The translations under genes were made by a program, and so were the position numbers. This document shows positions 1-43,162 of a DNA stretch of 43,162 bases, in pieces. This DNA comes from Actinocrinis puniceicyclus. GTDB taxonomy: Bacteria; Actinomycetota; Actinomycetes; Streptomycetales; Catenulisporaceae. Positions within the stretch are counted from its first letter, which is position 1; each line of letters opens with the position of its first letter. The stretch spans positions 1 through 43,162 of the forward strand of contig NZ_JAGSXH010000048.1 in the NCBI RefSeq assembly GCF_018283645.1, read 5' to 3'. The notes below the pieces were generated by a model, which was not told the DNA's origin, did not search any database, and was given only the letters and a program-made list of their open reading frames with translations.

Positions 1-73
1 CCCTCCCTCCCTGTCTGCCTTGCTGGCGTGCGGCCGGGCAGCTGGCGGTTCCGCACGACGGTATCTTGTGGAC

Positions 74-1081
74 ATGGCAGCGCAGCCACAGAACCTCGGT
101 TCGGACGTCCACATGATCGACACGGCCATGTCGGGCTATTCCGGCATCACCGCGGCCTACGTGATCCTCGGATCCAGGCCGTGCCTGGTGGAAACCGGTA
201 CCGCGACATCGGCGCAGGTGGTGCGCCAGGCCCTGGCCGGGCTGGGCGTCGGGGCCGACGACCTGGCCACGATCGTGGTGACGCATATCCACCTTGATCA
301 CGCGGGCGGCGTCGGTGACCTGGCCGCGGCGTTCCCGAGGGCGCGGGTCGTCGTCCAGGACACCGGCGCACGACACCTGGCCGATCCGTCGCGGCTGATG
401 GCCAGCGCCAGGCGGGTGTTCGGGCCCGCGATGGACGCGCTTTTCGGAGAACTGCTGCCCACGGACGCGGCACGGATCGACACCGTCGGGGACGTGGGAT
501 CGGTAGACCTCGGCGACGGGCGGCGGCTGGAGGGGTATCACACACCGGGCCACGCCCGACACCACCTCGGGCTCGTCGACACGGCCACCGGCGACCTGTA
601 CGTCGGCGACGCGGCAGGGCTGTACATCCCCCCGGACGACGCCTCGTCGCTCACCGGACTCGGATCATCCGGCGAGATGGGACAGATGCTGCCCGGCACG
701 CCCCCGCCGGACTTCGATCTCGACCTCGCGCTCGAGTCGTTGGCCCGCTTCCGGGACCTGCGCCCGACCCGCTTGCTGTTCTCGCACTACGGGCCGATTA
801 CCGAGGTCGACGACGCCCTGGGGCGTGCCGCGCAGGAAATGCGGCTGTGGGTTTCGATCGTGCGCGCCGCGCGGACGGACCAGGGCGGACAGTTCGACCT
901 CGACCACGCGGTGGCCATGGTGCGTGAGCGTACCCGCGAGCGTTACGCCGATCTGCTGGCCCGGCCCGAAGTGGCGGCGAAGTTCGAGGAGCTCTCCTCG
1001 ACGGCGGCGAGCGTCAACGGCATCGCGCGGTGGCTGGAAAACGAGGACAAGCGGTTGTCAGAGGCAAACGGGCAGGGATGA
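74..1081 (+). CDS. MBL-fold metallo-hydrolase
   Basis: Metallo-beta-lactamase-superfamily hydrolase of about 335 residues. The metal-binding motif THIHLDH is visible with H71, H73, D75 and H76, followed by the family's GG. Later histidines in GYHTPGHA and LFSHYG fit the remaining ligands. The frame is open to the left edge and a TTG at 20 is possible, but the ATG at 74 (or GTG at 68) gives the natural N-terminus, since the first strand of the fold begins about 15 residues later. No clear ribosome site is visible. The C-terminal 100 residues form a helical extension like those of uncharacterised actinobacterial MBL hydrolases. Substrate unknown; it is not a classical beta-lactamase or glyoxalase II by any feature I can see. 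No signal peptide, so cytosolic. Confidence 0.85.
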   Translation: MAAQPQNLGSDVHMIDTAMSGYSGITAAYVILGSRPCLVETGTATSAQVVRQALAGLGVGADDLATIVVTHIHLDHAGGVGDLAAAFPRARVVVQDTGARHLADPSRLMASARRVFGPAMDALFGELLPTDAARIDTVGDVGSVDLGDGRRLEGYHTPGHARHHLGLVDTATGDLYVGDAAGLYIPPDDASSLTGLGSSGEMGQMLPGTPPPDFDLDLALESLARFRDLRPTRLLFSHYGPITEVDDALGRAAQEMRLWVSIVRAARTDQGGQFDLDHAVAMVRERTRERYADLLARPEVAAKFEELSSTAASVNGIARWLENEDKRLSEANGQG

Positions 1082-1347
1082 CACCGATGGGCCACAGGAC
1101 GCGCGGGCGGCACCCGAGCGAGCGCCACGGAAAGCCGGCGTCCAAACTCCCCACCGACGAGCGCTGCGCGCACGGGCAGCGCCAGAGACCAGGGGCACCG
1201 TGCGGTTGGCTCCGTCGACCGGAATGCGAAGGACGCAGGCATCGCGCTGCTGATCGCCAGGTCGCCTGACGGACACCCCGGCGACCGGGTACGCCGCGAG
1301 TCTGATTGGCTGGACCCGCAAGAGACGCCGGAGGGAAGGACACGCAC

Positions 1348-1668
1348 ATGCTGGTCGCGTTTTCGGTAACGCCGCTCGGTGTAGGTGAAGAAGTCGGCGC
1401 GTATGTCGCGGACGCGGTGCGCGTGGTGCGCGAATCCGGCCTGCCGAACCGAACGGACGCGATGTTCACGAGCGTCGAGGGGGAATGGGACGAGGTCCTC
1501 GACGTGGTGCGGCGCGCCTGCGAGGCCGCGCAGCGCAGCGCGCAGCGCGACGGCGCATCCGGACGTCTCAGCCTGGTGCTCAAGGCCGATATCCGGCCGG
1601 GCGTGACCGGGGCGTTGGACGCGAAAGTCGCGACCGTGGAGCGCTACCTCGCCGAGCCGCAGGCGTAA
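1348..1668 (+). CDS. MTH1187-family thiamine-binding protein
   Basis: Small protein of 106 residues resembling the MTH1187/YkoF-like family (ferredoxin-like fold, reported to bind thiamine or hydroxymethylpyrimidine). Recognisable features are the N-terminal [11 protein letters not shown] strand, the middle section with [11 protein letters not shown], and the C-terminal [10 protein letters not shown] followed by KVATVERYL. The ATG at 1348 is chosen because GAGGGAAGG lies just upstream at 1331-1339; an upstream TTG at 1306 would add 14 unconserved residues. I looked for a TPP riboswitch in the 266-base leader and saw none of its conserved bases. Function in thiamine binding is family knowledge, not shown by the neighbours. 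Confidence 0.8.
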
Positions 1669-1699
1669 CCGATTCAAGGCGCAACCGGGCTTGCGGCCT

Positions 1700-1708
1700 T
1701 GCGATAAT
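1700..1708 (+). promoter_or_regulatory. possible extended -10 promoter for the SNF2 gene
   Basis: TGCGATAAT at 1700-1708 matches an extended -10 element (TGn followed by GATAAT, five of six consensus bases). It is about 50 bases before the SNF2 GTG start, in an 88-base gap that is otherwise GC-rich. No convincing -35 box is present, as is usual with extended -10 promoters. Confidence 0.35.
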
Positions 1709-1756
1709 CTGGGGTTTTGCACCTGTCCGGCGCCGTGCTAGGGAGCGAGCCGCCTC

Positions 1757-4700
1757 GTGTACGTCCTGCATGCCCTATTCACCGACGCGGGCTGCTGGGA
1801 GCTGTGGGCGGAGGACTCCGGTCGGCCGTTGGAGGCCCCGGCACGGCGGCGCGGCGGTCCCGGTACGGCACAGCGGCATCCGTTCGCCGCGGAGCCGGCG
1901 GTGCTCGCGCGGCTTCTGTGCGCCGCCGGAGAAGAGGTCGCGGCGACTGTAGAGTTCGCCGACCCTCGCGGCAGCGTTCCGCTCGCGCTGCCGTCCCACA
2001 GGAACGGCCCGCGGCCGTCGACGAGCTTCACGCGTTTCGTCCTCGGCGGCGCGGCCGGGGACGGGTCGGGCGACGGCGCGACCACGCGGCCCGAGCTGCG
2101 GGCCTGGATTGTGCCGACGCTCGTGCTCGATCCGCGGGACGGCGCCGCGCTGCTGGCTCTGCTCGACGGCGAAACGTTGGCCACCTACGACGTGGACGGT
2201 GCGGAGGCCGACATCCCGCTGTCCGACACGGTGCGGTACGCGACCGCGGTCGCGAAGTTCGCCGAAGTCCTGGTGCGGCGCGGAGAAATCCTGCCCGATC
2301 TGGACGCGGACGAGGACAGCGGGGAGTACCACGCGGTGTGGCGGCCGGCGTACGCGCTCGACAGCGCCGCGCATCGCAAGGCACTGATCGATGCGATGCC
2401 GCCGGTGTTCCGTGCGCAACTGCTGGACACTGAACTGACCGGGCGTCCAGCCGCTGACGTACTCGACGGCGCAGTCAATGCCCTCATCGACGCGTACGTC
2501 ATCGGCGCATTGACCGGGCCGCACGGGCTGCACGGTGAATCGCTCGTCCCGCCACGGTTGCTTGACGGTCCGCGCGTCAAGACGCCGATCGAAGAACTCT
2601 GGCTCGACGCGCTGACCTCGGCCTCCGGCAACCTGCTGGATCCGGATCGGCTCGACCCGACCACCGCGCAAGGCTTCATGACGGCCCTTGACGAGTGGCG
2701 CACGACGCACCGCGCCACCGCGAGCCCGGTGCGCACCTGTTTCCGGTTGCTCGCCCCAGAAGACGGCGAGCGTCCGCACGATGGGAGCGGTGACGCGGCC
2801 GCGCAGTGGACCGTGGAACTGCTGCTGCAGTCGACGGAGGACCCCTCGCTGCTGGCCACCGCGCAGGAGGTGTGGACCCGCTCCGGAGCCGCCCGGCTGC
2901 TGCGCGCGGCCGGCGCGGACCCGCGCCGTGACCTGCTGGCCGGTCTCGGCCGCGCCGCCCGCTCGTTCCCCGCGCTCGGGTATGCGCTGCGTGAGGCGTC
3001 GCCGACCCGCGTGCGCCTCGACGCGGAAGGCGCTTACGACTTCCTGGTCCGCGCCGCGCCCGCCCTGATCGGCAACGGCTTCGGGGTGCTCTTGCCGTCC
3101 TGGTGGTCGGCCGGGCGCGCCGAACTGGGCTTCACGCTCGCCGCGACGCCCGCGGCCGAGCAGCCGGGCCGCGCCGCGCGCCGCTCGGGTTTCGCCCTGG
3201 ACGACCTGATCGACTACGAGTGGCGCGTTTCGCTCGGCGGCCAGACTTTGACCGATGCGGAGTTCCAGGCGCTGGCCGAGGCCAAGAGCGGCCTGGTGCA
3301 GTTCCGCGGCCGGTGGGTGGAGGTGGACCGGGAAAGGCTGGCCGCCGGACTAAAGGCACTCGGCTCGCGTCGCGGCGGCGCCATCCGGGCCGGGGAGTTC
3401 CTGCGCACCGCGGTCGTCGGCCTCGACGATGAAGCGCTTCCCCTCGAAGCGGTCGAGGCCGACGGCTGGCTCGGTGACCTGCTCTCCGGCGTGGCGGAAC
3501 AGCGCTGCGCCGCGGTCGCGGCGCCGCCGGGCCTGCACGCGACGCTGCGTCCTTACCAGGAGCGCGGCGTGGGTTGGCTCGCGTTCATGGACGGCGTCGG
3601 TCTCGGCGCGGTCCTCGCCGACTCGATGGGCCTGGGTAAGACCATCCAGGTGCTGACGCTGCTGGAGCTGGAGCGCGAGTCCGGCCGGGCCGAAGGGCGC
3701 CCGACGCTGCTGATCTGCCCGATGTCGCTGGTGGCCAACTGGCAGCGGGAAGCCGCGCGGTTCACCCCGGGGCTGGAGGTCCACGTGCACCACGGTGCCG
3801 AACGCCTCTCCGGGGAGCAGTTCCGCGCGGCCGTGACGGACACCCACCTGGTGATCACGACCTATGGTCTGGCACTGCGGGACCGCGCGCAGTTGGCCGG
3901 GGTGCCGTGGCACCGGGTGGTCATCGACGAGGCGCAGGCGATCAAGAACGCCGCGACCAAGCAGGCCAGGGCGGTGCGCTCACTCGCCGCGCCGCACCGC
4001 GTCGCGCTGACCGGCACACCGGTGGAGAACCGGCTTGCCGACCTCTGGTCGATCCTGGAGTTCGCCAACCCCGGTCTGCTCGGCAGCGCCGAGTCGTTCA
4101 AGCAGCGTTTCGCCCGGCCGATCGAACGCGACGGCGACGAGCGGGCGGCCGAGCGGCTGCGCCGGGCCACGGGGGCTTTCGTGCTGCGCCGGGAGAAGAC
4201 CGACCCGGCGATCATCTCGGACCTGCCGGAGAAGGTCGAGATGAAAGTCGTCTGCAACCTGACCAAGGAACAGGCGTCGCTGTATCAGGCCACGGTAGAC
4301 GAGATGCTGCGCGAGGTGGCCGAGGCGCAGGGGGTGGGCCGCCGGGGTTTGGTGCTGGCCCTGCTGACCCGCCTCAAGCAGATCTGCAACCACCCGGCGC
4401 ACTTCCTCAAGGACGGCTCCCGGCTGGCCGGACGCTCCGGCAAGCTCGCTCGCGTCGAAGAGCTCTGCGAGGAGGTGCTGGCGGCGGGGGAGAAGGCGCT
4501 GCTGTTCACTCAGTACGCCGAGTTCGGCGCGATGCTGCGGGAGTACCTCGCCGGGCGTTTCGGCCGCGAGGTCGCCTTCCTGCACGGCGGCGTGCCGAAA
4601 CGCGGCCGCGACGCCATGGTGCTGCGGTTCGAGGAGCCGGACGGCCCGCCGCTGTTCGTGCTCTCGCTCAAGGCCGGGGGAGTGGGCCTGAACCTGACCG

Positions 4701-4975
4701 CGGCCAACCACGTGATCCACGTGGACCGCTGGTGGAATCCGGCGGTGGAGAATCAGGCTACCGACCGGGCGTTCCGCATCGGGCAGCGGCGGAACGTCCA
4801 GGTACGCAAGCTGATGTGCGCGGGCACGCTGGAGGAGCGCATCGACCGGGTCATCGAGGAGAAGCAGGATCTGGCCGAGCGGATCGTGGGCACCGGCGAG
4901 GGCTGGCTGACCGAGTTGTCGGTAGCCGAACTGCGCGACGTGATCAGGCTGTCCGCGGACGCGGTGGCGGAGTGA
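1757..4975 (+). CDS. SNF2-family DNA-dependent ATPase (helicase-like)
   Basis: A 1072-residue SNF2/Rad54-type protein. The first ~590 residues are a long N-terminal region of the bacterial SNF2-associated kind. The ATPase core follows: Walker A in DSMGLGKTIQ with K628, motif Ia LLICPMSLVANW, Walker B as DEAQ at 724-727, motif III LTGTPVENR, and the C-terminal helicase lobe with LFTQYAEF, SLKAGGVGLNLTAANHV, DRWWNPAVENQATDRAFRIGQ. Such proteins translocate on double-stranded DNA and remodel DNA-protein complexes. GTG start at 1757 has GGGAGCGAG at 1741-1749 as ribosome site. The stop is 22 bases before a SWIM zinc-finger gene, so the two are probably one operon. The target process (repair, transcription, restriction) cannot be told from sequence. 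Confidence 0.93.
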   Translation: MYVLHALFTDAGCWELWAEDSGRPLEAPARRRGGPGTAQRHPFAAEPAVLARLLCAAGEEVAATVEFADPRGSVPLALPSHRNGPRPSTSFTRFVLGGAAGDGSGDGATTRPELRAWIVPTLVLDPRDGAALLALLDGETLATYDVDGAEADIPLSDTVRYATAVAKFAEVLVRRGEILPDLDADEDSGEYHAVWRPAYALDSAAHRKALIDAMPPVFRAQLLDTELTGRPAADVLDGAVNALIDAYVIGALTGPHGLHGESLVPPRLLDGPRVKTPIEELWLDALTSASGNLLDPDRLDPTTAQGFMTALDEWRTTHRATASPVRTCFRLLAPEDGERPHDGSGDAAAQWTVELLLQSTEDPSLLATAQEVWTRSGAARLLRAAGADPRRDLLAGLGRAARSFPALGYALREASPTRVRLDAEGAYDFLVRAAPALIGNGFGVLLPSWWSAGRAELGFTLAATPAAEQPGRAARRSGFALDDLIDYEWRVSLGGQTLTDAEFQALAEAKSGLVQFRGRWVEVDRERLAAGLKALGSRRGGAIRAGEFLRTAVVGLDDEALPLEAVEADGWLGDLLSGVAEQRCAAVAAPPGLHATLRPYQERGVGWLAFMDGVGLGAVLADSMGLGKTIQVLTLLELERESGRAEGRPTLLICPMSLVANWQREAARFTPGLEVHVHHGAERLSGEQFRAAVTDTHLVITTYGLALRDRAQLAGVPWHRVVIDEAQAIKNAATKQARAVRSLAAPHRVALTGTPVENRLADLWSILEFANPGLLGSAESFKQRFARPIERDGDERAAERLRRATGAFVLRREKTDPAIISDLPEKVEMKVVCNLTKEQASLYQATVDEMLREVAEAQGVGRRGLVLALLTRLKQICNHPAHFLKDGSRLAGRSGKLARVEELCEEVLAAGEKALLFTQYAEFGAMLREYLAGRFGREVAFLHGGVPKRGRDAMVLRFEEPDGPPLFVLSLKAGGVGLNLTAANHVIHVDRWWNPAVENQATDRAFRIGQRRNVQVRKLMCAGTLEERIDRVIEEKQDLAERIVGTGEGWLTELSVAELRDVIRLSADAVAE

Positions 4976-4997
4976 CCAGCGAGGGAGCGGCGGCCGA

Positions 4998-5819
4998 ATG
5001 ACCAGGGAACCGGAGCATCAGGCCCCTGCCGCGCGGTCTCGGCGGGTGGCCGGGCTCGCGGTGCGCTCGCAGCGCGGCGCCATCGGCAGCAGTTGGTGGT
5101 CCCAGCGCTTCATCGCGGTCGTCGAAGGGTTCGGACACGGCGCCCGGCTCACCAGGGGCCGCGCATATGCCCGAGCGGGCAACGTGCTGGACCTTTCGGT
5201 GCGCGCCGGCGAGGTGGCGGCCAGCGTGCAGGGCACCCGGCCGAAGCCGTACAGCGTGACGCTGCGGATCGATGTGTACTCGGCGGAGCAGTGGGCGCGG
5301 GTCGAGCGCGGGCTGCTGGAGAGCGCCGGGTACATCGCCCAGCTGCTCGACGGGCGCATGCCCGAGCGGATCGACCGGGTGTTCGCCTCCGCCGGACTCA
5401 CGCTGTTCCCGGTGCGCCGGGAGTTCCGCACCGACTGTACGTGCCCTGACTGGGAGCGCCCGTGCAAGCACGTCGCGGCCACCTGTTATGTGCTCGCGGA
5501 ACAGCTCGACGACGACCCGTTCCGGCTGCTGGCCTGGCGCGGCCGGGATCGCGCGGCGCTACTGCGACGGCTTGAGGCGCTGCGGGACGAGCAGGCGTGG
5601 CAGGACACCGAGGAGGAGCCGCAGGACCCGCCGCTGGCCGATGTGGCCGGCGCATACTGGTCCTCGCCCGTCGCGGTGCCGGGCGCGCTCGCCTCGCGTC
5701 CGGACACACCCGCCGCTGCGGTGCTGGACCGGCTCGGCCCGCTTGGCCGCGGGCTGCGCGGGCAGGACCTGACGGACTTGTTGCGTCCTGCCTACCGGGC
5801 GATGCGCGGCCCGCGCTGA
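4998..5819 (+). CDS. SWIM zinc-finger protein
   Basis: A 273-residue protein with a SWIM zinc-binding motif: C147, C149, C156 and H158 in the stretch CTCPDWERPCKH, giving CxCx6CxH. SWIM domains are known partners of SNF2 ATPases in bacteria and archaea and are thought to bind DNA or protein. The residues before it (about 10-140) contain VRSQRGAIGSSWWSQRFIAVVE, here split by sense rather than by domain, resembling the N-terminal region usual in these proteins. ATG at 4998 follows GAGGGAGCGG. The gene is 22 bases after the SNF2 gene on the same strand, so co-transcription and a joint function are likely (inference). Confidence 0.9.
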   Translation: MTREPEHQAPAARSRRVAGLAVRSQRGAIGSSWWSQRFIAVVEGFGHGARLTRGRAYARAGNVLDLSVRAGEVAASVQGTRPKPYSVTLRIDVYSAEQWARVERGLLESAGYIAQLLDGRMPERIDRVFASAGLTLFPVRREFRTDCTCPDWERPCKHVAATCYVLAEQLDDDPFRLLAWRGRDRAALLRRLEALRDEQAWQDTEEEPQDPPLADVAGAYWSSPVAVPGALASRPDTPAAAVLDRLGPLGRGLRGQDLTDLLRPAYRAMRGPR

Positions 5820-5970
5820 ACGACGGCCGCTGGCGACGCGGGAAAGCCGGGTCCTGAGATACGGGCTGCAGCCGCGGCCGGGATCGATCGCGCGCCGCGG
5901 GTACCGGCGCTTGCCCGGCTGGATCAGCCACGTATGCGAACCCTGGCTCCGGAACGCGTGTGGGCTTCCG

Positions 5971-5994
5971 GGGCCGCCGCCGCACCGGCGGCCC
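5971..5994. terminator. hairpin between convergent genes
   Basis: Perfect 9-bp inverted repeat GGGCCGCCG / CGGCGGCCC with a 6-base loop, lying between the SWIM gene (plus strand) and a methyltransferase gene (minus strand). No T-run follows, as is common in high-GC actinomycetes. It could serve both strands. Confidence 0.5.
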
Positions 5995-6028
5995 TGCGTG
6001 ATACGCGGCGGCCCGGCGCAGGGGTCTG

Positions 6029-6841
6029 TCACGCGCGGCAGAGGATCTCGCCGTGCACGAGGCTGATGAAGCCGTCCGGGTGAGCGCCCCACTCCAGCCA
6101 CGCCGCGGACTGCGCGCGCAGGTCCTGCTCGTCGGCCAGGCCCTTGGCCAGCGCGCCGCGCGCGAAATCGGACTGGACGACCCGGTCCGCCCACAGCCGG
6201 CCCCACCACGGGCGGGTCTGCTCGTCGGCGTAGCACCAGGTCGACGACGAGGCGGTCACGTGTTCGAAACCCGCGGCGTGCGCCCAGGCCAGCAGGTACC
6301 GCCCCGCGTCCGGGGTGCCTCCGTTCGCGCGGGCCAGATCGACGTACAGCCGCATCCAGTCATCGAGCCCCGGCACTTGCGGGTGCCAGAAGAAGCCGCG
6401 GTAGTCGGAGTCGCGCACGGCGACGATCCCGCCCGGCCTGCACACCCGGCGCATCTCCCGCAACGCCCCGACGGGGTCGCCGACATGTTGCAGGACTTGG
6501 TGCGCGTGTACGACGTCGAAGGAGTCGTCTTCGAAGCCGAGCTCGTGCACGTCGCCGACCGCGAACTCGATCCGGTCGCCGACCGCGGCCGCGGCCGCGT
6601 GCGCAGCGGCCTGTTCCAGGACGGGGCGGGCGGTGTCGATCGCGACTACGCGCCCCGGGTCGACCAGCGCCGCCAGGCCGGCGGTGACGGTGCCCGGGCC
6701 GCAGCCGATGTCGAGGACGGTCATTCCCGGGGCGAGGTGCGGCAAGAGGTAGGCGGCCGAATTCTCGGCCGTGCGCCAGGTGTGCGAGCGCAGAACGGAC
6801 TCGTGGTGTCCGTGGGTGTAGGCGGCGTCGTTGCCAGGCAT
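6029..6841 (-). CDS. class I SAM-dependent methyltransferase (UbiE/MenG-like)
   Basis: A 270-residue methyltransferase. Motif I is VLDIGCGPGT near residue 47, motif II-like VVAIDTARPVLEQA, and post-I DSFDVVHAHQVLQHVGDP with a conserved LREMRRVCRPGG (motif III). This is the Methyltransf_11/25 type that acts on small molecules. A longer open frame exists upstream, but the ATG at 6841 is chosen because AGGAG sits 7 bases before it. The substrate is unknown; nothing nearby points to quinone synthesis. It is divergent from an F420-type nitroreductase gene across a 231-base gap that carries an inverted repeat, so the two may share a regulator. Confidence 0.88.
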   Translation of the reverse strand: MPGNDAAYTHGHHESVLRSHTWRTAENSAAYLLPHLAPGMTVLDIGCGPGTVTAGLAALVDPGRVVAIDTARPVLEQAAAHAAAAAVGDRIEFAVGDVHELGFEDDSFDVVHAHQVLQHVGDPVGALREMRRVCRPGGIVAVRDSDYRGFFWHPQVPGLDDWMRLYVDLARANGGTPDAGRYLLAWAHAAGFEHVTASSSTWCYADEQTRPWWGRLWADRVVQSDFARGALAKGLADEQDLRAQSAAWLEWGAHPDGFISLVHGEILCRA

Positions 6842-6949
6842 TATCAGACTCCTAATTACTTCGGTGCTGCGTTGGTGCTGCATCGCTGTCCGCGGCGCGG
6901 CGTGCGGCCGTTTGTCGTGCCCGCGTGGCGGTCCGACCATAACAGGCGG

Positions 6950-6986
6950 TCTCATAGAGCGAGCAAGAATGTATCGCTATATGAGA
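6950..6986. promoter_or_regulatory. 12-bp inverted repeat in divergent promoter region
   Basis: TCTCATAGAGCG (6950-6961) and CGCTATATGAGA (6975-6986) are reverse complements with one mismatch, separated by 13 bases. The patch is distinctly AT-richer than its surroundings. Position between two divergent starts suggests an operator for a dimeric regulator (inference). No regulator gene is adjacent. Confidence 0.4.
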
Positions 6987-7072
6987 TAGGTGTCGGATGC
7001 GCGGGGCGACGGTGTGGTGGCGGGCCGGTCGAAATAGTACGATCTGAGTCGAACAATGAAAGGAGTGAGGCA

Positions 7073-7540
7073 TTGAGCGCCAACGACAGCGACACCGCAG
7101 GAACCCCCGGGCCGCAGGAGGTCATCGACAGTCCGTCGGACTGGGTCGCGGACCACATCCGCGCCTACGTGGAAAGCGACGGTGAGGAGGGTCACGAGTG
7201 GCAGGGCGTGCCGACGCTGCTGCTCTCGATGAAGGGCCGTAAGTCGGGCCTTTGGCGGCGTACCGCGCTGATCTACGGCCGTGACGGTGACGCTTACGTC
7301 GTCGTCGCGTCGAAGGGCGGTGCCGCCAACCACCCCCTGTGGTTCCTCAATCTGCGCGACAACCCGGAGGCCGAGGTCCAGGTCGGCCCGGACAGATTCC
7401 GCGTCCGCGCACGCGAGGCCGAGGGCGAGGAACGCGCCCGGATGTGGGAGACGATGGCGGCCATCTGGCCGGACTACAACAACTACCAGACCAAGACCGA
7501 GCGCCGTATCCCCGTCGTCGTCCTGGACCCGATCAGCTGA
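7073..7540 (+). CDS. nitroreductase/deazaflavin-dependent oxidoreductase (Ddn family)
   Basis: A 155-residue protein of the split-barrel F420H2-dependent Ddn family. Recognisable are LLSMKGRKSGLWRRTALIY, then DGDAYVVVASKGG, then HPLWFLNLRDNPEAEVQVG, which match the cofactor-binding core of that family. These enzymes use coenzyme F420, and some reduce quinones or nitro compounds. The start is a TTG at 7073 with AAGGAGTGAGG at 7060-7070 directly upstream; much longer open frames to the left are antisense to the methyltransferase and are rejected. The gene ends before a strong bidirectional terminator. The physiological substrate is unknown. Confidence 0.88.
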   Translation: MSANDSDTAGTPGPQEVIDSPSDWVADHIRAYVESDGEEGHEWQGVPTLLLSMKGRKSGLWRRTALIYGRDGDAYVVVASKGGAANHPLWFLNLRDNPEAEVQVGPDRFRVRAREAEGEERARMWETMAAIWPDYNNYQTKTERRIPVVVLDPIS

Positions 7541-7557
7541 CCGCCGGCAGGAAGCGA

Positions 7558-7608
7558 ACGGACCTGTGCGGTACCGCGCAACGCCACCGCGGTACCGCAC
7601 AGGTCCGT
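7558..7608. terminator. perfect 21-bp stem bidirectional terminator
   Basis: Bases 7558-7578 and 7588-7608 are perfect reverse complements (core GGACCTGTGCGGTACCGCG) with a 9-base loop. It lies between the Ddn-family gene and rtcB, which converge. There is no T-run, typical of actinobacterial terminators. Confidence 0.8.
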
Positions 7609-7654
7609 CCTAACGTCCTAACGCCTCCCGTAGGCGTGGCCGGGATCTGGGCCG

Positions 7655-7704
7655 CTATCCCTTCACGCACACGAGCTGACTATCCCTTCACGCACACGAG
7701 CTGA
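7655..7704. repeat. 25-bp tandem duplication of the rtcB 3' end
   Basis: Two exact head-to-tail copies of 25 bases (7655-7679 and 7680-7704; each starts CTATCCCTTCACGCACACG). The second copy encodes the last seven codons and the TAG stop of rtcB; the first lies just past the stop. It looks like a slippage or unequal-exchange duplication that left the protein unchanged. Confidence 0.9.
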
Positions 7705-8873
7705 CGCAGTTCGGCCACGATCTCCACCAGGTCGGTCTGCGCGGCCATCACCTGCTCGATCGGCTTGTACGCGCCCGGAATCTCATCGAGCACCCCGAGA
7801 TCCTTGCGGCACTCGACCCCGGCCGTCTGCTCGGCCAGATCCGCCGCTGTGTACACCTTCTTCGCCTGGGCCCGGCTCATCCGCCGCCCGGCGCCGTGCG
7901 AAGCGGAGTTGAACGCGGCCGTGTTGCCCAGCCCGCGCACGATGTACGAACGGGTGCCCATGGAACCCGGGATGATCCCGTGCTGCCCGGCGCCGGCCCG
8001 GATCGCGCCCTTCCGCGTGACCAGCAGCTCCTCGCCGTCGTAGACCTCCTCGGCCACGTAGTTGTGGTGGCAGGAGATCACCTCGCCGAACGTCGGTGCG
8101 GCGGCTTTGAACTCCCGGCGCACCACCGCCTGGTAGAGGGCCATCATCACGGCCCGGTTGAGCCGCGCATACTCCTGCGCCCAGAACAGATCGGCCCGGT
8201 AGGCGTCCATCTGCGGCGTTCCCTTGACGAACACCGCCAGGTCGCGGTCGACCAGGCCCTGGTTGTGCGGCAGCGCGCGCGCCACCCCGATGTGGTACTC
8301 GGCCAGCTCCTTGCCGATGTTGCGCGAACCGGAGTGCAGCATCAGCCAAACCCGGTCCTCGGTGTCGAGGCAGAACTCGATGAAGTGGTTGCCCGAACCG
8401 AGCGTGCCCATCTGGCCCTCCGCCCGCTCCCGCCGCGCCTTGACAGCAGGGGCCAGCTGCGCGAAGCGTGCCCAGAACGTGTCCCAGCCGGTCGCTGAGA
8501 ACCCGTGCAGCTTGGCTCCGTCGACAGGACGCAGGTGCGAAGCCCGGCCGACCGGGATCGCCGCCTCGATGCGCGAACGCAGCCGGCCCAGGTCGTCCGG
8601 CAGTTGCGAGGCGGTGAGCGAGGTGGGCACCGCGGTCATACCGCAGCCGATGTCGACACCGACGGCGGCCGGGCATACCGCGTCCCTCAGCGCGATGACC
8701 GAGCCGACGGTCGCGCCGATTCCGACGTGCACGTCCGGCATCACGGCCACGCCGGCGACCTGCGGGAGGGTGGTGACGTTGAACAACTGCCGGAGCGCCT
8801 GAGGCTCGACCGTGCTCGGGTCCGCCCACAGGCGGATCGGCACGAAGTGCCCGGGCAGCTCGGTCATGGGCAT
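7680..8873 (-). CDS. rtcB: RtcB-family RNA ligase
   Basis: A 397-residue RtcB RNA-splicing ligase, which joins 2',3'-cyclic phosphate or 3'-phosphate ends to 5'-hydroxyl ends using GTP and Mn2+. Metal-binding residues appear in GVDIGCGM (D74, C77), GSGNHFIEF, HSGSRNIGKELAEYHI and HHNYVAEE; the guanylylated histidine is probably H326 in SASHGAGRRMSR. Start ATG at 8873 has GGAGG ten bases upstream; an in-frame ATG two codons later is an alternative. It stands alone: no archease, RtcA or RtcR gene is adjacent, so a repair role rather than tRNA splicing is likely (inference). Its last codons are duplicated just downstream of the stop. Confidence 0.95.
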   Translation of the reverse strand: MPMTELPGHFVPIRLWADPSTVEPQALRQLFNVTTLPQVAGVAVMPDVHVGIGATVGSVIALRDAVCPAAVGVDIGCGMTAVPTSLTASQLPDDLGRLRSRIEAAIPVGRASHLRPVDGAKLHGFSATGWDTFWARFAQLAPAVKARRERAEGQMGTLGSGNHFIEFCLDTEDRVWLMLHSGSRNIGKELAEYHIGVARALPHNQGLVDRDLAVFVKGTPQMDAYRADLFWAQEYARLNRAVMMALYQAVVRREFKAAAPTFGEVISCHHNYVAEEVYDGEELLVTRKGAIRAGAGQHGIIPGSMGTRSYIVRGLGNTAAFNSASHGAGRRMSRAQAKKVYTAADLAEQTAGVECRKDLGVLDEIPGAYKPIEQVMAAQTDLVEIVAELRQLVCVKG

Positions 8874-9287
8874 GGCTGATCGACCTCCGTGGTCATGATG
8901 AACGCATTGGTGCGCGCGCGCGACATGATGCGTCAGCGCGTGACGCGGCTGATGTCCGGTGGACTGAGCGGGGATGACGAGGAAGGGCGCGGCCGCAGCC
9001 GATTGCGTCGGTCGAAGGAACTCGACCTATTCGGCGTTACGGCGCACGCGAGAGGACCTGCCACAGCGGAGCGGGTGACGGCGCAACATCGCTGGAGGTC
9101 TCCTCTCGTGTACGCGGCGGGTGTGGTGAGCCGCCGCGCGCGCCCGCCCGCACATACGAGCTGTCGGCCGCGCCGCGTCTATGAACCCATATACGCCCGC
9201 GTCGCGGCAACGGATTATTGCCTCATGGAACTCGGTCGCGGCCGCGACTGTCGAGAGGAATGCGATGCGCGGCCTCGAACAACCGGA
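8874..9287. other. 414-base gap, no gene supported
   Basis: This stretch lies upstream of rtcB and downstream of a methyltransferase gene on the same strand. A plus-strand frame begins at 8889, but its protein is Arg-rich, matches nothing I recognise and runs antisense into the methyltransferase, so I reject it. The rtcB promoter should be here. A 6-bp inverted repeat GCGTCA/TGACGC with a 5-base centre is at 8930-8946 and could be an operator; nothing else stands out. Confidence 0.5.
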
Positions 9288-10043
9288 TTATGCGTCGCCC
9301 GGTACGACGACGGTCACCATGTGCGTACCGAAACGTTCGGTGACGAATCCGCCCGGGAACCGTTCGCCGAGTATCGCGCGCTCCGTGGCCAGGAACTCCT
9401 CACGGTTCGCCAGTTCCGCGACGTACGACTTCGACACCAGATTGTGCAGGTGCCGCTCCAACGCGATCGTGCGTTGCCAAGTGAACTCGTGTACTGAGAC
9501 GGGCAGGTCGAAATCCGGTCCCAGTTCGCCGCCCCGCTGCGCGAACGGGCTGCTGGCTGCGCGCCAGTCGGGCCCGGCGGCTGCCTCTATCCGCTCCTGT
9601 TGCTGCTGCTCCCACTCGCTTTCGCGGTGCGTGTGATTCCACCAGGCCGCGAATACGCCACCGGGCCGCAGTACCCGCCGGAGCTCGGGCACGGCGAGCG
9701 CGGGATCCATCCAGTGCCAGGCTTGGGCGCTGGTGACAAGGTCCGCGCAGTCGTCCCGCAGCGGGAGGGCGGTCGCACTGCCGCGTACCGCGCGCACGCC
9801 GGGCGAGCTTGCGGCCAAATGCTCGATCATCGGCCCGGACAGTTCGAGCGCGGTGACGAGCGCGCCGCGCCGCGCCAGTTGCCGGGAGGCGATACCGGTG
9901 CCTGCGCCGAGATCCACCACCGCGAGCCCGGCCAGCGGCCCGCCGACGACGGTTTCGAGCATGTCGTAGAGCTCTGCCGGATAGTCGGGCCGGCCCGCCG
10001 CGTAGTTGGCCGCCACCGTGTCGAACTTCGAACGCTCGGCCAT
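9288..10043 (-). CDS. class I SAM-dependent methyltransferase
   Basis: A 251-residue Methyltransf_11-type protein. The N-terminal FDTVAANYAAGRPDYPAELY is the usual opening of this subfamily, followed by motif I VVDLGAGTGIASRQLA, motif II LVTALELSGPM, and LVTSAQAWHWMDPALAVPEL with RRVLRPGG. ATG at 10043 follows GGAAGGGG. A longer open frame upstream enters an inverted-repeat element and is not coding. The subfamily includes putative small-molecule methyltransferases; substrate unknown. It lies about 220 bases downstream of a GNAT gene on the same strand. Confidence 0.88.
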   Translation of the reverse strand: MAERSKFDTVAANYAAGRPDYPAELYDMLETVVGGPLAGLAVVDLGAGTGIASRQLARRGALVTALELSGPMIEHLAASSPGVRAVRGSATALPLRDDCADLVTSAQAWHWMDPALAVPELRRVLRPGGVFAAWWNHTHRESEWEQQQQERIEAAAGPDWRAASSPFAQRGGELGPDFDLPVSVHEFTWQRTIALERHLHNLVSKSYVAELANREEFLATERAILGERFPGGFVTERFGTHMVTVVVPGDA

Positions 10044-10109
10044 CGCCGCGCCCCTTCCAACACCGCCTGGTGTCCCGCGCCGGAAATCCGCCGTGAAAAT
10101 CGGCCCCCG

Positions 10110-10206
10110 CATCCCGCCTGGCTGCGTTGCCGAAACGCCCAAAGACGACCACTGCGTTGATTGAGCACCGCGAGGGTGTTCCGGCAACGTAGCCGGGCGC
10201 GGATGA
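10110..10206. repeat. long imperfect inverted repeat (hairpin or MITE-like)
   Basis: The sequence 10120-10140 pairs with 10174-10194 with three mismatches out of 21 (core CGTTGCCG / CGGCAACG), and pairing continues outward for about ten more bases on each side with one gap. The centre, 10141-10173, is 33 bases. It lies between a GNAT gene and a methyltransferase gene on the minus strand. It has no coding capacity and is far longer than a normal terminator. Confidence 0.6.
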
Positions 10207-10263
10207 CCGGACGTGCGCAGCCAGGTAGAGCAGAGTCATGCGACGGACTTCCGGCGCGGGACA

Positions 10264-11037
10264 CTAGCCGATCACACGGCAATGATACTTGTGGTGGGTG
10301 GTGAAACCCAGTGCGGCGTAAAGGGCGACGGCCGGCTCGTTGGTCGGGGTGACCTCGAGGAATGCGTCGGTCGCGCCCTGCTCGTCGGCCCACTCCAGCA
10401 GCGCGTCGATCACGAGCTTCGCCAGGCCGCGGCGGCGCGCGAGCGGGGCGGTCTCGACGGCGCTCAAGCCCACCCACCGCCGGCCGTGGTCCGTGTCCGG
10501 GTCGGTTATGAGCGCGGCGCGCCCTATCGCGACCGGCGCGCCGGTGTCCGCGTCGTAGACCGTGGCGTAGCGCAGCGTGTCTCCGGATCCCAGGACCCGC
10601 CGGGCGACGGGAGGCACGCCGCCGTCCCGGTACAGCGAGAGCCAGTCGTCGGTCGGTTCGTCGGCGAAAGTCTCCTTCACGCCGATCGGAGCGACGCTCA
10701 GCAGCGTGTCGAGCACGTCCGCGACGCGCGCGGTCTGGCGCAGCGCGAGGGCGTCCGCGCGGCCGTATCCGAGTTCGACGAGGGCGACATCGAGCTCTGA
10801 TCCGACGGCGACCTGGATCAGGGCCGGAAGTGCGCGCTGTGCGTACCATTCGCCTACGGCCGCCACGGCCTGCGGCAGCGGACGCGCAAGGGGCCCGAGC
10901 GGCCAGGCGGAGTTGGCCCGGTGGGTGAATCCGTCCGCGGCGCGCAGGTGCCAGCCGTCCACACGCGCGGACTCGGCGTATCCCCAACCGGCGGCGGCTG
11001 TCGCGATCAGGGCGTCAGCAGTGGGTGTGTCGGCCAT
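10264..11037 (-). CDS. GNAT-family N-acetyltransferase
   Basis: A 257-residue protein with a C-terminal GNAT domain. The acetyl-CoA pyrophosphate loop is in LARRRGLAKLVIDALLEWA, followed by AFLEVTPTNEPAVALYAALGF, the typical final strand and helix of the fold. The N-terminal half is GNAT-like but lacks a clear acetyl-CoA loop, so this may be a double-GNAT protein of the mycothiol-synthase-like type with one active half. ATG at 11037 has GGAGAAAG upstream. Acceptor substrate unknown. It is divergent from nothing: the MarR gene upstream is on the same strand. Confidence 0.82.
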   Translation of the reverse strand: MADTPTADALIATAAAGWGYAESARVDGWHLRAADGFTHRANSAWPLGPLARPLPQAVAAVGEWYAQRALPALIQVAVGSELDVALVELGYGRADALALRQTARVADVLDTLLSVAPIGVKETFADEPTDDWLSLYRDGGVPPVARRVLGSGDTLRYATVYDADTGAPVAIGRAALITDPDTDHGRRWVGLSAVETAPLARRRGLAKLVIDALLEWADEQGATDAFLEVTPTNEPAVALYAALGFTTHHKYHCRVIG

Positions 11038-11150
11038 GGCTTCTTTCTCCGGTGTCAATCGGTGGCAAACAATGCCGTGCCGCGGGGCGATGGTCAAACG
11101 CGCTCATCGCGGTTGCCCGGCCGTGTTCGTTCGAGCCCGAAGAGTGCGCC

Positions 11151-11717
11151 TCAGCAGGGTGTGGGCGTGCTGTCGCCGGCGGCCTGGCAGGGCGGGCCGC
11201 CCGGACCCGACATGCGGTGGTGCGCCGCGATGCTGCACAGCATGCGGTGCAGCGACTTCTGCTGGTCCTGGCTGAGGGTGGCCAGCAGTTGTGCCTCCGC
11301 GGCGCTTATGGCGCGCTGCGCGTCGGCGAGCCGGGCGCGCCCGGACTCGGTGGCCCGGATCAGCCTGCTGCGCCGGTCGTTCGGGTCCGCGACACGCTCG
11401 GCCAGGCCGGCCTTCTCCAGGTCGTCGACCAGGTACACCATGACCGTGCGGTCCACGCCGAGCTGTTTGGCCAGCTCCGCCTGGTTGTGCGCGCTGCAGT
11501 TGGCGGCGCCGTAGAGGGCCTGGAAGCCGCGGTGCCCGTGCGGCAGATCCGCCACCGCGAGCTCGACCGCCTCGGTGTACGCGCGGAAGCACTGGCCGAG
11601 CAGCCAGCCGAAGTTGTGTTCGAACCCGGTCGGGATTCCGGCCGGATCCGCTGCCGGGTCGGGTCGCGCCGGCGCCGGGTGCGCGGCCGCGTCCGCCTCC
11701 GCGGCACCTCGGCTCAT
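11151..11717 (-). CDS. MarR-family transcriptional regulator
   Basis: A 188-residue winged-helix regulator. The DNA-binding part is visible as AELAKQLGVDRTVMVYLVDDLEKAGLAERVADPNDRRSRLI, residues 80-120, with the wing motif DPNDRRSR. It is divergent from an azoreductase gene, and the 146-base gap holds a perfect 6-bp dyad inside a promoter, so it most likely represses azoR and itself. Cysteines are present at 43, 74, 161, 177 and 188; C74 lies just before the recognition region. Redox-sensing MarR proteins such as YodB, which controls an azoreductase in Bacillus, use cysteines, so a thiol switch sensing quinones is plausible but unproven. Confidence 0.9.
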   Translation of the reverse strand: MSRGAAEADAAAHPAPARPDPAADPAGIPTGFEHNFGWLLGQCFRAYTEAVELAVADLPHGHRGFQALYGAANCSAHNQAELAKQLGVDRTVMVYLVDDLEKAGLAERVADPNDRRSRLIRATESGRARLADAQRAISAAEAQLLATLSQDQQKSLHRMLCSIAAHHRMSGPGGPPCQAAGDSTPTPC

Positions 11718-11789
11718 CGCGTTCTCCCGTCTGCGGCCCCTGAATTGCCCTGGTGGGTCGGCGTTTCCAGGATACCGCCCGGGCCGGAC

Positions 11790-11818
11790 TTGACATCAGT
11801 CTGCGCGGCAGACAATCT
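11790..11818 (+). promoter_or_regulatory. azoR promoter with embedded MarR-type operator
   Basis: A consensus -35 TTGACA at 11790-11795 precedes the dyad GTCTGC-GCG-GCAGAC at 11799-11813, which fills the spacer to a weak -10 around 11811-11818. A dyad sitting between -35 and -10 is a classic repressor site. It lies between the divergent MarR and azoreductase genes. Confidence 0.5.
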
Positions 11819-11863
11819 TGGTTCAAGACGAATTGTCGAACAGATGGATTGAAGGAGCCCGTC

Positions 11864-12520
11864 ATGGCCCACCTGTTGCATGTCGATTCCTCCGCGCTCT
11901 CGGCCGGCTCGGTGTCCAAGCAGATCGCGGCCACCTTCCGCGAGGCCTGGGCACAGGCGCATCCGGAGGGTGTCGTGACCCACCGCGACCTGGGTGTCGA
12001 CCCGGTGCCGCCGATCGCCGAAGCCGGGATCATGGCGGCCTTCGTCCCGCCCGCGCAGCACAGCCCCGAGCAGGTGGCCGCCTACGCGCTGCGCACCGAA
12101 CTGGTGGACGAGGTGCTCGCCGCCGACGCCTTTCTCTTCACCGTGCCGATGTACAACTGGGGCGTGCCGGGCACCTTCAAGGTGTGGCTGGACCAGATCA
12201 TCCAGTCGGACCGGACGATGACCTTTGACGGGAACCCGCCTTTGGGCGGACGCCCGGCTACCGTGATCCTCGCGTACGGCGGAGGCTACGATCCGGGTGC
12301 GCCGCGCGCGGGCTGGGACTTCGTGCAGCCGTATCTGGAAACCGTGCTCGGCGAGGCGCTCGGGTTCGACCTGAACGTGATCAAGGTCCAGCTGACGCTG
12401 GCCGAGCGCAACCCGGCGATGGCGCAGCTGATACCCGCGGCGAAGCAACTGCGGGAGGCGGCGCATTCCGCCGCGCAGGCCGGCGCACGCGCACTGGCCG
12501 AACGGTTCTCCGCGGCGTAG
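11864..12520 (+). CDS. azoR: FMN-dependent NADH-azoreductase
   Basis: A 218-residue flavodoxin-like NAD(P)H:quinone/azo oxidoreductase of the AzoR family. Evidence is the N-terminal phosphate loop HVDSSALSAGSVSKQIA, the FMN-contacting PMYNWGVPGTFKVWLDQI (a close match to the AzoR signature), and the GGGYDPG loop. Such enzymes are homodimeric and reduce quinones and azo dyes by two-electron transfer, protecting against thiol-reactive quinones. ATG at 11864 has a strong GAAGGAG at 11851-11857. It is divergently transcribed from a MarR regulator that probably controls it. Confidence 0.92.
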   Translation: MAHLLHVDSSALSAGSVSKQIAATFREAWAQAHPEGVVTHRDLGVDPVPPIAEAGIMAAFVPPAQHSPEQVAAYALRTELVDEVLAADAFLFTVPMYNWGVPGTFKVWLDQIIQSDRTMTFDGNPPLGGRPATVILAYGGGYDPGAPRAGWDFVQPYLETVLGEALGFDLNVIKVQLTLAERNPAMAQLIPAAKQLREAAHSAAQAGARALAERFSAA

Positions 12521-12682
12521 CGCAGGGGCGGTGCCGCGATCAGCACGCTGATACCAAGTGGGGTGCCGCGCGCTCGGAGCCGTCACGCTGCCGGGCGATG
12601 ACTGATGCGCTGCGCGTGAGCGGCCAGCACGACGGTGTGCTTGGCTGAGAGGGTCGGTGGGCAGAGCGAGCGGAAGGACGCC

Positions 12683-12769
12683 ATGGCAGTGGAGGGCGTG
12701 CAGGACGAAGGTGGGCTTCGCGGCGGCGACCGCGGCTGCGTCGGCGGCCTCCGCGAGCGCGGCGCATGA
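12683..12769 (+). CDS. possible 28-residue leader ORF overlapping the DUF1684 gene
   Basis: An ATG at 12683 has GGAAGGAC nine bases upstream and opens a 28-codon frame whose TGA stop overlaps the ATG of the DUF1684 gene in the ATGA arrangement (12766-12769). The peptide is Gly/Arg-rich (starts MAVEGVQDEGG). The DUF1684 start has no good ribosome site of its own, so translation could be coupled. It may also be chance; no homologue is known to me. Confidence 0.35.
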   Translation: MAVEGVQDEGGLRGGDRGCVGGLRERGA

Positions 12770-13371
12770 GCCTGCCAGAGCTCGAACTCGCCGACTGGCG
12801 GCGCGAAGTCAGCGCCCTTTACGCCGCGGTGCGCGCCGAGAAGGATCCGCGCCGGGGGTGCGAGCTGTGGCGTGAGGGCCGCGACGCGCTGTTTCGGGAG
12901 CACCCGCAAAGCCCGCTTCCGCCCGGTGACCCGTTGCGTGAGACCGGCTTGCCCTACTGGCCGTACGACCCGGCGCTGCGTTTCGAACTGCCTGTCGTCC
13001 CCCCGGCCGAGCCGGTAGGGCTCGGCGTGCCGACCGACCGCGACGGCACCACCGCGATGCGGCTTGTCGGGCGCGTCAAGCTGCCCGCGCCGATCGACGC
13101 GAGCCTCGACGTGTGGTGGCTGAGGCAATACGCGGGCGGTCTCTTCGTCCCCTTGCGCGACGGTACGGCCGGTGCTGAGAGTTACGGCGGCGGAAGGTAT
13201 CTCCTGGACACGGCGAAAGGCGCCGACCTCGGCGGCGACGCGCGGCACTTGGTGATCGACCTGAACTTCCTGTACCACCCCTCGTGCCGGTACAACGCGC
13301 ACTGGCAGTGCCCGCTTGCCCCCGCGGGCAACACCCTCGGCACACCGATACGTGCGGGCGAACGGCTCTGA
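12766..13371 (+). CDS. DUF1684 domain protein
   Basis: A 201-residue protein of the DUF1684 family. The diagnostic C-terminal block is present: GGGRYLLDTAKGADLG, then IDLNFLYHPSCRYN, then CPLAPAGNTLGTPIRAGER. The family's biochemical role is unknown. The N-terminus LADWRREVSALYAAVR with FREHPQSPLP is also typical. There is no signal peptide. The ATG overlaps the stop of a short upstream ORF, and the start is otherwise poorly marked by a weak GAG upstream. Sequence is intact and of normal family length. Confidence 0.85.
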   Translation: MSLPELELADWRREVSALYAAVRAEKDPRRGCELWREGRDALFREHPQSPLPPGDPLRETGLPYWPYDPALRFELPVVPPAEPVGLGVPTDRDGTTAMRLVGRVKLPAPIDASLDVWWLRQYAGGLFVPLRDGTAGAESYGGGRYLLDTAKGADLGGDARHLVIDLNFLYHPSCRYNAHWQCPLAPAGNTLGTPIRAGERL

Positions 13372-13447
13372 CCGGGACGACGGTAGGCCGCGGGTCTGAT
13401 CAGTCAGGCTCCGATCAGTCGGCGGGCGCTGCATTAGACTCCGCGGC

Positions 13448-14113
13448 ATGGCTGACACTGGGGACCCCAACGCCGGGCTGGAGATGCGCGCCTCCGACGC
13501 GGACCGGGAGCGGGTAGCCGAACAGTTGCGCGACGCGGCGGGCCACGGCCGGCTGACCATGGACGAACTGGAGGAACGGCTGGAGCACGCGTATTCGGCC
13601 AAGACCTACGCCGAACTCGAACCGCTCACCCGCGACCTGCCGGCGCCGGGCGCGACGCCGCCGCTGCCCGCGACGGCCGCCGCCGCGCAATCGCCGCTGG
13701 TGGGCGGCACACCCACCTCCCGCCGCTGGTCGATCGCGATCATGTCGGGCTCGACCCGGCGCGGCCGCTGGGTGATACCGGGCCGGTACAACGCCTTCGC
13801 GTTCTGGGGCGGGGTCGTGCTCGACCTGCGCGACAGCACATTCGAGCAGCGCGAGACGGTGATCCGCGCGAACGCGATCATGGGCGGGATCGACATTCTC
13901 GTGCCGGAGGGCGTCGACCTGCGCGTCGAGGGCTTCGGTCTGATGGGAGGCTACGAGGACGCCACCTCGGGCCAGCTGGCGCCCCCGCCGCCCGGTGCGC
14001 CGGTGGTGCGTGTCACCGGAGTCGCCTTCTGGGCCGGGGTGACCGGTCGGCGCAAGGCGGCCAAGGCCGCGAAGGCCCTGGGCGGCGACGCCCGCGGCGA
14101 GCTGACCGGCTGA
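13448..14113 (+). CDS. DUF1707 protein with LiaF-like C-terminal domain
   Basis: A 221-residue actinobacterial protein. Residues 14-66 are a DUF1707 domain (MRASDADRERVAEQLRDAA, then GRLTMDELEERLEHAYSAKT). The C-terminal half (about 95-200) resembles the LiaF/DUF2154 cell-wall-stress domain: IAIMSGSTRRGRW, NAFAFWGGVVLDLR, and the repeated strand NAIMGGIDILVPEGVDLRVEGFGLMGG. No transmembrane segment is visible, so it is probably cytosolic. Similar proteins are very common in actinomycetes; a link to envelope stress is family inference only. ATG at 13448. Confidence 0.85.
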   Translation: MADTGDPNAGLEMRASDADRERVAEQLRDAAGHGRLTMDELEERLEHAYSAKTYAELEPLTRDLPAPGATPPLPATAAAAQSPLVGGTPTSRRWSIAIMSGSTRRGRWVIPGRYNAFAFWGGVVLDLRDSTFEQRETVIRANAIMGGIDILVPEGVDLRVEGFGLMGGYEDATSGQLAPPPPGAPVVRVTGVAFWAGVTGRRKAAKAAKALGGDARGELTG

Positions 14114-14204
14114 CCACGTCTCCGCGCGGCTGCCGGCCTGGGCCGGTACCCGGACCGCGCCGCCTCCGGAGCGGACATCCCGCGGCCGTCTCGCTGCCGC
14201 ATCA

Positions 14205-14260
14205 CAGGCCAGCCCAGGCCAGCCCAGGCCAGGCCAGCCCAGGCCAGCCCAGCCCAGGCC
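14205..14260. repeat. CCAGGCCAGC-type tandem repeats
   Basis: About five imperfect copies of a 10-base unit built from CAGGCCAGCC occupy the gap between two convergent genes. Units vary between 5 and 10 bases (AGCCC/AGGCC steps), as in a slippage-prone minisatellite. No T-run or clean stem was found, although GGCC/GGCC pairing within it could fold. Confidence 0.8.
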
Positions 14261-14282
14261 GGTCCGTCAACCCGCTGACGAG

Positions 14283-17237
14283 TCACCCGGCGCGCGGCGT
14301 GCCAGGTTCGCCGAGCAGCAACTCGGGCAGCGTCGTCGGGGCGGGCGAGCCCTGCGGCGCGAGGTGCGCGTACTGGGTCGCGCAGGAGAAGCCGTCGATC
14401 ACCAGTGTCCGGTCGTCGCCGTCCGACTGGAGCTTCGGCAACCACTGCCGCCGCCCGATCGCGCGCGACACCGGTTCGTGTTTCGCGCTGAATCCGAATG
14501 AGCCGGCCAGGCCGCAGCATCCCGCGTCGAGCATGATCGCGTCGTAGCCGAGCGCGTCCAACAGCCGCCGATCGGCCTCGGCGGCGTGGACCGCGCGCGC
14601 GTGGCAGTGCGGATGGACCGCGACGCGCCGCGCCCCGGCGGCGCGGGCTAGCCTCGTGTGCGCTCCCGTCGCGAGCAGGTGTTCGGCGGGGGAGCGGGCG
14701 AGCCGCGCCAACCGGTCGGCCCGCGGGTCGTCCCCGAGCAGCTTCGGCAGCTCGTCGCGGAACGTCGCCAGGCAGCTGGGTTCCGGGACCACGACCGGTG
14801 TGCCCCGGGCGATGTAGACCTCGAGCACGTCGAGCAGGCGGCGCAGGGCGCGCCGAGCCAGGTCGAGCATCCCGGTGTCGTAGAGCGGGCGCCCGCAGCA
14901 CGCCCAGGAGGTCGGGACCGCGACCGTCTCTCCCGCCGCTTCGAGCACCGCCTTCCAGGCCAGGGCCAGCCCCGGACGGTAGGCGTCGGTGAACGTGTCC
15001 GGCCACAGCACGACGGTCGCGGCGTCGGGCGAAGGCCCGGCAGCACCGCGGATGCAGGAGTGCCGTCGCAGCGCGGTTTCGGCGAATCGCGGCGCTGGAC
15101 GCCGCGTGGTCACACCGGCGGCACGCCGCAACAGTACACTGATACCCGGCGCCGACAGCGCGGCGTTGGCCAGACGCGGCATGCGCGTGGCGACGCGGGC
15201 CAGCCACGGGATGAGGCCGAGTGCGTACATCTCGCGGGGCCGCGCGTGTCCGCGGTAGTACTGCGCGAGGAACTCCGCCTTGTAAGTGGCCATGTCCACG
15301 TGTGTCGGACAGTCCACCGCGCAGCCCTTGCACGCCAGGCACAGGTCCAGTGCCTCGCGCACGTCCTCGTTGCGCCAGGACTGAGGGGTGACCTCGCCCT
15401 GGAAGAGCTCGACGAGCAGCTTCGCGCGCCCGCGGGTGGAGTGCCGCTCGTCGCGCGTCACCCGGTAGGAGGGGCACATGACCCCCGCGTCGTCGCGGCG
15501 GCAGCGGCCCACGCCGACGCAGCGCTCCGCCGCCTGCTGCAGAGAGCCCTCGTCGTCGGCGAACGGGAAGAAACCGGGAAGCAGGGCACTGCTGCGATAG
15601 TCCGGGCCGAAGCGCAGGTTCGCGTCCAGGGGATAGGGATCGACCACCTTGCCCGGGTTCATCCGGCCGCGCGGATCGAACACCGCCTTCACCTGCCGGA
15701 ACGCATCGACCAGTTCGGGCCCGTACATCCGCTCCAGCAATTCGCCGCGCGACTGGCCGTCGCCGTGTTCCCCGGAGAGCGAACCGCCGAGGGAGACGAC
15801 CAGGTCCGCCGCCCGTTCGACGTACCTGCGGTACGCGCTCAGTCCCGCCGGGGTGTGCAGGTCGAAGTTGTTGCGGGTGTGCACGCAGCCCTGGCCGAAA
15901 TGCCCGTACCAGGCTCCTTCATAGCCGTACTCGCGCCAGAGCGTCGTGATCGCGCGCAGGTAGGTGCCCAGCTTGTCTGGAGGCACCGCGGCGTCCTCCC
16001 AGCCCTCCATGTTGTGTCCGCCGCTCTCGCGCAGCGCGGTGGCGCCGAGCCCTGACTCGCGGATCGCCCAAGCCTCGCGCTGCCGCGCCGGATCGTCGAG
16101 TCTCAGGACGCTGACACACGCCGGCAGGCCACTGACGAAGCGTGTGGTCCGCGCGTCGGCTTCGGCCGCGCTGTGCGCACCGAACTCGGCCAGCAGCCAG
16201 CCGCCGGAGCCCCGCTCCAGCGCCGCGTCGAGGTCGGGCAGAAGACGCAACTGCTCGGTGTTGAGCCGGTGCGCCCGCATCTGCCGGACCAGCGCCAGGT
16301 CGAAGCCCTCCAGGCCGATCAGCCTCTCGCCCGCCGTGCCCAGCACCGCGGGGACGGCGTCGGCGGCCTCGAAGACGCTCGGGTACCCGAGTACGACCAG
16401 GCGCCGGTGTGCCGGACTCGGGATCAGCCGCACGCTCGCCTCGGTGACCAGGACGCAGGTCGACTCGGTGCCCACCAGCAGCCGGGCCGCGTGCAGCGGC
16501 CGGCCGGGCAGGATCTGGTCGAGGTTGAACCCTGACACGCGGCGCGGCAGGTCGGGGAAGCGGTCGGCGACCAGGCCCGCATACCGCCTGCCGAGCTCGC
16601 GCAGCGACCCGAGCGGCCCGGCCTCCGGCGCCCCGGCCCGCACCAGGCTCGCGTACTGCTCCTCGTCGTACGACCCGAATTCGTATTGGGCGCCGCCGTA
16701 CGCCACGACGCGCAGCCGCTCCACGTTGTCCACGGTCTTGCCCGCGAACAGCGCGTGCGTGCCGCAGGAGTTGTTGCCGATCATCCCGCCGAGCGTGCAC
16801 CAGGCGTGTGTCGCCGGATCCGGGCCGAAGGTCAGACCGTGCTCCTCGGCGGCCCGGCGCAGATCGTCGAGCACGACTCCGGGTTGCACCCGGGCGGTGC
16901 GTGCCTGCGGATCCAGGTCCAGGATCGCCGTCATGTGGCGGCTGAAGTCGACGACGACCGCCTCGTTGCAGCCCTGCCCGGCCAGCGAGGTCCCGCCACC
17001 GCGGCCGATCACGGGCACGTCGTGCTCGGCGCACGTTCTCAGCGCGCTGACGACGTCGGCCTCGTCGCGCGGGAACACGACACCGATCGGCACCTGCCGG
17101 TAGTTCGAGGAATCCGTGGCGTAGACCGCGCGGGCACCGGAGCCGAAGTCGACCTCTCCGCGCACCGCGGCGCGCAGCGCGGCCTCGACGGACGCCGCCG
17201 TACCGCCGCGTTCAGCCGCGTTTCCGCGTTCAGCCAT
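14283..17237 (-). CDS. FAD/Fe-S 2-hydroxyacid dehydrogenase (D-lactate/D-2-hydroxyglutarate type)
   Basis: A 984-residue three-part flavoprotein like YdiJ and type II D-lactate dehydrogenases. Order: FAD-binding PCMH domain (residues ~40-270) with VPIGRGGGTSLAGQ and MIGNNSCGTHA; FAD-oxidase C-terminal domain with GHFGQGCVHTRNNF and GGSLSGEHGDGQSRGE; then two Fe-S cysteine motifs, CVGVGRC...MCP and CLACKGCAVDCP; then two CCG cysteine-rich repeats, WACCGRP and DAGCCGLAG, as in GlpC/GlcF. It should oxidise a D-2-hydroxy acid and pass electrons to the respiratory chain at the membrane face. D-lactate, D-2-hydroxyglutarate and glycolate cannot be told apart here. Its ATG overlaps the response-regulator stop by 8 bases, so it is the third gene of that operon. 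Confidence 0.92.
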   Translation of the reverse strand: MAERGNAAERGGTAASVEAALRAAVRGEVDFGSGARAVYATDSSNYRQVPIGVVFPRDEADVVSALRTCAEHDVPVIGRGGGTSLAGQGCNEAVVVDFSRHMTAILDLDPQARTARVQPGVVLDDLRRAAEEHGLTFGPDPATHAWCTLGGMIGNNSCGTHALFAGKTVDNVERLRVVAYGGAQYEFGSYDEEQYASLVRAGAPEAGPLGSLRELGRRYAGLVADRFPDLPRRVSGFNLDQILPGRPLHAARLLVGTESTCVLVTEASVRLIPSPAHRRLVVLGYPSVFEAADAVPAVLGTAGERLIGLEGFDLALVRQMRAHRLNTEQLRLLPDLDAALERGSGGWLLAEFGAHSAAEADARTTRFVSGLPACVSVLRLDDPARQREAWAIRESGLGATALRESGGHNMEGWEDAAVPPDKLGTYLRAITTLWREYGYEGAWYGHFGQGCVHTRNNFDLHTPAGLSAYRRYVERAADLVVSLGGSLSGEHGDGQSRGELLERMYGPELVDAFRQVKAVFDPRGRMNPGKVVDPYPLDANLRFGPDYRSSALLPGFFPFADDEGSLQQAAERCVGVGRCRRDDAGVMCPSYRVTRDERHSTRGRAKLLVELFQGEVTPQSWRNEDVREALDLCLACKGCAVDCPTHVDMATYKAEFLAQYYRGHARPREMYALGLIPWLARVATRMPRLANAALSAPGISVLLRRAAGVTTRRPAPRFAETALRRHSCIRGAAGPSPDAATVVLWPDTFTDAYRPGLALAWKAVLEAAGETVAVPTSWACCGRPLYDTGMLDLARRALRRLLDVLEVYIARGTPVVVPEPSCLATFRDELPKLLGDDPRADRLARLARSPAEHLLATGAHTRLARAAGARRVAVHPHCHARAVHAAEADRRLLDALGYDAIMLDAGCCGLAGSFGFSAKHEPVSRAIGRRQWLPKLQSDGDDRTLVIDGFSCATQYAHLAPQGSPAPTTLPELLLGEPGTPRAG

Positions 17238-17958
17238 GCCGCACCGCCCACAGCGCCGCCTGTGTGCGGTCCGCCACGCCGAGCTTCATCAGCACGTTGG
17301 ACACGTGCGTCTTGACCGTCTTCTCCGAGACGGTCAGAGCCCTGGCGATCTCCCGGTTCGAGCGTCCGCGCGCGATCAGGTCGAGCACCTCGCGTTCCCG
17401 TGTGGTCAGCTGTGGATCGCCGCCGTCGCCCTCGCCCCGCGGCGCGTCGGCGCCCAGCAGCGCCGCCGCCACCTCCGGGCCGAGCAACACGTGCCCCGCG
17501 GCCACCGCGCGGATCGCCGCCGCCAGCGCCGACGGCTCGACCTGCTTCGAGACGTATCCGCGGGCCCCGGCCCGGATCGCGGGCACCACCGTGCGGTACT
17601 CGCCGAAGCTGGTGACGATCAGCACTCTGCTTTCGACGGCGGCCTCGGCCATCAGCTCCATCGCGCTCACCCCGTCGACGCCGGGCATCACCAGGTCCAG
17701 CAACACCACGTCCGGGCGCAGCCGCTGCGCCAGCCGGACCGCCGCGGCGCCGTCCCCGGCCTCCGCGACCACCTCGATGTCCGGTTGCAGCTCCAGGAAC
17801 ACCCGAAGGCCCTGCCGCACCATCGGATGGTCGTCTGCGATCAGGACGCTGATCTTACCCGGGGCGCCCGCGCGCCGCCCGGCGTCCCGGTCCCGGATCT
17901 GGTCCTGTTCTTGGTACTGGTCCTGGACCTGGATCTGGTCCTCAGGCGGGCCGGCCAC
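17230..17958 (-). CDS. NarL/LuxR-family response regulator
   Basis: A 242-residue two-component regulator. Receiver domain starts at KISVLIADDHPMVRQG (acidic pocket), with phospho-acceptor D88 in VVLLDLVMPG and K in YVSKQVEPSAL. The C-terminal LuxR helix-turn-helix reads LTTREREVLDLIARGRSNREIA then SEKTVKTHVSNVLMKL. GTG at 17958 lies inside the 3' end of the kinase gene (17-base overlap), which argues for translational coupling. This start gives an unusual ~35-residue N-terminal tail rich in Asp/Gln (DQIQVQDQYQEQDQ), encoded by a short repeat. No alternative ATG is seen between it and the receiver domain. Confidence 0.93.
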   Translation of the reverse strand: MAGPPEDQIQVQDQYQEQDQIRDRDAGRRAGAPGKISVLIADDHPMVRQGLRVFLELQPDIEVVAEAGDGAAAVRLAQRLRPDVVLLDLVMPGVDGVSAMELMAEAAVESRVLIVTSFGEYRTVVPAIRAGARGYVSKQVEPSALAAAIRAVAAGHVLLGPEVAAALLGADAPRGEGDGGDPQLTTREREVLDLIARGRSNREIARALTVSEKTVKTHVSNVLMKLGVADRTQAALWAVRHG

Positions 17959-19147
17959 CGGGCACCTCCAACCGAACGGCGGTGCCCTCGCCCGGGGCGG
18001 AGGTCACCAGTACCCGCCCGCCGACGGAATCGGCACGCTCCCGCATCGAAGCCAGTCCGAGCCCCCGCTCGGCCGCGTTCGCGTTCGTGGCCGCGCCCGC
18101 ACCCGCGCCGGCTTGCGTCTCGAACCCGACGCCGTCGTCGACCACGGACAGGCGCGCTCCGCCCCGCGGCAGCGGGCCGAGCGTGATCTCGATCCGCTTG
18201 GCCCGCGCGTGTCGCAGAGCATTGTGCAGCGCCTCCTGCGCCACCCGCAGCACCACCTGCTCGTGCGCGGGAGGCAGAGCACTGATCGGCTCGTCGCGGA
18301 AAGTCACCCGGGGCCCGCCGCGCGACTGCTGCGCCCGGTCGAGCACGTCGATCTGCTTGCGCATCGCCACCGCCAGCCCGTCCTCGTCCAGCTCGGCGGG
18401 GCGCAGCTCGCCGACCGCCGCGCGCAACTCCTCGGCCGCGTCCTTCGCCAGCGCCGAGATCTGCCCGAGGTGCAGGCGTGCGCGCCGCGGATCGCTGTCC
18501 ACGAGCCCGCCCGCGGCCTCCGCGGTCAGCCGCAGCGCGAACAGCTTCTGCGCCACCGCGTCGTGCAGCTCCCGCGCCAGGCGGGTGCGTTCCTCGGCGA
18601 TCGCCAGCTCCCGCTCCCGTTCGTAGAGCCGGGCGTGCGTCAGCGCGATGGCAGCGTGCGCCGCCAGCACGGTCAGCAACTCCTCGTCCTGCTCGGTGAA
18701 GCCGCGCCCGTTCCCTGGCGGGGCGGTGTTGCCGAGGAACAGCGCGCCGAGGATCTCGTCGCAGTCGCGGATCGGCACGCCCAGGAACGCGGTCAGTCTC
18801 GGATGCGCCGCCGGCCACCAGGCGAAGCGCGGGTCCGCGGTGATGTCGTCGAGCCGTTGCGGCCGCGGATCGTGCAGTATCACCGAGAGCATCCCGTGCT
18901 GGCGCGGCAGCGGACCCATCGCAGCCCACTGCTCGTCGGTCATCCCCTCCACGAGGAAGCGCGCGAACGATCCCGCGCCGTCCGGCACGCCCAAGGCCGC
19001 GTACTCGGCCCCGACCAGCTCCCGCGCGGCGCGCACGATGCGGCGCAGCGCCTCCCCGGTGTCCAGGTGCCTGCTGATGGTCAGCACCGCCTGGCTCAGC
19101 TCGTGCAGCGTGGCCAGAGCCTGCGACCGGTCTGCGGTGGTGGACAC
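17942..19147 (-). CDS. GAF-domain sensor histidine kinase (HisKA_3 type)
   Basis: A 401-residue cytosolic kinase. A GAF domain spans about 20-165 (SQAVLTISRHLDTGEALRRI, then FLGVPIRDCDEILGALFLGN, then LLTVLAAHAAIAL). The HisKA_3 dimerisation helix carries the phospho-acceptor H195 in LARELHDAVAQKLF. The HATPase domain has an N box EALHNALRHARA, G1 DDGVGF and G2 GLGLASMRERA. It is of the DevS/NarX-like family but with one GAF domain and no membrane segment, so the signal is likely cytosolic (a small ligand or redox cue). GTG at 19147 is preceded by weak GGTGGACGG. It forms an operon with the response regulator and dehydrogenase that follow. Confidence 0.93.
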   Translation of the reverse strand: MSTTADRSQALATLHELSQAVLTISRHLDTGEALRRIVRAARELVGAEYAALGVPDGAGSFARFLVEGMTDEQWAAMGPLPRQHGMLSVILHDPRPQRLDDITADPRFAWWPAAHPRLTAFLGVPIRDCDEILGALFLGNTAPPGNGRGFTEQDEELLTVLAAHAAIALTHARLYERERELAIAEERTRLARELHDAVAQKLFALRLTAEAAGGLVDSDPRRARLHLGQISALAKDAAEELRAAVGELRPAELDEDGLAVAMRKQIDVLDRAQQSRGGPRVTFRDEPISALPPAHEQVVLRVAQEALHNALRHARAKRIEITLGPLPRGGARLSVVDDGVGFETQAGAGAGAATNANAAERGLGLASMRERADSVGGRVLVTSAPGEGTAVRLEVPGGRPA

Positions 19148-19202
19148 CCGTCCACCGTAGCGCGCCGCCCCGGATCCGCAGATCGGCCGCTGCTGCGTCC
19201 GA

Positions 19203-19214
19203 GGTCCTAGGACC
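19203..19214. promoter_or_regulatory. perfect 12-bp palindrome GGTCCTAGGACC
   Basis: GGTCCTAGGACC is a perfect palindrome in the 135-base gap between the kinase start (minus strand) and an SDR gene (plus strand). Its position and symmetry suit a dimeric NarL-type regulator, possibly the operon's own response regulator. This is inference; the half-site differs from the DevR consensus. Confidence 0.35.
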
Positions 19215-19282
19215 CATGGACGAGCCGCGGTCCGGTCGGCCGACCGATCCGCGCGCCGGGCCGCCGGGGCGAGAGTCGAGCC

Positions 19283-20098
19283 ATGACGGAAACACCGACA
19301 CGCACACCGACACGCACAATGCCACTGACACGCACCACGCCACAGGCGGCAAAGACCATCGGCGCGGCCGGCCCGCGCAAGCCGGTCGCGCTGATCACGG
19401 GCGCCTCCCGCGGCCTGGGGCGCGCACTGGCCGGGGCGCTGGCCGAGGACGGCTGGAACCTGGTGCTCACCGCGCGCGGCGCGGCGCAGCTCGACGAGGC
19501 CGCCGCGCAGCTGTCCGCGCTCACGCGGATCGCCGCACTGGCCGGTTCCGTCGTGGACGACGACCACCGCGTCGCGCTGGCCGAGGCCGCCGCCGAGCTG
19601 GGCGGCGCCGACCTGCTGGTCAACAACGCCTCCACTCTCACCGGCTTCGATCTGGACGGCGCCGCACTGCCCACCCTCGGCGCGTTCCCGCTGACCGGTC
19701 TGCTGGAAACCTTCGAGGTCAACGTGCTCGGACCGATCGCGCTGACACAGCTGGTGCTGCCACAGTTGCGCCGCAGCGGCGGCGCGGTCATCAACCTCTC
19801 GTCGGACGCGGCCGCCGAGGCGTACGCGGGCTGGGGCGGCTACGGCGCGAGCAAAGCGGCACTGGACCACGCCTCCGCCGTGCTCGCCGTGGAAGAGCCG
19901 CGACTGCGCGTGTGGGCCGTGGATCCCGGCGATATGCGCACCCGGATGCACGAGGAGGCGTTCCCCGGCGAGGACATCTCCGACCGTCCGCTACCCGAAA
20001 CAGTCATCCCGGCGTTTCGCCTGCTGCTGCGCGACTGGCCGCCGTCCGGTCGTTACCGCGCCGTCGACCTGCTGGCGACGATCAAGGAGTCCGTCTGA
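19283..20098 (+). CDS. short-chain dehydrogenase/reductase
   Basis: A 271-residue classical SDR. The cofactor motif TGASRGLG begins near residue 37, NNAS follows, and the catalytic set is S in VINLSSDA with Y and K in YGASKAAL. The first ~33 residues (TETPTRTPTRTMPLTRTTPQ) are a repetitive Thr/Arg/Pro tail, so the real start could be downstream at the ATG encoding MPLTRTTPQ. The TGA stop overlaps the queA ATG, so the two are translationally coupled. The substrate is unknown; the end of the protein is of the ketoacyl-ACP-reductase-like type with a PGDMRTRMHE loop. Confidence 0.88.
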   Translation: MTETPTRTPTRTMPLTRTTPQAAKTIGAAGPRKPVALITGASRGLGRALAGALAEDGWNLVLTARGAAQLDEAAAQLSALTRIAALAGSVVDDDHRVALAEAAAELGGADLLVNNASTLTGFDLDGAALPTLGAFPLTGLLETFEVNVLGPIALTQLVLPQLRRSGGAVINLSSDAAAEAYAGWGGYGASKAALDHASAVLAVEEPRLRVWAVDPGDMRTRMHEEAFPGEDISDRPLPETVIPAFRLLLRDWPPSGRYRAVDLLATIKESV

Positions 20099-21297
20099 TG
20101 ATGCTGATTCGTGACGGCGCGTCTCCGTGGGAGTCCAGCACCGGAGCAGGCGCGACCATACGCACGGACTTCGATTTCTCCGTGCCCGACGAGCTTTCAG
20201 CCCATGCGCCCGCCGAGGCGCGCGGGCTGCGCAGGGACGAGGCACGCATGCTGGTCGGGGAACGCACCAGGCTGAACCTCTCGCACCACACGGTCGCTGA
20301 CCTGCCACAGGTGCTACGGCCGGGAGACCTGCTGATAGTAAACAACTCCGCTACGCTCCCCGCGGCCCTCAAAGGCACGCTTCCGGACGGTACGCCGGTG
20401 GCGGTGCACGTGTCGGCGGCGCGACCAGGCGCTGGAGGGGAGCACCTGGTCGAACTGCGCCGGCCACGCGCGGGCAGCAGCGTTCCCTACGCATTCACCG
20501 GGACACCCGCGCAATCGAACACGCCGGCGGTGCCCTCTCCGGCCCGGCCCGGCCTGCGGATCGCGCTGCCCGGCGACGCCTCGCTCGAACTGGCGGCGGC
20601 CTTCACGCAGCGGCTCTGGTATGCACGCTTTCGGTTCCCGAGCAGGGGCGGCGAACCGGGAGCGCGGCGCTCGACGATTTCGGCGGATCCGGTGCAGCAA
20701 TACCTCGGCCACCACGGCAAGCCGATCCGATATTCGTATGTCGACCGGGACTGGCCGTTGTCCGCTTATCAGAGCGTGTTCGCGGCGGAACCGGGCAGCA
20801 GCGAGATGCCCAGCGCCGCGCGCCCGTTCACGCCCGAGCTGGTCGCGGCGCTCGTCGCCCGCGGCATCCTCGTCGCGCCGATCACGCTGCACACCGGGCT
20901 GGCGTCACCCGAGGCGCACGAAGCGCCGTATGCCGAGCGCTACCGCGTGCCGGACAGCACCGCCCGCCTGGTCAACCACGTGCACGACTGGGGCGGTCGG
21001 GTCATCGCGGTCGGCACCACGGCCGTGCGGGCGCTGGAGAGCGCGGCGGATGCGCGCGGCCGAGTGCACGCCGCCGACGGCTGGACCGAGCTGATCATCA
21101 CTGCGCACCGCGGCGTTCGCGCCGTGGACGGGTTGCTCACCGGCTGGCACGAGCCGCGTGCCTCGCACCTGCTGATGCTGGAGGCCGTGGCCGGCCGCCC
21201 GCTGCTGGACCTCTGCTACGCCGAGGCGATTCGGGAACGCTACCTATGGCACGAGTTCGGAGACGTGAACCTGTTGCTGGCCGGCCGCGCGCGCTGA
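20098..21297 (+). CDS. queA: S-adenosylmethionine:tRNA ribosyltransferase-isomerase (QueA)
   Basis: A 399-residue QueA-family protein. In the queuosine pathway QueA moves the ribosyl part of SAM onto preQ1-modified tRNA to give epoxyqueuosine. Family blocks: FDFSVPDELSAHAPAEARG, DLLIVNNSATLPAALKG, LTHTGLA-type ITLHTGLASPEAHEAPYAER, and ITAHRGVRAVDGLLTGWHEP then LCYAEAIRERYLWHEFGDVNLL. ATG at 20098 overlaps the SDR stop (TGATG) with AAGGAG upstream at 20085-20092. No tgt, queF, queG or queC is in the window. QueA homologues without other queuosine genes occur in actinobacteria, so it may act elsewhere (uncertain). It is somewhat longer than the E. coli enzyme (356). Confidence 0.92.
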   Translation: MMLIRDGASPWESSTGAGATIRTDFDFSVPDELSAHAPAEARGLRRDEARMLVGERTRLNLSHHTVADLPQVLRPGDLLIVNNSATLPAALKGTLPDGTPVAVHVSAARPGAGGEHLVELRRPRAGSSVPYAFTGTPAQSNTPAVPSPARPGLRIALPGDASLELAAAFTQRLWYARFRFPSRGGEPGARRSTISADPVQQYLGHHGKPIRYSYVDRDWPLSAYQSVFAAEPGSSEMPSAARPFTPELVAALVARGILVAPITLHTGLASPEAHEAPYAERYRVPDSTARLVNHVHDWGGRVIAVGTTAVRALESAADARGRVHAADGWTELIITAHRGVRAVDGLLTGWHEPRASHLLMLEAVAGRPLLDLCYAEAIRERYLWHEFGDVNLLLAGRAR

Positions 21298-21328
21298 CGC
21301 GGCGGCCGCCGAACCGGCACAGACCCGT

Positions 21329-21871
21329 TCAGTTCGAGCCGGTGGAGGCCGCGGCGAGGCCCACGACGATGCCGACGAAAACGATCCCGTAGCCGACGGC
21401 CAACCAGGTGGAGCGGTGCCGGCGTACCGTCACCGCCCCGATCGCCGCGGCGGCCGCGGCCAGCGGCGAAACGAACAGCGGCAGGGCGAACTCGGCCCAC
21501 GCGCCGTTGGCCGAACACAGTGCCGAGCCGTTGGGGGTGCAACCGGTGACGGTGGACAGTATCCCGGCGGCGAAACACAGCAGCGCCCCGGCCACCGCGA
21601 CCAGCGGCAGCAGCAGCGCCGCGCAGCCGATGCCGCCGGTGACCGGTCGCGGGCCGCGCGGGGCCGCGGCCTCGTGCGGGCCCTGGTCGCCGCCCTGGTC
21701 GCCGCCCTGGTCGGCGGTCTCCGCGGCGGGCTGCCCGGCGGCTTCCCCGGCGGGTTGCGGGTCCGGTGGCGCAGCGGCCTCGTCCGCAGTGGACGCGTCA
21801 TCTCGGCCGGGCGCCTGGTTCGAACCGTCGTCGCGCTCGGTTCCGGCTGCCGGGCCGTCCTGGGCTTCCAC
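21329..21871 (-). CDS. small membrane protein with acidic Ala/Pro-rich N-terminus
   Basis: A 180-residue protein I do not recognise. Residues 1-75 are a disordered, acidic Ala/Pro/Gly/Gln-rich tail (including DQGGDQGGDQGPHEAAAP). The rest contains about three hydrophobic segments: GIGCAALLLPLVAVAGALLC, FALPLFVSPLAAAAAAIGAV and LAVGYGIVFVGIVVGLAAA. Two cysteines flank a short external loop (TGCTPNGSALCS). GTG at 21871 follows AGGGAGGGG. It is the divergent neighbour of the DUF885 gene across a MITE-like repeat. Function unknown; several actinobacterial integral membrane proteins have this layout. Confidence 0.75.
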   Translation of the reverse strand: MEAQDGPAAGTERDDGSNQAPGRDDASTADEAAAPPDPQPAGEAAGQPAAETADQGGDQGGDQGPHEAAAPRGPRPVTGGIGCAALLLPLVAVAGALLCFAAGILSTVTGCTPNGSALCSANGAWAEFALPLFVSPLAAAAAAIGAVTVRRHRSTWLAVGYGIVFVGIVVGLAAASTGSN

Positions 21872-21949
21872 GCTGCCACCCCTCCCTTTGGATTGGGCAT
21901 TGTATGCGCTCGCACACCAGTCCAGGGAGACCCCGCCTTCGCGGCGCGT

Positions 21950-22040
21950 CCTAGGCGGTGTTGGGGAATGCCTCAAGGGGCGAATCCGGCAAAGCGGCGG
22001 TCGAATCGTTGCCTTGATACATTCCCCAACACCGCCTAGG
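21950..22040. mobile_element. MITE-like element with 21-bp perfect terminal inverted repeats and flanking CTAG
   Basis: Bases 21950-21970 and 22020-22040 are perfect reverse complements (tip GCGGTGTTGGGGAATG after CTAG). Pairing continues inward with TCAAGG/CCTTGA after a two-base mismatch. The centre is 49 bases with no gene. CTAG at both outer ends fits the target duplication used by IS5-type transposases, although it is also part of the palindrome. It lies in the shared promoter region between the membrane protein gene and the DUF885 gene. Alternative reading: a large regulatory hairpin. The inner sequence is unlike a coding region. Confidence 0.6.
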
Positions 22041-22129
22041 TGCGGCCGAGGCCGGCCGCGCTTTGAAGGAGTCTGAGTCAGGGGCGCTCGGGGCTTGCAT
22101 ACCCGTCCAGGTGCGGCAAGGATCACCCC

Positions 22130-23821
22130 ATGGATGCGAGCCCTTCCCTGCCGCAACTGATCGATAGCTATCTGACCTGGTATTTCTCCGAAAATCCGGC
22201 GTTGGCCCAGATGCTCGGCGCCGCGGGGTACGACGGCAGGCTGGGCGATTTCGGCGCGCACGCCCAGATGCGGCGCGAGCGCGAAGCGGGCGTGTGGCTG
22301 GAGCGGTTCGAGGCGGTGCCCGCCGCGGACCGACTCGAGGACGAGATCGACCGGCAGCTCGCGGTGTCCCAGCTGCGCGGGCGGCGGCTGCTCGCCGAGT
22401 GGCCGAGCTGGCGGCGCGACCCCGCCGAGTATCTGTCCACAGCCCTGTTCAGCCTGCTGATGCCGTATGTGCACCGGTTGCACCCGGAACCCGACCTGGT
22501 CGAGGACACGCTCGGCAAGCTCGCCGAGATTCCCGAGGTGCTGGCCGCCTGCCGCGGCAATCTGGACCCTGAGCTGGCCGCGCCGCTCATCGTCGAACGC
22601 GGCGCCGGCCAGTCGCGCACCGCGCGCGCGTTCCTCACCTCCTCCCTGCCGGGTCTGGTCGGCGACGAGCGGCTTGCCGAGCGCGTCCGGCAGGCCGCCG
22701 AACCGGCGGCGGCCGCGTTCGACCAGACCACTGCTTTCCTGGAGGACCTGCGCGGCAGGGCGCACGGCGACTGGCGCATGGGCGAGCGGCTCTACTCCGC
22801 GCTGCTGACCGAACGGGAAATGCTCGGCTACGGCGCGGCCGAGTTGCACGAGCGCGGGCGGCGCGCCTACGACGCCCTCGACGTGGAGTTGCGCGGGCTC
22901 TCGCGTGCGATCACCGGCGACTGCGCGGACTGGCGCGCCCTGATCGCCACGCTCCAGGACGACCACCCGCCGACCCTCGAAGCGATGCGCGCCGAATACG
23001 AGGCCGAAACCGAGCGGGCCCGCGCCTTCGCCCGAGAGCGCGGCATCGTCACGTTCGCGGACGGCGAACAGTGCCGGGTCGTGCCCTCGCCCGAGTTCCA
23101 GCGTCCGATCCTGGCCGTGGCCTCGTACATGCCCCCGCCCGCGCTGACCACGTCGCGCACCGGACACTTCTTCGTGCCCTACGCGCCCGCGGACTTCAAC
23201 GAGGATCAGGTGCGCCAGCGCCTGGCCACCAACAGCCGCGCCCAGATCCCGACGATCGCCGTGCACGAGGCGTACCCCGGCCATCACTGGCACCTTTCCT
23301 GGTCCGCCGGCTCGCCGCGCACCCTGCGCAAGGTGCATCGCACCCCTTACTTCTCCGAAGGCTGGGCGCTCTACGTCGAGACGGTGATGCGCGACGAGGG
23401 CTACTTCACCGACCCTCGCCACGAACTGGCGCACGTGGAGGCGCGCGCCTTCCGCGCCGCCCGGATCGTCGTGGACACCGCGTTGCACTGCGGCGACATG
23501 ACGCAGCAGGAGGCCGAGGCGTTCATGGCCGAGAAGAGCGCGCTTTCGCCCGGGACCGCGAAGGGCGAGGTGTCACGGTACTGCGCGTGGCCGACCCAGG
23601 CCCCTTCCTACCTGACCGGCTGCCTGGAGATCGAGCGCATCCGGGACGAATACCTGTCCCGGGGCCTCGGTTCGCGTCGCGCGTTCCACGACACCATCGC
23701 CGGTTCGGGCAGCCTGCCGCTCGGCCTGGCGCGCGCCGCCGCGCTCGGCGGGTTCGCGCCCGGCGCGAGGCAGGGGCGCGAGAGCGCGGGATCGGCGCAA
23801 GGGTCGCAAACCGCCGGATGA
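22130..23821 (+). CDS. DUF885-family putative metallopeptidase
   Basis: A 563-residue protein of the DUF885 family. The zinc-type motif VHEAYPGHHWHLSW places H379, E380, H385 and H386, and is followed by YFSEGWALYVETVMRDEGYF, both signature blocks. The N-terminus LIDSYLTWYFSENP is also usual for the family. Some members are thought to be carboxypeptidase-like; the reaction is not established. No signal peptide, so cytosolic. ATG at 22130 has CAAGGAT at 22118-22124. Full length with no frameshift. It is divergent from a membrane protein gene across the MITE-like repeat. Confidence 0.9.
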   Translation: MDASPSLPQLIDSYLTWYFSENPALAQMLGAAGYDGRLGDFGAHAQMRREREAGVWLERFEAVPAADRLEDEIDRQLAVSQLRGRRLLAEWPSWRRDPAEYLSTALFSLLMPYVHRLHPEPDLVEDTLGKLAEIPEVLAACRGNLDPELAAPLIVERGAGQSRTARAFLTSSLPGLVGDERLAERVRQAAEPAAAAFDQTTAFLEDLRGRAHGDWRMGERLYSALLTEREMLGYGAAELHERGRRAYDALDVELRGLSRAITGDCADWRALIATLQDDHPPTLEAMRAEYEAETERARAFARERGIVTFADGEQCRVVPSPEFQRPILAVASYMPPPALTTSRTGHFFVPYAPADFNEDQVRQRLATNSRAQIPTIAVHEAYPGHHWHLSWSAGSPRTLRKVHRTPYFSEGWALYVETVMRDEGYFTDPRHELAHVEARAFRAARIVVDTALHCGDMTQQEAEAFMAEKSALSPGTAKGEVSRYCAWPTQAPSYLTGCLEIERIRDEYLSRGLGSRRAFHDTIAGSGSLPLGLARAAALGGFAPGARQGRESAGSAQGSQTAG

Positions 23822-23852
23822 CGGAGAAATCCCGGGATAGCCGTACCGTCAC

Positions 23853-24572
23853 GTGGGCATCACTGTCATGATGAATGATGTGCGGCCTCTGATTGGCCTG
23901 ACGGCCTACCGGACTCACGCGGCCTGGGGAGTGTGGCATACCCCCGCCGCGCTGCTGCCGCATGCATACGTCGACCACGTGACAGCGGCCGGCGGTGTGC
24001 CCGTGCTGCTGCCGATCGCCGCGGACGACGCGGCCACGGCCGTGGTCAGCCGTCTCGACGGACTGATCCTCAGCGGCGGGCCGGACATCGAGCCGGTGCG
24101 TTATGGTGCCGCCGCGGATCCGTTCGCCGAGCGTTCTCAGGCGGACCGGGACACCTGGGAGACAGAGCTGCTGATGGCCGCGCTCCAGGTCGACCTGCCG
24201 GTACTGGGTATCTGCCGCGGCCTGCAACTGATCAACGTGTGTCTCGGCGGCACGCTGCACCAGCACCTGCCCGACCTGGCCGGCGGTGAGCGGCACCGCC
24301 CGGCGCCCGGGGTGTACGGCACGGTACGCGTGCGGCTGGACACGGACGCGCTGCCCGGTTCGCTGCTCGGCGAGGGCGTCGACGTGCCCTGTCATCACCA
24401 CCAGGCGATCGACCGGCTCGGCAGCGGCATGGTCGCCAGCGCCTGGGCGCCGGACGGCACGATAGAGGCCGCGTGGGTGCCCCGGCGCAGGTTCCTGCTG
24501 GGCGTGCAGTGGCACCCCGAGGTGCGCGACGATCCGGCGCTGTTCACCGCGCTGGTCAAGGCGACGGGATGA
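23853..24572 (+). CDS. class I glutamine-amidotransferase-like hydrolase (peptidase C26, PuuD type)
   Basis: A 239-residue gamma-glutamyl-gamma-aminobutyrate-hydrolase-like protein. The nucleophile C121 sits in LGICRGLQLINV, the His/Glu of the triad in VQWHPEVRDD, and the oxyanion-loop motif SGGPDIEP is present. Such enzymes hydrolyse gamma-glutamyl bonds, for instance in putrescine catabolism, but no puu genes are nearby. The start is uncertain: GTG at 23853, ATG at 23868 or ATG at 23871, none with a clear ribosome site; MNDVRPLIGLTAYR at 23871 is the conserved beginning. It lies 31 bases after the DUF885 stop on the same strand. Confidence 0.9.
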   Translation: MGITVMMNDVRPLIGLTAYRTHAAWGVWHTPAALLPHAYVDHVTAAGGVPVLLPIAADDAATAVVSRLDGLILSGGPDIEPVRYGAAADPFAERSQADRDTWETELLMAALQVDLPVLGICRGLQLINVCLGGTLHQHLPDLAGGERHRPAPGVYGTVRVRLDTDALPGSLLGEGVDVPCHHHQAIDRLGSGMVASAWAPDGTIEAAWVPRRRFLLGVQWHPEVRDDPALFTALVKATG

Positions 24573-24588
24573 CGGCGGCCGCCGCCGG

Positions 24589-25683
24589 TCAGTGCACCCG
24601 GGTGAGCAGTATCCCGGCTTCCGCGGCGGTGTCGACCAGGTGGATCGTGGTCGCCATCGGACGGGAGTAGGCCAGCGCGCGCAGCAGCGGCCAGGCCGGC
24701 AGCGTGTTCGTCCAGTGGTTGATCCCGACGAGGATCAGCCGCCGCGGGGCCGAGCCCACCGGCGTGTAGTACGCGGGCGTGGCGGCCTGGAAGATCTCCT
24801 GCACCGTCCCGGCCGCCCCGGGCAGGAAGATCAGCCCCGCCGAGGCGCGCGCCAGCAGCCGGTCCTCGCGCGCGGCGTTGGAGAAGAACTTCGCTATCGC
24901 GGTGGCGAAGGCGTTGGGCGGTTCGTGCCCGTAGAACCAGGTCGGCACCGACAGCGATGCGCCCGCGCGCTGCGGCGGGAAAGCCGCGCGCACCTCGAAC
25001 GCGGCCCGCGCCCACGCCGTGGCGTCCGGCGTGAAATCGCGCGCGGAGCCCAGCGCGGCGGCCGCCTCGTCCACGGCGCCGTCGTGGAACGGCGCCAGGT
25101 ACGCGCCCAGGTTCGCCGCCTCCATCGCGCCGGGACCGCCGCCGGTCGCCACGGTGAACCCGGCGCGTGTCAGGGTCCTGCCGAGGTGGATCGCCGCCTC
25201 GTAGCCGGAGGAGTCGCGCGCCACGGCGTGGCCGCCGAGCACCGCCACGGTCCGGCGGCCCTCCAGGAACTCGCCGAGCGCGTCGGTGATGGAGTCGTCG
25301 TGCAGGCCGCGCAGGACGATGCCGAGCACGTCCTCGCGGTCGCGCGGCCCCGAGTCCCACGCGTAGGCGAGAGCGTCAGGGGTCTGCTCATATGGTTTCT
25401 GCGCTATCCCGTCGTAGAGCTCGTCGGCGGTGTACAGCGTCTTGCGATACGGGTCGAACGGCAGGTTCGGCGCGCAGGGGAACACCATGGCGCCGCGCTG
25501 GCGCAGGTCGGCGGCCACGGACTCGGTCAGCGCGCAGCCGAGGAACACCGAGTCCGTGACGTCCGCGGTGCGCAGTTCCCAGCCGCGTTCCATCAGGTCG
25601 ACCGCCTGCAGACGGCAGCCGGCGAGGCTGCCCTGATGCGATCTCAGATGGTTGTCGAACGCGGCCAGGGACTCGATTTCCAT
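24589..25683 (-). CDS. LOG-family protein (lysine-decarboxylase-like nucleotidase fold)
   Basis: A 364-residue protein with a Rossmann-type LOG domain. The glycine-rich GGGPGAMEAANLGAYLA (around residue 181) and LPGAAGTVQEIFQA correspond to the family's PGGxGTxxE motif, with Ala in place of the second Gly. The family includes cytokinin-activating phosphoribohydrolases and the nucleotide nucleosidase PpnN, which release bases from nucleoside monophosphates. The long N-terminal domain (about 1-140) and the extended C-terminal part are PpnN-like in size, but I cannot name the substrate. ATG at 25683 is the start; a longer frame upstream is Arg/Pro-rich and non-coding. It is convergent with the C26 hydrolase gene (16-base gap). 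Confidence 0.82.
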   Translation of the reverse strand: MEIESLAAFDNHLRSHQGSLAGCRLQAVDLMERGWELRTADVTDSVFLGCALTESVAADLRQRGAMVFPCAPNLPFDPYRKTLYTADELYDGIAQKPYEQTPDALAYAWDSGPRDREDVLGIVLRGLHDDSITDALGEFLEGRRTVAVLGGHAVARDSSGYEAAIHLGRTLTRAGFTVATGGGPGAMEAANLGAYLAPFHDGAVDEAAAALGSARDFTPDATAWARAAFEVRAAFPPQRAGASLSVPTWFYGHEPPNAFATAIAKFFSNAAREDRLLARASAGLIFLPGAAGTVQEIFQAATPAYYTPVGSAPRRLILVGINHWTNTLPAWPLLRALAYSRPMATTIHLVDTAAEAGILLTRVH

Positions 25684-25880
25684 GGTCGCAAAGCGTAGTC
25701 GCCGCCTGCCCGTCGCGGGTACCGGTCGGCACAATCCGGCCGGATGCCCGGGCGGCCCGGCCGTGGCGCTTTCACGGCGGCGGGCCGGTGGCGGGGGAGG
25801 GCCGGCCGGATGACGTGCCGCTGTCACCGCGGCGGTGTGCGGCCGTGCGCGCGGCGCTTCCCGGCCGCGCGGCGCGGGTG

Positions 25881-25886
25881 TATAAG
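25881..25886 (+). promoter_or_regulatory. candidate -10 box for the CBM2 gene
   Basis: TATAAG (five of six consensus bases) is 79 bases before the GTG of the secreted CBM2 gene, in the 281-base divergent gap. No clear -35 is seen, so this is tentative. The rest of the gap is very GC-rich with no other feature recognised. Confidence 0.3.
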
Positions 25887-25964
25887 ACCACCGGAACACG
25901 CGAGATCGAACCTTGATAAAAGACGAACCGATCCGGCCCGCTGCGGCCGGGAAGGAGTAGAGCC

Positions 25965-26759
25965 GTGCGACGCATCATCCAGGTCGCGGCGCTGCCGCTG
26001 CTCGCCCTCGCCGCGCTGGCGGCCGGCGGCGCCGGGCCCGCGGCCGCGGCGGCCGCAGCCCACGCCTCGGCCGCGGCCTCCTGCGCCGGCACGATCCAGA
26101 TCGACTCGTTCGCGTTCAGCCAGCCGGTCGTGACGGCAGGGCAGTTCGCTTCGGCGACGCTCACCGCCACCAACTGCACCGCTCAGCCGCTCAACGCGAC
26201 AGTCACGGCCTACGGCCGTTTCTTCGGCCCGTCGGGCAACACGCTGCCGGCCGGCTGCCCGGTGGTCGACCCGATCGCGTTGCCGACGGACTTCGCCGCG
26301 GGCGGCCAGTACACCAACAACTTCGGCACCTCCACGTTCGCGTCGTGCACCGCGGCCTCCTACGAGGAGATCGTGAGCTTCTCGGTCGGCGGGACGACGG
26401 TGGCGACGGCGACCGCGACGGTCGCGATCCAGTCCGGCGCGGCGGCCTGCCACGTCGTCTACACCACGCAGAGCCAGTGGCAGGGCGGATTCGTCGCCGC
26501 GATCTCGATCACGAACACCACCACCGCGCCGGTTTCCGGCTGGACGCTGACCTTCACCTTCGGCGGCGACCAGCACATCGGCTACGTGTGGGGCGCGTCG
26601 GGTTCGCAGACCGGCGAGACGGTGACGCTCACCAGTACACCGTCGAACTCGTCGATCGCTGGCGGAGCGACGCTCAGCGGCATCGGCTTCACCGGCACCT
26701 GGCACGCCGGCGACGTGCCGCCGACCGCCTTCAGCCTCAATGGAGTCGCCTGCTCATAG
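25965..26759 (+). CDS. secreted protein with C-terminal CBM2 carbohydrate-binding module
   Basis: A 264-residue exported protein. The N-terminus (MRRIIQVAALPLLALAALA then Ala-rich) is a signal peptide with cleavage probably in the Ala tract near residue 38. Residues ~40-155 are a Thr/Ala-rich beta-type domain with four cysteines that I cannot assign. Residues 162-264 are a family 2 carbohydrate-binding module: C162 and C263 form the expected end-to-end disulfide, with SQWQGGF, GWTLTF, GYVWGASGSQTG and IGFTGTWHAG. CBM2 modules bind cellulose, chitin or xylan. No catalytic domain is present. GTG at 25965 has an excellent GAAGGAG at 25951-25957. Confidence 0.9.
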   Translation: MRRIIQVAALPLLALAALAAGGAGPAAAAAAAHASAAASCAGTIQIDSFAFSQPVVTAGQFASATLTATNCTAQPLNATVTAYGRFFGPSGNTLPAGCPVVDPIALPTDFAAGGQYTNNFGTSTFASCTAASYEEIVSFSVGGTTVATATATVAIQSGAAACHVVYTTQSQWQGGFVAAISITNTTTAPVSGWTLTFTFGGDQHIGYVWGASGSQTGETVTLTSTPSNSSIAGGATLSGIGFTGTWHAGDVPPTAFSLNGVACS

Positions 26760-26793
26760 CGCGGGGGGCCGCGCGGACGGCGGCGTCGTTCGG

Positions 26794-27315
26794 TCACTCG
26801 CCGAGGGCGCCGCCGTCGATGCGTTCGCGCAGCAGGTCGGCGTGGCCGTTGTGCCGGGCGTACTCCTCGATCATGTGCAGCAGGACCCAGCGCAGCGAGA
26901 AACTCCCGCCGCGCCGGTGCGTGCCCTCGAAGTCCAGTTCGCGTGCGGCGGCGATCTCGCGCGAGCGGGCGCACGCGGCCTGCCACGCCTCGAAGACCTC
27001 GGTGGCGCCGAGCGAGTCGAGGCGGTTCCAATCCCCGTCCTGGTCCGCGTCGTCGTAGTAAAGCGGCGGCATCTCCTCCCCGCCGATCACCCCGCCGAAC
27101 CAGCCGCGCTCCACCTCGGTCAGGTGGCGCAGCATGCCCAGCAGCGACATGCCCGACGGCTCGACCGAGCGCAGCTTCAACTGCTCGTCGGACAGGCCCG
27201 AGCATTTCCAGGCGAGGGTGTCGCGGTGGTAGTCGAGGAAACCGTTCAGCAGGGTGCGCTCGTCGGCGACGGTCGGCGGCTCGACGCGGCTTTGCGCGTC
27301 CATGGTGATCGTCAT
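26794..27315 (-). CDS. DinB-family (DUF664) protein
   Basis: A 173-residue four-helix-bundle protein of the DinB/DUF664 family. Metal-site-like histidines appear in LLGMLRHLTEVERGWF and IEEYARHNGHADLLRERIDG, the latter being the family's C-terminal signature. Related proteins in actinobacteria may be mycothiol-dependent or thiol-transferases, but a role here is not established. ATG at 27315 has AGGATG just upstream; a second ATG four codons later is possible. It is convergent with the CBM2 gene (34-base gap). Confidence 0.88.
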   Translation of the reverse strand: MTITMDAQSRVEPPTVADERTLLNGFLDYHRDTLAWKCSGLSDEQLKLRSVEPSGMSLLGMLRHLTEVERGWFGGVIGGEEMPPLYYDDADQDGDWNRLDSLGATEVFEAWQAACARSREIAAARELDFEGTHRRGGSFSLRWVLLHMIEEYARHNGHADLLRERIDGGALGE

Positions 27316-27500
27316 GAGTTCATCCTGACAGAGCCCACCGACGATGCCGCGTAGATGCCGCGCCGGTGCGGGACCTGGGACGCGGGGCGGGCCGGTCCGC
27401 AGCGTGCGCGGCGACCGGACGGATGGTCACGATTCGGTAACCACGCGACTACCGATTCGGGTCTTGAATTCGGCCAGACGCAGGGCGAAGCTTGCTTGCC

Positions 27501-28292
27501 ATGGCCCGTACGTACCTGTCGACCCTCTCGCCGCGCCGCCGCTGGGGGATCGCCGGCTGCGCCGCGGGAACCGTGCTGCTGCTGACCGCCGCCCTCGGCA
27601 ATCCGTGGACGTGGTCGACGATGGCCGGGCTGGACGGGCGCCCGGTCGGCGACCGCGTGCCCGTATTGGCCAAGTCCCTGTCGGTGTTCCACTGGACGCT
27701 CGGCCCGCACGGCTCCAGCGCCCCGGCCGGGCAGACCACCGGGCACTGGATCGCCGGCCTCGTACTCGACCTGGCCTGGCCGCTGTTCGTGCTGCTGGGC
27801 GCGCGGCTGCTGGCGGGCGGGCTGGCGCTGCGCCGGGCCCGGCTCTCGCTGCTGCTGGGCGTGTGGAGCCTGACCACGCTCAGCGCCGCCGTCGCCGGGC
27901 TGGCCGCCGGCCTGGTGGACCACGCCGCCGCACCGGGCATGCGCGTGATCGCTCTGCCGCTGGCCGCCGGCGCGCCGACGGGTGACGTGCTCACGCTGCA
28001 GGCTGCCACGATGGCGCTGCTCGGCGCCGCCCTCGGCTGGCTGCCGGGCCTGACCGCGGCCGTCGGTTACTCGGTGCGCCGCGCCTCCGCGACCCAACCG
28101 GCGTCCTCCGCGTCGTCGTCCGCGCCGTCGCAGGCCGGCGTCCCGGTCGGCGCGTCGGCGGTGACCGAGACGCGCGCCGACACTCAAGCGCTCGACCTGG
28201 CGGGACTCGAGTCCCTGCGCCGGGCCCGGCGCCGCAGCCTCGACGGCACCCTCCCGGACGCCGCGACTTCCTCGTTCTTCTCCGCGGAGTAG
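27501..28292 (+). CDS. hypothetical multi-pass membrane protein
   Basis: A 263-residue protein I do not recognise. About four hydrophobic segments are visible: AGCAAGTVLLLTAALG, LDLAWPLFVLLGARLLAGGL, LLLGVWSLTTLSAAVAGLAAGL and ATMALLGAALGWLPGL. The C-terminal 70 residues are hydrophilic, Ser/Ala-rich and end with a basic stretch (SLRRARRRSLDGT), probably cytosolic. ATG at 27501 has GGGCGAAG at 27483-27490. The preceding TTG at 27492 is a less likely start. Neighbours give no functional clue: a DinB gene points away and a TetR gene converges. Confidence 0.7.
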   Translation: MARTYLSTLSPRRRWGIAGCAAGTVLLLTAALGNPWTWSTMAGLDGRPVGDRVPVLAKSLSVFHWTLGPHGSSAPAGQTTGHWIAGLVLDLAWPLFVLLGARLLAGGLALRRARLSLLLGVWSLTTLSAAVAGLAAGLVDHAAAPGMRVIALPLAAGAPTGDVLTLQAATMALLGAALGWLPGLTAAVGYSVRRASATQPASSASSSAPSQAGVPVGASAVTETRADTQALDLAGLESLRRARRRSLDGTLPDAATSSFFSAE

Positions 28293-28392
28293 ACGCGCGG
28301 CGATCAGCCGGCGCGGTGTCAGATCAGATCGGCTTGCCTGGATTCAGGCTTCCAGCAGCGGGTCGAGCGCCCGTTTCGCGTCGTACGGCCGT

Positions 28393-28417
28393 GTCAATCG
28401 GCGCGCGGCCGATTGAC
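28393..28417. terminator. 10-bp stem hairpin at the 3' end of the TetR gene
   Basis: GTCAATCGGC (28393-28402) pairs perfectly with GCCGATTGAC (28408-28417), loop GCGCG. It overlaps the TetR stop codon (28394-28396). A smaller stem GCCTG/CAGGC with a 4-base loop lies nearby at 28335-28348 and could serve the convergent membrane protein gene. Confidence 0.5.
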
Positions 28418-29032
28418 CGGCGCAGTGCTCGTCCGCGCCAGAGGCGTGCGGCGCCGGTAGCCGAGAAGGGTGTAGGCGAGGGACACGTACCTCTCCACGA
28501 GCACGTCCAGCGAGACTGGACCGTCCGGGTCGTACCACTGCGCGACCGCGTTACACGCCGCGATGATCGTTCGCCGGGCGTCGTCCGGGTAAGGCGTTGT
28601 GAAGATGCCGCTCGCGATGCCGGCGTCGATGGCCGAACGGAACAGATCCGTGGCCCGCCGCTCCCGGTTGCGGTACGCCGATGCCAGCGATTCAGGCAGC
28701 GCCCGCGCCTCGTTGATCAGGATCAGACTGGCTATCGAACGCTCGGCCCTGTACCGCACCGTCGCCCCCACGACCGCTGCCAGCCGCCCGGCCGGATCGC
28801 GTCCCGCCTGCGCGAGCGCATCTTCGCACAGTGCGAAGTAGGCGTCCATGCCCTCGTTCAGCAGCGCCGCGAGCAGTGTCTGCTTCCCGGTGTAGTAGTG
28901 GTACAGCGCCGACAGGCTCACCCCGGCGCGCGCCGCGATGTCCCGGATCGAGGTCGCGTAATAGCCGCGCGCGGCGAACTCCGCCGACGCCGCGTCGAGC
29001 AGAGCCTGGTGCCCCGCGGGGCGTGCGACCAT
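28394..29032 (-). CDS. TetR-family transcriptional regulator
   Basis: A 212-residue regulator with the N-terminal TetR helix-turn-helix: LDAASAEFAARGYYATSIRD then IAARAGVSLSALYHYYTGKQ, residues ~10-55. It is divergent from an acyl-CoA dehydrogenase gene (90-base gap), the arrangement typical of TetR repressors of fatty-acid or branched-chain acyl-CoA catabolism that respond to an acyl-CoA. The ATG at 29032 has AAGGAG nine bases upstream; a longer frame upstream of it is antisense to the dehydrogenase. The C-terminal ligand-binding domain (residues 60-200) has no diagnostic residues I can use. Ligand unknown. Confidence 0.9.
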   Translation of the reverse strand: MVARPAGHQALLDAASAEFAARGYYATSIRDIAARAGVSLSALYHYYTGKQTLLAALLNEGMDAYFALCEDALAQAGRDPAGRLAAVVGATVRYRAERSIASLILINEARALPESLASAYRNRERRATDLFRSAIDAGIASGIFTTPYPDDARRTIIAACNAVAQWYDPDGPVSLDVLVERYVSLAYTLLGYRRRTPLARTSTAPVNRPRAD

Positions 29033-29066
29033 CGGACCGCTCCTTCTTCGCGCTGGACATTCCGCG

Positions 29067-29093
29067 CTACTGACGAGTAGCTTAACGAGCGTT
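29067..29093. promoter_or_regulatory. possible TetR operator region
   Basis: Between the divergent TetR and acyl-CoA dehydrogenase genes there are two adjacent dyads: CTACT-GACG-AGTAG (29067-29080) and AACG-AG-CGTT (29084-29093). Either could be the regulator's operator. Short and unproven. Confidence 0.4.
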
Positions 29094-29122
29094 CGACTGT
29101 ACGCGCGAGGAGGCATACCCCC

Positions 29123-30280
29123 GTGATCCGGACCATCTACAACGAGGACCACGAGGCGTTCCGGTCCATGATCCGGGACTTCATCGAGACCGAGGTCGTC
29201 CCGCACCACGCCGAGTGGGAGAAACAGGGCCACGTCCCGCGCGCGTTCTACCTGCGCCTCGGCGAGCTGGGCCTGCACGGGATCAACGTGCCCGAGGAGT
29301 ACGGCGGCGCCGGCGAGACCAGCTACAAGTTCAACATGGTCATCGCCGAGGAGGTCGCCCGCGCCGGCGTCTCGTTCGGCGCCTACAGCATCCACACCAA
29401 TCTGGTGCGGCCATACCTGCTGTCCTTCGCCACCGAGGAGCAGAAGCGGCGCTGGATGCCCGGTTTCGTCTCAGGCGAGATGATGGGCGCGCTGGCCATG
29501 ACGGAACCCGGCACCGGCTCCGACCTGGCGGGGATATCGACCACCGCGAAGCTGTCCGAGGACGGCACGCACTACGTCCTCAACGGCGCGAAGACTTTCA
29601 TCTCCGGCGGCGTGCTGGCCGACCGCGTGCTCGTCGTCGCGCGCACCTCGCCGGCCACCTCGGGGGGCCGCCGCGGCGGCCTGTCGATCCTGTTCGTCGA
29701 CACCAAGTCCCCGGGCTACACGGTCGGCAAGAAGCTGGACAAGATCGGCCTGAAGACCTCGGACACCGCGGAGCTGGCGTTCCAGGACGTGAAGGTCCCG
29801 GTCGAGGACCTGCTCGGCGAGGAGGGCCAGGGGTTCAAGTACCTGACGCACAACCTGGTGGAGGAGCGGCTGGCCATCGTGGTCGGCTCGGTCGCGGCGG
29901 CCGCGGCGGCGATCCGGTTCGCGATCGAATACGTCAAGGAGCGCAAGGCGTTCGGCCAGCCGGTGGCCGCGTTCCAGAACACCAAGTTCGTGCTGGCCGA
30001 CTGCGAGGCCGAATACCAGGCCGCCCAGGCGTTCACCGACCGGGCCGTCGAGCTGTTCGACGAGGGCAGGCTGACCGCGGCCGACGCGGCGGCGGCGAAG
30101 CTGTTCACGACCGAGGCGGCGGGCCGCATCATCGACAAGTGCCTCCAGCTGCACGGCGGCTACGGGTACATCAACGAATACCCGATCGCCCGCCTGTACG
30201 CCGACACGCGCGTATCGCGACTCTACGGTGGTACGTCCGAGATCATGCGTACGATCATCGCCAAGTCGCTCGGCCTTTAG
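29123..30280 (+). CDS. acyl-CoA dehydrogenase (LCAD/IVD-like)
   Basis: A 385-residue FAD acyl-CoA dehydrogenase: N-terminal helical domain (~1-115), beta domain with LAMTEPGTGSDLA and TFISGG, and C-terminal domain with YVKERKAFGQPVAAFQNTKF and the final LHGGYGYINEYPIARLY. It catalyses alpha,beta-dehydrogenation of an acyl-CoA, passing electrons to ETF. The MCAD-type catalytic Glu position is Gly (LYGGTSEIM). Instead E248 of NLVEERLAI lies where long-chain and isovaleryl-CoA dehydrogenases carry their catalytic Glu, so this is probably an LCAD/IVD-type enzyme. GTG at 29123 follows CGAGGAGG. A divergent TetR gene probably regulates it. Confidence 0.93.
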   Translation: MIRTIYNEDHEAFRSMIRDFIETEVVPHHAEWEKQGHVPRAFYLRLGELGLHGINVPEEYGGAGETSYKFNMVIAEEVARAGVSFGAYSIHTNLVRPYLLSFATEEQKRRWMPGFVSGEMMGALAMTEPGTGSDLAGISTTAKLSEDGTHYVLNGAKTFISGGVLADRVLVVARTSPATSGGRRGGLSILFVDTKSPGYTVGKKLDKIGLKTSDTAELAFQDVKVPVEDLLGEEGQGFKYLTHNLVEERLAIVVGSVAAAAAAIRFAIEYVKERKAFGQPVAAFQNTKFVLADCEAEYQAAQAFTDRAVELFDEGRLTAADAAAAKLFTTEAAGRIIDKCLQLHGGYGYINEYPIARLYADTRVSRLYGGTSEIMRTIIAKSLGL

Positions 30281-30328
30281 CTTCCGGTCCGACCCGCCTT
30301 GGCGGATGGCGGATCAGCGTGGCGCCGC

Positions 30329-30357
30329 CGCCGCCGGACCCTCGTGTTCCGGCGGCG
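30329..30357. terminator. hairpin between convergent genes
   Basis: CGCCGCCGGA (30329-30338) pairs perfectly with TCCGGCGGCG (30348-30357) around a 9-base loop. It lies between the acyl-CoA dehydrogenase and Nudix genes, which converge, and can serve both. Confidence 0.55.
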
Positions 30358-30376
30358 CCGCTGTTTCCGGCGCCCG

Positions 30377-30925
30377 CTACCTGTTCCCGGCCCGCTCGTC
30401 GAGCAGCATGAGCCCGTAGGCCGCGATCGTGGCCAGATCGACGATGCGCCCGTCGCGCAGCATCGCCTCGAACTGTGCGCGCGGGAACCACTTCGCCACC
30501 AGGTCCGCTTCTTCCGGGTCCGGCGCGGCGGCCTGCGGATCCGCGGTCAGTTCGGTGGCCAGCCAGGCGTTGCACGCCTGGCTGGACATCCCGTAGGCGT
30601 GGAAGAAGCGGCCGAGCGGGGTCAGCCGGCCCGCGCTGAGCCCGGTCTCCTGGGAAAGCTCGTGCCGGGCCACCGCGGCCGGCTCGCCGTCGCCCCGGTC
30701 CGGCAGGGTGCCCTGCGGGAACTCCCAGTAGCGGCCGCCGACGGCGTAGCGGTACTGCTCGACCAGCCAGAAGCCGTCGTGCTCGAACGGCACTATCAGC
30801 GCCGAGTGCGGCTTGTCGACGACCCCGTAGACGCCCGCGGTCCCGTCGGCGCGCACGATGCCGTCCTCCCGCACCGTCATCCACGGGTTCTGATACACGA
30901 TCCGGCTGGAGACCTGCTCGATCAT
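30377..30925 (-). CDS. Nudix hydrolase, ADP-ribose-pyrophosphatase-like, with divergent Nudix box
   Basis: A 182-residue Nudix-fold protein. The fold is recognised from the beta strands ALIVPFEHDGFWLVEQYRYA, the proline-box YWEFPQGTLP, and the helix AVARHELSQETGLSAG. The box normally reads REuxEExGu; here it is HELSQETGL, with His for Arg and Gln for the first of the two adjacent Glu. Two of the metal-binding carboxylates remain. The arrangement FPQGTLPD resembles ADP-ribose/sugar-nucleotide pyrophosphatases. Activity is therefore likely but unproven. ATG at 30925 is the natural start; no strong ribosome site. It is convergent with the acyl-CoA dehydrogenase. Confidence 0.83.
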   Translation of the reverse strand: MIEQVSSRIVYQNPWMTVREDGIVRADGTAGVYGVVDKPHSALIVPFEHDGFWLVEQYRYAVGGRYWEFPQGTLPDRGDGEPAAVARHELSQETGLSAGRLTPLGRFFHAYGMSSQACNAWLATELTADPQAAAPDPEEADLVAKWFPRAQFEAMLRDGRIVDLATIAAYGLMLLDERAGNR

Positions 30926-31144
30926 GGCGGCCAGCCTAGCCGCAAGCGGCCGGTGGAGCGCGCCTGATCCTCGCGGCCGAGGACGGCGTGCGGATCGTCG
31001 GCAGCCTGATCGCCGGCTTCGATGGCTGGCGGTGCCGTCTCCATCGGCTCGCCGCCGCGCGGTCATTGTCGGTGCCCGCGGTTAGTCTCGTGACAAACGA
31101 AGATCGACCGGCTCGGCTTGCGCGCCGAGCGGACGGGAGCAGAC

Positions 31145-31516
31145 ATGCCAGTGGTGAGCAGACTCGCCGGTACCACGATCGACTGCCCGGACCCCGGGCG
31201 GCTGGCCGCCTTCTACCAGGCGCTGACCGGCTGGGAGAAAACCTACGACGAGGCCGAGTTCGCCGCGGTCGAGCCGCGCGGCGGCGGCCCCGGCCTGATC
31301 TTCCAGCGGGTCGAGTCGTACACCGCGCCGGCCTGGCCGGATCCGGCGCGCCCGCAACAGTTCCACCTCGACTTCGTCGCCGAGGGTGACCTGGACCGCG
31401 CCGAGGCCGCGGCGGTCGGGCTCGGCGCGACCCTCGCCGAACACCAGCCGAAGCCGGAGCGCTGGCGGGTGATGCTCGACCCGGTCGGGCACCCGTTCTG
31501 CCTCTGCGTCGGATGA
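31145..31516 (+). CDS. VOC-family (glyoxalase-like) protein
   Basis: A 123-residue vicinal-oxygen-chelate protein. Features: TTIDCPDPGRLAAFYQALTGW (first beta-alpha-beta unit), FHLDFVAEGDLDRAEAAAVGLGA, and the last strand VMLDPVGHPFCLCVG. The His in FHLDF and the residues near the C-terminus are where the family binds metal, but the single-domain size and lack of a second clear glutamate leave the reaction open; many such proteins in actinomycetes bind or resist small compounds. ATG at 31145 has GGGAG upstream. No operon partner. Confidence 0.88.
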   Translation: MPVVSRLAGTTIDCPDPGRLAAFYQALTGWEKTYDEAEFAAVEPRGGGPGLIFQRVESYTAPAWPDPARPQQFHLDFVAEGDLDRAEAAAVGLGATLAEHQPKPERWRVMLDPVGHPFCLCVG

Positions 31517-31634
31517 GCCGCGGGGCACCGTTGCGCTGTCGTGCGCTCGGGGTGACCGCGATACTTGTCCCGTGAGCTGCGCGGTCCGCCGGGGAGGTCC
31601 CTGCGGGCGGCGGCAGGGTGGACGGGAGTGCTAC

Positions 31635-32306
31635 GTGGCGGTCACCGACGAGGCGATCGAGAAGATCAAGGGCATGATCGTGACCGGGGCGCTGCGTCCC
31701 GGGGACCGGCTGCCGAAGGAGGCCGACCTCGCGGCCGACCTGGGCCTGTCGCGCAACTCGCTGCGCGAAGCGGTCAAGGCGCTCTCGCTGATCAACATCC
31801 TGGACGTGCGGCAGGGCGACGGCACCTACGTCACCAGCCTGGAGCCGCCGCTGCTGCTGGAGGCGCTCAGCTTCATAGTCGACTTCCACCAGGACAACAC
31901 GGTGCTGGAGTTCCTCGCGGTGCGCCGCATCCTGGAGCCGGCCGCGGTGGCGATGGCGGCGACACACATCGAGGAGCAGGAGGTCGCCGTGCTGCGCGCC
32001 CAGCTCGACGAGCTCGGCGCCAACCCGGACATCGACAAGCTGGTCGCCAGCGACCTGGAGTTCCACCGCCGGATAGCGGCGGCCTCCGGCAACTCGGTGC
32101 TGTGCTCGCTGCTGGACACGCTGTCCGCGCCGACCGCGCGCGCCCGGGTCTGGCGCGGCCTGACCCAGGAGGGCGCCGCGGCCCGGACCCTCTCCGAGCA
32201 TCGGGCGATCCTCGACGCGCTCCAGGCGCGCGACCCCGAGGTGGCGCGTTCCTGGGCGACGGTGCACATCGCCAGCGTCGAGCAGTGGCTCGCCTCCGTG
32301 CTCTGA
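31635..32306 (+). CDS. GntR-family (FadR/FCD) transcriptional regulator
   Basis: A 223-residue regulator with an N-terminal GntR winged helix (residues ~5-72: GALRPGDRLPKEADLAADLGLSRNSLREAVKAL) and a C-terminal FCD ligand domain. The FCD metal-site pattern is visible as DLEFHRRIAAASGN, with further His in EHRAILDAL and VHIASVEQW. FCD regulators typically respond to sugar acids or 2-keto acids. It is convergent with the fucose-type catabolic genes and is probably their repressor (inference). GTG at 31635 has GGGAG at 31624-31628. A TGTATAC-containing palindrome like other FCD sites lies in front of the fuconate dehydratase gene. Confidence 0.9.
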   Translation: MAVTDEAIEKIKGMIVTGALRPGDRLPKEADLAADLGLSRNSLREAVKALSLINILDVRQGDGTYVTSLEPPLLLEALSFIVDFHQDNTVLEFLAVRRILEPAAVAMAATHIEEQEVAVLRAQLDELGANPDIDKLVASDLEFHRRIAAASGNSVLCSLLDTLSAPTARARVWRGLTQEGAAARTLSEHRAILDALQARDPEVARSWATVHIASVEQWLASVL

Positions 32307-32327
32307 TATGGCCCGGCCGTTCAGCTC

Positions 32328-32343
32328 AGTACCAGTAGGTACT
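32328..32343. terminator. short hairpin between convergent genes
   Basis: AGTACC-AGTA-GGTACT is a perfect 6-bp stem with a 4-base loop. It lies between the GntR gene and the aldo/keto reductase stop (32342-32344). Weak as a terminator, but nothing else is in this 35-base gap. Confidence 0.35.
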
Positions 32344-33373
32344 AGTAGCCGCCGAGGCGTACCGCCTCCGGGGCCACCAGTCCCGACTCGGCCAGTTCGG
32401 CCCACAGCAGGTCCGGGATCGGGTGCGCGAACAGCGCGGCGTTCTCGCGGACCTCCGCCTCGCTGCGGCAGCCGACCAGCACGCTGGCCGCTGCCGGTTG
32501 CCGCAGCGGGAACTGCAACGCCGCCGCCTTCAGCGGCACGCCGTGACGCGCGCAGACAGCGGCGATCGTCTGCGCCTTGCGCACCAACTGCTCCGGCGCG
32601 GTGACGTAGTCGAACGTGGCGCCCGGTCTCGGATTCGCCAGCAGGCCGGAGTTGAAGACCCCGCCGAACACCACCGAGGTGCCGCGCCGCCCGCACTCGG
32701 GCAGCAGATCGGCCAGCGCCGACTGGTCGAGCAGCGTGTAGCGCCCCGCGCACAGCACCACGTCGAGATCGAAGTCGCGCACGAAACGGGTCGGCATCGC
32801 GGACTGGTTCATGCCCGCGCCGATCGCCCCGACGACGCCCTGGGCGCGCAACGCGGCGAGCGCGGCGTATCCGGCCTCGTACACCTCGCGTTCGTGATTG
32901 TCCGGGTCGTGCAGCAGCGCCACGTCGATCCGGTCCAGACCGAGCCGCTCCAGCGACGCCTCGAGCGACGCGCGGATGCCGGCCGCGCTGAAATCCCATT
33001 CCCGGGCGCGCGGCGGGGTGTCCACGAAGCCTTGAGCGTCGGGCTGCTCGCCGTCCCGCAGCGGCCGCAGCAGCCGGCCGACCTTCGTCGAGAGCGTGAA
33101 AGCGGCCCGGTCCCGACCGGCCAGCGCGCGGCCGAGCCGCTCCTCGGCCAGCCCCACGCCGTAGTGCGGCGCGGTGTCCAGATAGCCGATGCCGACCTCG
33201 AACGCCGCGTCGAGCACGGCAGCCGCCTGCCGGTCGGTCACCGCGCCGAACAGGTTGCCCAGTGGAGCCGTGCCGAGCGACAGGGCGGTGACCCACACGC
33301 CGCTGCGCCCGAGCCTCCTGCGCGCCGAAGCCGCCCGGGGAGCACTGCCGCCCACGTTCGTGTTCGCGTTCAC
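32342..33373 (-). CDS. aldo/keto reductase, probable L-fucose (D-threo-aldose) dehydrogenase
   Basis: A 343-residue aldo-keto reductase. The catalytic tetrad is present: D and Y in YLDTAPHYG, K in LSTKVGR, H in VALLHDPDNHE. The family includes L-fucose/D-threo-aldose 1-dehydrogenases that oxidise L-fucose to its lactone. Its neighbours are a fuconate dehydratase-like enolase, an SDR and a fumarylacetoacetase-like hydrolase, which supports step one of the non-phosphorylative fucose pathway. The gene is separated by 165 bases from the SDR on the same strand. GTG at 33373 is the earliest start before the AKR core; the ribosome site is weak. A palindrome CGTTGCAACG lies in the gap at 33494-33503 and may be an operator. 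Confidence 0.86.
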   Translation of the reverse strand: MNANTNVGGSAPRAASARRRLGRSGVWVTALSLGTAPLGNLFGAVTDRQAAAVLDAAFEVGIGYLDTAPHYGVGLAEERLGRALAGRDRAAFTLSTKVGRLLRPLRDGEQPDAQGFVDTPPRAREWDFSAAGIRASLEASLERLGLDRIDVALLHDPDNHEREVYEAGYAALAALRAQGVVGAIGAGMNQSAMPTRFVRDFDLDVVLCAGRYTLLDQSALADLLPECGRRGTSVVFGGVFNSGLLANPRPGATFDYVTAPEQLVRKAQTIAAVCARHGVPLKAAALQFPLRQPAAASVLVGCRSEAEVRENAALFAHPIPDLLWAELAESGLVAPEAVRLGGY

Positions 33374-33538
33374 CGCGGACTCGTCGATCCGCGCTCGCCG
33401 CGCCGCCGGCCATGCCGCCCCGGCTGTAGCGTGACCAGAAGCATTTGGTCGTGCCGCACCTGCCGTGCGCGGCTCATCTTGTGGCGCGGGTGTCGTTGCA
33501 ACGCTTTCTCCTCCCGGGTCTCAACGGCGCAGAGCGAG

Positions 33539-34348
33539 TCAGAACGTGGCGTCTCCCGGCGGGCGCAGCCGCAAGCCCGCCACGCCGCCGTCCACCGCGA
33601 GCGAGGTGCCGGTGGTGGCGCCGGACAGCGGGCTGGCCAGAGAGGCGATCGCGTACGCGACCTCGTGCGGGGAGACCAGGCGGCCGAGCGGTTGTCTCGC
33701 CTCCAGCGCCGCGCGCTCGCGCGCGGGATCCGGCGAGAGGTTCAGCAGCCGGCCGACCCACGGCGTGTCCGCGGTTCCGGGATTCACGCAGTTCACCCTG
33801 ATCCCCTCCCGCGCGTGGTCCGCGGCCATCGCCAGCGTCAGGGACAGCACCGCGCCCTTGGTCGCCGAGTACAGCGCGCGCTGCGGCAGTCCCGCCGTGG
33901 CAACGATCGAACACGTGTTGACGATCGCGGCGTGTGCGGATCGGCGCAGGTGAGGGAGTGCGGCGCGGGTCACACGCACTATCCCGAAGACGTTCACGTC
34001 GAACACGCGCAGCCATTCGGCGTCGTCGTTGTCTTCGACGGTCCCGATCGCGCCGATGCCGGCGTTGTTCACCAGCACGTCGATCCCGCCCAACTCCTCG
34101 TCGATCCGGGCGATCGCCGCGCGCACCGATTCGTCGTCGGTCACGTCCGCCTGAACAGCGAACCAGGAGCCTGACACGCTCGTACTGCTCGTACTGCTCG
34201 TACTGCTGCTCGTGCCCGCGGCCTCGCCCAGCTCCCGGTCGACCACGGCCACCCGCGCCCCGCGTTCGGCCAGCAGCGCGGCCGTCGCCGCGCCGATTCC
34301 GGACGCGCCGCCGGTGACCACGGCCACCAGGCCCGCGAAGTCGTTCAA
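33539..34348 (-). CDS. SDR dehydrogenase, probable 2-keto-3-deoxy-L-fuconate dehydrogenase
   Basis: A 269-residue SDR. NAD(P) motif [14 protein letters not shown], catalytic S in VNTCSIVA, Y and K in YSATKGAV, and the substrate-loop [13 protein letters not shown] are all present. In the L-fucose route such an SDR oxidises 2-keto-3-deoxy-L-fuconate to the 2,4-diketo compound. It overlaps the fuconate dehydratase by four bases (TTGA): the start is TTG at 34348 with GGAG seven bases upstream, so the two are coupled. Oddity: between strands beta2 and beta3 the protein carries a Ser/Thr tract ([11 protein letters not shown]) from a 9-base tandem repeat in the DNA, absent from normal SDRs. Confidence 0.88.
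34178..34204. repeat. three 9-bp tandem repeats inside the SDR gene
   Basis: GCTCGTACT occurs three times in a row (34178-34204, plus strand), followed by a partial copy. It encodes the Ser/Thr-rich tract of the minus-strand SDR. The unit is a multiple of three, so copy-number change would keep the frame. Confidence 0.85.
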
Positions 34349-35679
34349 CTCACGTCTCCCTCGGCCGGTGCGGCCCCGGACCACACCGGGCCGTCCGGGA
34401 AAAGGTAACGCGCCCGGCTGGCGCGCACGATCTGCGCGCTGAATCCCGGGCTGGTCGGCGCCTGGTACCGGCCGCCCTTGATGCGCACCGGATCGACGAA
34501 ATGCTCGTGCAGGTTGTCGACGTACTCGATCGCCCGGTCCTCCATCCGCCCGCTGACGGCCACGAAATCGAACATGGCAAGGTGCTGCACCAGCTCGCAC
34601 AGGCCGACGCCCCCGGCGTGCGGGCACACCGGCGTGCCGAATTTCGCGGCCAGCAGCAGGATCGCCACGTTCTCGTTGACGCCGCCGACCCGCGCCGCGT
34701 CGATCTGCACGATGTCGACCGCGCCGGCCTGCAGCAGCTGTTTGAAGACCACCCGGTTCTGCACGTGTTCCCCGGTGGCGACCTTCACCGGCGCGACGGC
34801 GCGGCGGATCGCCGCGTGCCCGAGCACGTCGTCCGGGCTGGTCGGCTCCTCGATCCAGTACGGGTCGAATCCGGCCAGCGCGCGCACCCACTCGATCGCC
34901 TCGCCGACGTTCCAGCGCTGATTCGCATCCACCGCGATGCGCACTCGCGGACCCACCGCCGCGCGTGCCGCGCGCAGCCGGCGCACGTCGTCCTGCACCG
35001 AGGCGCCGACCTTCAGCTTGATCTGGGTGAAACCGTCGGCCACCGCCTCGCGGGCGAGCCGGGTCACCTTCGCGTCGTCGTAGCCGAGCCAGCCCGGCGA
35101 GGTCGTATATGCCGGATAGCCGTCGCGCAACAGCAGTTGCTCGCGCTCGGCCCGTCCCGGCTCGGCCGCGGACAGCAGTTCCAGCGCCTCGTCCGGGGTG
35201 AGCGCGTCGACCAGGTAGCGGAAGTCGACCAGCTCGACCAGCTGCTTCGGCGTCATGTCGGCCAGCAGCTTCCACACCGGCTTGCCGGCGCGTTTGGCGG
35301 CCAGGTCCCAGGCGGCGTTGAGCACCGCGCCGATGGCCATGTGCATGACGCCCTTCTCCGGGCCGAGCCAGCGCAGCTGGCTGTCGCCGACCAGTTGCCC
35401 GCTGAAGCGACCGAGATGGTCGATCACCTCGTCCAGCAGGCGACCGACCACGAACGGGCGCAGCGCGCCGATCGCCGCGGTAACCACGTCGTTGCCGCGG
35501 CCGATGGTGAAGCAGAACGCGTGGCCCTGCGCGCCGTCCCGGGCGTCGGTACGCAGGATCACATAAGCAGCCGAATAATCCGGGTCCGGATGCATCGCGT
35601 CCGAGCCGTCGAGGGTTGCCGAAGTAGGGAAGCGCAGGTCGAGGCAGTCGAGCGCGGTGATGAGGGCGGCGCGGGCCAT
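34345..35679 (-). CDS. enolase-superfamily L-fuconate dehydratase
   Basis: A 444-residue mandelate-racemase/fuconate-dehydratase type enzyme, close to the 441-residue FucD of Xanthomonas. The K-x-K motif is KLKV with K221 and K223; metal ligands appear as D251 in VDANQRW, E277/E278 in WIEEP and E in ATGEHVQNR; the general-acid His is in CPHAGGVGL. The N-terminal [29 protein letters not shown]-type capping domain matches FucD. It dehydrates L-fuconate to 2-keto-3-deoxy-L-fuconate. ATG at 35679 is preferred over GTG at 35688 because AAAGGG lies nine bases ahead of the ATG. It overlaps the SDR start. Confidence 0.9.
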
Positions 35680-35739
35680 GCGGGTCACCCTTTCGGCGAT
35701 CCCCGCGCGCGGAGACCGGTCGTCCGACAGCAGTCATCC

Positions 35740-35751
35740 GATGTATACGCC
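35740..35751. promoter_or_regulatory. possible FCD-regulator operator
   Basis: GATGTATACGCC (35740-35751) contains the GTATAC core seen in many FCD-type GntR operators (of the TGGTATACCA kind). It is about 60 bases upstream of the fuconate dehydratase start and within the gap to the divergent hydrolase. Only a short core matches, so this is tentative. Confidence 0.35.
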
Positions 35752-35878
35752 CAGGCTTTCGGTGTTGTCCAGGGACGAGCCGGCATTGATCCAGTCATGG
35801 TGGCGGCAGATTCCGAAATCGACACTCTCGCATCGAAGGAATGGTCGGATGATGCGGCGCTGTCGTAGAGTCCGCTGC

Positions 35879-36745
35879 ATGAAGCTGTTGCGCATCGGAG
35901 AGCCGGGCCGCGAGCGGCCGCACGTGGCCTTGGACGGCGGTCTCGTCCTCGACGTGTCCGACCTGACTGCCGACTACACCCCGCAGTTCCTGGCCGGCGG
36001 CGGTCTCGACCGGCTGCGCGCCGAGGTCGTGCGGCGCGCGGGGACGGGCGCGGGCGCGCCCGTCCCCGAGGGCGCGCGCGTCGGCGCCCCGATCCCGCGG
36101 CCCGGGAAGATCGTCTGCATCGGCCTCAACTATGCCGACCACGCGGCCGAGACCGGCGCCGCGATCCCCGCCGAGCCGGTGGTCTTCATGAAGGCCCCTG
36201 ATACGTTCGTCGGCCCGCGCGACGAGGTGCGCATCCCGCGCGGCTCGGCCAAGACGGACTACGAGGTCGAACTCGGCGTCGTGATCGGCTCGCGCGCCCG
36301 CTACCTGGAGTCGGCCGCGGCCGGCCTGGCCGCGGTGGCGGGCTACCTGGTGTGCAACGACGTATCAGAACGCGAATTCCAGCTGGAGCGCGGCGGCACC
36401 TGGGACAAGGGCAAGAGCTGCGAGACCTTCAACCCGGCCGGGCCGTACCTGGTGACCGCGGACGAGGTGCCCGACCCGGGCGGACTGGACCTGTGGCTGG
36501 ACGTGAACGGACAGCGCCGCCAGAGCTCGAACACCAAGAACCTGATCTTCGGCGTCGGGGAGCTGATCAGGTACGTCAGCCAGTTCATGGTGCTCGAACC
36601 GGGGGACCTGATCAACACCGGCACGCCCGGCGGCGTCGCTCTGGCCACCGGCCGTCCCGAGGACTACCTCAAGCCCGGCGACGTCGTCGAGCTCGGCATC
36701 ACCGGCCTCGGCGCACAGCGGGTGACCTTCGTCGCCGCGCCCTGA
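35879..36745 (+). CDS. fumarylacetoacetase-family hydrolase, probable 2,4-diketo-3-deoxy-L-fuconate hydrolase
   Basis: A 288-residue FAH-superfamily enzyme. The fold is marked by IGLNYADHAAETGA and by the metal ligands in DYEVELGVVIG (two Glu) and CNDVSERE (Asp), with the C-terminal INTGTPGGVALATG. In the L-fucose and L-rhamnose pathways of this kind an FAH-type hydrolase splits the 2,4-diketo-3-deoxy acid into pyruvate and L-lactate. Its placement next to the fuconate dehydratase makes that reading likely; an alternative is another acylpyruvase. ATG at 35879 is the start; the ribosome site is weak. It is divergent from the fuconate dehydratase gene (about 200 bases). Confidence 0.88.
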   Translation: MKLLRIGEPGRERPHVALDGGLVLDVSDLTADYTPQFLAGGGLDRLRAEVVRRAGTGAGAPVPEGARVGAPIPRPGKIVCIGLNYADHAAETGAAIPAEPVVFMKAPDTFVGPRDEVRIPRGSAKTDYEVELGVVIGSRARYLESAAAGLAAVAGYLVCNDVSEREFQLERGGTWDKGKSCETFNPAGPYLVTADEVPDPGGLDLWLDVNGQRRQSSNTKNLIFGVGELIRYVSQFMVLEPGDLINTGTPGGVALATGRPEDYLKPGDVVELGITGLGAQRVTFVAAP

Positions 36746-36795
36746 CGAGCGGATTCGCACGCTATACGGGACGACGCCTGTGTCATGATCCGTGC

Positions 36796-37293
36796 ATGCG
36801 GACGCTGGACGGGGCTCTGACGCGCACGCCCCGGGGCAGATTCCTGCTCGCACTGCTTGTCGTCGTGGCCTTGCTCGCGCTCGGCGTCGGGATGTGGGTG
36901 TGGATCGTGACGCACCTGACCCGCGCCCTCGACCTGGAGAGGCACGGAATCCGGGTCAGCGCCACGGTCCTGGCCGACGGGCGTGATCCGAAGGGACGCG
37001 ACGAGCAGTTGTCCTTCCCGCTTCCCGACGGCTCGACGGCCACGGCGTGGACCGGGGCGGTCGCCGCGCGCCAGCCGCCCGGCGGCACGCTGACCGCGAT
37101 CTACCTGCCGGGGCGGCCGGCGACGGTGGAGGGCGCGGACTACGTCGGCTGGTGGTGGGTCGGCGCCGTCGTCCTGCCGCTGTTCGGCACGGCCTTCGCG
37201 ACCGCGGGCCTGTGGCTGCTCTGGACGCTCCTGGACCGAACCCGCCGGCAGCGCCGGGCCGCGGCTATTGGCAGCCGCGCTGAGCCATCGTGA
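36796..37293 (+). CDS. DUF3592-like two-pass membrane protein
   Basis: A 165-residue protein with two transmembrane segments: FLLALLVVVALLALGVGMWVWIV near residue 17 and VGAVVLPLFGTAFATAGLWLLWTLL near 123. Between them lies an extracytoplasmic beta-type region (GIRVSATVLADGRD, then GTLTAIYLPGRPATVEGADYVG) resembling the DUF3592 family. Function unknown. ATG at 36796. It overlaps the 3' end of the convergent methyltransferase by 29 bases. No signal peptide beyond the first TM helix. Confidence 0.72.
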   Translation: MRTLDGALTRTPRGRFLLALLVVVALLALGVGMWVWIVTHLTRALDLERHGIRVSATVLADGRDPKGRDEQLSFPLPDGSTATAWTGAVAARQPPGGTLTAIYLPGRPATVEGADYVGWWWVGAVVLPLFGTAFATAGLWLLWTLLDRTRRQRRAAAIGSRAEPS

Positions 37294-37936
37294 GTTGCCC
37301 GAGGAAGGTGAACATCCTCGTTCCCGGCCGCAGCGGGCTCGGCGGCGGACCGTCGAGCCTGCGGTGCACCCCGACGCCGAAGTCCCCGGGCTCGGTGACG
37401 AATTCGAGTTCGAAGCCGCAGTCCGCGAACCACCCGCAGATGCTCGGGACAAGGTCCGGCTCGCGCCGGTGGCGGGTCCACACGACGCTGCCTCCTCGCC
37501 GGCACAGCGCCGCGCAGTGCTCGACGGTGCGGTGAACGTCCTCGGCCGTGATGTTGCCGAAGACGCCGCAGGCCAGCACGAGTTGTGCCGGAGCGGACGA
37601 GAGGTAGTGGTCCGTGAGCGCGGCGTCGCCGGTGACCACCTCGACACCGGGCAGCCCGAGCTCTTCCGCGCACCGCCGGGCCACCTCGGTGTTGCGCGGG
37701 TCGAGTTCGACCAGTACGGCGGACACCTCGTCCCGGCGCGGATGGTCCTCAAGCACGCCGAGCAGGTCGCGGCCCTGCCCGGCGCACATCGACAGCACGT
37801 CGATCCGTCCCGGGGGTGCGGCGTCCAGCGCGAGCCTGATGCGTTCCTGCACGACCGCCAGACGCCGGGCGAGCAGGGAACCGGGCTGGTCGTATCGCTC
37901 GTGCCACGCCAGCCAGTCTTGAGCAGCGACCGTCAC
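37265..37936 (-). CDS. class I SAM-dependent methyltransferase-like protein
   Basis: A 223-residue protein with a degenerate methyltransferase fold: motif I is IDVLSMCAGQGRDLLGVL, motif II VSAVLVELDPRN, and LVLACGVFGNIT in motif IV position. Motif I lacks the usual GxGxG (CAGQGRD), a variant seen in a small group of actinobacterial methyltransferase-like proteins. The N-terminal WLAWHERYDQPGSLLARRLAVVQ is also characteristic of that group. The target is unknown. GTG at 37936 is the start. It overlaps the 3' end of the convergent DUF3592-like gene by 29 bases. Confidence 0.8.
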   Translation of the reverse strand: MTVAAQDWLAWHERYDQPGSLLARRLAVVQERIRLALDAAPPGRIDVLSMCAGQGRDLLGVLEDHPRRDEVSAVLVELDPRNTEVARRCAEELGLPGVEVVTGDAALTDHYLSSAPAQLVLACGVFGNITAEDVHRTVEHCAALCRRGGSVVWTRHRREPDLVPSICGWFADCGFELEFVTEPGDFGVGVHRRLDGPPPSPLRPGTRMFTFLGQLTMAQRGCQ

Positions 37937-38151
37937 ACCCGCAGCCTAGGCCGGGCGCGCGGCAGCGGCCAGCGAATATAACCGCCTACCGGTGCTATAC
38001 CCGCCAGCCGCTGCATGTCGGCCGCTCGCCTCGGGCCGCGCTCGTCCCACCGCTTGCTGCTTACCGCGTACCCGTTACGCGGACCGTTTCCGCGTACCGC
38101 TTGCGGATCTGGTTAACGCGTCCGGTTCCGGTCTACACGTACTGCCCAGCC

Positions 38152-38187
38152 GCCGGTCAGTGCTCATTACCCGGCCGGTCAGTGCTC
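38152..38187. repeat. 14-bp direct repeat over the PAC2 gene stop
   Basis: GCCGGTCAGTGCTC occurs at 38152-38165 and 38174-38187, starts 22 bases apart. The second copy includes the stop and last codons of the PAC2-family gene (minus strand); the first lies just beyond it. Confidence 0.85.
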
Positions 38188-39168
38188 GCCGTCGCGGTCC
38201 TGCTCGGCAAGGAACTGTTCGAACTGCCGGGCCAGTTCCTCGGCGGTCGGGATCCGCGCCGCCTGCTCGGCCAGCAGGTCGGCCTGCGGCGTCGTGCCGG
38301 CCACCGTGTCGTACTGCACCTCAAGACCGCGGATCATCGAGCGCAGGTCGTCGTCGCCCTGGGCCACCTGCGCCTCGATCTCGGCCTCGACCCGCTGCGC
38401 CTGTTCGTGCAGCTCCTGCACCGGCAGCACCAGGCCCGTCGCCGAGGTGATCGCTTCCAGGATGCGCACCGCCGCCGCCGGATAGGGCGAACGCGAGATG
38501 TAGTGCGGGATCTGCGCGGCCAGGCCGAGCACCGCGTGCTCGCGTTCGCTGAGCCGGAACTCCACCAGCGCCATCGCCGAACCCGGCACCTGCGCCCGGT
38601 CGAACCACGCTGTGTACCCAGCCAGCAGGTCGCGCCTGTTACCGTGCGGGATCAGCGTGGTGGGGCGCGTGTGCGGAACGGCGAACGGGATGCCGTGGAA
38701 GTTGACCGACAGCGTCACCCCGAGCCGTTCGATCATCTCCACCATCGCCGCGCTGAAACGCTCCCATTCGGTGTCCGGCTCCGGGCCGTACATCACCAGG
38801 AACGGCGTGCCGATCGCGTCGTGCGCCAGCTTGACCTCAAGTCGCGGCGCCTCGTACTCGGACCAGCGGTCGGTGTCGAACGTCATCGTCGGGCGCTGCG
38901 CCCGGTAGTCCACCAGCCGGTCCGTGTCGAAGCGCGCCAGCACCGGGTTGCCCGGCTCGCCGTGTTCGCCCGCGCCTTCGAACTGGAACCGCTCGCCGAA
39001 GATGTGGTCGACCACCTGCTCGGCGGCGTGACCGGCGTCCATGAAACCCTCGTAGTGGTACAGCAGCACCAGGTCGCCGCCGGTCACGGAACCCCCGGAG
39101 GTGCCGGCGCGCGCCTCGGCCAGCGCGGCCAGCCCAGCCTGGTCCAGCTCGTAGAGTGGCTCGCCCAC
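38179..39168 (-). CDS. PAC2-family protein (proteasome-assembly-chaperone-like)
   Basis: A 329-residue PAC2-family protein. The core is recognised from YHYEGFMDAGHAAEQVVDHIF, then FLVMYGPEPDTEWERFSAAMV, then VNFHGIPFAVPHTRPTTLIPHG and SAMALVEFRLSEREHAVLGLAAQIPHYISRS. The C-terminal ~80 residues are helical, Glu/Gln-rich and likely coiled coil (EIEAQVAQGDDDLRSMI). Actinobacteria have 20S proteasomes, and PAC2-like proteins are common in them, but no proteasome gene is in the window, so the role is inferred. Start is GTG at 39168; a longer frame upstream is not plausible. Its last codons are repeated downstream of the stop. Confidence 0.85.
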   Translation of the reverse strand: MGEPLYELDQAGLAALAEARAGTSGGSVTGGDLVLLYHYEGFMDAGHAAEQVVDHIFGERFQFEGAGEHGEPGNPVLARFDTDRLVDYRAQRPTMTFDTDRWSEYEAPRLEVKLAHDAIGTPFLVMYGPEPDTEWERFSAAMVEMIERLGVTLSVNFHGIPFAVPHTRPTTLIPHGNRRDLLAGYTAWFDRAQVPGSAMALVEFRLSEREHAVLGLAAQIPHYISRSPYPAAAVRILEAITSATGLVLPVQELHEQAQRVEAEIEAQVAQGDDDLRSMIRGLEVQYDTVAGTTPQADLLAEQAARIPTAEELARQFEQFLAEQDRDGEH

Positions 39169-39378
39169 GGTTGGTCCCGTCCCATCCCTAGTCGCGTCCC
39201 GCTGCCGGCCGCGGCGATCTCGCCACCGCGCGGCACACCGAGTAACAGTCTGCCAACATCCGGGCGGCGTTGCCCATTCCGTCGGCGCGGGACGGCGCGG
39301 GCAAGTCCAAGGTCGACGCCCGCCGCTACCGATCGGCCCCGCCGTGCGGAGCAATGAGGCTCTTGGCATTCCCGCCCG

Positions 39379-39773
39379 TTGATACTGGACTGCGTTTCGG
39401 CGACAGAGTTCGAACCGAGACATCCGCCCGCAACGCTCAGGGCGCAGGAGGGCCGCCAACTCGCCCAGCGACTGCTGCCTCCGGGCGATTCGCGCACGAC
39501 GGTATGGGGTTACGGCAGCTACACCGAGGACGCGCACCCGATCCACATCCACCAGACCCAGTTCGAGGCCGTCGGCCGCACCGGTGCGGACGGCTTTGTG
39601 TGCGCCCCCGGGGCGCTGGGAGACCGGAACGAGGGACACGGTCGTCGCGCTGCCCGGCGAGCGGGACGAAAGTGCGCGCCCGTTTCGACATTCCCGGGCG
39701 GTACGTCTTTCACTGTCATATCATCGACCACGAAGATAACGAGATGATGCGGCCGTTCGACGTGCTGCCGTAA
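39379..39773 (+). pseudogene. decayed multicopper oxidase, C-terminal copper domain
   Basis: Pieces of a multicopper oxidase third cupredoxin domain in different frames. Frame A carries DAHPIHIHQTQFEAVGR (HPxHxH, at 39529-39579). A second frame holds RDTVVALPGER around 39624-39660. The third gives FDIPGRYVFHCHIIDHEDN then MMRPFDVL to the TAA at 39771 (HCHxxxHxxxxM at 39711 onward). These are the copper-site residues, so the gene once encoded a laccase/bilirubin-oxidase-like enzyme; at least two frameshifts separate them. Upstream 39169-39460 shows no recognisable domains 1 and 2, so it is also truncated. The start given is nominal. Confidence 0.8.
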
Positions 39774-39911
39774 GGCGCGTAAGGCGAGTTTGAAAAGCGG
39801 CGCCGGATGGGTCGCGGCGTCTACCTGGCGTGCGCCGCGGCCCAGGCGAGACTTCGAGAACGCCTCGTGACGTCGGCGATATGCGCGAGCGGAGTCTCGG
39901 TTGGGAAACGA

Positions 39912-39942
39912 TTGACCGCAGCTCGATTACGGCGGGTATGAC
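39912..39942 (+). promoter_or_regulatory. possible promoter of the SIMPL-domain gene
   Basis: TTGACC (39912-39917) and TATGAC (39937-39942) are -35 and -10-like boxes with a 19-base spacer, slightly long. They are ~100 bases before the SIMPL gene start. Tentative. Confidence 0.3.
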
Positions 39943-40040
39943 AGGCCGTGGCGAGCGGGTAACGTCGGGAGCGCCCACCGGCGGCCCGCCGAGAGTTCGC
40001 CGCAGCGCGACGTCAGACGCCACGCTAGGAGCCAGCCGCG

Positions 40041-40856
40041 ATGCAGTCAGCGCCTTACGAACCGGCCGAGGTCCGCTCCGCCGGTGCGACCACACAGTCC
40101 GTACAGTCCGTGCCCGCGCCCGCGCCCGCGGTGGGCGGTTCGCTACCGGACCCGATGCCGCGGCCGCGCTCCGAAGCGCGCGCGGCGGCCGTCATCAGTG
40201 TCCGGGGCGAGGCCACCATGCTGGTGGACCCGGAGGTCGCGGACCTGACCGTCTCGGTCACGGCGCACGCGCGCGATCGGCGCGAAGCGTTCGAGCGCCT
40301 GGTGAAACGCAACGACGAAGTGCTCGACCTGGTGCGCTCCTACGGCGACTCGGTCGACCGGGTCGAGTCGACCGGGCTGTCGGTCGCGCCTGAAATGCGT
40401 CGCGGTAAGGACGAGAAGATCCGTTCCTACGCCGGTACGGTGCGTGTGCGGGTCACGGTGGCGGACCTGGCGATCCTCGGCGAACTGATCGCCCGGCTCA
40501 CCGAGGTCGAGGCCTCCGCGCTGGAGGGGCCGTTCTGGCGGCTGCGGCGCTCCTCTCCGATCTACCGGGAGACCCGGGCCCGCGCGGTCGCCGAGGCGGT
40601 GGCCCGCGCCCGCGACTACGCGGAGGCGCTGGGCAGCCGCATCACGGGTCTTATAGAGCTCGCCGACACCGGTCTGAGCAGCAGGTCCGTGACGCAGGCG
40701 CCGCGCCCGGGCGGGCCGGTCGTGTACAGCGCGCGTGCCGTGGGCGCCGCGCAACCGGAACCGGCGGCGCTGGACCTGGAACCGCAGCAGCAGACCGTCT
40801 ACGCGAGTGTCGAGGCGAGTTTCCAAGCGGCCCAGCCCGAGTTCCCGCTGCTCTGA
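40041..40856 (+). CDS. SIMPL-domain (DUF541) protein
   Basis: A 271-residue SIMPL-domain protein. After a Pro/Ala-rich N-terminal tail (~45 residues), the domain opens with ISVRGEATMLVDPEVADLTVSV and ends with QQTVYASVEASFQA; a middle block RETRARAVAEAVARARDYAEALG is typical. In Gram-negatives family members are periplasmic; here no signal peptide is seen. The role is unknown, although family members are reported in oxidative stress and kinase interaction. ATG at 40041 follows TAGGAG at 40027-40032. Intact and of usual length. Confidence 0.85.
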   Translation: MQSAPYEPAEVRSAGATTQSVQSVPAPAPAVGGSLPDPMPRPRSEARAAAVISVRGEATMLVDPEVADLTVSVTAHARDRREAFERLVKRNDEVLDLVRSYGDSVDRVESTGLSVAPEMRRGKDEKIRSYAGTVRVRVTVADLAILGELIARLTEVEASALEGPFWRLRRSSPIYRETRARAVAEAVARARDYAEALGSRITGLIELADTGLSSRSVTQAPRPGGPVVYSARAVGAAQPEPAALDLEPQQQTVYASVEASFQAAQPEFPLL

Positions 40857-40866
40857 TTCGTTTTCG

Positions 40867-40887
40867 CCGCCTGCCGCCTGCCGCCTG
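40867..40887. repeat. three 7-bp tandem repeats CCGCCTG
   Basis: CCGCCTG occurs three times in a row, just after the SIMPL stop, followed by a partial CCGCACG. Located in the gap before the BRCT protein gene on the opposite strand. Confidence 0.7.
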
Positions 40888-41026
40888 CCGCACGCTTGAG
40901 CGTCCGCCGGTCTACCGCCGTGCCGGGCGGCCCACTTTTGCGTACCGCCAGCCTGCCCGGTCCAGAGATCGTCGGTCCCGGTCCAGGATCGATCCCGTGC
41001 GCTGCGCCCCCCGCGTGAGCCTTCGA

Positions 41027-42475
41027 CTAGCGGAACACCCGCCTCCGGATCAGGAAACTGTGAGTTGTTCCACCGAGCCACGACACGCCCAAGCAAGCAA
41101 TCAGCACCCCGCTCGCCGCGGCGTGCGCGCCTGTACGAACCGGCGCCGCTGCCGAGACGGTGAACGCCGCGCCGACAGCGAGCGTGTAGCAGCCGGTCTC
41201 GACATACAGCATGCCGGAGCGCAGTCGTCTCGCCGCGTACCCGATCGCGATCGGTGTCAGCAGTCCGACGCTTACGAGTGGCAGCAGTGCCCACGCGACG
41301 GACGTGACGGTTTCCTTCCGCGGGTGTCGTTTGGCGTGCGTCTTTCTGCCAGCCGCACACACGCTTGCTGCTGCGCTTTCACTCGTGGCGCCGCGTTCGT
41401 CGAGGTTCCCCAAGCCGTCGGTCCGCGGCATGATCGTGTCCGAGGTGGCGCCTGCGCTCACGTTCTCGTCGACGAATGCGACAGCGTCCGAATCCGTCAC
41501 ATACGAATCCGTCGCATCTGCATCCGCATCCGTATCGATCTCGGTATCCGTATCAACCCCGGCGGCGGCGTGAATCTGGGTGTGAATCTCGGCGGCGTCA
41601 GTGGAGTCAGCGGCGTCAGCGGCGGCGTCTGCTTCGACATCGAGTGCAGCATCCGTATCGGTGCAAGCGGATGTCGTCGTGGCGGCGGCCACCAGCGTTG
41701 ATCGTCGTCGATTCTCCGCCTCGTCGAGCAGCGGGTGGCCGTCGTCTTCGAGCTTCGTGCGCAGCGGAGGGAAGGACAGAACCGCCTCAAGCGCCGATTC
41801 GGTGAACAAATCCGAAGGGCGCGCCTCGGTCGGTTCGGGCCCGAACCGCGCACGGGGCTCGGCCTCGGCCGCCGCGAACGAGCCAGGGTCGGCTGCGGGC
41901 TCGTGTCCAGCCCAGGACTCCGGCCCGCCCGCATGATCCGCGGGAGCAGCGCCAAGAGGCTCGTCCGCGTCGTCGTGCGCGCCCGGGTTCCCCTCCGCAG
42001 CCTCCCCGCTCGTCGCGTCTGCCGCTGTCGCGGGCGGCGGCGGCTCCTCGTCGGCGGTCGCCGGCGTCGCAGCCGGTAGGTCGCGCGGAGCCGCTGCTTC
42101 GTCATCGAGCAGCCGGTAGCCCTCGCGCAGCGCCAGCACCGGTAGGCCGGCCGTCTGAGCGCGCGCGACCCGGGCGTCCTGCGCACCGACGCCGTCCTCG
42201 GCGACGACGTGCGTCACCCGCACCGAGAAGCGCTGCGCAAGCTCGGCCCCGGCTGAAGCTGCCCGCTCCCGGAATGCGGCAGCCTCCCGTCCGGTGCCTA
42301 GCACCAGGATCCGGAGGGTACGACCGGAGCGCTGCGTGGGAATAGCGGCGGGCCGCTTCGCTGAGGAGGCAGAGCCCGCCTGGTCCGAAGGAGTCACTGT
42401 CGTCACGTTCGGCGAGCCTAGATCGCCCGTCACCAGCCAGCGAGCATCCGCGCCCGGCCGCGCCGCGACCCTCAC
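41027..42475 (-). CDS. BRCT-domain protein with acidic linker and C-terminal membrane anchor
   Basis: A 482-residue protein with three parts. Residues ~50-125 are BRCT-like: LRILVLGTGREAAAFRERAASAGAEL, then VTHVVAEDGVGAQDARVARAQTAGLPVLAL. Residues ~130-385 are a disordered, strongly acidic region of Asp/Glu/Ala/Thr, including repeats (DTDTEIDTDADADATD) built from short repeated codons. Residues ~385-480 contain about three hydrophobic segments: VAWALLPLVSVGLLTPIAIGY, YTLAVGAAFTVSAAA and GVLIACLGVSWLGG, ending in a basic RRRVFR tail. BRCT domains bind phosphoproteins or DNA ends, so a membrane-tethered BRCT is unusual. GTG at 42475 is assumed; no ribosome site is clear. I cannot name a function. 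Confidence 0.7.
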   Translation of the reverse strand: MRVAARPGADARWLVTGDLGSPNVTTVTPSDQAGSASSAKRPAAIPTQRSGRTLRILVLGTGREAAAFRERAASAGAELAQRFSVRVTHVVAEDGVGAQDARVARAQTAGLPVLALREGYRLLDDEAAAPRDLPAATPATADEEPPPPATAADATSGEAAEGNPGAHDDADEPLGAAPADHAGGPESWAGHEPAADPGSFAAAEAEPRARFGPEPTEARPSDLFTESALEAVLSFPPLRTKLEDDGHPLLDEAENRRRSTLVAAATTTSACTDTDAALDVEADAAADAADSTDAAEIHTQIHAAAGVDTDTEIDTDADADATDSYVTDSDAVAFVDENVSAGATSDTIMPRTDGLGNLDERGATSESAAASVCAAGRKTHAKRHPRKETVTSVAWALLPLVSVGLLTPIAIGYAARRLRSGMLYVETGCYTLAVGAAFTVSAAAPVRTGAHAAASGVLIACLGVSWLGGTTHSFLIRRRVFR

Positions 42476-42603
42476 CCGTTCGGCCCTACGCCACGCGACC
42501 TGCCACGCCCCGCGCTTCGAATGTGCGAAGCGCCCCCGCGATCAGGTACAGTTCTACCCGTCGCCAGGGCGCGGAAAGCAAGTGGTAACGTACCTGGCAG
42601 CAT

Positions 42604-42676
42604 GCGGACGTGGCTCAGTTGGTAGAGCATCACCTTGCCAAGGTGAGGGTCGCGGGTTCGAATCCCGTCGTCCGCT
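42604..42676 (+). tRNA. tRNA-Gly (GCC)
   Basis: A complete 73-base cloverleaf: acceptor stem GCGGACG/CGTCCGC, T-loop GGTTCGAATCC, anticodon stem CACC/GGTG with loop TTGCCAA, so anticodon GCC reading GGC and GGU. No CCA is encoded. It is 28 bases upstream of tRNA-Val and probably co-transcribed. Confidence 0.96.
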
Positions 42677-42704
42677 CGCGGTACCGGTTCGCACCGGATC
42701 CTGA

Positions 42705-42776
42705 GGACGATTAGCTCAGCGGGAGAGCGCTTCCCTGACACGGAAGAGGTCACTGGTTCAATCCCAGTATCGTCCA
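42705..42776 (+). tRNA. tRNA-Val (GAC)
   Basis: A 72-base cloverleaf: acceptor stem GGACGAT/ATCGTCC, anticodon stem CTTCC/GGAAG with loop CTGACAC, so anticodon GAC reading GUC and GUU, T-arm CTGGTTCAATCCCAG. No CCA is encoded. It follows tRNA-Gly and probably shares its promoter. Confidence 0.96.
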
Positions 42777-43162
42777 CACGTGACAGCAGGTCAGAGGCGC
42801 TCCGGAATTCTCCGGCAGGGCCTTTTTGATCGTTTGTTAGATTTTGGTTAGACGTGGATCATCGCGATTGCCCCAGAACGAGGCTGAACCACCGCGAATC
42901 TCGCACCCTCCCGTGACGCGTCGGTCGATGGCGCGTCGTCGTCCTCGTCGGCCGCGCGCGGACCCATCGGTGTCGGGCTAGGCGGGCGCGCGGCCGACGA
43001 GGGCTGCGCTTCGATTTCGACGACCGGTCAAGGCGCAAGGCCGCGAAGTTAAGGATTCCGGGTGCTTGTCCAGCGGATCGGTGCTGGCGTGTTGAGCAGC
43101 GCGCATAGAGAACGAGACCTCTGATAGATCAGGGCGGTCCGCCAAGACTGTCCCGAATCAGA
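42777..43162. other. 386-base region after the tRNAs, no gene seen
   Basis: The first 70 bases are AT-richer than elsewhere. A stem CCGGA/TCCGG (42802-42815) followed by TTTTT at 42823-42827 is a plausible tRNA terminator. A 17-bp stem hairpin follows at 42943-43002. No convincing coding frame was found, and no integrase or attachment repeat was recognised despite the tRNA location. Confidence 0.5.
42943..43002. repeat. perfect 17-bp inverted repeat with 26-base loop
   Basis: 42943-42959 and 42986-43002 are perfect reverse complements (core CGTCGGCCGCGCG / CGCGCGGCCGACG). The loop is 26 bases. It is about 165 bases after tRNA-Val. It could be a terminator for a gene beyond the window or a DNA-binding dyad; a T-run is absent. 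Confidence 0.7.

Follow-up and report, generated by a model that had tools for sequence, protein, structure and literature searches.

A conserved actinobacterial protein that joins a BRCT-like domain to a membrane module through a long acidic linker

The stretch of DNA analysed here, hereafter the window, comprises all 43,162 nucleotides of contig NZ_JAGSXH010000048.1 of Actinocrinis puniceicyclus, the genome of which amounts to 6.77 Mb in 430 contigs. The ORF list contains an ORF at 41027-42475 on the minus strand, with a GTG start and a product of 482 amino acids. A preliminary description of the sequence had divided this ORF into three parts, and we found the same layout in relatives at one locus, namely a BRCT-like domain (residues 52-131; 42083-42322, minus strand), an acidic low-complexity linker (residues 132-385; 41321-42082, minus strand) and a C-terminal membrane module (residues 386-482; 41030-41320, minus strand). 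Judged by sequence comparison, this layout is conserved and both end domains have homologues. The true start may be the alternative GTG at 42406 (residue 24), where the aligned relatives have Met. By codon position the G+C content of the ORF is 73.7/60.0/75.8, a less typical pattern than in the clearer genes measured, which show 84-90% at the third position, so that the reality of the gene rests on its conservation; the least typical values fall within the linker part. A chance ORF was ruled out by the occurrence of the same three-part layout at the same locus in relatives. A Pfam scan of the 482-residue protein revealed no enzyme domain, and Pfam, NCBIfam and PDB sequence searches returned nothing decisive, the best PDB matches having E values of 0.65 or worse.

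The gene and a tRNA-Gly(GCC)/tRNA-Val(GAC) pair (42604-42677 and 42705-42777, both on the plus strand) are divergently oriented, and this arrangement, seen as mere adjacency to tRNA genes in the preliminary description, is repeated at three Actinospica-type loci (L008-L010). The window also carries genes for a SIMPL (DUF541) protein (40041-40856, plus strand) and a PAC2-family protein of uncertain start (38179-39639, minus strand). Both also lie near the BRCT-like gene in L009, the one relative in which farther neighbours were scanned, where an FHA-ABC-type gene, a TrmB-like gene and two unassigned genes stand between the BRCT-like gene and SIMPL/PAC2. Because the tRNA pair is shared by all four loci and SIMPL/PAC2 by the window and L009, the locus is most likely orthologous across the carriers and not a mobile insert. 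Overlapping frames at 39270-39773 of the window (plus strand) hold pieces which from their motif we presume to resemble a multicopper oxidase C-terminus and which are scattered over more than one frame, as would be expected of a decayed gene.

The protein, which is confined to few soil actinobacteria among those surveyed, was present in 4 of 60 genomes, including its own (G000, G001, G003 and G005), and the carriers include Actinospica durhamensis and A. acidithermotolerans. Within the family, 4 of 14 genomes encode it, corresponding to all four genomes of genera g1 and g2 and none of the ten of genus g3, two of which are less than 85% complete. A first scan of contigs using 73 residues of the window domain detected no relative. 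In genus g3 a different gene, of the trypsin family in L078 (the g3 locus scanned), lies beside the tRNAs. A tRNA-Cys separates tRNA-Gly from tRNA-Val in all five outgroup loci read (L078-L082), and the two are adjacent in the window and L008-L010; the tRNA-Cys was likely lost or moved in the lineage of the window and its Actinospica-type relatives.

The N-terminal domain scored below threshold with both PTCB-BRCT (PF12738; E 0.098, 13.1 bits against a cut-off of 22) and PF00533 (13.2 bits against a cut-off of 21.3). Since an ORF of the same genome, which we take from its sequence to be cysteine-desulfurase-like, reached 12.8 bits with PF00533, Pfam alone proves nothing about BRCT identity; the three Actinospica-type relatives gave no Pfam BRCT match. 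Structure prediction, which the preliminary description had proposed as a check on the fold, yielded a weak AlphaFold model from three sequences (pLDDT 64.8, pTM 0.48) that did not show a clear BRCT and neither establishes nor excludes one, and BRCT was absent among the Foldseek and VIA matches listed for this model (50 each). The last helix of BRCT domains carries a conserved Trp. This residue was absent in all four aligned homologues and present in other relatives, including L151 (see below).

Profile comparisons connected the domain with BRCTs that Pfam recognises. Against 32 BRCT sequences the domain profile scored 28.1 over 69 colinear columns, as compared with a mean of 10.0 and a maximum of 20.6 in 200 column-shuffled controls, so that profile homology to recognised BRCTs extends in colinear register. 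The 32-sequence set, mostly LigA-type, was composed of 26 of 30 loci (L112, L117, L125 and L128 were dropped for length), three sequences from a PF00533 search and three first BRCTs of exonucleases, that of L015 being the one tested against Pfam. With hhalign, the probability was 95.9% to the second BRCT-like domain of exonuclease-BRCT-TerD proteins and 67.9% to a set made up of first BRCTs and those of LigA, as compared with 0.1% for a membrane-module control; profile A5 gave only 20.9% with profile A6 and 71.1% with the larger BRCT set. When the 32 BRCT sequences were mixed with 3200 shuffles, the combined profile A10 placed 16 of them in the top 32 of 3232, with a shuffle as the top match, and the four-row profile A2 placed 9. 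Among 62 windows of real proteins, those containing the second BRCT-like domain came out on top (47.9), and the Pfam-recognised first BRCT of the exonuclease scored 21.8. The BRCT window of LigA (17.6) did not surpass other windows from LigA (18.1), and LigA alone therefore lends no support to the BRCT assignment.

These observations bear on the possibility that the N-terminal domain is another small alpha/beta fold resembling BRCT, in which case the protein would be an uncharacterised anchored domain. The low-confidence model with no BRCT among its listed structure matches, the sub-threshold Pfam scores and the undistinguished LigA window are all consistent with such a fold; however, the shuffle-controlled profile tests favour BRCT homology, and the domain shares 38% identity over 71 gap-free residues with the head domain of the DUF4011 protein L151, for which the only Pfam signals (E up to 1) in isolation were PTCB-BRCT (E 0.0021) and BRCT (E 0.0064), both sub-threshold. 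We consider a non-BRCT fold quite improbable. Taken together, the comparisons point to a divergent relative of BRCT at the N-terminus, for which we use the term BRCT-like without filing it as a BRCT member. As for NAD-dependent DNA ligase LigA, a soluble repair enzyme, the likeness consists in the remote profile similarity to the mostly LigA-type set, whereas the window domain has no Pfam-level BRCT signal and the BRCT of LigA is by itself not outstanding.

The closest relatives of the domain were found in other protein contexts. With profile A2, matches turned up in 15 of the 119 genomes of the order, comprising the four family members and 11 genomes of genus g4, and with profile A10 in 12 of 296 genomes of the class, the own genome included. 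Scans of two of the g4 proteins, L015 and L017, showed both to be of the exonuclease-BRCT-TerD type, with the match falling on their second BRCT-like domain; A10 secondary matches to the first BRCT of exonucleases were insignificant (best i-Evalue 0.013). In Streptomyces-type exonucleases this second domain gave a Pfam BRCT match in none of six cases, and its profile found no BRCT in the PDB. It is homologous to window residues ~49-131, and the PADLOC model PDC-S48, which represents these DEDDh exonuclease-BRCT-TerD proteins, matched window residues 49-131 with E 7e-10, through model positions 338-419 of 512 only. Neither the three relatives nor the domain of one relative taken in isolation gave a PDC-S48 match. 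The known proteins contain an exonuclease, a Pfam-recognised BRCT and TerD, whereas the window protein lacks the DEDDh exonuclease and TerD domains by Pfam, as well as the recognised BRCT, and has a membrane anchor instead. In L151, one of the A10 matches, a BRCT-like domain forms the head of a DUF4011 protein, the DUF4011 part of which matches PDC-S37; the part of L151 read differs from the window protein in that DUF4011 follows the head domain and the membrane module is absent.

Such kinships to exonuclease-BRCT-TerD proteins (PDC-S48) and to a PDC-S37-like protein could be taken to mean that the window protein is a stress or anti-phage component, in which the BRCT-like domain, after the manner of the related candidate defence proteins, would sense or recruit nucleic-acid damage factors and act via the membrane anchor. 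PADLOC PDC models are candidates only, and it is to these models that the kinship leads. Moreover, the locus is fixed beside tRNA, SIMPL and PAC2 genes, and Pfam detected none of the exonuclease, DUF4011 or TerD parts in the window protein. We therefore regard this role as improbable.

The preliminary description had also stated that BRCT domains usually read DNA ends or phospho-signals. Phosphopeptide-binding BRCTs occur as tandem domains with a phosphate pocket containing Ser/Thr-Gly and Lys. The window protein has a single domain and the pocket residues are not conserved across the four homologues; Thr-Gly is present at the pocket position in the window, although none of the three Actinospica-type homologues has the Ser/Thr-Gly. 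The domain carries almost no net charge (+1). Neither a DNA-end nor a phospho-signal reading finds support in these features.

The linker of the window protein, described beforehand as some 250 residues of acidic disordered sequence, comprises about 254 amino acids with 54 D+E and 14 K+R and a net charge of -40, and from this composition it is probably disordered. The linkers of the relatives are likewise acidic, with net charges of -50, -77 and -61 over 182, 373 and 180 residues, respectively. All four homologues carry one LxFPPL/LxYPPL motif in the linker, which in the window reads LSFPPL (residues 233-238; 41762-41779, minus strand), with FPPL at residue 235. In shuffled linkers the motif arose at frequencies of 0.0001 to 0.0004 in 20,000 trials each; the product of the four frequencies is not a probability, because the four linkers are related.

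The C-terminal part contains three hydrophobic stretches, and an AlphaFold model of the module built from 13 rows (mean pLDDT 84.7) showed helices at about 386-396, 407-418, 421-442 and 450-480, with a short helix turn at 398-401. This amounts to a helix-break-helix followed by two long helices. A Foldseek search with the module returned nothing (best E 3.9), and no Pfam family matched it above cut-off in the proteins scanned. Mean charges over the 13 rows were +2.69 for loop-1, -1.38 for loop-2 and +2.31 for the C-flank. Two related modules have a recognisable domain on their N side, a kinase in L100 and Trans_reg_C/BTAD in L109, both through weak matches (E 5.8e-9 and 2.0e-9), and others have a kinase or HhH on the C side. 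On the basis of the loop charges and these flanking domains, we infer that the C-terminus, and probably the N-terminus, lies in the cytoplasm, in which case the first hydrophobic stretch would be re-entrant.

We found that the module is homologous, over its whole length of ~95 residues, to modules carried by Ser/Thr kinases and by HHH_3 proteins of actinobacteria such as Planobispora, Herbidospora, Acrocarpospora, Microbispora and Actinomadura, in which, in contrast to the window protein, the kinase or HhH is mostly C-terminal to the module and replaces the N-terminal BRCT-like domain and acidic linker. At E <= 1e-6 it occurred in 18 of 345 genomes of the class, the own genome included. Besides that of the window, the matches numbered 26, of which 14 fell within ORFs that carry a kinase motif, 11 within ORFs bearing the HhH signature and one within an ORF that was truncated; these labels derive from motif searches, with which Pfam agreed for eight module proteins of three surveys, finding a kinase in L044 and L100 and HHH_3 in L030, L042, L051, L053, L056 and, below cut-off, L109. 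At 9 of the 17 loci that one survey found outside Actinospica, an ORF for a kinase is adjacent to one or two ORFs for HhH proteins, all of them with the module. In Acrocarpospora and Herbidospora (L042-L050, L083) HhH-membrane-module and membrane-module-kinase genes occur in tandem, possibly as a two-gene system. In L109, a BTAD/SARP-type regulator, the membrane module is weakly related, and an HhH stretch lies at the C-terminus. Weaker module matches were found at six loci of genus g4, in short proteins with neither kinase nor HhH motif. The survey of neighbours and co-occurrence advised in the preliminary description thus placed the layout in 4 of 14 family genomes and the combination of BRCT-like domain and module, among the genomes surveyed, in g1 and g2 only. 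A broader conception, which we hold to be rather improbable, is that the module is a shared docking anchor gathering Ser/Thr kinases together with nucleic-acid-type modules (HhH, BTAD-regulator and BRCT-like) at a single site on the membrane, with the window protein as the BRCT-like branch of a membrane-based signalling or DNA-response hub.

The homology of the anchor to those of Ser/Thr kinases suggests a further alternative, a phospho circuit in which a membrane Ser/Thr kinase would phosphorylate the Thr/Ser-bearing acidic linker (25 Thr and 16 Ser in the window) and FHA- or BRCT-type readers would dock on it. One such reader could be the neighbouring FHA-ABC exporter of Actinospica. In two of the three Actinospica-type loci an FHA-FHA-ABC-ABC2-type transporter gene lies directly downstream of the BRCT-like gene (L008, 1935-4682, minus strand; L009, 8845-11391, plus strand), its FHA and ABC parts being confirmed by Pfam for L008. 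In Mycobacterium the kinase PknF regulates the FHA-ABC transporter Rv1747 through phosphorylation, according to excerpts of a published account (PMC5549992). In contrast to that system, no FHA-ABC transporter is encoded next to the window protein, and a search of its own genome matched the ABC part but never the FHA part; in L010 a DUF1707 gene follows the BRCT-like gene and the FHA-ABC neighbour is likewise absent. The earlier remark that the gene has no clear partner holds for the window. In addition, the Thr residues of the linker are not conserved (two in L008 and eight in L010), the four homologues do not share the residues of the phosphate pocket, and the module search detected no kinase with this anchor in the own genome, where the window protein was the sole match. 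We view the phospho circuit as fairly unlikely.

The explanation we prefer, with a probability of roughly 0.45, is that the window protein is a non-enzymatic membrane adaptor whose BRCT-like domain lies in the cytoplasm at the end of a long tether. In this adaptor the C-terminal module would insert into the membrane as a re-entrant or broken helix followed by two crossing helices, and the acidic tether of ~250 residues, presumably disordered, would hold the BRCT-like domain under the membrane and give it reach. The BRCT-like domain would capture a partner protein near the membrane, DNA being a less likely target, and the conserved FPPL/YPPL-type motif of the tether would probably serve as a second docking site. 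The geometry first proposed for the protein thus stands as far as the BRCT-like domain, the acidic tether and the anchor are concerned, all of which are conserved, but not in the suggested reading of DNA ends or phospho-signals.

Most known BRCT domains belong to soluble proteins of DNA repair and replication. The titles and abstract openings listed, which lie outside subscription journals, contained no report of a membrane-anchored bacterial BRCT protein. The window protein is a lineage-restricted new combination of domains, with parts of known kinds and a module to which Pfam assigned no family above cut-off in the proteins scanned. A conserved membrane-tethered relative of BRCT would let bacteria bring this kind of partner recognition to the membrane, and the anchor that it has in common with kinases and HhH proteins would open a way into a class of membrane proteins of actinobacteria that is as yet undescribed.
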